The position numbers were made by a program, and so were the translations under genes. A stretch of DNA of 40,929 nucleotides from Daejeonella sp. Lineage in GTDB: Bacteria > Bacteroidota > Bacteroidia > Sphingobacteriales > Sphingobacteriaceae. Under the pieces are notes generated by a model that saw only the letters and a list, made by a program, of their open reading frames with translations, was not told the DNA's origin and made no database searches. The stretch lies in the NCBI GenBank assembly GCA_030831705.1, contig JAURKO010000240.1, positions 1 through 40,929 on the forward strand, read 5' to 3'. This document shows, in pieces, positions 1 to 40,929 of the stretch. The stretch's first letter is position 1. Each line of letters starts with the position of its first letter.

Positions 1-410
1 CCAATATCAATGATCAGATATTTTTCATCAACACAATTAATAGCCGAACTTGCTCCAAGATAAATCAATTCTGCCTCCCGATCCCCGGTAATTATTTCAG
101 GGATAATACCTGTTTCTGATTTGATTCTCTCTAACAACTCTGTTCCGTTGATGGAAGTCCGGAGCGCTGATGTAGCCACAGCCCTCACCGTTTTAACCTG
201 ATAAAGGTCTATTGTTTTTTTGAATTCTTTCAATGCTGTAAGTCCGCGATCAAAAGCCGCCTCACTGATATAGCCCTTTTGGATTCCCCCCTCAGCTAAT
301 TTTACTGCTATGCTTTCATTATAAACGAGCATAGGCTTATTTTTAATGATGTTTGCAATCAATAACTGAAAAGTATTTGTACCCAGATCAAGTATTGCAA
401 CGGAATTCAT
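1..410 (-). CDS. Ppx/GppA-family exopolyphosphatase/pppGpp phosphatase, N-terminal part (truncated at window edge)
   Basis: Reverse-strand translation from ATG at 410 reads MNSVAILDLGTNTFQLLIANIIKNKPMLVYNESIAVKLAEGG...AVATSALRTSINGTELLERIKSETGIIPEIITGDREAELIYLGA..., with Ppx/GppA ASKHA motifs. Confidence 0.85.
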   Translation of the reverse strand, partial: MNSVAILDLGTNTFQLLIANIIKNKPMLVYNESIAVKLAEGGIQKGYISEAAFDRGLTALKEFKKTIDLYQVKTVRAVATSALRTSINGTELLERIKSETGIIPEIITGDREAELIYLGASSAINCVDEKYLIIDI

Positions 411-493
411 TTTTTGAGTAATATTTATAAATGGACTATGCCTTTACCTTAAGTTTTCACGTTTTGCAGCTATCCGAAGGGTAGAACTTTTAC

Positions 494-562
494 CACAAAG
501 CTTGATTTGAAACACGAAACCCCGCATTTTAGGCAGGTGCTTTTTATAGCCAGTGCTTTGTG
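494..562. repeat. Inverted repeat GCTTTGTG/CACAAAGC (494-501 and 555-562) just 3' of the DUF1648 gene
   Basis: Read directly: cacaaagc at 494-501 and gctttgtg at 555-562, a perfect 8-bp inverted repeat starting 7 bp after the DUF1648 stop codon (minus strand). Confidence 0.6.
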
Positions 563-568
563 TTTTCG

Positions 569-1069
569 TTATTGTTTTGTCTTGAATGATTTAATCACAA
601 AATAAATCAGAGGAATAAAAATTAGCCCCAATGTCAAAGGCAAAACCCAAATTCCAAGTCCGTTCGCTTCTCCATTTCCATTTTGAATTGTCTTGAAAGC
701 AATTAATCCAAAAATAACAACAATAACAAGTTTCAAATATCTAATCATTCTTGTTGCATTTGTGTATTGTCTTAATGCGTTATGTTGTGTTATGTTGGTC
801 GGATAATTAAAAATGTGAGGAAACTTATTTAGAAATGTAAGTCCGACGAATAGAGCTGTTGCTAGTAGTGGCAAAGTCAAAATAGTAGCTTTTCCGCTAA
901 ATCCGTCCGCTTCTCCTGCTGTATTATAATGTGTTGGAATAGTGTCAGGTAAGTCTGCGTAGTTTTTAACGGTGAAACCCCAAACAGAAATAACCAAAAC
1001 CCAACCAATAATTTCGAATGCCTTGTCGGCTGTGGTGAGCTCTAGTTTTATTTTTGGTCTTTCTTCCAT
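569..1069 (-). CDS. DUF1648 domain-containing membrane protein
   Basis: ORF 166 aa; YADLPDTIPTHYNTAGEADGFSGKATILTLPLL is typical of DUF1648, followed by several TM segments. Confidence 0.75.
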   Translation of the reverse strand: MEERPKIKLELTTADKAFEIIGWVLVISVWGFTVKNYADLPDTIPTHYNTAGEADGFSGKATILTLPLLATALFVGLTFLNKFPHIFNYPTNITQHNALRQYTNATRMIRYLKLVIVVIFGLIAFKTIQNGNGEANGLGIWVLPLTLGLIFIPLIYFVIKSFKTKQ

Positions 1070-1110
1070 TATTTTAAATTTCCTCGATGTCGTTTCTTAA
1101 CATCGGCTGT

Positions 1111-1159
1111 AACTTTTAGCTTTTAAAATTTCACCTTCAGCTTTTATCTTTCACCTTAT
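1111..1159. repeat. Degenerate heptad array (AACTTTT|AGCTTTT|AAAATTT|CACCTTC|AGCTTTT|ATCTTTC|ACCTTAT)
   Basis: 7-nt register read by eye; overlaps the stop codon of the minus-strand permease gene (1156-1158). Confidence 0.5.
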
Positions 1160-2460
1160 TCTTTATACATAAACCATTTCCCCAACTCAGCAAAACTCAC
1201 TTTTTTACCATACATCAAGATACCCACACGATAGATTCGAGATGCTACCCATGTTGTGAAAATGAATCCGGCGATGAGTAAGATGATTGATAAAGCTAAT
1301 TCCCAATTTGGTACCCCAAAGGGTAACCTAACCATCATTGCAATTGGTGATGTGAATGGTATGATGCTTAACCAGAACGACAGACTACTATCTGGGTTGT
1401 TGACAATGAAACTGAACGACATGATATAGGTAAATAGCAGCGGCAGAGTTATGGGCAGCATGAATTGCTGAGTTTCAGTATCACTTTCAACAGCAGAACC
1501 TACAGCGGCAAAAAGGGCACTATAAAGCATGTATCCACCAAGAAAGAATATAATAAATATTGGAAGTATGTAAGTCCAGTCAACCGTTTGGACAGCCTTT
1601 ATGATATCCATTCCAGGGCCATCGGTACTTACTGCTGCAGCTTGTTTATTCATAGGTACTTCAGATTTTATCTGATCCATTTTACCCTTAAACATAACTT
1701 GACTGGCAACAGTCATTAGGCCTATTGAAAGTGTAATCCACAGTAGGAATTGCGTTAGACCGACCAGTCCGATTCCAACAATCTTTCCCATCATCAGTTG
1801 AAATGGTTTTACTGATGAAATAACAACCTCCACAATCCTGCTGGTTTTTTCTTCAATAATCCCCCGCATAACCTGAATTCCATAAATGAAAAGTGACATG
1901 TATATCAATATGGCTGCTGCAAACCCCACAGCCATAGCAGCACCTGAGCTACTGTCTTTTTCACCTTCAAGAGTTAATTCCTTTGATACAACAGATAATT
2001 TTGGTTTTATCTTATCCAGCATTAGTACATCAATGCCTGCATCAGCGAGCAGTTTGGTTCGCATCTGGTCGTTTAATTGGCTTTCAATGGTATTAATTAC
2101 AGAAATACCTGCCTTTTTCTGGGAGAACATTTCAATAGTCCCTCCGTTTGAAATGTTCCCGGGAATGTAGAGCACGAATGCATCTTCATTTTTGATAACT
2201 TTCTGTTTGGCTTCTGCTAGGCTCAGTTCTGATTTACGAAATGTAGCCGATTTTTTATTTTCTAGACCTTTATTGAATATTCCGCTGTCGTCAATTACTT
2301 CCACTGCCGGTATATTGTCGCCACCTTGCATCGATAGTGCAAAAATAAGAGCGTACATCCCTATGATTAAGATGGGTACCAGAAATGTCATGACTAGAAA
2401 CGATTTCTTTTTTACCCTGCTAAAATATTCTCTTTTTATAATTAGTATGATCTTGCTCAT
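1156..2460 (-). CDS. ABC-2 type transporter permease (NatB-like)
   Basis: 434 aa; N-terminal IIKREYFSRVKKKSFLVMTFLVPILIIGMYALI, large extracytoplasmic loop, then GIQVMRGIIEEKTSRIVEVVISSVKPFQLMMGKIVGIGLVGLTQ, characteristic of ABC-2 permeases; adjacent to an ATPase gene. Confidence 0.88.
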   Translation of the reverse strand: MSKIILIIKREYFSRVKKKSFLVMTFLVPILIIGMYALIFALSMQGGDNIPAVEVIDDSGIFNKGLENKKSATFRKSELSLAEAKQKVIKNEDAFVLYIPGNISNGGTIEMFSQKKAGISVINTIESQLNDQMRTKLLADAGIDVLMLDKIKPKLSVVSKELTLEGEKDSSSGAAMAVGFAAAILIYMSLFIYGIQVMRGIIEEKTSRIVEVVISSVKPFQLMMGKIVGIGLVGLTQFLLWITLSIGLMTVASQVMFKGKMDQIKSEVPMNKQAAAVSTDGPGMDIIKAVQTVDWTYILPIFIIFFLGGYMLYSALFAAVGSAVESDTETQQFMLPITLPLLFTYIMSFSFIVNNPDSSLSFWLSIIPFTSPIAMMVRLPFGVPNWELALSIILLIAGFIFTTWVASRIYRVGILMYGKKVSFAELGKWFMYKE

Positions 2461-2469
2461 TTTTCGGAT

Positions 2470-3366
2470 TTAATTTTTTACGTTTTGAATAAAAATGTCA
2501 TTCATGCTGGGTACAATTTCAGTTAGCTCGGTGACCTGAACTTTTGGGATTAAAAATTTCAAAACATCATTTGAAGAAAATCCCGGATTGATTTGAATGG
2601 TCAGATGCGTGCCTTTTTCATTTTTATTCTCCTCACTGATTGTGAACAGCGAAGATTCAACGGAATCCAAAACACCTGAATATGCTATCTTATAAGTATT
2701 GTTTCTGTAAAGATCCTTTATATCCTTCACCTTACCGTCGAGAATTTTCTTTGATTTATGGATAAGAGCAATACTGTCGCACAATTGTTCAACAGATTCC
2801 ATTCGGTGAGTTGAGAAGATAATGGTTGCGCCTTTTTGGTTTAATTCCAGAATTTCATTGGTTATTAACTGGGCATTTACAGGGTCAAATCCCGAGAATG
2901 GCTCATCTAGAATTATCAATTCAGGATTGTGAACAACTGTCGCAATAAATTGTACTTTCTGCTGCATACCCTTGCTTAAATCTTCAACCTTTTTATTCCA
3001 CCAGCTTTGGATACCCATTTTCTCAAACCAATATCTGATCCTGCTTGTGGCATCTGCTTTTGATAAACCTTTCAATTGTGCCAGATACAACATTTGTTCA
3101 CCAATTTCCATTTTTTTATATAATCCCCTTTCTTCAGGCAGATATCCAATTTTTGAAATGTGGGAAGGATTTAATTTTTCACCATTTAATAATATTTCAC
3201 CTTGGTCAGGCGCAGTAATCTGATTGATTATTCGAATTAGAGAGGTTTTTCCTGCACCGTTCGGACCCAGAAGTCCGAACACTGAACCCTGTTCGATTTC
3301 AATCGAGACATCGTCTAATGCCCGGTGTTTAGCATATTGTTTTACTATGTTTCTGATGCTTAGCAT
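2470..3366 (-). CDS. ABC transporter ATP-binding protein (NatA-like)
   Basis: Walker A GPNGAGKTS, signature LSKGMQQKVQF, Walker B LIILDEPFSGFDP. Confidence 0.92.
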   Translation of the reverse strand: MLSIRNIVKQYAKHRALDDVSIEIEQGSVFGLLGPNGAGKTSLIRIINQITAPDQGEILLNGEKLNPSHISKIGYLPEERGLYKKMEIGEQMLYLAQLKGLSKADATSRIRYWFEKMGIQSWWNKKVEDLSKGMQQKVQFIATVVHNPELIILDEPFSGFDPVNAQLITNEILELNQKGATIIFSTHRMESVEQLCDSIALIHKSKKILDGKVKDIKDLYRNNTYKIAYSGVLDSVESSLFTISEENKNEKGTHLTIQINPGFSSNDVLKFLIPKVQVTELTEIVPSMNDIFIQNVKN

Positions 3367-3648
3367 ATTATCGGATTATTCTTTTTTAGATATTATTCTA
3401 CAGATTTTGTTACATATTTTCGTCCTTTTTTATTACTCAAAAACGGCGTATGATTTTAAAAATCAGGATGGATGGATCGAGGTTTGTTAAGATCCTAATT
3501 TAATTAAAGTTTGCGGTTTAATATTTTTCAATAGTTTCTATGTCGCTACCATGTTATTTTTCTTTCATATTCTGGTTATTATGGCCAAAAATAAACATGT
3601 GCGCTATTTTTTATTTTGGAATTTATATCTTTAAAACAAAGACATTCA

Positions 3649-6381
3649 ATGATACAATTTAGTTCAAAAAAAATCTTTGTTTTAATTGCTCTGCTGGTTG
3701 TAGTAGGTGCATTATATAAGCTGGCTCTTTCTAACCAGAAAGTGGATTACAATACCCATGTAAAGCCTATTATCAATAAAAAATGTATCTCTTGTCATGG
3801 TGGAGTCAAGCAGGAAGCTGGATTTAGTCTACTATTTCAGGAAGAAGCATTAGGACTTACTGAATCAGGTAAACCTGCAATTATTCCGGGAGATCCGGAT
3901 GGCAGTGAATTGATTAAAAGAATTACTCATAAGGATCCGGCAGAAAGGATGCCTTATAAGCATGAAGCACTTTCTGAAGAAGAAATTGAAGTTTTCAGGC
4001 AATGGATTAAAGAAGGTGCAAAATGGGGGGAGCATTGGGCTTATGTACCCGTGAAAAAACAGGACATACCAGGTATAAATAATAAATGGGTTAGAAATGA
4101 TATTGATAGATTTATTTATGAAAAGCTGGAGGAACAGAAATTAGATCCCTCTCCAGAAGCTGATAAGGCAACTCTATTGAGAAGACTTAGTCTAGATCTT
4201 ATCGGACTTCCTGCTTCATCGGCCATTTCAAAGAAGTTCCTTCAAGACAATTCTAATAATGCTTACGAGAATCTTGTAGACGATTTGTTGTCCTCTCCCC
4301 GTTATGGTGAGCGATGGACATCTCTTTGGCTTGACCTTGCCCGCTATGCAGATACCAGAGGATATGAGGCCGACCGAGGTAGAATTATCTGGAAATACCG
4401 CGACTGGTTGATCAAAGCATATAATTCAGATAAGCCATACAATGATTTTTTGATTGAGCAACTTGCCGGTGATCTGTTGCCAAATCCTGATGATGCAAAA
4501 TATATTGCAACAGCTTTTCACAGGAACACCATGACTAATGATGAAGGAGGAACTGATAATGAAGAGTTTAGAACTTCTGCTGTGATGGATCGGGTAAATA
4601 CAACTTGGAGTGCTACCATGGGAACTTCATTTAACTGTGTGCAATGCCACAGTCATCCTTACGATCCGTTTAAAAGTGATGAATATTATAAGTTTCTGGC
4701 CTTTTTTAATAATACAAGGGATGAAGATACTAATGCAGATTATCCTTTATTACGCCAGTATAATTCTCAGGATAGTTTAAAGTTGGTAAAGTTGATTGGA
4801 TGGTTAAAAAGTAATACCTCAGAAAACCAAGCGAAAAAATACTTTAACTTTCTTAAAACCTGGCAGCCAACAATTAATTCGCTGCAATGTGATCAGTTTG
4901 CCAATGCCGCATTGATTAGCAGCTGGTTTGCCGGACTGCGAAATAACGGTACGTGTCGGTTGAAGGATGTTTTTTTAGAGAATAAAACACAGCTGATGTT
5001 TCGTTATAAAACCAATTTTGATGGAGGTAAATGGTCTATTTATCTGGATGCTTTGAATGGGAAACTATTAAAGACTGTTCCCTTAGCAAATACAAAAGGT
5101 GAATGGAAAATTGTAATGCTACCAATACCCGCTGAAAAGGGGAAACATAACCTGTTTTTTAAATATTTCAGTCCGGCAATCAAAAACCCAGACGATACCG
5201 GTGTGCTCTTTGAGTGGTTTCAGTTTGATGACCCTTTTCCCGGCAAAGGAAAACCTGGTTATGAGCTTGCTTTAAATAGTTTTAATCAGCTGATGCAAGC
5301 CAGGGTAGATGAAACACCCATCATGATCGAAAATAATCACGAACAATACAGAACTACTCAGATTTTTGAACGTGGAAATTGGATGGTTAAAGGAAACAAA
5401 GTTGAACCTGGTGTTCCCGACATAATGAACCCAATGCCTGCAAATGTTCCTAAGAACAGATTAGGAATGGCCTTGTGGTTAACTGATAAGAAAAATCCAC
5501 TTGTAGCCAGAACCATGGTAAATAGATTGTGGGAGCAATTGTTTGGATTTGGTATAGCCGAAACTCTTGAAGACCTTGGTTCTCAAGGAATAGCGCCAAC
5601 TCACAAGGAATTACTTGATCATTTGTCCTGGAAGTTCATGAATGAGCATAACTGGAGTATGAAAAGTCTCTTAAAAGAGATTGTCATGTCTGCGGCATAC
5701 AGACAGAGCTCTTTTGTGACTGAGGAAAAATTAAAGATTGACCCCAATAACAAGTTTTATTCAAGAGCTTCCAGAATAAGACTATCAGCAGAGCAGCTCA
5801 GAGATCAAGGTTTGGAAGTGAGTAAGGTATTGAGTAATAAAATGTATGGACCGAGTGTTATGCCTTTTCAGCCGGAAGGAATTTGGAAATCACCATATAA
5901 CGGAGACAAATGGATAATGAGTCAGGGGGAGGATCAGTACAGAAGGGCAGTTTATACGTATCTCAAGCGTACTGCTCCTTATCCTTCTATGATGACCTTT
6001 GATGGAAGTGCTCGTGAATCATGCTTGCCCCGTAGAATAAGGACTAACACTCCGCTGCAGGCCTTAACCTCACTAAATGACTCTACAACATTGGTCATTT
6101 CCAGGAGTTTGGCACTGCGAATGAAAGAGTTGGGAGGGAAGGAAACAAAAGTTCAGATCAGTAAGGCCTACGAAGCCATGATGTTCAAACCGATTTCGGA
6201 GAAAAAATTAAAGGTGCTATCCGATTTGTATTCTGAAGCTTTAAAGAAATATAAAAAAGATAAAACGGCCATATCTCAATTAATGGGTTCAAAAGATAAA
6301 CCTGCAGACCCTGAAACAGCATCATTGGTAATTGTTGCCGGTGCCATGTTGAATATGGATGAATGGCTCAATAAGAATTAA
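3649..6381 (+). CDS. PSD1 and planctomycete-type cytochrome c domain protein (DUF1549/DUF1553)
   Basis: Signal anchor then CISCHGG haem motif; DUF1549 region with CVQCHSHPYDPF; C-terminal DUF1553 region (NRLWEQLFGFGIAETLEDLGSQG...SAAYRQSS...PRRIRTNTPLQALTSLND). Supplied ORF starts at TTG 3616; ATG at 3649 (MIQFSSKK) is the likelier start. Confidence 0.9.
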   Translation: MIQFSSKKIFVLIALLVVVGALYKLALSNQKVDYNTHVKPIINKKCISCHGGVKQEAGFSLLFQEEALGLTESGKPAIIPGDPDGSELIKRITHKDPAERMPYKHEALSEEEIEVFRQWIKEGAKWGEHWAYVPVKKQDIPGINNKWVRNDIDRFIYEKLEEQKLDPSPEADKATLLRRLSLDLIGLPASSAISKKFLQDNSNNAYENLVDDLLSSPRYGERWTSLWLDLARYADTRGYEADRGRIIWKYRDWLIKAYNSDKPYNDFLIEQLAGDLLPNPDDAKYIATAFHRNTMTNDEGGTDNEEFRTSAVMDRVNTTWSATMGTSFNCVQCHSHPYDPFKSDEYYKFLAFFNNTRDEDTNADYPLLRQYNSQDSLKLVKLIGWLKSNTSENQAKKYFNFLKTWQPTINSLQCDQFANAALISSWFAGLRNNGTCRLKDVFLENKTQLMFRYKTNFDGGKWSIYLDALNGKLLKTVPLANTKGEWKIVMLPIPAEKGKHNLFFKYFSPAIKNPDDTGVLFEWFQFDDPFPGKGKPGYELALNSFNQLMQARVDETPIMIENNHEQYRTTQIFERGNWMVKGNKVEPGVPDIMNPMPANVPKNRLGMALWLTDKKNPLVARTMVNRLWEQLFGFGIAETLEDLGSQGIAPTHKELLDHLSWKFMNEHNWSMKSLLKEIVMSAAYRQSSFVTEEKLKIDPNNKFYSRASRIRLSAEQLRDQGLEVSKVLSNKMYGPSVMPFQPEGIWKSPYNGDKWIMSQGEDQYRRAVYTYLKRTAPYPSMMTFDGSARESCLPRRIRTNTPLQALTSLNDSTTLVISRSLALRMKELGGKETKVQISKAYEAMMFKPISEKKLKVLSDLYSEALKKYKKDKTAISQLMGSKDKPADPETASLVIVAGAMLNMDEWLNKN

Positions 6382-6412
6382 ATAGGTTTTAGTACTTGTA
6401 ATACTATTTTAT

Positions 6413-7918
6413 ATGAAGAGAGATGCTCTGGCACAAAAATTAAAAATGGAGGCCCAACGTGCAGCTTTGCAATTACATACCCGTCGTCAATTTTTAAAGG
6501 AAGGAGCCATGGGTTTTGGTGCACTTGCTTTGGGCTCATTGCTTGGAAGTTGTGGATTTGATGGATCTTCTGCCCCAAATGCAATGCTAGATGCTTCCAA
6601 TCCACTTGCGCCAAAACCTCCAATGTTTCCCGGAAAAGCTAAGTCGGTCATTTATTTACACATGGCCGGGGCACCTTCACAACTTGAGATGTTCAGCTAT
6701 AAGCCAGAATTAGCAAAACTTGACGGTCAGGATTGTCCACAATCTTTACTTGAAGGTAAAAAGTTTGCATTTATAAGAGGAGTACCCAAAATGCTCGGTC
6801 CGCAGGCTAATTTTAAACAACACGGGAAAAGTGGCTTATGGCTTTCAGATAATTTACCCCACCTCGCTACTGTTGCAGATGAGATAGCTATGTTAAATGC
6901 TGTTACAACCGACCAGTTTAACCACGCACCTGCGCAATTACTGATGCATACAGGGTCAGCACGACTTGGAAGGCCTAGTGTTGGCGCCTGGGTAACTTAT
7001 GGAATGGGATCAGAAAATAAGAATTTACCTGGTTTTGTTGTATTAACTTCCGGGGGCAATAATCCGGATGCCGGTAAAAGTGTTTGGGGAAGTGGCTTTC
7101 TGCCAAGTGTTTATCAGGGCGTGCAATGTAGGGGAGAAGGCGATCCGGTTTTATTTATTAAAGATCCTGATGGAATGGACAGAGATCTTCGCAAAGCATC
7201 TATTGATGCCATCAATAAAATTAATCAGGAACAATACGAAGAATATAAAGATCCAGAAATTTTATCGCGCATTGCCCAATATGAAATGGCTTACAAAATG
7301 CAGATTTCAGTGCCTGAAGTAATGAATATAAATGATGAGCCAGCATACATACATGAGATGTACGGTACAGAACCAGGTAAAACAAGTTTTGCTAATAATG
7401 TATTGCTTGCCAGAAAGCTGGTTGAAAAGGGTGTTCGTTTTGTTCAGTTATTTGATTGGGGTTGGGATACGCATGGAAATTCTGCCAGTGGATCAGTCGA
7501 TATCGGACTGGTCAATAAATGCCGAAATGTAGATAAGCCCATTACTGCATTGATTCTTGATCTGAAACAAAGAGGTTTACTTGATGAAACTCTGATAGTT
7601 TGGGGTGCTGAATTTGGAAGAACCCCGATGCAGGAGAATAGAGAAGGAAAAGATATGCCTTTTAAGGGTAGAGATCATCATGCGGGAGCATTCAATATGT
7701 GGATGGCAGGTGGAGGTATTAAGGGTGGTACCACATACGGAGAAACAGACGAAATTGGATACGATATTGTGAATGGTAAAACAGAAGCATTTGATATCCA
7801 GGCTACTATACTCAACCAATTGGGCTTCGATCATGAAAAGTTCACTTATGAATCACAAGGAAGGCCTTTCCGCTTAACGGATGTAGGCGGAAAAGTTATT
7901 AACGATATTATAGCTTAA
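6413..7918 (+). CDS. DUF1501 domain-containing protein with Tat signal/lipobox
   Basis: HTRRQFLKEGAMGFGALALGSLLGSC is a twin-arginine signal with a putative lipobox; body has DUF1501 features (SVIYLHMAGAPSQLEMFSYKP, LPHLATVADEIAMLNAVTTDQFNHAPAQ, GRDHHAGAFNMWMAGGG). Confidence 0.9.
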   Translation: MKRDALAQKLKMEAQRAALQLHTRRQFLKEGAMGFGALALGSLLGSCGFDGSSAPNAMLDASNPLAPKPPMFPGKAKSVIYLHMAGAPSQLEMFSYKPELAKLDGQDCPQSLLEGKKFAFIRGVPKMLGPQANFKQHGKSGLWLSDNLPHLATVADEIAMLNAVTTDQFNHAPAQLLMHTGSARLGRPSVGAWVTYGMGSENKNLPGFVVLTSGGNNPDAGKSVWGSGFLPSVYQGVQCRGEGDPVLFIKDPDGMDRDLRKASIDAINKINQEQYEEYKDPEILSRIAQYEMAYKMQISVPEVMNINDEPAYIHEMYGTEPGKTSFANNVLLARKLVEKGVRFVQLFDWGWDTHGNSASGSVDIGLVNKCRNVDKPITALILDLKQRGLLDETLIVWGAEFGRTPMQENREGKDMPFKGRDHHAGAFNMWMAGGGIKGGTTYGETDEIGYDIVNGKTEAFDIQATILNQLGFDHEKFTYESQGRPFRLTDVGGKVINDIIA

Positions 7919-7938
7919 ATTGAATTTGAGGTAATTAT

Positions 7939-8874
7939 ATGAAACAAGACCGAAGAAAGTTTATCAAAACATCTGCTGTTGGTTCAGCAGGATTATTATT
8001 ATCCTCATTAGAGTCTCTCGCCTTACCCGAAATGACTAATTCAACGTTAAATAAGAATTATGAACTGAAGATTCTGGCAACTATGTGGGGTTATCAGGGT
8101 ACGGTAGATTCTTTTTGTGCAAAGGTCAAAAAGGAAGGGTATGACGGAATAGAATTGTGGTGGCCAACAGATAATAAAAAGTCTCAGGATGAAATATTTG
8201 CCGCTCTGAAGAAGCATGATCTTGAAATTGGCTTCCTCTGCGGGGGATCTCAGTCTGACCCTCAGACACACTTTGAGTTCTACAAAAGAATGATCGATGC
8301 GGCAGCGAAACAAAATATTCAGAGACCATTGTACATTAATAATCACTCTGGAAGGGACTATTTTAGTTTCGATGATAATAAGAAATTCATTGAACACACT
8401 CAGGCATTGGCAAAGGAAACCGGCCTTTTAATTTGCCATGAGACACATCGTGGCCGAATGTTGTTTGCTGCGCATATTACCAGAAATTTCCTCGAGAAAT
8501 ATCCTGATATGAAGCTGACTTTAGATATTTCACATTGGTGCAATGTGCATGAGAGCTTACTTGCTGATCAGAAAGAAACCATTGATCTGGCCTTGGCACG
8601 AACTGAACATATTCATGCTAGAATCGGCCATCCTGAAGGCCCTCAAGTTAATGATCCCCGTGCACCCGAATGGGAATTAACTGTGAAACAACATTTCGAG
8701 TGGTGGGATAAAGTAGTGGAGAGGAAAAAAATGAAGGGGGAGCCTGTTACTTTTTTAACAGAATTTGGTCCACCTGATTATATGCCTACTTATCCGTTTA
8801 CCAGACAAGCTTTGTCTGATCAATGGGCTGTCAACGTGCACATGATGCATTTGCTTAGAAAACGATATTCCTGA
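7939..8874 (+). CDS. Sugar phosphate isomerase/epimerase-like TIM-barrel protein, Tat signal
   Basis: MKQDRRKFIKTSAVGSAGLLLSS twin-arginine signal; AP-endonuclease-2/xylose-isomerase-like barrel (KKEGYDGIELWWP, ICHETHRGR, LTLDISHWCNVHES, HIHARIGHPEGPQ). Confidence 0.85.
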   Translation: MKQDRRKFIKTSAVGSAGLLLSSLESLALPEMTNSTLNKNYELKILATMWGYQGTVDSFCAKVKKEGYDGIELWWPTDNKKSQDEIFAALKKHDLEIGFLCGGSQSDPQTHFEFYKRMIDAAAKQNIQRPLYINNHSGRDYFSFDDNKKFIEHTQALAKETGLLICHETHRGRMLFAAHITRNFLEKYPDMKLTLDISHWCNVHESLLADQKETIDLALARTEHIHARIGHPEGPQVNDPRAPEWELTVKQHFEWWDKVVERKKMKGEPVTFLTEFGPPDYMPTYPFTRQALSDQWAVNVHMMHLLRKRYS

Positions 8875-8889
8875 TTTCATCTTGCCTGA

Positions 8890-10317
8890 ATGAGCACATT
8901 AGCTATTTTATTGTTTAGTCTTACTGAATTGGCAGGGAGCTTCCATCCTCTTTTTGTACACCTACCAATCGGGATATTACTGCTTGCAGCCTTATTTCAA
9001 TTATTGTCCCAAAAGGAAAAATATCAGTCGCTGAGTTCAGCTGTTGATATTTCTTTGTTCTTGGGGATGTGCAGTGCAATTGCCTCCTGCATTAGTGGAT
9101 ACCTGCTTTCAGGTTCTGGTGATTATGATGAAAATCTTGTTTTTAATCATCAATGGTCAGGAATTGCCCTCGCGATAATTTCAATTTTTGCATGGTATTT
9201 GAACAGAAAGGGTAGACAAATTACTTGGATTACTATTCTAATGGTATTATTGATTGTGCTCACCGGACATTTGGGTGGTTCCATAACGCATGGCTCTGAT
9301 TACCTGAGTAGGGCATTCTCTACCTCGAAAACAGAACAAAGCGAAGAGAAAAGGAAGCCAATTCCAAACGTTCAGCAGGCTCTTGCTTATCAGGATGTTA
9401 TCAAGCCAATTCTTATTTCCAAATGTTATAAATGTCACGGACCAAATAAGCAGAAGGGAAAGCTTAGATTGGATATGCCTGATTTTATTTTAAAAGGAGG
9501 AAAGGGGGGCAAAGCAATCATTGCCGGAAATACTGATGAAAGCGAATTGATCAAACGAATCTTATTGTCAAAAGATAGTGATGATCATATGCCACCTATC
9601 GAACAACCACAGCTTACAAAAACTGAGCTAGATCTGATTCATTGGTGGGTTAGTAGCGGAGCTGATTTTGACAAAAAAGTAGCCGACCTTGTCCAGCCCG
9701 AAAAGATTAAACCTGTACTTTTATCACTGCAGTCTGAAGAAAAACTTGAAAAAGAATTGGTATCTGATATTCCTGAAAAAGAGGTAGAACAGGCAGATAC
9801 AAAAGTTGTTCAGGAGCTGCTCGCTCGCGGAGTTGCGGTAATACCTGTTGCGTTAAATAGTAACTACCTTTCTATCAATTTCGTTGCTTTAGATTCGATC
9901 ACTGATAGTGATCTGCAATTATTGCAGTCATTAAGTAAGCAGATAATTTGGTTAAAAATTGGGGATACTAATCTGGATAATGATAAGCTTAAATCCCTTT
10001 TGAAATTAACCTCACTTTCCCGTCTGTCAATTGAAAGAACTGCGGTAAACGATACAGGTATTGCAATGCTGACAAGTTTGCCAAATCTAACCTATCTAAA
10101 CCTTGTTGGAACAACTGTGACAGTAAATGGGCTGATGCAGTTAAAATCATTGAAAGAACTCAGGCAAATTTTTCTTTATCAAACTTCAATTTCTGGTCAA
10201 GAATTCAGTCAACTTAATAAAATTTTCCCCAAAGCCGTTATTGATACCGGGGGATATAAACTAAAATTTCTTGAAAGCGATACAGTGGAGCTAAAATCTG
10301 CAAGAGTTAAGTTATAG
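8890..10317 (+). CDS. DUF2231-like membrane domain + planctomycete-type cytochrome c + C-terminal leucine-rich repeats
   Basis: HPLFVHLPIGILLLAALF (DUF2231-like), several TM helices, CYKCHGPNKQKGKLRLD haem motif, then LRR-like LTSLSRLSIERTAVNDTGIAMLTSLPNLTYLNLVGTTVT. Confidence 0.85.
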   Translation: MSTLAILLFSLTELAGSFHPLFVHLPIGILLLAALFQLLSQKEKYQSLSSAVDISLFLGMCSAIASCISGYLLSGSGDYDENLVFNHQWSGIALAIISIFAWYLNRKGRQITWITILMVLLIVLTGHLGGSITHGSDYLSRAFSTSKTEQSEEKRKPIPNVQQALAYQDVIKPILISKCYKCHGPNKQKGKLRLDMPDFILKGGKGGKAIIAGNTDESELIKRILLSKDSDDHMPPIEQPQLTKTELDLIHWWVSSGADFDKKVADLVQPEKIKPVLLSLQSEEKLEKELVSDIPEKEVEQADTKVVQELLARGVAVIPVALNSNYLSINFVALDSITDSDLQLLQSLSKQIIWLKIGDTNLDNDKLKSLLKLTSLSRLSIERTAVNDTGIAMLTSLPNLTYLNLVGTTVTVNGLMQLKSLKELRQIFLYQTSISGQEFSQLNKIFPKAVIDTGGYKLKFLESDTVELKSARVKL

Positions 10318-10410
10318 GTTTTTTTGAAGCTTAACGAAAATTTAACACTCATCTTAATATTAAGCTGCATCTTTAAATGAAGGTTTTTATATTATATAAA
10401 TACACAGGTT

Positions 10411-11253
10411 ATGGAAAAAAGTATAAACAGACAGACCCGTAGAAGTTTTATTCAGCAGATTTCTTTTGCATCGGCTTTATTGCTAAGTGGTAGAATTACC
10501 GATCTTTCTGCAGCGGAAGTTTATGACTTAAAAGCAAAAGTTAAACTGAGATTCGTACTAGCATCCGACTTTCATTATGGGCAGCCCAACACGGCATTCG
10601 ACGAGATGACGGATAAAGTGATTAATCAGATTAATTTGTTTAATAAGAGTAATCGAATTGATTTTTGCGTACTCAATGGTGACATCATTCATAATGAAGA
10701 GAACCTTTTACCATTAGTCAAGAAAAAAACCGATAACCTGCAGGTGCCTTATTATGTTGTTCGGGGAAACCATGATATGGTGACTGATGAATTATGGAAT
10801 GAGGTGTGGAAAATGCCATTGAATCATAGTTTTGAAGCTAAAGGCTCGGCATTCATACTGGCAGATACGTCAAATGTGCAGGGTACATATGTTTCACCAG
10901 ATTTACAATGGTTAAAAGAGAGGCTTGAACAATATAAAAGTAAAAAGAATGTATTTCTAGTGCTGCATATTCCGCAGGCTAAATGGACTGAGCATGCGAT
11001 TGATACCCCTGATTTTTTTGAATTAATTCATAAGTATCCAAATGTCAGAGCAGGATTTCATGGTCATGTACATGATCAGGATGGGGTGTTCATGGCGAGA
11101 AATATCCCTTTCTTATTTGATTCACATGTTGGAGGAAGTTGGGGAACACCCTACAGAGGATTTAGAGTAGTGGAGTTATTGAATGATGGTACTTTGGTTA
11201 CCTACATGATGAACCCTACTGAAAAACTTACTGAGCTCAAATATATGGCATAA
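10411..11253 (+). CDS. Calcineurin-like metallophosphoesterase with Tat signal
   Basis: RQTRRSFIQQISFASALLLSG twin-arginine signal; metallophosphoesterase motifs ASDFHYG, LNGDII, VRGNHD, GHVHDQD. Confidence 0.87.
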   Translation: MEKSINRQTRRSFIQQISFASALLLSGRITDLSAAEVYDLKAKVKLRFVLASDFHYGQPNTAFDEMTDKVINQINLFNKSNRIDFCVLNGDIIHNEENLLPLVKKKTDNLQVPYYVVRGNHDMVTDELWNEVWKMPLNHSFEAKGSAFILADTSNVQGTYVSPDLQWLKERLEQYKSKKNVFLVLHIPQAKWTEHAIDTPDFFELIHKYPNVRAGFHGHVHDQDGVFMARNIPFLFDSHVGGSWGTPYRGFRVVELLNDGTLVTYMMNPTEKLTELKYMA

Positions 11254-11261
11254 AATAATTC

Positions 11262-11452
11262 ACCTGGGGTTAACGGCCTCAGATGGATAATACGGCTGGA
11301 CGGGGCTGCCCATCCCAATGAAAAACTACACCTAGTAAAATAAACCTTACCGTAGGAGGTAGCTTCCGGCTATTGATAATTTGATCTATATCGCGATTTC
11401 TTACCGGAACTAACCCGGAGGAAAGGACTGAACTAACCTATAAAACGCAGGT
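11262..11452. ncRNA. Candidate structured RNA of unknown family (strand uncertain; minus slightly favoured)
   Basis: Nested and adjacent complementary segments between two convergent genes: ACCTG 11262-11266/CAGGT 11448-11452; GGTTA 11268-11272/TAACC 11434-11438; GATGG 11282-11286/CCATC 11310-11314; CTAC 11326-11329/GTAG 11359-11362 with inner CCTA/TAGG and GTAA/TTAC; TTCCGG 11364-11369/CCGGAA 11404-11409. Minus-strand upstream sequence has a near-consensus TATATTTTG and the 3' flank is T-rich. Not folded computationally. Confidence 0.5.
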
Positions 11453-11542
11453 ATTGATTTCCAAAATATAATATTGTTATTGAAAAGCTTTATCTGGATA
11501 AATTAATGACATTATTTTACCGTTCTTAAAGTGAAACTCAGG

Positions 11543-13630
11543 TTATAAAGTAAGTTTAATACCACCAAAGAAATTTCGCCTTGACGCAGCATTGAAGAAT
11601 CTACCTCCAAATGCATTAATATCATTTCCAAGGCTGTAGGTTTCATTTAAGAGGTTGTCAATACCTACATAAAATTCAAGAACTGGTTTTCCAGGTTTTG
11701 AACCTCTCCAGCCTGCCTTAAAATGTACAAGGTCAAAACTTTCGGCATACACACTATTGGCATCATTTAGAGGAATTTTTGAGGTATAATTGTGTTGAAC
11801 GAACAAGAAAAAGTTCTTTTGAAACCTAAAATCCAATCCGCTAACTACCACACTTCTAGGAGTACCTGTTAAGCGGTTCCCTGAAAAGTTAGTGCGGCCA
11901 TTTTGGTAATCCCTGAAAAAATATCTGCTTAGAGTAAAGCTGTTTTGAATTTGAAGTCCGCTTAAAATTCCTTTTGAACCCGGCTCGATAAGCCAATAAC
12001 TGCTTTGCGTTTCTAGTCCGGTTTGTCTGGTTCCACCGGCATTTAAATAAAATTCGGTGTCATCTGCGTTTACACGACGAACAATTGCATTTTGAAGACG
12101 GTATTGAAAAATAGAGGCATCCATCCAAAGACGATCATTGTTATTTCGTAAACGGAATCCAGCTTCATAGTTCCATCCAGTTTCAGATTCTAGCGTGTTA
12201 TTGATCTTATTGTCAGAAGCCCTTACTTCGGCAATGGTAGGAGGAGAATAACCTCTGCTAATGGAAGAACGTAGTGCAAGAAGATCTGAAATCTGGTACG
12301 ATAGAGCGAATCGTGGCATAAGTTCAGGATCGAAATTACGTTCAAAGCTTGAAGTATTTGCACTGAAATCTTTAGAAAACTGATATTTGTAATAGTTTAG
12401 ACTGGCGGCAACTTCTGCCGTAAGTTTTTCTCCGATATTTGCAGAAAATCGCGTAAAGTAGAAAAATTGACGTGAAAGGATATCGTCCTGAGCCTGCAAG
12501 GTGCCACGGACTCCTCTGAGATTATTGTAATTGGCAATATCAGCGCTTGTACTCTGCAATTCAAGTCCGGCATTCCATTTCCAGTCTACCGCATTTTCTT
12601 TATTGCCTGATAATTCAAGATAAGTTCTGATTCCACCTGTATATTCATCACGAATCTCATAATTGGTAATGAAGGGGTTCATGTAATCCGTCTTAGAACC
12701 ATAAACCGCAAAAACATGCCTTAAGTTACCTGCAATCTTTGCATCGTTAACAACACCCCCATATAATGTTTCATTTTCAATTCGTGCTTTTTGTGCAACC
12801 GGGCCGGCTACCGTAAGAGTGGAAGGCCTGGCAGCCTGTGGATTTGCAGTATATTGAGCCAAAGTCAAACCGCCTGGTGTATTATATTTCAGGTCGGAGT
12901 AAAAGGCAAGTACCCGAAGCTGGCTCTCTTTGGCATAATTCACTCGGTACATGAGCTGCGCATAATGGCGGCTCATGGCACTATGTTCCCGGTAACCATC
13001 CGATCTCTGATATGAATGGTTAATGTTCAGATATTGATTTTTGAACTTTTTTTGAACGGCTAACTTTTCATGAAACAATCCATAAGAACCGCTACTTATA
13101 CCTGCCGAAGCCCAGGTACTGTCGGCATTTTTGTCGATAGGGTTTATCAGTACAACTCCACCGGAGTTTGCCCCAAACAGACTGCCATCTGGTCCTTTCA
13201 GAACCTCAATATTATTTATACTATTTACATCTATTAAGTTCAAATAGGTATTTCCTCCTGCATCTGTTAATGGTAATTCATCCAGATACATCTTTACATT
13301 CCTAACTCCAAAAGGTGATCTGAGCGAGCTTCCCCGAATAGAAAGACGGTAACTTCCGGGAGATCTTTCTTCCATCCTGATTCCAGGTACAGCATTAAGC
13401 GCAGGTAACATGGTGATTCCGGGTTGATCTCTCAATTGTTTGTTACTAATCAAACTTACAGAAGAAGGAACTTTTAATATTGGTTGTTCTGATAGGTATG
13501 CTCTGATAACGATTTCTTTAACTTTCTGAACCGAATCTACTTTACCCTGAGCAAAGCCATCACTCACTATTAATGAGAGTAATAAACATAATTTGATTCT
13601 AATGCTGTTAAAGTTTCTGTTAATTTCCAT
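11543..13630 (-). CDS. TonB-dependent outer-membrane receptor
   Basis: Signal peptide; plug domain (VPSSVSLISNKQLRDQPGITMLPALNAVPGIRMEERSPGSYRLSIRGSSLRSPFGVRNVKMYLDELPLTDAGG...NIEVLKGPDGSLFGANSGGVVLI); C-terminal beta-barrel ending in RRNFFGGIKLTL. Confidence 0.93.
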   Translation of the reverse strand: MEINRNFNSIRIKLCLLLSLIVSDGFAQGKVDSVQKVKEIVIRAYLSEQPILKVPSSVSLISNKQLRDQPGITMLPALNAVPGIRMEERSPGSYRLSIRGSSLRSPFGVRNVKMYLDELPLTDAGGNTYLNLIDVNSINNIEVLKGPDGSLFGANSGGVVLINPIDKNADSTWASAGISSGSYGLFHEKLAVQKKFKNQYLNINHSYQRSDGYREHSAMSRHYAQLMYRVNYAKESQLRVLAFYSDLKYNTPGGLTLAQYTANPQAARPSTLTVAGPVAQKARIENETLYGGVVNDAKIAGNLRHVFAVYGSKTDYMNPFITNYEIRDEYTGGIRTYLELSGNKENAVDWKWNAGLELQSTSADIANYNNLRGVRGTLQAQDDILSRQFFYFTRFSANIGEKLTAEVAASLNYYKYQFSKDFSANTSSFERNFDPELMPRFALSYQISDLLALRSSISRGYSPPTIAEVRASDNKINNTLESETGWNYEAGFRLRNNNDRLWMDASIFQYRLQNAIVRRVNADDTEFYLNAGGTRQTGLETQSSYWLIEPGSKGILSGLQIQNSFTLSRYFFRDYQNGRTNFSGNRLTGTPRSVVVSGLDFRFQKNFFLFVQHNYTSKIPLNDANSVYAESFDLVHFKAGWRGSKPGKPVLEFYVGIDNLLNETYSLGNDINAFGGRFFNAASRRNFFGGIKLTL

Positions 13631-13783
13631 TTATTATTTTTAGCTAGTTCTTAGTTTTATAGCCGCGTCTAATTTATTAAAACTTCCATTCGCTTTTTCT
13701 CACAAAACCATGTATGTCCATAATATGGATGTAAAATTTTTGAGTGAATTGACACACTTTTTTGAATCCTTGTTCAATGAAAA

Positions 13784-13812
13784 AACCATCCAGGTTTTGG
13801 ATGGTTTTAATA
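13784..13812 (-). terminator. Rho-independent-type terminator after dnaJ
   Basis: Minus strand reads AAAACCATCCAAAACCTGGATGGTTTTTT: AACCATCC/GGATGGTT stem followed by a T run, about 30 bp beyond the dnaJ stop. Confidence 0.85.
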
Positions 13813-13843
13813 GACAATATATTTATAAGACGATATTGTTTTT

Positions 13844-15013
13844 TTATTCGAAATATTCTTTCATTTTATCGAAAAAGCTCTTTTCATTTTTACCTGGCTG
13901 GGGTTTAAAGTTTGGAGACTCTCTAAGCCGATCAAGTATTTCATGCTCATCTTTAGATAATGCTTTCGGGGTCCAGATGTTGACATAAATCAGCTGATCG
14001 CCTTTATGATATGAGTTTACTTCTGGAATACCTTTTCCTTTGAGACGGAGTATTTTACCGCCCTGAGTACCCGGTTCAATCTTAATTTTTGCTTTACCAT
14101 CAATGGTTGGAACTTCAACGCTTGCTCCGATAGTAGCATCAATAAAGCTGATGTGAAGGTCATAAATAACATTATTTCCCTCCCGTTTTAATGAATCATG
14201 AGGTGTTTCTTCAATTAATATAATCAGATCTCCTGGAATACCTCCCCTTGGGGCCGCATTTCCTTTACCACTCATTGACAACTGCATTCCTTCACTTACT
14301 CCTGCAGGAATATTGATGCTAATAGTTTCTTCACCCCTGCTGAGCCCATCACCATTGCAGACTGTACATTTTGAGGTAATTTGTGTCCCTTCTCCATTAC
14401 AAGTAGGGCAGGTGCTTGTTGTTTGCATCTGACCTAAAATGGTATTGGTAACCCTTCTTACTGCTCCGCTTCCATTACAGGTACTGCAGGTATTAAATGA
14501 GGATTTATCTTTCGCGCCACTACCATCACACGTATCGCAAACAATTTGTTTGTTAACTTTTACTTTTTTCTCAACGCCTTTAGCTATCTCTTCAAGACTT
14601 AATTTAACCTTAATTCTAAGGTTGCTACCTCTGGAAGTACGACGTCCGCCTCTGGTCTGTTGCTGTCCGCCAAAAAAACTATCAAACGGACTGCCACCAC
14701 CACCGCCACCAAAGATGTCTCCAAACTGACTGAAGATGTCTTCCATGTTCATGTGACCACCACCGTATCCGCCGCCATTCGGACTTGATGCTCCTCCTGC
14801 ATGACCAAATTGGTCATATCTTTTTTTCTTTTCAGGGTTGCTCAATACCTCGTAAGCCTCGGCCGCTTCTTTGAAATTCTCTTCTGAAGCTTTATCTCCC
14901 GGATTTTTATCCGGATGATATTTAATTGCCATTTTCCGATAAGCTTTTTTTATCTCTTCGGCGCTTGAACTGCGTGTGACACCAAGAATGTCGTAATAAT
15001 CTCTTTTAGCCAT
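13844..15013 (-). CDS. dnaJ: Chaperone DnaJ
   Basis: J domain [12 protein letters not shown]...HPDKNPGD, Gly-rich region, four CxxCxGxG zinc-finger repeats, C-terminal substrate-binding domain. Confidence 0.98.
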
Positions 15014-15024
15014 TTTTATAAATC

Positions 15025-15059
15025 AACAATATGCATATTGTTTAATTGCCTAGGTAATT
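15025..15059. promoter_or_regulatory. Two adjacent palindromes between grpE and dnaJ
   Basis: AACAATATGCATATTGTT (15025-15042) is a perfect 18-bp palindrome; AATTGCCTAGGTAATT (15044-15059) is palindromic except one pair. Confidence 0.45.
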
Positions 15060-15085
15060 CTGATTTTAATATACTTACTTGTTAT

Positions 15086-15715
15086 TTATGCACCAATAAT
15101 AACTTTTGCAAAGCGAATCACTTTATCATTAAGCAAATAACCTTTTTCTAATTCATCTAGTATCTTACCCTTTAAATCTGAAGAGGGTGCAGGAATACTG
15201 GTTATACCCTCATGAAGATCTGCATCAAACTCTTTCCCGATTGATTCCATTTCTTTCAAGCCTTTTTGGGTAAGAATACTTTTTAATTTATGTTGAACAA
15301 GTGTAACTCCTTCTTTTACTGACAGTATATCTGTTGCAGTTTCTATTGATTTTTGAGCTCTTTCAAAATCGTCAAGTACAGTTAAAAGGTCAGATATGAC
15401 ATCTTTTCCTGCTATCTGCAATAATTCTAATCGCTCTTTACTGGTACGGCGCTTAAAATTGTCAAATTCTGCATATAAACGGAGGTATTTATTATTCCAT
15501 TCTGTCGCTTCTGCCTTTAATTTATCTTCTGCTGAAATTTGGGATTCTGCATTTTCTGAAGATAAATTTTCTGATTCTTCTTCTAAATTGCCTGAAACTT
15601 CATTTTTATTGATCTCATTTTCATCAAGCATGTCGTTTTGCTCAGTATTTTCAGGAGTTTGATTCACTTCCATTTTGTTCTTCTTCTTTTTATTCAACAT
15701 TTCTGAAAAATTCAT
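15086..15715 (-). CDS. grpE: Nucleotide exchange factor GrpE
   Basis: Acidic N-terminus, coiled coil with RLYAEFDNFKRRTSKER and C-terminal beta domain; upstream of dnaJ on the same strand. Confidence 0.96.
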   Translation of the reverse strand: MNFSEMLNKKKKNKMEVNQTPENTEQNDMLDENEINKNEVSGNLEEESENLSSENAESQISAEDKLKAEATEWNNKYLRLYAEFDNFKRRTSKERLELLQIAGKDVISDLLTVLDDFERAQKSIETATDILSVKEGVTLVQHKLKSILTQKGLKEMESIGKEFDADLHEGITSIPAPSSDLKGKILDELEKGYLLNDKVIRFAKVIIGA

Positions 15716-15739
15716 ATTGATTCATGGCAATTTTTTTGC

Positions 15740-15747
15740 CAAAGATA
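15740..15747 (-). promoter_or_regulatory. Bacteroidota-type -7 box TATCTTTG upstream of grpE
   Basis: Minus strand TATCTTTG matches TAnnTTTG exactly, 25 bp upstream of the grpE start; no clear -33 element recognised. Confidence 0.5.
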
Positions 15748-15881
15748 AAATCAGTCAAGCTGTCAGTGTTTTCAGAAATAAAGGATAAAAGAGCCAGAAT
15801 CAAAGACTGTTTAAAGGCAATATAAATTAGGATTAACAGAGCTTATTAAAAATGTGGAATTAGTAGGCTAATTATCTTTTC

Positions 15882-16562
15882 CTATATTTTCACATCTTCA
15901 TGAACTAGCCCAGCTTCACATTTAATTATTCTGGATGGAAAGGTTCTGATAATATGATAATCGTGAGAAGCCATTAATACTGCGGTTCCCGATTGACTGA
16001 TTTGCTTCAATAGCGTAACAATTTCTTCAGATGTTTCAGGGTCAAGATTTCCTGTTGGTTCATCAGCAAGTATCAATTCAGGATCATTCAATAGTGCTCT
16101 GGCAATTACAACACGTTGCTGCTCCCCTCCAGATAATTCATGTGGCATCTTTTTGACTTTTGAACGTAAGCCAACCTTCTCCAAAACGTCGAGTAAACGT
16201 TCAGAAATTAATTTTTGATCCTTCCATCCAGTGGCTTTCATTACGAATTCCAGATTTTGTTCAATGCTGCGATCGGTCAGTAACTGAAAGTCCTGGAACA
16301 CAATTCCAAGCTTACGACGAAGAAAAGGTATCTCTTTTTCACTTAGTTTTTTAAGGTCAAAACCTGCAACAAGTCCATTTCCATTTGAAATATGCAGATC
16401 ACCATAGATAATTTTTAATAAACTACTTTTCCCGGAACCGGTTTGTCCGATCAAAAAAACAAACTCACCCGGATTGATCTGTAGATTTACATTACTCAGT
16501 ACCAGATGATTCTGCTGGTAAACATCTATACCTTCTAATTTTATAACGGAGTTTCCGATCAT
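15882..16562 (-). CDS. FtsE-like ABC ATP-binding protein
   Basis: Walker [44 protein letters not shown], FtsE/LolD-like; no FtsX-like permease adjacent. Confidence 0.85.
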
Positions 16563-16762
16563 AATTCTAATTTTAAAATTTGCCCGAAAGGGAGGTCTTT
16601 AATTTTATCCATAATGTAATCTGCCTTCTCTGAAAGTCCAACCTTTTCCAATGCTTTTTCAGGCCGGTCTACCCGAAAATACGCCAGAAGTGTGAATTTC
16701 TCATCACGTAATTGAACATAATCCGGGATTTTAGCTCCCCCTTTTACTTTAATCACATACAT
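16559..16762 (-). CDS. Small conserved-looking protein, translationally coupled to the FtsE-like gene
   Basis: From ATG 16762: [67 protein letters not shown]; its stop overlaps the next start as ATGA. Supplied ORF start at 16771 is TTG. Confidence 0.7.
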   Translation of the reverse strand: MYVIKVKGGAKIPDYVQLRDEKFTLLAYFRVDRPEKALEKVGLSEKADYIMDKIKDLPFGQILKLEL

Positions 16763-16791
16763 TGGTATCAAAGTTAATTATTTACATTTAG

Positions 16792-16819
16792 TATCAAGTA
16801 TCAAGAGTCAAGAATCAAG
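16792..16819. repeat. Heptad array TATCAAG|TATCAAG|AGTCAAG|AATCAAG
   Basis: Four in-register 7-mers read directly. Confidence 0.65.
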
Positions 16820-16880
16820 ACTGAATTCAGGTTCATTTGGTATTTCTTAGACAGAACACGGCGATAAAGTGTAACTCATA

Positions 16881-16929
16881 TCCGACCTCAGACCTCCGAT
16901 AACAGACAACAGGTAACAGACAACACCTA
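16881..16929. repeat. Heptad array TCCGACC|TCAGACC|TCCGATA|ACAGACA|ACAGGTA|ACAGACA|ACACCTA
   Basis: Seven in-register 7-mers, ending one base before the stop codon of the minus-strand acyl-CoA reductase gene (16931-16933). Confidence 0.6.
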
Positions 16930-16930
16930 A

Positions 16931-17956
16931 CTACTCAAGTTCTCTCAAAAACTTCATCGTATCCACACCATCTGCATAATCAAAAAGGCCCGGGCACTGG
17001 CTTTGACCAAATGGTACTGTGCTAAGTGGTAATTTGGAGTTTGAAACGATGCACTGGATCAGATCTTCATTTTTTATTAATTCAAGGCCAACTTCTTCAA
17101 GGCTCTGATATTCTTCGTAATATAATACTGCCAGCGGTGAAACAAAACTTGAATCTTCTTTTAATAATAGAAATCCGTTGTCGAGGTGTTTGTCGAGATT
17201 GACTAAAAATATCGATTTGTTATAATCGTAGTTGTTATTGTATTTGTGATGATCGGCTACGGCTTTAAATTCTTCTATCGATTCAAAAAATGTTTTGAAA
17301 TCATATCCTTTTGGCACATAGATTTTTGAGACGTTCCTGCAGCCTAGACCGAAATAATCAAATATATCATGACCAAGTGCTTTGAGATCTTCCCTGCTCT
17401 CCCGACCGTTTAGTACAGCAACACTGTTTCGGTTTTTACGGATGATATGTGGCACCTTACTGAAATAATAATCAAAATATCTTGAAGTGTTGTTGCTGCC
17501 GGTTGCGATTACCGCATCAAAATCTTTCAGTCTATCAATAAAACTGATCCGACGCTCAAAAGCTGGCTCAATTTCAATTAGTTTTTCCAGTATGTAGGGT
17601 ATAAATTTCTGATCTTGGGAGGATAGTTTAATCAGCGCTTTGTGACCTGATGCCAAAACGCAAAGGATATCATGAAATCCAACAATTGGAATATTGCCTG
17701 CCAGAATTAAACCAATAGAGCGCATCTTTAATTCGGCGTTTCCAGATTCATTTTGTAGCCATTTTTCCAAATCCCTTTTATTCAGCATTCCAGCAATGGC
17801 ACGAACTGCCATTTGTGCACTTTGAGGAGTGAACCAGGCATTATATTGGTGTGCAGCGCTAATCAGTGCACTTAATTGCTCATTTGGCTGTGCCAAGATA
17901 TGGCTTAAAGCCTCAAAAGCTATGATTCGTTGATTACTTGTCAAAATCTTACTCAT
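16931..17956 (-). CDS. Acyl-CoA reductase (LuxC-like)
   Basis: GLILAGNIPIVGFHDILCVLASGHKALIKLSSQD, DAVIATGSNNTSRYFDYYF, GRESREDLKALGHDIFDYFGLGCRNVSKIYVP, typical of LuxC/acyl-CoA reductase. Confidence 0.88.
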   Translation of the reverse strand: MSKILTSNQRIIAFEALSHILAQPNEQLSALISAAHQYNAWFTPQSAQMAVRAIAGMLNKRDLEKWLQNESGNAELKMRSIGLILAGNIPIVGFHDILCVLASGHKALIKLSSQDQKFIPYILEKLIEIEPAFERRISFIDRLKDFDAVIATGSNNTSRYFDYYFSKVPHIIRKNRNSVAVLNGRESREDLKALGHDIFDYFGLGCRNVSKIYVPKGYDFKTFFESIEEFKAVADHHKYNNNYDYNKSIFLVNLDKHLDNGFLLLKEDSSFVSPLAVLYYEEYQSLEEVGLELIKNEDLIQCIVSNSKLPLSTVPFGQSQCPGLFDYADGVDTMKFLRELE

Positions 17957-17980
17957 TCAAATTTTTACTTCAAATAATGT

Positions 17981-17988
17981 TATATTTG
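17981..17988 (+). promoter_or_regulatory. Bacteroidota-type -7 box TATATTTG upstream of the ferredoxin gene
   Basis: Exact TAnnTTTG match, about 70 bp upstream of ATG 18061. Confidence 0.5.
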
Positions 17989-18060
17989 TACCACACTTTA
18001 ATATGAGACTATTCTCTATTGAAGTGCAAAAATAGCTTTACAAATAGACTTTTAGATAAA

Positions 18061-18411
18061 ATGGCAATTAAAATCACCGATGAGTGTATTAACTGCGGGG
18101 CTTGTGAGCCCGAATGTCCAAATAATGCAATTTATGACGCAGGTGCTGCATGGAGATTTTCCGATGGTACAGGATTAAAAGGACTTATTGATTTTGGAGA
18201 TGGTTCAACACTCAATGCTGAAGAAGCACAGGCTGCTGTTTCAGATGAGGTGTATTACATTGTCTCTGACAAATGCACAGAATGTGTAGGTTTTCATGAT
18301 GAGCCTCAGTGCGCTGCTGTTTGTCCGGTAGACTGCTGTGTTGATGATGAAGATGTTCGTGAAAGCCGTGAAGAACTGCTTGCTAAGAAATCTTGGCTGC
18401 ACCTTGAATAA
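18061..18411 (+). CDS. 4Fe-4S dicluster ferredoxin
   Basis: MAIKITDECINCGACEPECPNNAI...CTECVGFHDEPQCAAVCPVDCC: two Fe-S motifs. Supplied ORF begins at 18019, but the ATG at 18061 gives the canonical N-terminus. Confidence 0.93.
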   Translation: MAIKITDECINCGACEPECPNNAIYDAGAAWRFSDGTGLKGLIDFGDGSTLNAEEAQAAVSDEVYYIVSDKCTECVGFHDEPQCAAVCPVDCCVDDEDVRESREELLAKKSWLHLE

Positions 18412-18427
18412 AGGTCTTAAAAAACAT

Positions 18428-18456
18428 TAGCGTATTGATATTTTCAATGCTTTTTT
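18428..18456 (+). terminator. Putative terminator after the ferredoxin gene
   Basis: tAGCGTATTGATATTTTCAATGCTTTTTT: ATTGA/TCAAT plus AGC/GCT with a bulge, then a T run. Confidence 0.6.
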
Positions 18457-18467
18457 ATTAAGTTTTT

Positions 18468-18941
18468 TCACTTCTGCAACGGATTAGGAATAATCAAAAC
18501 AGGGCATTTTGATCTTCTTGTAACACCCTCGGAAACACTTCCTGAAATAAAGTGATCAAATCCTGTTCTGCCATGGGTTCCCAGTATGATCAGGTCAGCA
18601 TTGCATTCTTCTGCTACTGAAAGTATCTCATCCTGTGGCCTCCCAATCCGGGTATAGGTTGAAATCTCTACTTTCTTTCCATGCTGCTCAATTAATCTTT
18701 TAAAAAGATTTTTACTCGCTTCTTCCTGAATGTTCATTAACTCAGGAATCATTGCAGGCGACTCGTTAAGTAAGGGGTCAGCTGTGTAAGATGATGCAAT
18801 TGGAATTTCATCCGCATGTACCAATATGATTTTTGAACCGAGATTATGTGCAAGCAATACACCGTAATTTACTGCCAAATCAGAATAAGGGCTGTCTTCA
18901 ACCGCTATAAGTATTCTGTTAATGTTTTCAGGACTTATCAT
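18468..18941 (-). CDS. Universal stress protein (UspA family)
   Basis: NRILIAVEDSPYSDLAVNYGVLLAHNLGSKIILVHA ... ADLIILGTHGRTGFDHFISGSVSEGVTRRSKCPVLIIP. Confidence 0.95.
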   Translation of the reverse strand: MISPENINRILIAVEDSPYSDLAVNYGVLLAHNLGSKIILVHADEIPIASSYTADPLLNESPAMIPELMNIQEEASKNLFKRLIEQHGKKVEISTYTRIGRPQDEILSVAEECNADLIILGTHGRTGFDHFISGSVSEGVTRRSKCPVLIIPNPLQK

Positions 18942-19027
18942 AATTCTTTTCCGGTTAAATTACAGTGATTTTGATATTAAGGCTTCAATTATCCCTCAAT
19001 TTAGTGTAAAATTGGTTTATTTGCAAT

Positions 19028-19813
19028 ATGAATCAACAGTTTGGTGTCTGTAATCTTGCGCTTGTCCCGCTCCGGACTGATCCATCCGATAGGAGCGAGA
19101 TGTCTTCTCAATTATTATTTGGCGATAGTTTTGTTATTCTTGAGGTTGGAGAGAAATGGACAAGGGTTGTGACCAGCTATGATGACTATGAAGGCTGGAT
19201 AGATAATAAACAATACGTTGTAATTAGTGATATAGCCCATGCTGGCTTATCAAATCTGAATACAATACTTGGTTTATCCGCAATTCATGCTGTATTGAAA
19301 ACCGATACTTCAGAAGTGCTGAGTCTGCTGGCTGGTACCATTATTCCCCAAACTGTAGATAATTATTTCTATTTGGGAGAAACCCGATATAAACTCGAAG
19401 GACAGGTTCGCCATCCGAATATTAACGAATTCAGATCTTCAGTTACGAATGCAGCCATGTTTTTTATGAATGCACCTTATTTATGGGGAGGACGTTCAGT
19501 TTTTGGTATCGATTGCTCTGGGTTTACGCAAATGGTGTTCCGGCAATTTGGTATCCGTTTAAAGCGGGACGCTTGGCAGCAGGCTGAACAAGGTGAATTA
19601 TTAGGATTTATTCAGGAAGCCAGAGCAGGGGATCTCGCTTTTTTTGATAATGAAGAAGGCCGTATCACTCACGTTGGAATCATGCTCGACAATAATCGTA
19701 TTATTCATGCGTCAGGAAAGGTTAGAATCGATACTATCGATACGCAGGGTATTTTCAATAAGGAGCAGAATAAATACACGCACAAATTGAGGATTGTTAA
19801 GCGATTTAATTAG
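19028..19813 (+). CDS. C40-family (NlpC/P60) peptidase with SH3-like domains
   Basis: APYLWGGRSVFGIDCSGFTQMVFRQFGI ... GDLAFFDNEEGRITHVGIMLDNNRIIHASG: Cys/His catalytic motifs; N-terminal SH3-like region. Confidence 0.93.
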   Translation: MNQQFGVCNLALVPLRTDPSDRSEMSSQLLFGDSFVILEVGEKWTRVVTSYDDYEGWIDNKQYVVISDIAHAGLSNLNTILGLSAIHAVLKTDTSEVLSLLAGTIIPQTVDNYFYLGETRYKLEGQVRHPNINEFRSSVTNAAMFFMNAPYLWGGRSVFGIDCSGFTQMVFRQFGIRLKRDAWQQAEQGELLGFIQEARAGDLAFFDNEEGRITHVGIMLDNNRIIHASGKVRIDTIDTQGIFNKEQNKYTHKLRIVKRFN

Positions 19814-19883
19814 TTGAGAATTGAGAATTGACAGTTGACAGTTGACAGTTGACAGTTGACAGTTGACAGTTGACAGTTGAGAA
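19814..19883 (+). repeat. Heptad tandem array: TTGAGAA x2, TTGACAG x7, TTGAGAA
   Basis: Read directly; starts on the base after the TAG stop (19811-19813) of the NlpC/P60 gene. Confidence 0.97.
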
Positions 19884-19960
19884 GATTACTAAATTAAGTT
19901 ATTTTAAGAGTAAATACATGAAGCTTTGTGCAATTTCTCAGGCAACGGGCAACTGATAAA

Positions 19961-20878
19961 TTATGCCTCAAATTCCACTCTCCAAATCTTCATCAACTTA
20001 TCATCGCTAACTGAAATGAGATGATTATCAATCGGTTCCCAGATTATTTTGTTTATGGAAAGGCGGTGGGAATCATACCCTTTTTCAATGCTGATGGTTT
20101 TCTTCAAGCTGTAAGTTTCTGTATCCCATATTTTGATGCTTTTATCCCGGCTTGCCGTTGCAAGGTATGGGAGATCTGGGTGGAAAGCGATACTATAAAT
20201 CGAGAATAAATGTGCCGGAATACTCTGGATCAATGAATAATCTGAAGTACTCCAAATCTTCAATTGAGCATCCCTGCTTCCTGTTAAAAGGTGTTTTCCA
20301 TCCGGAGAATATTGTATTGAACTTACCGGCATGGTATGTTCATTGATAATATGAATCAGGCTATAATCTTCGAGATTATATATTCTAACCGTATTGTCTT
20401 TACAACCAAAAGCAACAGTTTTTTCATCCGGACTGATCGCGATTACCCTTATTGTTTCTTGAGAAACCTTGAATGAAAATACTAATTTCAGACTTTTCAG
20501 ATCCCAAATACTAACTGTTCCATCTTCAGATGATATCACCAGTTCATTTTTTGAACCTACAGATTTGATATCAAAAATCGGAAGTTTATGATGATCCAAT
20601 ACCGCTACAACCTTTTGTTCCTCAAAATTGAAAACATCTACCTGTCCGCTACGCTCTGCAGCCAAAAGTAAAGGTTCCGAAATTGGGCAATGGAGACTGT
20701 AAACTGATGATTTTACTGGGAATAGCACCTTGATAAAGCCTGGTTTTTTTACATGCCATTCTACAACCCCTTTGTCATTCCCGCCAGTGAATACTATTCC
20801 GGCTTTTTGAGAATTCTCAACGGCAAAGATGGGATTTTGATGCCCTGATAAGGTAGCTATATTTTGTATTTTAATCAT
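19961..20878 (-). CDS. WD40-repeat protein
   Basis: Repeated GHxnP...xxDxxxxxWd units, e.g. HTMPVSSIQYSPDGKHLLTGSRDAQLKIWSTSDYSLIQSIPAHLFSIYSIAFHPDLPYLATASRDKSIKIWDTETY. Confidence 0.93.
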   Translation of the reverse strand: MIKIQNIATLSGHQNPIFAVENSQKAGIVFTGGNDKGVVEWHVKKPGFIKVLFPVKSSVYSLHCPISEPLLLAAERSGQVDVFNFEEQKVVAVLDHHKLPIFDIKSVGSKNELVISSEDGTVSIWDLKSLKLVFSFKVSQETIRVIAISPDEKTVAFGCKDNTVRIYNLEDYSLIHIINEHTMPVSSIQYSPDGKHLLTGSRDAQLKIWSTSDYSLIQSIPAHLFSIYSIAFHPDLPYLATASRDKSIKIWDTETYSLKKTISIEKGYDSHRLSINKIIWEPIDNHLISVSDDKLMKIWRVEFEA

Positions 20879-20898
20879 ATTTTGAGGCTGCTCAAAAT

Positions 20899-21492
20899 CT
20901 ATTTTCCTGAATGTCTTCCCTCCAGATTTTGGGCAATTTTTTCAAGGCTGACGTTCTTTTCTTTCAACAATACCAGCAGATGAAATATCAGGTCAGACGC
21001 CTCATTGATTAAGTCATTCTCTGTTTCATTGAGTGCAGCAATAACAGTTTCAACACCTTCCTCACCAACCTTTTGTGCAATCTTATTCAATCCTTTATTT
21101 CGAAGCTTATTGACATAAGATTCTTCTACGGGATTTGCATATCGATCCCCAATGATTTTCTCCAGTTCAAAAATGAAATTCTGGTTAAATGCAGTATCAA
21201 AACAGCTTCTGTTGCCTTTGTGACAAGTAGGACCAATTGGATTTACTTTAATTAACAAAGTGTCATTATCACAATCCTCACTGATAGATAATACATCGAG
21301 ATAATTCCCGCTCTCCTCACCTTTTGTCCATAATCGGTTTTTCGATCTTGAAAAAAATGTGACCCTCTTTTCAGTGACTGTTTTCTGGTATGCTTCCGCA
21401 TTCATGTAGCCAAGCATTAACACTTCTAGCGTTTGCTCATCCTGAATGATTGCAGGTATCAGGCCATTTCCTTTATTGAAATCAATTGTCAT
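20899..21492 (-). CDS. hisIE: Bifunctional phosphoribosyl-AMP cyclohydrolase/phosphoribosyl-ATP pyrophosphatase
   Basis: FSRSKNRLWTKGEESGNYL, GPTCHKGNRSCF (HisI); KIAQKVGEEGVETVIAALNE (HisE). Confidence 0.97.
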   Translation of the reverse strand: MTIDFNKGNGLIPAIIQDEQTLEVLMLGYMNAEAYQKTVTEKRVTFFSRSKNRLWTKGEESGNYLDVLSISEDCDNDTLLIKVNPIGPTCHKGNRSCFDTAFNQNFIFELEKIIGDRYANPVEESYVNKLRNKGLNKIAQKVGEEGVETVIAALNETENDLINEASDLIFHLLVLLKEKNVSLEKIAQNLEGRHSGK

Positions 21493-21503
21493 GTTCTCCG
21501 GAC

Positions 21504-22304
21504 TTATAATCTAACTTCTATTTTATGTTTATGGAGCACTTTCTTCAAGTCGGGAATCAGAATTTCACCGTAATGAAAAACTGAAGCTGCAAGTGCTGCA
21601 TCTGCATTACTTATTTTAAATACATCCACAAAATCCTGAATATTTCCTGCACCACCGGAGGCAATCAGGGGAATGTTTAGCGTATTATTTATTTTCTTTA
21701 GCAAGCTATTATCAAAACCAGCTTTTGTACCATCATGGTCCATGGAAGTTAGAAGGATTTCTCCTGCACCCCTGCTCTCGGCTTCCTTAATCCAGTCTTC
21801 GGTCTCAATTTCTGTCGCAATTCTGCCTCCATTCAAGTGGACATAATTTTTGCCATTTATATGTTTTGTGTCAATAGCCACTACAACGAACTGCTTCCCA
21901 AATGCCATTGCAAGTTCATCGATAAATGCCGGGTTCCTGACTACTGCAGAATTAACAGAAATCTTGTCAGCTCCTGAGTTGAGAAGTACGTCGGCATCAG
22001 ATATCTCATTTATTCCCCCGCCAATTGTAAACGGAATGTTGACCTGCCTGGCAACAGCTTGAACAAGTTCAACAATTGTTTTTCTTCGCTCATGAGTTGC
22101 TGTAATGTCAAGAAATACAAGTTCATCAGCCCCTTGTCTGGAATACTGATAAGCTAATTCAACTGGATCTCCCGCATCTCTTAAAGAAACAAAATTGACG
22201 CCTTTAACGGTTCGTCCATCTTTTACATCAAGGCAGGGTATAATTCGTTTTGCCAGGTCATTGCCTGCAGTAATCACGTCAGTTTGTAGGATTGAGGATT
22301 TCAA
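21504..22304 (-). CDS. hisF: Imidazole glycerol phosphate synthase subunit HisF
   Basis: [34 protein letters not shown] ... FTIGGGI ... [10 protein letters not shown]. Confidence 0.97.
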
Positions 22305-22406
22305 AACTTAGATAAATGAATTACCCTTCTATGGGTGTTTGTTTGTAAAAAGAAATTAATTGCTTACCTAACTATGGCAAATTTTTAATTCTTAAAACCG
22401 AAAAAT

Positions 22407-23156
22407 TTAGAAACTAATCAATGCTTTAAGATTCCAGTCTTTAATTTCTTCTGTTGAAATTCGTCCTTCATAGATTGCTTTACCAACAACACATGATTCA
22501 ACTTTGATTTTTTGCAGATCTTCAATATCCTTCATTGAACTGATTCCACCTGAAGCAATCAATTTTATGAATGGGGAGTGTTCAAGCAACTTTTTATATA
22601 AACTTACTCCAGCACCGCCTAATTTACCATCCTTATCGATATCTGTGCATAGAAACCTAAAAAATCCAAGATTCAAACATTTATCAACATAATCCATCAG
22701 TTTAATGGGAGAACTTTCCATCCATCCTGAATATTTGATTACTTCATCAAGTACATCAATGGCCACCACAACCTGATCCTGACATTTCTCTTTACCACAT
22801 ACTTCCTGACTTAGCTCCTGAAGGAAATTTACATTGGTGATTGCCTGAGTTCCAACTATAACCCGATGGACTCCGGCATCAATCAGTTCTTTCACTTTTT
22901 CAATACTTCTGATGCCACCACCATACTGTATTTTTATACTCGTCTTGTGGATAATATCAAACAGATATTTTTGATTACTAAAATCACCCTTAGCACCGTT
23001 AAGGTCTATGATATGGATAAACTCAGTACCGTTAGAAGTGTATTTTTCAATCATCCCCTCCAGGGTAACATCATAAAATGTTGCCTGTTCATAGTCTCCT
23101 TCACGTAAACGGACAACCTTTCCGTTTAAAATATCAATAGCTGGAATTATATACAT
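22407..23156 (-). CDS. hisA: 1-(5-phosphoribosyl)-5-[(5-phosphoribosylamino)methylideneamino]imidazole-4-carboxamide isomerase
   Basis: MYIIPAIDILNGKVVRLREGDYEQ ... IQYGGGIRS ... LIASGGISSMKD. Confidence 0.96.
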   Translation of the reverse strand: MYIIPAIDILNGKVVRLREGDYEQATFYDVTLEGMIEKYTSNGTEFIHIIDLNGAKGDFSNQKYLFDIIHKTSIKIQYGGGIRSIEKVKELIDAGVHRVIVGTQAITNVNFLQELSQEVCGKEKCQDQVVVAIDVLDEVIKYSGWMESSPIKLMDYVDKCLNLGFFRFLCTDIDKDGKLGGAGVSLYKKLLEHSPFIKLIASGGISSMKDIEDLQKIKVESCVVGKAIYEGRISTEEIKDWNLKALISF

Positions 23157-23160
23157 GAGC

Positions 23161-23754
23161 TTAAACTAAGTGTGCAAAATTTTTTAACAATTGTTCACCG
23201 GCTACACCGGATTTTTCTGGATGAAACTGAACGCCATAAAAGTTATCTTTCTGTATAACCGCAGAGAATTTTATTCCGTATTCTGCTAAAGCAATCGTAA
23301 AAATAGAATTAAATTCTATAAAATAAGAGTGAACGAAATAAAAATGAGTTCCCGGTATGATATTTCTGAACAAAGGATTATTAGAAGACTGAAATACTTT
23401 ATTCCATCCGGTATGTGGTACTTTAATATTTAGTTTCTCACTAAATAGCCTTGTTTTGAGTGGAATTATACCTGTTAGATTGGAGTCACCTTCCTCTGAA
23501 TGGATGGTCAATAACTGCATTCCTACGCAAATTCCAAGCACTGGCTTCTTTAGAGCTATTATGGATGGCACTAGTCCGGTATCTTCCAGCTTTTGCATGG
23601 CCGAACCTGCATGGCCTACACCAGGAATAATATAGCGGTCGTATTTATCGAAGTCTTCTGCTTTTTTGATCATCCCATAGTTTAATTCAAGACGATCAAG
23701 AGCAGCAGTTAACGAAAAAATATTTCCGGCGCCATAATAAACTATACCAATCAT
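23161..23754 (-). CDS. hisH: Imidazole glycerol phosphate synthase subunit HisH
   Basis: GIVYYGAGNIFSL, IIPGVGHAG, PVLGICVGMQLL, VQFHPEKSG glutaminase motifs. Confidence 0.97.
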   Translation of the reverse strand: MIGIVYYGAGNIFSLTAALDRLELNYGMIKKAEDFDKYDRYIIPGVGHAGSAMQKLEDTGLVPSIIALKKPVLGICVGMQLLTIHSEEGDSNLTGIIPLKTRLFSEKLNIKVPHTGWNKVFQSSNNPLFRNIIPGTHFYFVHSYFIEFNSIFTIALAEYGIKFSAVIQKDNFYGVQFHPEKSGVAGEQLLKNFAHLV

Positions 23755-24845
23755 AATACTCCTTTAGTACTTGGCAATTCTGTTCCAGTAATTTGAATGG
23801 CTTGTTTTATGCATTTAGCCAGAGCCTTAAAGCTTGCTTCTATCATGTGATGGGTATTACTTCCATCTATAATTTTGAGATTTAAATTCATGCCGGCATG
23901 CTCAGAGAATGATTTCATCCAATGATCAAACATTTCTGTCGGGAAATCGCCAACGTACTCGCGGTCGAATTTGCCTTCATAAATAAAATAAGCCCGGTCA
24001 GAAAAATCAATAGCGCATTGAACCAGTGCCTCGTCCATCGGCAAAAGAAATCCATAACGCTCAATTCCGCGCTTATCTCCCAATGCCTGTTTAAAAGCTT
24101 TTCCCAATGCAATTGCACTGTCTTCAATTGTATGATGCTCATCAATTTCAAGGTCGCCCTGAACCCTGATAGTCAAGTCGATACCCGAATGCTTTGCCAA
24201 TTGATCAAGCATATGATCATAAAATTTCAATCCGGTATCAATGTTATGCTCACCATTTCCATCCAGGTTCAAAATCAGACTGATTTTCGTCTCTTTTGTA
24301 TTGCGCTCAAGTTCAACTAATCTGTCTTTTTTGGCACTAAGAAATTTACTTATTTCCTTCCAGTTATTACTACAAAGAGCTGTATTATCCAAGTTCCGGT
24401 TTGAAAAAAAGATAGCCTTACATCCAAGATTTACCGCAAGCTGAACATCAGTTTCACGGTCGCCTATAGTATAAGAATTATGAAGATCGATGAGGTTGGA
24501 GATCAGGTAATTAGTTAATAATCCAGTATTTGGCTTACGATTCGGACTATTATCCTCCGGAAAGGAATCATCAATGAATAGTTCAGCAAATCTTATCCCT
24601 TCATTTTCCAGAACCTTCAGCATTTTCTGATGTGGTTTTTGGAAATCCTCTTCAGGGAAACTGCTTGTGCCTCTTCCATCCTGATTGCTAACCATTACTA
24701 ATTCATACCCAAAATCTTGAAGCATTTTCAATGATGAAATTGCATAAGGAATGAACTCCAATTTTTCAAGACTATCTACCTGCATGTCGACAGGGGGCTC
24801 GACAATTATAGTTCCATCGCGATCAATAAATAATACTTTTTTCAT
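23751..24845 (-). CDS. hisB: Bifunctional histidinol-phosphatase/imidazoleglycerol-phosphate dehydratase
   Basis: N-terminal HAD domain (KKVLFIDRDGTII) fused to IGPD (FYDHMLDQLAKHSGIDL, DEHHTIEDSAIALG, HHMIEASFKALA). Confidence 0.97.
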   Translation of the reverse strand: MKKVLFIDRDGTIIVEPPVDMQVDSLEKLEFIPYAISSLKMLQDFGYELVMVSNQDGRGTSSFPEEDFQKPHQKMLKVLENEGIRFAELFIDDSFPEDNSPNRKPNTGLLTNYLISNLIDLHNSYTIGDRETDVQLAVNLGCKAIFFSNRNLDNTALCSNNWKEISKFLSAKKDRLVELERNTKETKISLILNLDGNGEHNIDTGLKFYDHMLDQLAKHSGIDLTIRVQGDLEIDEHHTIEDSAIALGKAFKQALGDKRGIERYGFLLPMDEALVQCAIDFSDRAYFIYEGKFDREYVGDFPTEMFDHWMKSFSEHAGMNLNLKIIDGSNTHHMIEASFKALAKCIKQAIQITGTELPSTKGVL

Positions 24846-25903
24846 ATTTCAATAGGATCCTGAAAGGTCTTTAAAGCATTTAATAATTCTATATTTTCTT
24901 GGGGAGTACCAATGGTTATTCGTAAACAACCATCACATAGTTCAACTTTAGAACGATCGCGAACAATAATGCCCAAACTGACTAAATAACTGTAAATAGC
25001 TTTTGGATTTATAGTTTTTACCAAAATAAAATTGGCATCAGAGGGATATATTTTTATTACCAATGCACATTGAGACAGTTCTTCTATTAATTTATTGCGT
25101 TCTGCCACAGTTTCTTTGATCCAGTTATTAACCTGATCTACATTCTGTAATGCTTCAAGAGCCAGCTCCTGTGATGCTTCATTAATATTATACGGTGGCT
25201 TCACTTTGTTGAAAACTTCTATTAATTCTTCACTTGCAAATGCCATCCCAACCCTCAATCCGGCAAGACCCCAAGCTTTTGATAGGGTTTGAAGTATAAC
25301 CAGATTCGAATATTCAGTTAGTTCCTGAATAAAAGTTTTTTGTCTACTATAATTGATATACGCTTCATCAATAACTACCAACCCATTAAAGTTGGCAATT
25401 ATGGTCTCAATATCCTGCCGGTCAATTGAGTTTCCGGTGGGATTATTTGGAGAGCAGATAAAAATAATTTTTGTGTGATCATCAATAGCTTCTGCTATTG
25501 CCTCCATATTCAGCTGATAATCAGACCTAAGAGGTATTTTGCGAACCTCAACATCATTGATATTTGCTGAAACTTCATACATTCCATAGGTAGGGGGGAG
25601 TGTTATCACATTATCTACTCCGGGATTACAGAATGCTCTAAATAGAATATCAATTGCTTCATCACTTCCGTTACCTAAGAAAATATTCTTAACCGGTACA
25701 CCCTTTATTTCAGACAGGCGTTTTTTCACTTTCAATTGAAGCGGATCAGGATAACGGTTGTAACTACGGTCTAAAGGGGAACCAAAGCTGTTTTCATTTG
25801 CATCCAAAAAAATGGAAGCTTCACCCTTGAACTCATCCCTGGCAGATGAGTAAGGCACAAGGTCCTTAATGTTTTTACGAAGTATATTATCTATGTTAAA
25901 CAT
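24842..25903 (-). CDS. hisC: Histidinol-phosphate aminotransferase
   Basis: LDANENSFGSP, LGNGSDEAIDILFRAF, CSPNNPTGN, QTLSKAWGLAGLRVG. Confidence 0.97.
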   Translation of the reverse strand: MFNIDNILRKNIKDLVPYSSARDEFKGEASIFLDANENSFGSPLDRSYNRYPDPLQLKVKKRLSEIKGVPVKNIFLGNGSDEAIDILFRAFCNPGVDNVITLPPTYGMYEVSANINDVEVRKIPLRSDYQLNMEAIAEAIDDHTKIIFICSPNNPTGNSIDRQDIETIIANFNGLVVIDEAYINYSRQKTFIQELTEYSNLVILQTLSKAWGLAGLRVGMAFASEELIEVFNKVKPPYNINEASQELALEALQNVDQVNNWIKETVAERNKLIEELSQCALVIKIYPSDANFILVKTINPKAIYSYLVSLGIIVRDRSKVELCDGCLRITIGTPQENIELLNALKTFQDPIEI

Positions 25904-25936
25904 CGTATTTCTTATTTTTAATGCCCGGATTATTTA

Positions 25937-27232
25937 TTACCGGCTGTCTTTTAAACGTACAGAAACAGCATTCTTATGTGCCTGTAATCCCTCGAGCGAT
26001 GCCAGAATCTCTACTGCTGGCCCAAGGTTTCTAATGCCCTCCTTGCTGATGTGCTGAAAGGTAATTTTTTTCACAAATGAATCTACTGAAACTCCTGAAT
26101 ATGCTTTTGCATATGAACTGGTAGGCAGCGTATGGTTTGTCCCTGAAGCATAATCTCCTGCACTTTCAGGAGTGAGATGCCCAAGGAATACCGAACCTGC
26201 ATTAATTATATCATCACTAATGCTTTCCCATAGATCTGTTGCCAGTATCAGGTGCTCAGGTGCATAGCTATTACTGAATTTCATTGCTTCTTTGAGATCA
26301 GAACAGAGAACAGCATAAGAATTGGCAATAGCTTTTGCAGCTATATCAGCTCTTGGTAGTAGGGCAAGCTGTTTTTTAAGTTCAATCTGGGTATCTTCAA
26401 TGATTTTTTCAGAAGTGCAAACCAGCACTGCCTGACTATCGATTCCATGTTCTGCCTGCGCCAAAAGATCAGCTGCTACATATTCTGCATTTGCGGTATC
26501 ATCGGCTATTACCAAAACTTCAGAAGGACCTGCCGGCATGTCTATTGCTGTGTGACTTTCAGATTGAATAATTGTTTTTGCCTTGGTTACATACTGATTG
26601 CCAGGGCCAAAAATCTTGTCAACTTTCAGGATACTTTCTGTCCCGTAAGCCATAGCAGCAACCGCCTGGGCGCCACCTGCAAGATAAATTCGGTCAATTT
26701 GAAGTATTTCGGCACAATAAGCAAGGTAAGCATTTACCTTCCCGTCTTTCTGTGGTGGCGAACAAACAATAATTTCTTTGCATCCGGCAATTCTTGCAGG
26801 TATACCCAACATCAGAAAGGTGCTTGGCAAAACCGCTGTTCCTCCTGGTATATATAGTCCAACTTTCTCAATTGCTCTTAACTCCCGCCAGCAGATGACA
26901 CCTTTGGATGTTTCAATCTTATCTTCCTTTTGGAGCTGATTTGCATGAAATTTCCATATGTTGTCATAAGCAAGTTTAAGAGCCTTTTTTGACTCTTCGG
27001 ATGCGCCTGAAGCGATCGTTTTAATTTCTTCTTTTTCCAAAAAGAGTTTATCGAGGGCAATTCCATCAAACTTTTTGGCAAAGCTTTTAAGGGCATTGTC
27101 GCCATTAAGCTTAACCTCATCTATAATTTCTGTAACTGCTGTCCGAATGTTATTGCTAGAATCTATGTTGCGTTTACAAAGTTCATTAACAGCTTTAGTG
27201 TCAAGATTCTTTAAATTATAGACGTTCAACAT
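25937..27232 (-). CDS. hisD: Histidinol dehydrogenase
   Basis: VGLYIPGGTAVLPST, FGPGNQYVTKAK, DMPAGPSEVLVIAD, LLAQAEHG, APEHL, SAGDYASGTNHTLPT. Confidence 0.98.
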   Translation of the reverse strand: MLNVYNLKNLDTKAVNELCKRNIDSSNNIRTAVTEIIDEVKLNGDNALKSFAKKFDGIALDKLFLEKEEIKTIASGASEESKKALKLAYDNIWKFHANQLQKEDKIETSKGVICWRELRAIEKVGLYIPGGTAVLPSTFLMLGIPARIAGCKEIIVCSPPQKDGKVNAYLAYCAEILQIDRIYLAGGAQAVAAMAYGTESILKVDKIFGPGNQYVTKAKTIIQSESHTAIDMPAGPSEVLVIADDTANAEYVAADLLAQAEHGIDSQAVLVCTSEKIIEDTQIELKKQLALLPRADIAAKAIANSYAVLCSDLKEAMKFSNSYAPEHLILATDLWESISDDIINAGSVFLGHLTPESAGDYASGTNHTLPTSSYAKAYSGVSVDSFVKKITFQHISKEGIRNLGPAVEILASLEGLQAHKNAVSVRLKDSR

Positions 27233-27243
27233 ACCAATACTTT

Positions 27244-28095
27244 TTATAAGATAATCTTTTCAATGGGCATTACGACAATTCCCTGGGCACCCGCATTTTT
27301 CAGCAGACTAATCTTTTCCCAAAAATCGCGTTCTGGAATTACTGTATGAATGGCTACCCAGCCGCTTTCTGCCAATGGCACTACAGTCGGACTTTTTACT
27401 CCTGGAAGAAGTTCAAGGATGCGATCCAGATTTTTAGATTCCGCATTCAGAACCACATATTTGGTTTCCTTAGCTCTCAGTACAGACTGGATTCTTTGAA
27501 TCAATTCAATAACCAGAGGTTCAACTTCAATTCCGTTTCTTCCGATCAGCACAGCTTCAGACTTCATCACCTCAGCAAATGGCTTTAGTCCGTTGCTTTT
27601 GAGTGTACCTCCTGTAGATACTATGTCGAATATTGCATCACTCAGTCCAAGCCCCGGAGCAATTTCAACCGAACCCGATATAGTACGGATTTCTGCATCG
27701 ATATTGTTCTGGTCCAGGTAGTTCTTAAGAATTACCGGATAGGAGGTTGCAATCGATTTTCCGTTCAGATCAGCTATCGTTTCAATTGTACTATGTGTTT
27801 GTACTGCCAGTTTTAAGGTGCATTTGCCAAATCCCAGCATTTGTAGGAAGCTGACATCTACCCCGGTTTCACTGATTACATTTTCGCCGACTATTCCTAG
27901 GTCGGCAATGCCATCCTGAACATATTCTGGAATATCATCATCCCGGAGAAATAATATTTCAAGTGGAAAATTTGATACATTGGATATCAAGGAGCTTTTG
28001 TAATTCTCGAAACTTAATCCGCAGTTTTTTAGTAGCTCGACCGATTTTTCGTTTAATCTACCAGATTTCTGGATAGCTATTTTAAGAGTTTTCAA
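27244..28095 (-). CDS. hisG: ATP phosphoribosyltransferase (apparent TTG start)
   Basis: KIAIQKSGRLNEKSVELLKNCGL ... GIADLGIVGENV ... IATSYPVILKNYL; C-terminal regulatory domain. Confidence 0.96.
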   Translation of the reverse strand: MKTLKIAIQKSGRLNEKSVELLKNCGLSFENYKSSLISNVSNFPLEILFLRDDDIPEYVQDGIADLGIVGENVISETGVDVSFLQMLGFGKCTLKLAVQTHSTIETIADLNGKSIATSYPVILKNYLDQNNIDAEIRTISGSVEIAPGLGLSDAIFDIVSTGGTLKSNGLKPFAEVMKSEAVLIGRNGIEVEPLVIELIQRIQSVLRAKETKYVVLNAESKNLDRILELLPGVKSPTVVPLAESGWVAIHTVIPERDFWEKISLLKNAGAQGIVVMPIEKIIL

Positions 28096-28116
28096 ATTGT
28101 ATGTTTTAATTAGACC

Positions 28117-28180
28117 AAAAATTATTAAGAAATAGTTTCACGTAGAAACGTACATTATATTACATCGCCGCAAAGCGATG
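28117..28180 (-). promoter_or_regulatory. Candidate his attenuator region: two hairpins plus U-rich tract
   Basis: CATCGC/GCGATG (28163-28168/28175-28180) overlapping the last His codons; GTTTC/GAAAC (28135-28139/28145-28149) followed on the minus strand by TATTTCTTAATAATTTTT. Confidence 0.55.
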
Positions 28181-28216
28181 ATGAAAATGTAAGTGATGTG
28201 TGAAAACTATATTCAT
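28160..28216 (-). CDS. His-rich leader peptide MNIVFTHHLHFHHRFAAM
   Basis: Minus strand ATG AAT ATA GTT TTC ACA CAT CAC TTA CAT TTT CAT CAT CGC TTT GCG GCG ATG TAA; five His codons within seven consecutive codons; 64 bp upstream of hisG. Confidence 0.85.
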   Translation of the reverse strand: MNIVFTHHLHFHHRFAAM

Positions 28217-28247
28217 AATATTTGGCCCAAATAGCTTGGGAGGCCAG

Positions 28248-28255
28248 CAAATATA
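28248..28255 (-). promoter_or_regulatory. Bacteroidota-type -7 box TATATTTG for the his operon
   Basis: Exact TAnnTTTG match on the minus strand, 32 bp upstream of the leader-peptide ATG. Confidence 0.6.
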
Positions 28256-28289
28256 ACGATTGGTAATTGGAATAAAAAATTTATGTTAA

Positions 28290-28426
28290 TTGAGAGTTGA
28301 GAGTTGAGAATTGACAGTTGAAAGAGTGCTAAATTGTAATATTTCCATTTTCTAATTTTTCAACTATTTATTGTTGTCTGTTTTAGCGAAACTCAATTCT
28401 CAATTCTCCACTCTCAATTCTCAACT
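28290..28426. repeat. Two heptad arrays in inverted orientation (28290-28324 and 28392-28426)
   Basis: TTGAGAG|TTGAGAG|TTGAGAA|TTGACAG|TTGAAAG then, after 67 bp, CTCAATT|CTCAATT|CTCCACT|CTCAATT|CTCAACT; five units each. Confidence 0.8.
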
Positions 28427-28478
28427 AATTTCCCAATTCCTTTCATAACAGATTAATTATCATTAATTTTGGTTCTTA

Positions 28479-30533
28479 ATGAGATTCCTGTCGCCCGGAT
28501 TTTTATTTGCCCTTTTGACAATCGCAATTCCTGTCATTATCCATCTTTTTAATTTCAGAAAGTTTAAGAAAGTATATTTCAGCAATGTTCGATTTTTAAA
28601 AGACGTCCAGCTACAAATATCTTCACGGCAACATCTTAAAGATAGGTTGATTCTGTTCACAAGGATTCTTGGTCTTAGTTTTCTGGCTTTTGCATTTGCA
28701 CAACCATATATCCCGGCAGAGGATCAGAGAAATGGTTTTCAGCAAGAGGTTCTAAGTATCTATATTGATAATTCCTACAGCATGGAAGCTGTAAATAAGG
28801 AAGGAACTCTGCTGGATGAGGCGAAAAGAAAAGCCAGAGAACTTTCATCAGCCCATGGTATCAGCGATAAATTTCAGCTACTAACTAATGACTTTGAGGG
28901 TAAAAACCAAAGGCTTTTAAGTTTTGAAGAATTTCAAAATGCAGTTGATGAAGTAAAGATCAGTTCAGCTAATCGCACAATTGATCAGATAATTAGTCGC
29001 CAAAGGGAGGTGTTTCTGAAGGAGCCAAACTCACTCAAAACAATCTACTTTATTTCTGATTTTCAGAAAAGTATAATTCCTGAAGATCCTATACCTGTTG
29101 ACAGTTCAATTAAGATTCGGCTTGTCAAATTGAGTTCCAATTCTCTTCCCAATGTTTCAATTGATTCGGTATGGTTCGGTACTGCTATTCATAAGCCAGG
29201 TGATTCAGAGAAGCTCGTGGTCAGACTTCGTAATAATTCAGATGAAGAAGCACTGAATATTCCGGTGAAATTACAAGTTAACAAAGTGCAAAAAGCTATC
29301 GCAAGCATGACTATCAGTCCGCGAAGCATGCAGACAGATACCTTAAACTTCAGTGGTTTGAATTCAGGTTGGCAGCAAGCTGAATTGGAGATTACAGATT
29401 TCCCGGTAGTTTTCGACGATAAGTTTTATTTTAGCTTTAATGTTCAGCCTTCACTCTCTGTACTTATTATTAGTGGAGGTAAACAGAATGAGTATCTCAA
29501 CTCGGTCTATCGCTCCGATCCATTTTTTAAGGTAATTAATGTGGCATCTGGCAATATTAATTATTCAGGATTGTCAGAATATCCTTTGATTATTCTGAAT
29601 GAAGTCGCATCTATAAGTGATGGATTGATCCAACAATTGAACAGTTACATCCTACGGGGTGGCAGTCTGATTGTTTTCCCTGATCTTGAAAATGACCAAT
29701 CTGATTTAAAGAAATTTCTTGCTAAAGTGGGCACAGATATCCCTATTCAGGTTTTGAATACAGAAAATAAGGTCACAGCAATTAATTTGGATCATCCAGT
29801 TTTTCAGGGTGTTTTTGAAAATGTCCCTAAGCAAATAGATCTTCCTATTGTTAAAAAATATCTTCGATACAGTTCACAAAACACTAATAATCGTCAAAAC
29901 TTACTCGAGATGCAGGGTAAAATTTCATTTTTTAGTGAATACAAGATTGGCTCCGGGAAAATATACTTGTCGGCTGCAACTTTAAACTCTGAAACGAGTA
30001 ATTTTGCAAGACATTCAGTTTTTGTGCCTATCATGTATCAGACAGCGCTTTTATCACTACGAAACCAGAATTTATTTTTCAAATTGAACCGTGATCAGCA
30101 AATTGAATTGCCAAAAATATCCTTAAACTCAAATCAAACTCTTAAATTGAAGAATGAGAAGTTTGAGGCAATACCTGATCTAAGGCAAAATGAGAATTTT
30201 TCTCAGCTATACATTGCTGATCAGATCAAAAAAGCCGAAAATTATCAATTATTGAAAAATGATAGTTTGATAGCAGTGCTTTCTTTTAACGAAAACGGTT
30301 CAGAATCTAATATGAGCTATTTGAACAATGGACAGATAAAAGAGCTATTTCCCAAACAGAAAATTGAAATTTTGAATACGGATCCGAGTTCTATATCAAA
30401 TGCTGTAAAATCTATTGATCAGGGAACTTCATTATGGAAAGTTTGTCTGATATTGGCCTTATTTTTCTTTGCTGCCGAGATTTTACTCTTACGCTTTTAC
30501 AAAGGGACTCAAATTAAACCTATAAACAATTGA
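28479..30533 (+). CDS. BatA-domain/vWA-like membrane protein
   Basis: N-terminal MRFLSPGFLFALLTIAIPVIIHLFNFRKFKKVYFSNVRFLKDVQ is the BatA-type N-terminus; vWA-like SIYIDNSYSMEA; C-terminal TM. Confidence 0.87.
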   Translation: MRFLSPGFLFALLTIAIPVIIHLFNFRKFKKVYFSNVRFLKDVQLQISSRQHLKDRLILFTRILGLSFLAFAFAQPYIPAEDQRNGFQQEVLSIYIDNSYSMEAVNKEGTLLDEAKRKARELSSAHGISDKFQLLTNDFEGKNQRLLSFEEFQNAVDEVKISSANRTIDQIISRQREVFLKEPNSLKTIYFISDFQKSIIPEDPIPVDSSIKIRLVKLSSNSLPNVSIDSVWFGTAIHKPGDSEKLVVRLRNNSDEEALNIPVKLQVNKVQKAIASMTISPRSMQTDTLNFSGLNSGWQQAELEITDFPVVFDDKFYFSFNVQPSLSVLIISGGKQNEYLNSVYRSDPFFKVINVASGNINYSGLSEYPLIILNEVASISDGLIQQLNSYILRGGSLIVFPDLENDQSDLKKFLAKVGTDIPIQVLNTENKVTAINLDHPVFQGVFENVPKQIDLPIVKKYLRYSSQNTNNRQNLLEMQGKISFFSEYKIGSGKIYLSAATLNSETSNFARHSVFVPIMYQTALLSLRNQNLFFKLNRDQQIELPKISLNSNQTLKLKNEKFEAIPDLRQNENFSQLYIADQIKKAENYQLLKNDSLIAVLSFNENGSESNMSYLNNGQIKELFPKQKIEILNTDPSSISNAVKSIDQGTSLWKVCLILALFFFAAEILLLRFYKGTQIKPINN

Positions 30534-31795
30534 AAAAATTATTAATTCAGTCTGCGAAAATTTTAGATCATCAAAGTGCATTCAACGGAAAGATTGCCGA
30601 TGTATTAGTTAGCGATGGCAAGATAGCTGAAATAGGAAAAAATATAAGTATCTCTGACAAGGATACACTCGTTGTTTCAGCAAAGGGGCAGGTACTTTCA
30701 GCAGGTTTTTTTGATCTTAATGTGAATTTTGGGGAGCCTGGTCTTGAAACTAAGGAAGATATGGGCACCGGATGTATGACTGCAGCTTCAGGCGGTTTTA
30801 CAGGTCTAGCTCTGATGCCCAATACTCAGCCTCCAATTCATTCAAAGGCAGAGGTTTCTTATCTGAAAAGTAAATCAAAAAATAATCTGGTTGAGGTTTA
30901 TCCCCTCGGCTGTATAAGTCATAAGCGGGAGGGTCATGAACTTGCAGAAATGTACGATATGCAACAATCCGGTGCAATTGCTTTCACAGATGGAAACAGA
31001 CCGGTTTCTAACGCAGGTTTGATGAGCAGGGCCTTATTGTACACCAAATCATTTGAGGGGCTTATTATTTCTTATGCAGAGGATCAAGACATTGCAGGCA
31101 ATGCGAAAATGAACGAAGGACTGATGAGTACCTATCTTGGTATGAAAGGAAATCCTTCACTTGCAGAAGAATTGATGATTGCACGGGATTTATATCTTGC
31201 CGAATACAATGATGCCCGGATACATTTTAGCACCATCAGCTCTTCAAAAAGTGTGGATCTGATTAGAAAAGCAAAAAAGGCAGGAATTAAAGTGAGCTGC
31301 GATGTAGCTGCTCATAACTTAGTATTTACTGAAGATGAGCTGGAAGGGTTTGAAAGTAACTTTAAAGTTAAGCCACCCCTACGCACAAAAAAAGATCAGA
31401 GTGCTTTGATTGCGGGTCTAAAGGATGGGACCATCGATGCCATTGTTTCTCAACACTCTCCACATGAAATAGAATTTAAAAATGTCGAATTCGAGATTGC
31501 GTCATATGGGATAATCGGTTTGCAAACCGCATTGCCTGTTGCCCTGAAAGCCGGGTTAAGTTTGGAAACGATTATTGAAAAAATGGCCATTGCTCCGAGA
31601 AATATTCTCGGACTTTCAATTCCTCAGTTAAAAATCGGAAATTCTGCTAACTTTATTCTGTTTAATCCCGAAGAAGAGTGGGTTTTAAATGAGGAAAGTA
31701 ACAGATCTAAATCATCTAATTCGCCTTTTTTCGGTAAAAAGTTGATAGGAAAAGTGAAACTTGTATACAATAATGGCCAGTACATTATATTTTAA
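30530..31795 (+). CDS. Dihydroorotase-like amidohydrolase, probably non-catalytic
   Basis: FDLNVNFGEPGLETKEDMGTGCMTAASGGFTGLALMPNTQPP aligns with the dihydroorotase DxHVHxREPG region but with NVN; TIDAIVSQHSPHE aligns with TIDxIATDHAPH. TTG start overlaps the upstream stop (ATTGA). Confidence 0.85.
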   Translation: MKKLLIQSAKILDHQSAFNGKIADVLVSDGKIAEIGKNISISDKDTLVVSAKGQVLSAGFFDLNVNFGEPGLETKEDMGTGCMTAASGGFTGLALMPNTQPPIHSKAEVSYLKSKSKNNLVEVYPLGCISHKREGHELAEMYDMQQSGAIAFTDGNRPVSNAGLMSRALLYTKSFEGLIISYAEDQDIAGNAKMNEGLMSTYLGMKGNPSLAEELMIARDLYLAEYNDARIHFSTISSSKSVDLIRKAKKAGIKVSCDVAAHNLVFTEDELEGFESNFKVKPPLRTKKDQSALIAGLKDGTIDAIVSQHSPHEIEFKNVEFEIASYGIIGLQTALPVALKAGLSLETIIEKMAIAPRNILGLSIPQLKIGNSANFILFNPEEEWVLNEESNRSKSSNSPFFGKKLIGKVKLVYNNGQYIIF

Positions 31796-31804
31796 ATTAG
31801 AAAT

Positions 31805-32479
31805 ATGAATACAAGTATAGATCATGCAATGAATGTAGCTCTTGCGCAATTTGCTACGGTAAATAAGCAGGAGTATAAATCCTTTTCAAAGGCTTTGACT
31901 GCCGTTTTTAATCTTGAAAAGTCCTACCTCAATAAAGTAGATGCGCTTGATCAGGTTTTTGATGACCAACCGGCTTTTGAACCACTTCGCGAGTTATTCT
32001 TTGATTTGCTCTTAATCAACTTTCTAAATGAAGATATCCGTAAACTTGAAGAAGACTATCTCGATTCACCTGAATGGGAAAAAATTGAAGAAAGTACAAT
32101 CGACAGGGGTACAGAACTTTTAAATTTGTTACTTTATTTACAAGAATGTAAGGATGAAGCGATTGAACCTGAACTAGGCGATTTCTTGCGTGAATTTTTG
32201 CTTGTAGATGAGGATGAATTTCAGGATGAACATCGTATTTATGAGGAGGTAATTGCCAATCAAATTCTTGTAGAAAGTGATTTGAAAGAAGTGGCTCGTG
32301 TAACATCCGAATTATCCGATGATTCTGAATTGAAGGAATTATTTTATTCTATGATTGGCTTTTTCAGGGATACAAACCCTTCTGATTCAGATTTTAATGA
32401 TTTTGTAAACCACAGTCCAAATCCCGATTTTGATTCTGCAGTATATTCACTATTAATTTCATATAATTCTCAAAACTAA
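31805..32479 (+). CDS. Hypothetical acidic protein
   Basis: 224-aa ORF in a co-oriented gene run, close spacing to its neighbours; no recognised domain. Confidence 0.75.
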   Translation: MNTSIDHAMNVALAQFATVNKQEYKSFSKALTAVFNLEKSYLNKVDALDQVFDDQPAFEPLRELFFDLLLINFLNEDIRKLEEDYLDSPEWEKIEESTIDRGTELLNLLLYLQECKDEAIEPELGDFLREFLLVDEDEFQDEHRIYEEVIANQILVESDLKEVARVTSELSDDSELKELFYSMIGFFRDTNPSDSDFNDFVNHSPNPDFDSAVYSLLISYNSQN

Positions 32480-32500
32480 TTCAAACAAAAAAATAAAATC

Positions 32501-33073
32501 ATGGAATTTTCAACAGAAAACTTAAACAAAGCAGCAAGTACTAATGGGCTGATTATTGGCATTATATCAACAGTGGTAGGTGTAGTTACTTATTATGTTT
32601 TCCCTTCGATGCTTGGCTCAATGGGATTTGGAATTGGAGCAGGGGTAGTCTCTTTACTGATTTATATTTTTTTTACCATTGATCTCAAAAAGAAGATTGG
32701 GGGATTTTGGAATTTTAAAGAAGCGTTAAAAGGAATTTTCCTAATGTCTTTTATTGCTGGGGTCATCTATTCATCAGTAAATGTAGTTTTTTATAAATTC
32801 GTTGAGCCTGATGCGTTCGAAAAAATTGCAGGATTTATGGAAGCAGGAATGTCCAAGACTTTCGAGAATATGGGAATGGAACAAGAGCAGATCGATGAGG
32901 CTCTAGAAAAGCAAATTGAAGCACTTAAGGAACAATACAATCCAACAATTGCACAATTTTTTAAGAACCTGGGTATAGCTACAATCCTTCAATTTGTAAT
33001 GTCACTAATTTTTGCAGCAATCTTCAAAAAAGAAGCTCCGGTATTTGCTTCAACAGAGGAAGGTGAAGAATAA
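32501..33073 (+). CDS. DUF4199-like membrane protein
   Basis: 190 aa; NGLIIGIISTVVGVVTYYVF..., FWNFKEALKGIFLMSFIAGVIYSSVNVVFYKFVEPD resembles DUF4199. Confidence 0.75.
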   Translation: MEFSTENLNKAASTNGLIIGIISTVVGVVTYYVFPSMLGSMGFGIGAGVVSLLIYIFFTIDLKKKIGGFWNFKEALKGIFLMSFIAGVIYSSVNVVFYKFVEPDAFEKIAGFMEAGMSKTFENMGMEQEQIDEALEKQIEALKEQYNPTIAQFFKNLGIATILQFVMSLIFAAIFKKEAPVFASTEEGEE

Positions 33074-33163
33074 TAGTCTTTCAAATTAATCTAACTTGCA
33101 GGTTTTATGAATATTATTGATCAAATTTGCACGTTTTTAATTGTTAAATAATCTAATTTAATT

Positions 33164-33184
33164 ATCTCACATCTCATATCTAAA
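33164..33184. repeat. Short heptad array ATCTCAC|ATCTCAT|ATCTAAA
   Basis: Three in-register 7-mers ending one base before the ATG at 33186. Confidence 0.45.
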
Positions 33185-33185
33185 A

Positions 33186-34139
33186 ATGGATATATCTGTA
33201 GTTGTTCCTTTGTTTAATGAGGCAGAATCTTTGCCTGAACTTATGAACTGGATCAACAAGGTGATGTTGGAGCATGGATTTAGCTATGAAGTGATATTGG
33301 TCGATGATGGAAGTAATGACGGATCATGGGAAGTTATTGAGAAATTAAAAGAACAATTTCCTGTTATTGTAGGAATTAAGTTCCGTCGTAATTATGGTAA
33401 GTCAGCTGCTTTGAATGTGGGCTTTGAAGCATGTCAGGGAAATGTAGTTATTACCATGGATGCCGATCTTCAGGATAGCCCTGATGAAATACCCGAACTT
33501 TACAGAAGAATTATTGAAGAGAAGTATGATCTTGTTTCGGGTTGGAAACAAAAACGCCATGATCCTCTCTCGAAAACTATACCCACAAAATTATTCAACT
33601 TAGTTACTCGCCGCATGTCGGGTATACATAATCTTCACGACTTTAATTGTGGTTTGAAAGCCTATCGTAAGGAGGTTGTAAAAAGCATTGAAGTTTATGG
33701 TGAGATGCACAGGTATATTCCGGTGATCGCAAAATGGGCTGGATTTAAGAAAATCGGTGAGCAGATTGTAGAACATAGGGCACGAAAATATGGTTATACC
33801 AAATTTGGTTTCAGTCGCTTTATTAATGGTTTTCTGGATCTGCTTTCAATTTTTTTTGTTGGCAAATTCGCCAAAAGGCCAATGCACTTTTTTGGAACTA
33901 TGGGAGCTTTGAGTTTTCTGGCAGGCACTATGATTGCGTTATGGATCATTATCGAGAAGTTGTATCACATCAGTATGCACATCAAATATTCCCGTGAAAT
34001 TGTTGATCAGCCACTTTTTTATATCGCCTTGGTGGCTATAGTTGTTGGATTTCAATTATTCCTTACTGGTTTTATAGCAGAGTTAGTTTCTAGGAACTCC
34101 CCTGAGCGTAATAGCTATCAGATAGAGAAATCTATTTAA
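33186..34139 (+). CDS. GT2 family glycosyltransferase (DPM/GtrB-like, C-terminal TM helices)
   Basis: DISVVVPLFNEAESLPEL, VILVDDGSNDGSW, VITMDADLQDSPDEIP, two C-terminal TM segments. Confidence 0.93.
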   Translation: MDISVVVPLFNEAESLPELMNWINKVMLEHGFSYEVILVDDGSNDGSWEVIEKLKEQFPVIVGIKFRRNYGKSAALNVGFEACQGNVVITMDADLQDSPDEIPELYRRIIEEKYDLVSGWKQKRHDPLSKTIPTKLFNLVTRRMSGIHNLHDFNCGLKAYRKEVVKSIEVYGEMHRYIPVIAKWAGFKKIGEQIVEHRARKYGYTKFGFSRFINGFLDLLSIFFVGKFAKRPMHFFGTMGALSFLAGTMIALWIIIEKLYHISMHIKYSREIVDQPLFYIALVAIVVGFQLFLTGFIAELVSRNSPERNSYQIEKSI

Positions 34140-34165
34140 CTTTTTATCAGCAGGTACTAATCAAG

Positions 34166-35134
34166 ATGTTTTTTTCAATCATCATCCCACTTTACAACCG
34201 GCCTCAGGAGATTGATGAATTACTCCACACGCTAACAAAGCAAAATTACCTTCAGTTTGAAGTTCTGATTATTGAAGACGGATCAAAAATTGATGCAAAG
34301 GCAATAGTTGATTCTTATACCGACCGACTAGATATCAGTTATTATTTTAAAGAAAATGCAGGACAGGGATTTGCCCGTAATTTTGGATTTGAGCGTGCAA
34401 AGGGTGATTACTTTATTGTATTTGATTCTGATTGCCTGATACCGCCAAATTATCTGGAAACCGTAAAAAATTATCTTCTGGATGAACAATTGGATGCCTA
34501 TGGTGGTCCTGATGGTTCACATCCATCATTCACTCCTGTTCAAAAGGCAATTAGTTATTCTATGACTTCGCCATTTACTACGGGAGGAATTAGGGGAAAT
34601 AAGAAACATATCGGAACCTTTCATCCTCGCAGCTTCAATATGGGCATCTCAAGAGAAGTTTGGGAAAAGACAGGAGGTTTTATTCTGACCCGTCTAGGTG
34701 AGGATATCGAATTTAGTATCCGCATTCATTCGCTGGGTTATAAAATTGGATTGATCCCTGATGCGGTAGTGTATCATAAGCGACGAACAGATTTCTTTCA
34801 ATTTTATAAACAACTGCATTTTTTTGGTAGAGCTAGAATTAATATTTATAAACAATTTCCTTCAGAATTGAAACTGGTCCATTTTTTTCCAGCTTTTTTT
34901 ACTCTGTTTTTGTTGCTAAGTTTATTTTTTAATTTGTTTGGTAGCGCATTAGCTGAATTATGTAATACCTTGCTTTCTATTTATGTTTTGTTGATATTTT
35001 TCCATTCATGGAATGTAAACAAATCATCAAAAGTTGCATTTTTGAGTATTGCTGCTTCAATGGTTCAGTTGGCAGCTTACGGACTAGGTTTTATGCAAGA
35101 TTTTTGGAAGAGAATTATTTTAAGAAAACAATAA
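34166..35134 (+). CDS. GT2 family glycosyltransferase
   Basis: FFSIIIPLYNRPQEIDELLHTL, VLIIEDGS, GQGFARNFGFERAKGDYFIVFDSDCLIPP. Confidence 0.92.
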   Translation: MFFSIIIPLYNRPQEIDELLHTLTKQNYLQFEVLIIEDGSKIDAKAIVDSYTDRLDISYYFKENAGQGFARNFGFERAKGDYFIVFDSDCLIPPNYLETVKNYLLDEQLDAYGGPDGSHPSFTPVQKAISYSMTSPFTTGGIRGNKKHIGTFHPRSFNMGISREVWEKTGGFILTRLGEDIEFSIRIHSLGYKIGLIPDAVVYHKRRTDFFQFYKQLHFFGRARINIYKQFPSELKLVHFFPAFFTLFLLLSLFFNLFGSALAELCNTLLSIYVLLIFFHSWNVNKSSKVAFLSIAASMVQLAAYGLGFMQDFWKRIILRKQ

Positions 35135-35137
35135 TAT

Positions 35138-35884
35138 ATGGACAAATCTTTGTCGGTGAATGAGATATTGGCGGATGCTTGGCAACTTGCTAAAAAGAAT
35201 ATAGTGGTTTTGCTGGGCTTCACTGCTGTGCAGTTTGCTTTTATTCTAATTGTTACTGCTATATTGACAAGCCTGTTAGGAGGTGCGAGTGGAGTAGGTG
35301 TATTGATTCAGAATATTGTTTTAAGTCTGTTCGATGCTTTTTTTACTGTGGCTTTTTATCAGGTATTCTTTAAGCTGATTGATGAAGATACGGATCCAGA
35401 ATTTCCTGATTTTATACCAAATATGGTAAAAGCTGTAAATTTTCTGATCGTTAAACTTATAATAGGTTTGGTATTGGTGTTCATCATTGCAATAATCAGT
35501 TCCGCATATTTCTATAACAAACAAGATATCGATATCAGCAACCCATTCAGCTGGGATCTTGTCCCTGTTTTTGCTCTTATTGCAATTCCGTTGATTTTTC
35601 TGACAATTAGACTTTGCTTCGTAGTTTGTTTTATTGTTGATCAGGAATCTGGTGCTTCAGAATCAATTAGCCAAAGCTGGGCGATTACCAAAGGACATTT
35701 TTGGTTTATGGCACTATTATTTCTGATTATGCTGGGCTTCAACATTCTTGGGGCTATGGCTTTATTTATAGGATTGTTATTTACAGTTCCGTTCTCAACT
35801 TTAATTCTGATCACAGCTTACCGTCATTTGGTAAATAACTATAATGAGGAAGAAGAGATTTTACTGAATGACCCAGAGAATTAA
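35138..35884 (+). CDS. Hypothetical multi-pass membrane protein
   Basis: 248 aa, multiple hydrophobic segments; ESISQSWAITKGHFWFMALLFLIMLGFNILGAMALFIGLLFTVPF. Confidence 0.75.
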   Translation: MDKSLSVNEILADAWQLAKKNIVVLLGFTAVQFAFILIVTAILTSLLGGASGVGVLIQNIVLSLFDAFFTVAFYQVFFKLIDEDTDPEFPDFIPNMVKAVNFLIVKLIIGLVLVFIIAIISSAYFYNKQDIDISNPFSWDLVPVFALIAIPLIFLTIRLCFVVCFIVDQESGASESISQSWAITKGHFWFMALLFLIMLGFNILGAMALFIGLLFTVPFSTLILITAYRHLVNNYNEEEEILLNDPEN

Positions 35885-35886
35885 GC

Positions 35887-37389
35887 ATGGGAATTAAATC
35901 CTGGTTAGCAAAACCTCTTGCAGCATTTGCGGTAATGCAAATAAATAAATGGAAAAATAACCCCATTGCTGCACAGAAGCGCACTTTTATGCGTCTCATG
36001 AAGCAGGCAAAAGACACTGCTTTTGGAATTGACCATGATTTTGTATCAATCAGAAATTATGATGATTTTAAAAATCGTGTACCGCTCGCCGATTATGAGG
36101 ATCTTAAACCTTATATTGATAGGGTAGTTGGCGGTGAGCCTAATGTGATGTGGCCCGGCAAGCCTATCTATCTCGCTAAAACTTCAGGTACAACATCCGG
36201 GGTGAAATATATTCCAATTTCAAAGGAATCGATGCCAGAACACTTGAATGGCGCTCGTAATGCATTATTTTCATATATCCATGAAACCGGCAAATCAGAG
36301 TTCCTTGATGGCAAGCTCATTTTTTTACAGGGCAGTCCTGTTCTTGAACGAAAGAATGGGATAAATTTCGGACGATTGTCTGGGATAGTTGCCAACCATG
36401 TTCCGGCTTACCTTCAAAAGAATCGTCTGCCATCTTACCTTACTAATTGTATTGAGGATTGGGAAAAAAAGGTTGATGAGATTGTGAAAGAGACACTAAA
36501 TGAAGATATGCGACTGATATCCGGGATTCCACCATGGGTTCAAATGTATTTCGATAGACTCAAAGCCTCTACGGATGGGAAAAAAATTGGCGATATCTTT
36601 AAGCATTTCTCACTTTTTGTTTACGGCGGAGTAAATTTCGAACCTTACCGTGCGCGTCTTGAGGAAAGTATTGGACGAAGTGTCGATTCTATTGAGACCT
36701 ATCCTGCCTCAGAAGGTTTCATTGCCTTCCAGGATTCTCAAAGGGAGAGGGGCTTACTTTTACTTGTTGATTCAGGTATTTTCTATGAATTTATCCCAGC
36801 AGATGAATATTATAACGAAAATCCAGGCCGGATTTCCCTTGAAGATGTTGAACTGGATAAGAATTATGCAATAATCTTAAATACAAATGCCGGCTTATGG
36901 GGCTATAGTATTGGAGATACAGTTAAATTTGTATCCAAAAATCCATATCGGATTTTGGTCACTGGAAGAGTCAAGCACTTTATTTCTGCTTTTGGCGAAC
37001 ATGTAATTGGGGAAGAAGTTGAGCATGCACTTTTATCTGTTGCTGGTGAGGAGGGGCTTGAAATTACTGAATTTACCGTGGCTCCACAGGTAAGTCCGGA
37101 GGATGGTTCTTTACCCTACCATGAATGGTATGTAGAGTTTGAGAAAGCTCCTCAGGATATGGATAGTTTCAGTTTAAGAGTCGATCTAGCACTTCAGAAA
37201 AAAAATACCTATTATTTTGATCTTGTTGAAGGCAAGGTTTTGAGACCCCTGATCATGCATCAGCTCAAAAAGGATGCATTCATAAACTACATGAAATCAA
37301 AGGGTAAGCTTGGTGGGCAAAATAAAGTACCTCGTTTGTCAAATGATAGGCATATTGCGAATGAATTAAATGAGTGGATCAGTAGATAG
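35887..37389 (+). CDS. GH3 (auxin-responsive promoter) family adenylate-forming protein
   Basis: FGIDHDFVSIRNYDDFKNRVPLADYEDLKPYIDRV, KTSGTTSGVKYIPIS, ASEGFIAFQD, SIGDTVKFVSKNPYRILVTGRVKHFISAFGEHV. Confidence 0.92.
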   Translation: MGIKSWLAKPLAAFAVMQINKWKNNPIAAQKRTFMRLMKQAKDTAFGIDHDFVSIRNYDDFKNRVPLADYEDLKPYIDRVVGGEPNVMWPGKPIYLAKTSGTTSGVKYIPISKESMPEHLNGARNALFSYIHETGKSEFLDGKLIFLQGSPVLERKNGINFGRLSGIVANHVPAYLQKNRLPSYLTNCIEDWEKKVDEIVKETLNEDMRLISGIPPWVQMYFDRLKASTDGKKIGDIFKHFSLFVYGGVNFEPYRARLEESIGRSVDSIETYPASEGFIAFQDSQRERGLLLLVDSGIFYEFIPADEYYNENPGRISLEDVELDKNYAIILNTNAGLWGYSIGDTVKFVSKNPYRILVTGRVKHFISAFGEHVIGEEVEHALLSVAGEEGLEITEFTVAPQVSPEDGSLPYHEWYVEFEKAPQDMDSFSLRVDLALQKKNTYYFDLVEGKVLRPLIMHQLKKDAFINYMKSKGKLGGQNKVPRLSNDRHIANELNEWISR

Positions 37390-37458
37390 ATTAGAAATCT
37401 TAAAAAATTAATATTTTAGATAATTTCAGTTTTGAATTAATAAATCGGCTTCGGTTTG

Positions 37459-38649
37459 ATGGGAAAAATTTTTAATAATGGTTTGACATTAAAGAATATC
37501 GCTATTCTGGGTTCAACCGGTAGCATTGGTACACAGGCTCTTGAAGTGATTCGTCAAAATCCGGATCGTTTCCGGGCCTTTCTGTTGACTGCAAACAGCA
37601 ATGCCCTTCTTTTAATAAAACAAGCTCTGGAATTCAATCCGGAATATGTTGTTGTTACCGATCAATCAAAGCTGGATGAAGTAAAAAGTGCTTTGAGAAG
37701 CACAAAAATCAAGGTTTTATGCGGACAAGATCAGCTCTGCTCTATTTTGGAGCAGCCTGAAATTTCTTTGGTACTAACTGCTATGGTTGGTTTTGCTGGC
37801 CTGATGCCAACCCTTGCAGCAATTAGAGCTGGAAAGGACATTGCCCTTGCAAATAAAGAGACCCTTGTTGTTGCCGGTGAACTGGTTACAAGCCTTGCCA
37901 GAGAACATGGTGTCAAAATATTGCCGGTCGACTCAGAGCATTCGGCTATTTTTCAATGCCTCACAGGTGAAGAACAAAATCCTATTGAAAAGATCTACCT
38001 GACAGCTTCCGGTGGTCCGTTTAGAGGTAAGGATAGAGATTTTCTGGCTACTATCACTCGTAAAGAGGCTTTAAAGCATCCAAATTGGGTAATGGGTGAG
38101 AAAATAACAATTGATTCAGCTAGTTTAATGAATAAGGGTCTGGAAGTAATAGAGGCTAAATGGCTTTTTGATTTGGATGTTTCACAGATTGACGTAATTG
38201 TTCACCCACAGTCGATCGTACATTCTTTGGTTCAGTTTAAGGATGGCTCGATGAAAGCACAAATGGGTTTACCAGATATGAAATTGCCTATTCAATATGC
38301 CATGGCTTATCCCGAACGGATAGAAAACTCATTTCCAAGATTTAATTTTGCCGATTTTCCGAGTTTGACTTTTGAGCAGGCTGACAAAAAGACGTTCAGA
38401 AACCTTGCGCTTGCATTTGATGCTTTAAATTGTGGCGGGAATATGCCATGCGTAATCAATGCGGCTAATGAAGTAGTTGTGGCAGAATTTTTGAAAGAGA
38501 ATATTAGCTTTTTAAAGATGAGTGATATAATCGAAAAATGCATGTCTGAAATTGAGTTTATTTCAGAACCTACAATTGATGATTATTTAGAAACAGACAA
38601 GATCACACGAATCTTAGCACAGCAATTAGTAACAAATAGTAAATCATAG
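37459..38649 (+). CDS. dxr: 1-deoxy-D-xylulose 5-phosphate reductoisomerase
   Basis: NIAILGSTGSIGTQALEVIRQNP, LANKETLVVAGELV, LPVDSEHSAIFQCL, TASGGPFR, DSASLMNKGLEVIEAKWLF. ATG at 37459 preferred over TTG 37456. Confidence 0.98.
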   Translation: MGKIFNNGLTLKNIAILGSTGSIGTQALEVIRQNPDRFRAFLLTANSNALLLIKQALEFNPEYVVVTDQSKLDEVKSALRSTKIKVLCGQDQLCSILEQPEISLVLTAMVGFAGLMPTLAAIRAGKDIALANKETLVVAGELVTSLAREHGVKILPVDSEHSAIFQCLTGEEQNPIEKIYLTASGGPFRGKDRDFLATITRKEALKHPNWVMGEKITIDSASLMNKGLEVIEAKWLFDLDVSQIDVIVHPQSIVHSLVQFKDGSMKAQMGLPDMKLPIQYAMAYPERIENSFPRFNFADFPSLTFEQADKKTFRNLALAFDALNCGGNMPCVINAANEVVVAEFLKENISFLKMSDIIEKCMSEIEFISEPTIDDYLETDKITRILAQQLVTNSKS

Positions 38650-38678
38650 AGTTTAACTAAAAATATAAGAATAAAGGT

Positions 38679-40007
38679 ATGGATGGATTAGTAATGACAG
38701 GACAACTGTTATTGGGATTATCAATTTTAATCATATTACACGAAGCGGGACACTTTTTTGCTGCCAGAGCTTTCGGAATCAGAGTGGAGAAGTTTTACCT
38801 GTTTTTTGATGCCTGGGGCTTTAAATTATTCAGTTTTAACTATAAAGGATGCGAATATGGAATTGGATGGTTGCCATTAGGTGGTTATGTGAAGATTTCA
38901 GGGATGATCGATGAATCGATGGATACCGAACAACTTGCTGGTCCGCCGCAACCCTGGGAATTTCGCTCAAAACCGGCCTGGCAACGACTTATTGTCATGC
39001 TGGGTGGAGTAACGGTGAATATTGTGCTGGGTATCTTCATTTTCTGGATGCTTACGTTAAAGAATGGAGAGACTTTTATTCCGAATGATAAACTTCCAGA
39101 TGGTATTGCACCTGGAATTATTGGTCGGGAAATTGGTCTGCAATTAGGCGACCGCATTACAGCAGTGAATGGAACTCCTGTCAAGCGCTTTGAAGAATTA
39201 ACCAGTTCAAAAGTGCTATTAGGAAATACAGAACTTACCGTTCAGAGAAATGGGCAAACTATTCCTGTGCAGGTACCGGGAGATGTTTTGGAAATGGTTT
39301 CAGATCTTGGAATCGGGCAGTTTGTCGAACCAAGGGTTAGGATATCTGGTGTGGCACAGATTGCCCCTGGTGGTAATGCCGAAAAAGCCGGACTAAAAGT
39401 TGGGGATAGTATTTTAGCAGTTAATGCCAAGCCGGTTACATTTTATGATGAATTTAAATCGGAGGTTCAGTCATCTAAAAATAAAACTGTCGCAATCTCG
39501 GTATTCCGTGATCAGCAGGCTATTGAAATTCCTACCCAGGTTTCTGAAGATGGTACCATTGGAATATACATTCCGCAGTACTTCAATATCCCTTTGGAGA
39601 GTGTAAACTATGGTTTATTGGCTGCATTACCTGTTGGAGCTGCGAAAGCATGGGGATCTTTTATGGATAATGCCAAGGGATTGGGTAAAGTAGCGTCCGG
39701 ACAAGTCAAAGCGAACAAGGCCTTCACCGGACCAATTGGTATCGCGACCATGTTTGGAGGTACAGTCAACTGGGTGAAATTTTGGAGTCTGGTTGGATTG
39801 TTATCGATGGCACTGGCATTAATGAACTTATTACCTATTCCTGCACTGGACGGTGGTCATGCCATTTTCCTGTTGATTGAAATGGTGAAAGGTAAGCCAC
39901 TTGGTGATAAATTCATGGAACGTGCTCAAATGGTTGGCTTTGTGATATTGGTTACCTTAATGGTGTTTGTTTTTGGGAATGATATTTTTAAACACATAAT
40001 TAATTGA
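38679..40007 (+). CDS. rseP: RIP metalloprotease RseP (site-2 protease)
   Basis: LHEAGHFFAARAFG (HExxH), GWLPLGGYVKISGM, two PDZ-like regions, LMNLLPIPALDGGH. Confidence 0.97.
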   Translation: MDGLVMTGQLLLGLSILIILHEAGHFFAARAFGIRVEKFYLFFDAWGFKLFSFNYKGCEYGIGWLPLGGYVKISGMIDESMDTEQLAGPPQPWEFRSKPAWQRLIVMLGGVTVNIVLGIFIFWMLTLKNGETFIPNDKLPDGIAPGIIGREIGLQLGDRITAVNGTPVKRFEELTSSKVLLGNTELTVQRNGQTIPVQVPGDVLEMVSDLGIGQFVEPRVRISGVAQIAPGGNAEKAGLKVGDSILAVNAKPVTFYDEFKSEVQSSKNKTVAISVFRDQQAIEIPTQVSEDGTIGIYIPQYFNIPLESVNYGLLAALPVGAAKAWGSFMDNAKGLGKVASGQVKANKAFTGPIGIATMFGGTVNWVKFWSLVGLLSMALALMNLLPIPALDGGHAIFLLIEMVKGKPLGDKFMERAQMVGFVILVTLMVFVFGNDIFKHIIN

Positions 40008-40101
40008 TAGTTGACAGTTGACAGTTGACAGTTGACAGTTGACAGTTGACAGTTGACAGTTGACAGTTGACAGTTGACAGTTGACAGTTGACAGTTGAAT
40101 T
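40004..40101 (+). repeat. Heptad tandem array: TTGATAG, TTGACAG x12, TTGAATT
   Basis: Twelve perfect TTGACAG units at 40011-40094; the rseP TGA stop (40005-40007) lies inside the first heptad. Confidence 0.98.
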
Positions 40102-40197
40102 GGGTATTAAAATTACTATTTTTTTAATTGAACACGGATGTCATCCCGACCCAGTAGGGAACTTAGTGAATATTAATGAAGAGCTTAATTTGGAGAG

Positions 40198-40218
40198 TTG
40201 ATAATTGACAATTGAGAT
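40198..40218 (+). repeat. Short heptad array TTGATAA|TTGACAA|TTGAGAT
   Basis: Three in-register units. Confidence 0.6.
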
Positions 40219-40277
40219 TGTAATTAATTATTCCTAATAATCCACCAATCCTATAATCCTAAAATCCTACCCCTAAA

Positions 40278-40805
40278 GTGAATTATTTTGATTTTTATCA
40301 CCTCCCAATAAGTTTTCAAATTGACAGCGCCCTAGTCAAGAAAAAATTCTATGAGCTGAGTAAGCGCTATCATCCCGATTTTTATGTGAATGAAAGCGAT
40401 GAAAAGCAGGCTGAAATTCTGGAGCTTTCTACTTTGAATAATAAGGCTTATCAGATTTTATCTGATCCACTGAAACGTATTGAGTATGTTCTTTCACTGA
40501 ATAATATGCTTGCTGATGGTGATAAATATGTTTTGCCTCAGAATTTCTTAATGGATATGATGGATGTGAATGAGGCCCTGATGGAAATGGAATTCGATCA
40601 TGATGAGTTGAAACTGGCAGAGCTAAGTGGGCAGATTGATACGATGGAAATGGCCTTGTTTGATGAGCTGAAGTCTGCTACGGATGAATTTGATGCCAAA
40701 ACAGGGGAGGATGCTGAAAATATCTTGTTGATGATCAAGGATATTTGGTATCGTCAGAAATACCTCTTACGGATCAGGGAAAGTCTGAACAAATTCAGGG
40801 TCTAA
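40278..40805 (+). CDS. hscB: Fe-S assembly co-chaperone HscB (J-domain)
   Basis: MNYFDFYHLPISFQID...KKFYELSKRYHPDFYVNESDEKQAEILELSTLNNKAYQILSDPLKRIEYVL (HPD motif) and C-terminal helical HscB domain. Confidence 0.93.
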   Translation: MNYFDFYHLPISFQIDSALVKKKFYELSKRYHPDFYVNESDEKQAEILELSTLNNKAYQILSDPLKRIEYVLSLNNMLADGDKYVLPQNFLMDMMDVNEALMEMEFDHDELKLAELSGQIDTMEMALFDELKSATDEFDAKTGEDAENILLMIKDIWYRQKYLLRIRESLNKFRV

Positions 40806-40848
40806 ACCCTTTAAATTATTAAAATTTTATTTATGTTTGCATCCCGCA

Positions 40849-40876
40849 ACGTGAAGCGTGAAATCGTAAAACGTTA
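40849..40876. repeat. Degenerate heptad array ACGTGAA|GCGTGAA|ATCGTAA|AACGTTA
   Basis: 7-nt register between hscB and the tRNA gene. Confidence 0.4.
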
Positions 40877-40885
40877 AAACAAAAT

Positions 40886-40929
40886 GCCCAGCTGGCGGAA
40901 CTGGTAGACGCGTCGGTCTCAAACACCGA
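40886..40929 (+). tRNA. tRNA-Leu(CAA), 5' part, truncated by window end
   Basis: GCCCAGCTGGCGGAACTGGTAGACGCGTCGGTCTCAAACACCGA: Leu-type D arm and anticodon arm TCGGT-CTCAAAC-ACCGA with CAA at 34-36. Confidence 0.9.

Follow-up and report, generated by a model that had tools for sequence, protein, structure and literature searches.

The his leader of Enterobacteria, hisL (RF00514), consists of a short His-rich ORF ahead of the his operon and of mutually exclusive RNA folds which are switched by the translating ribosome. In the pyrBI leader of E. coli the leader ORF extends into the OFF hairpin, and in erm leaders a stalled ribosome frees a downstream start. Bacteroid-trp is a trp leader attenuator with Trp codons and a terminator. 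This RNA (RF01692) has been listed among candidate structured RNAs of Bacteroidetes (PMC2864571). Attenuators of his operons have been described in Proteobacteria and Firmicutes; the Firmicutes leaders carry 3-5 consecutive His codons, and alternative hairpins were proposed (PMC9413887). For Flavobacterium psychrophilum signs of leader-peptide attenuation ahead of amino-acid operons were reported, together with a structured 5' element at hisG which is conserved in Flavobacteriaceae and has no Rfam hit; His codons and a mechanism at hisG are not described in the main text (PMC9723704). Thus, this kind of regulation is known and has partly been seen in the phylum.

Here we present a his leader from a Daejeonella genome. 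The window, i.e., the whole stretch of 40,929 nucleotides that was analysed, has Daejeonella as its closest named relatives, and in this Daejeonella-like Sphingobacteriaceae genome the leader stands ahead of hisGDCBHAF-IE. The element has a short His-rich ORF upstream of the his operon, as ribosome-mediated amino-acid attenuators require. Its parts, in the direction of transcription, are:

28248..28255, minus strand: putative promoter box of the Bacteroidota -7 type, TATATTTG (TAnnTTTG), assigned by sequence
28214..28230, minus strand: 5' strand of P0/P0b, TTGGGCCAAA (28230-28221) and TATTA (28220-28216), up to the leader start codon
28160..28216, minus strand: leader ORF MNIVFTHHLHFHHRFAAM, 18 codons, five His in codons 7-13, conserved in family and class
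28200..28210, minus strand: 5' strand of P4, ATAGTTT and CAC, leader codons 3-6, pairs with 28141-28132
28186..28194, minus strand: 5' strand of P5, AC and TACATT, leader codons 8-11, pairs with 28156-28148
28163..28180, minus strand: hairpin P2 at the apex, CATCGCT-TTGC-GGCGATG, starting at the last His codon and reaching up to the stop
28135..28149, minus strand: hairpin P3, GTTTC-TACGT-GAAAC, the proposed ON (starvation) fold, competes with P4/P5
28106..28131, minus strand: 3' strand of the long-hairpin base, TTC, TAATA, TTTTT (28121-28117) and GGTCTAA, stops 10 nt before hisG
27244..28095, minus strand: hisG, which heads the his operon presumably under control of the leader; it starts with TTG at 28095
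20899..27232, minus strand: hisD, hisC, hisB, hisH, hisA, hisF and hisIE, presumably the remaining operon, judged by eye from ORF translations

The leader ORF carries no annotation. A preliminary description of this DNA had called a promoter box with an ATG 32 nt downstream, a leader peptide with His at five of seven positions, and a CATCGC/GCGATG hairpin over the last His codons. All three are in place: the box precedes the ATG at 28216 by 32 nt, the His codons occupy five of the positions 7-13, and CATCGCT (28180-28174) pairs with GGCGATG (28169-28163) from the last His codon to the stop. The element extends past 28117, where it had been taken to end, to about 28106. Most relatives have the same box ahead of their leader; Bacteroidota promoters are outside the coverage of the sigma-70 promoter scan. 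Further upstream, at 28290-28420, the window contains degenerate short repeats, TCAACTCTCAATTCTC / GAGAATTGAGAATTGAG, and other Daejeonella have similar CAACTGTCAACT repeats at the corresponding place. The divergent neighbour on the plus strand (28479-30533) encodes 684 aa with an N-terminus which is BatA-like by eye.

The preliminary description had proposed a comparison of hisG-upstream regions. The sample spans the genus, the rest of the family, further families of the class and, beyond Bacteroidia, further classes of the phylum; a His-rich leader was taken to be a short ORF in which 10 codons include at least 4 His. Such a leader is present in 96% of 138 Sphingobacteriaceae regions (some species are counted twice). 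It is found in 77% of 64 regions from other families of Bacteroidia and in 0 of 8 regions from other classes of the phylum, whereby the class of some families was set, partly by inference, from hisG identity (about 50% Bacteroidia vs. about 33% other) and kinship labels. The control rates are 0.6-0.9% in shuffles and 0 on the reverse strand. Leaders of the family contain 4-11 His and mostly 15-24 codons. In a few members (L021, L076, L122 and L135) no His-rich leader was found. In two Sphingobacteriales MAGs (L058, L076) the leader is degenerate and has few His codons, possibly a sign of decaying control. Because the leader is conserved to this extent while shuffles stay below 1%, ribosome-mediated histidine attenuation is very likely. 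The comparison bears out the earlier proposal of a his-operon leader of this type: the His-codon run is kept, and the hairpins show compensatory changes.

The hairpins comprise two folds. The first, predicted for the window leader with z = -5.46 (0 of 200 shuffles were as good), is a single long hairpin, P0-P4-P5-P2, which the preliminary description had missed. P0 pairs TTGGGCCAAA with TTTGGTCTAA (28119-28110); P0b, around the leader ATG, joins TATTA to TAATA (28127-28123) and GAA to TTC; P4 pairs ATAGTTT/CAC with AAACTAT/GTG; P5 pairs TACATT with AATGTA. Since the 5' strands of P4, P5 and P2 fall within the ORF, the leader ORF itself constitutes the 5' strand of the long hairpin. CTAT and the 3' arm of P3 together make up the 3' side of P4. 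A single 3' strand thus serves either P3 or P4/P5, and the two are mutually exclusive. Two exclusive folds, one of which overlaps the sensing codons, are what characterizes amino-acid attenuators, and here both folds covary.

How firm is this covariation? Aligning 75 sequences with MAFFT and scanning column pairs showed no covariation, the A/U-rich parts being too misaligned; therefore alignment-free tests and a 25-sequence alignment were used. From 25 relatives RNAalifold proposed P4, P5 and P2 unprompted, with P5 present in the consensus. By pair counting 94.6% of the cells are paired, with a covariation of 0.163 against 0.133 in shuffles (0 of 500), and slid controls do not exceed 0.092; for P3 (40 variants) the values are 0.430 against 0.190 (0 of 500) and at most 0.149, all such counts being inflated by relatedness among the sequences. 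The P3 closing pair changes from C-G to G-C among variants. P2 has 98% of its cells paired; its stem reaches 6 bp or more in 106 of 114 family sequences, and both CGCC:GGCG and CACC:GGTG versions occur. In the alignment-free helix test the 5' strand of each genus was matched with its own or with a foreign genus's 3' strand. Genus permutation, with groups partly assigned by the author from record titles and similarity, gave p = 5e-5 for P0, 2e-4 for P0b and 1e-4 for P4; the control pairings of the UTR with the P3 arms gave 0.15 and 0.75. P4 exists in clade versions, ATAGTTTT:GAAACTAT, CAGTTTTAC:GTGAAACTG, CAGATTGCTTT:GAAGCAGTTTG, TTTTGAC:GTCAAAA and ACTCGC:GCGAGT. A clear P0 was not found in a few Mucilaginibacter sequences. 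In many sequences leader TCACGTA could pair with TACGTGA of the P3 loop, yet compensatory change is absent; the window has TCACTTA, and P4/P5 are preferred.

A covariance model of the element was built from 25 sequences. In the window's genome the site described here is the sole match. All five family genomes scanned have matches, and a further 71 family loci were found, every one directly upstream of hisG. Among 144 genomes from other families of the class none matched; because strict filters were used in the genome scan, weak relatives may have been missed.

The folds were examined in a ribosome-mask simulation of 105 sequences in which about 31 nt were masked; the footprint is an assumption and co-transcriptional folding is neglected. 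Without a ribosome P3 has a mean predicted probability of 0.24; this rises to 0.83 when the ribosome is placed on the first His codon and falls to 0.69 and 0.53 on the middle and last ones, and to 0.04 on the stop codon. For the same five situations the 3' arm of P3 pairs with the ORF at 0.48, 0.02, 0.08, 0.25 and 0.46. Because P3 forms in the simulation with a ribosome on the His codons and not in free RNA or with the ribosome at the stop, P3 is probably the ON fold and the long hairpin the OFF fold. In the window itself P3 reaches 0.00, 0.73, 0.36, 0.01 and 0.00; therefore the ribosome would have to stall on the first His codons in this case. This narrow range, with P3 favoured for the first His codon but scarcely for the last, is a point against an attenuator.

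We consider it likely, all the same, that the element is a ribosome-mediated histidine attenuator, with histidine as the signal and the fold assignment and OFF action as follows. The leader ORF would be translated as soon as it is transcribed. With ample charged His-tRNA the ribosome would reach the stop near the hairpin apex and depart, whereupon the 5' UTR and the leader ORF would zip up with the RNA behind them into P0-P4-P5-P2, the OFF state, just before hisG. When charged His-tRNA is scarce the ribosome would stall on codons 7-13 and cover the 5' strand; the freed 3' strand could then form the local P3 hairpin, the ON state. In the OFF state RNA polymerase would most likely be stopped at the U-run behind the hairpin base, and in compact layouts the long hairpin would probably also hide the weak TTG/GTG start of hisG in read-through RNA.

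Several other explanations must be weighed. That the His codons are a chance run in an untranslated stretch could appeal to the missing annotation, but dinucleotide shuffles of the window's 250-nt region gave at least 4 His codons in 10 codons of a short ORF in 0.85% for the window alone, and the run recurs in dozens of genera. The probability of this explanation is negligible; conservation refutes it. A classical attenuator, in which GTTTC/GAAAC and the U-rich stretch behind it form the terminator, had been the preliminary suggestion. The hairpin is real and conserved (28149-28145 / 28139-28135), and U-rich sequence does follow; the directly adjoining U tract does not exist since the T5 run at 28121-28117 begins 13 nt beyond the 5-bp stem. 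Mucilaginibacter has AACAACCCCC after the hairpin instead of U. A terminator-like site was not found in the scan of the window region. A scan for compact terminators (hairpins no longer than 45 nt, at most -9 kcal/mol, U tract at the end), identical for all groups, found one before hisG in none of 114 Sphingobacteriaceae sequences and in 43 of 64 regions from other Bacteroidia. Moreover, P3 is predicted to form upon ribosome stalling, in the starved state, which would be the wrong one for a terminator. P3 is probably no terminator, and we regard the classical scheme as very improbable.

The way in which OFF acts is less clear-cut. A purely translational output would retain the same sensing and folds, with the initiation region of hisG masked by the long hairpin until a stalled ribosome opens it, in the manner of erm. 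The absence of compact terminators from all 114 family sequences fits, as does P0, whose covariation continues past the U-run and which in compact layouts stops 10-14 nt short of hisG; its part beyond the U-run is unneeded for plain termination. The start codons point in the same direction: hisG begins with TTG/GTG in 99 of 100 compact family layouts, whereas all 10 displaced copies use ATG (Fisher p = 2e-13, uncorrected for relatedness). None of the TTG/GTG cases in the family has an upstream in-frame ATG, while in other Bacteroidia one is available for hisG in 58 of 64. Against termination, the U-run is shorter than 5 in 44% of family sequences, and the A/U-rich base of the long hairpin makes a poor intrinsic terminator. 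On the other hand, the element is kept in Olivibacter, Parapedobacter and some Sphingobacterium-like genomes with hisG 77-296 nt after P3. In Olivibacter and Parapedobacter hiding the hisG start could not work at this distance, and several such genomes retain a T-run of 5-6 located 14-21 nt from P3. A translational output also leaves the U-run bias unexplained (56% of family tails have a T run of at least 5, as do 31% of shuffled ones; the figure for A runs of 5 is 19%), and in the simulation the base stays partly paired around the stalled ribosome. We judge a purely translational output rather unlikely. Rho-dependent attenuation, in which a C-rich, G-poor tail recruits Rho once ribosomes leave at the leader stop, could build on the tail composition (C 18%, G 7%), on a C-run after P3 in many genera and on the missing compact intrinsic terminator. 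Yet the tail measures merely about 40-65 nt in compact layouts and is strongly paired, leaving little free RNA, and Daejeonella, the window's genus, has no C-run; this makes the proposal improbable. A long hairpin with a U-run behind it may serve as the terminator before hisG; we favour, without certainty, an OFF state of termination plus a translational layer.

Two groups of sequences deserve separate mention. Parapedobacter and one Sphingobacterium-like genome (L020, L063, L085, L103, L144) carry extra sequence between leader and hisG with similar CATGCAAGCTTC-like stretches, possibly an inserted repeat; Parapedobacter retains TTGAAACC, a remnant of the old hisG start. Ten members of another family of Bacteroidia, f35 (L178, L188, L189, L193, L196, L199, L204, L205, L206, L208), have leaders with 4-11 His before hisG; nine lack a compact terminator and the four that were folded show no obvious long hairpin. 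They possibly represent a third architecture.

These data indicate a wide use of leader peptides in controlling histidine synthesis across Bacteroidia, a class for which little has been reported on how amino-acid operons are regulated; they also supply a covariance model of the Sphingobacteriaceae version. The exchange of a compact terminator for an ORF-embedded hairpin is a natural experiment in attenuator evolution. It is conceivable, if somewhat doubtful, that the Sphingobacteriaceae swapped a terminator-based his attenuator for a terminator-less one in which starvation acts mainly on the translation of hisG from its weak TTG/GTG start. If true, amino-acid starvation would be read out via translational attenuation, with the leader gene as one strand of a long hairpin. 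The start-codon correlation renders transcriptional versus translational control directly testable in culturable Pedobacter or Mucilaginibacter.

How does the element compare with known systems? Rfam has no match in the window, and His_leader (RF00514) appears neither at the gathering score nor at E<=10; a region from another family (L171) resembles it weakly (36.8 bits, under the cut-off of 49). With hisL it shares the ORF and the exclusive folds, but the window has no compact terminator and its leader ORF is itself the 5' strand of the OFF hairpin. The Firmicutes attenuators are alike in their His-codon leader and alternative hairpins; they differ in the classical terminator/antiterminator hairpins and in phylum. 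The F. psychrophilum element shares phylum and gene. The Sphingobacteriaceae version lacks a canonical terminator, whereas the other Bacteroidia surveyed mostly combine leader and canonical terminator. Bacteroid-trp serves another operon. With pyrBI and erm, likened here by description, the layout logic is similar and the signal is another. The literature searched contains no description of the class-wide distribution or of the long-hairpin variant, although Bacteroidetes his attenuators may have been listed earlier. The principle of attenuation is known; the long-hairpin architecture looks like a new variant of it.
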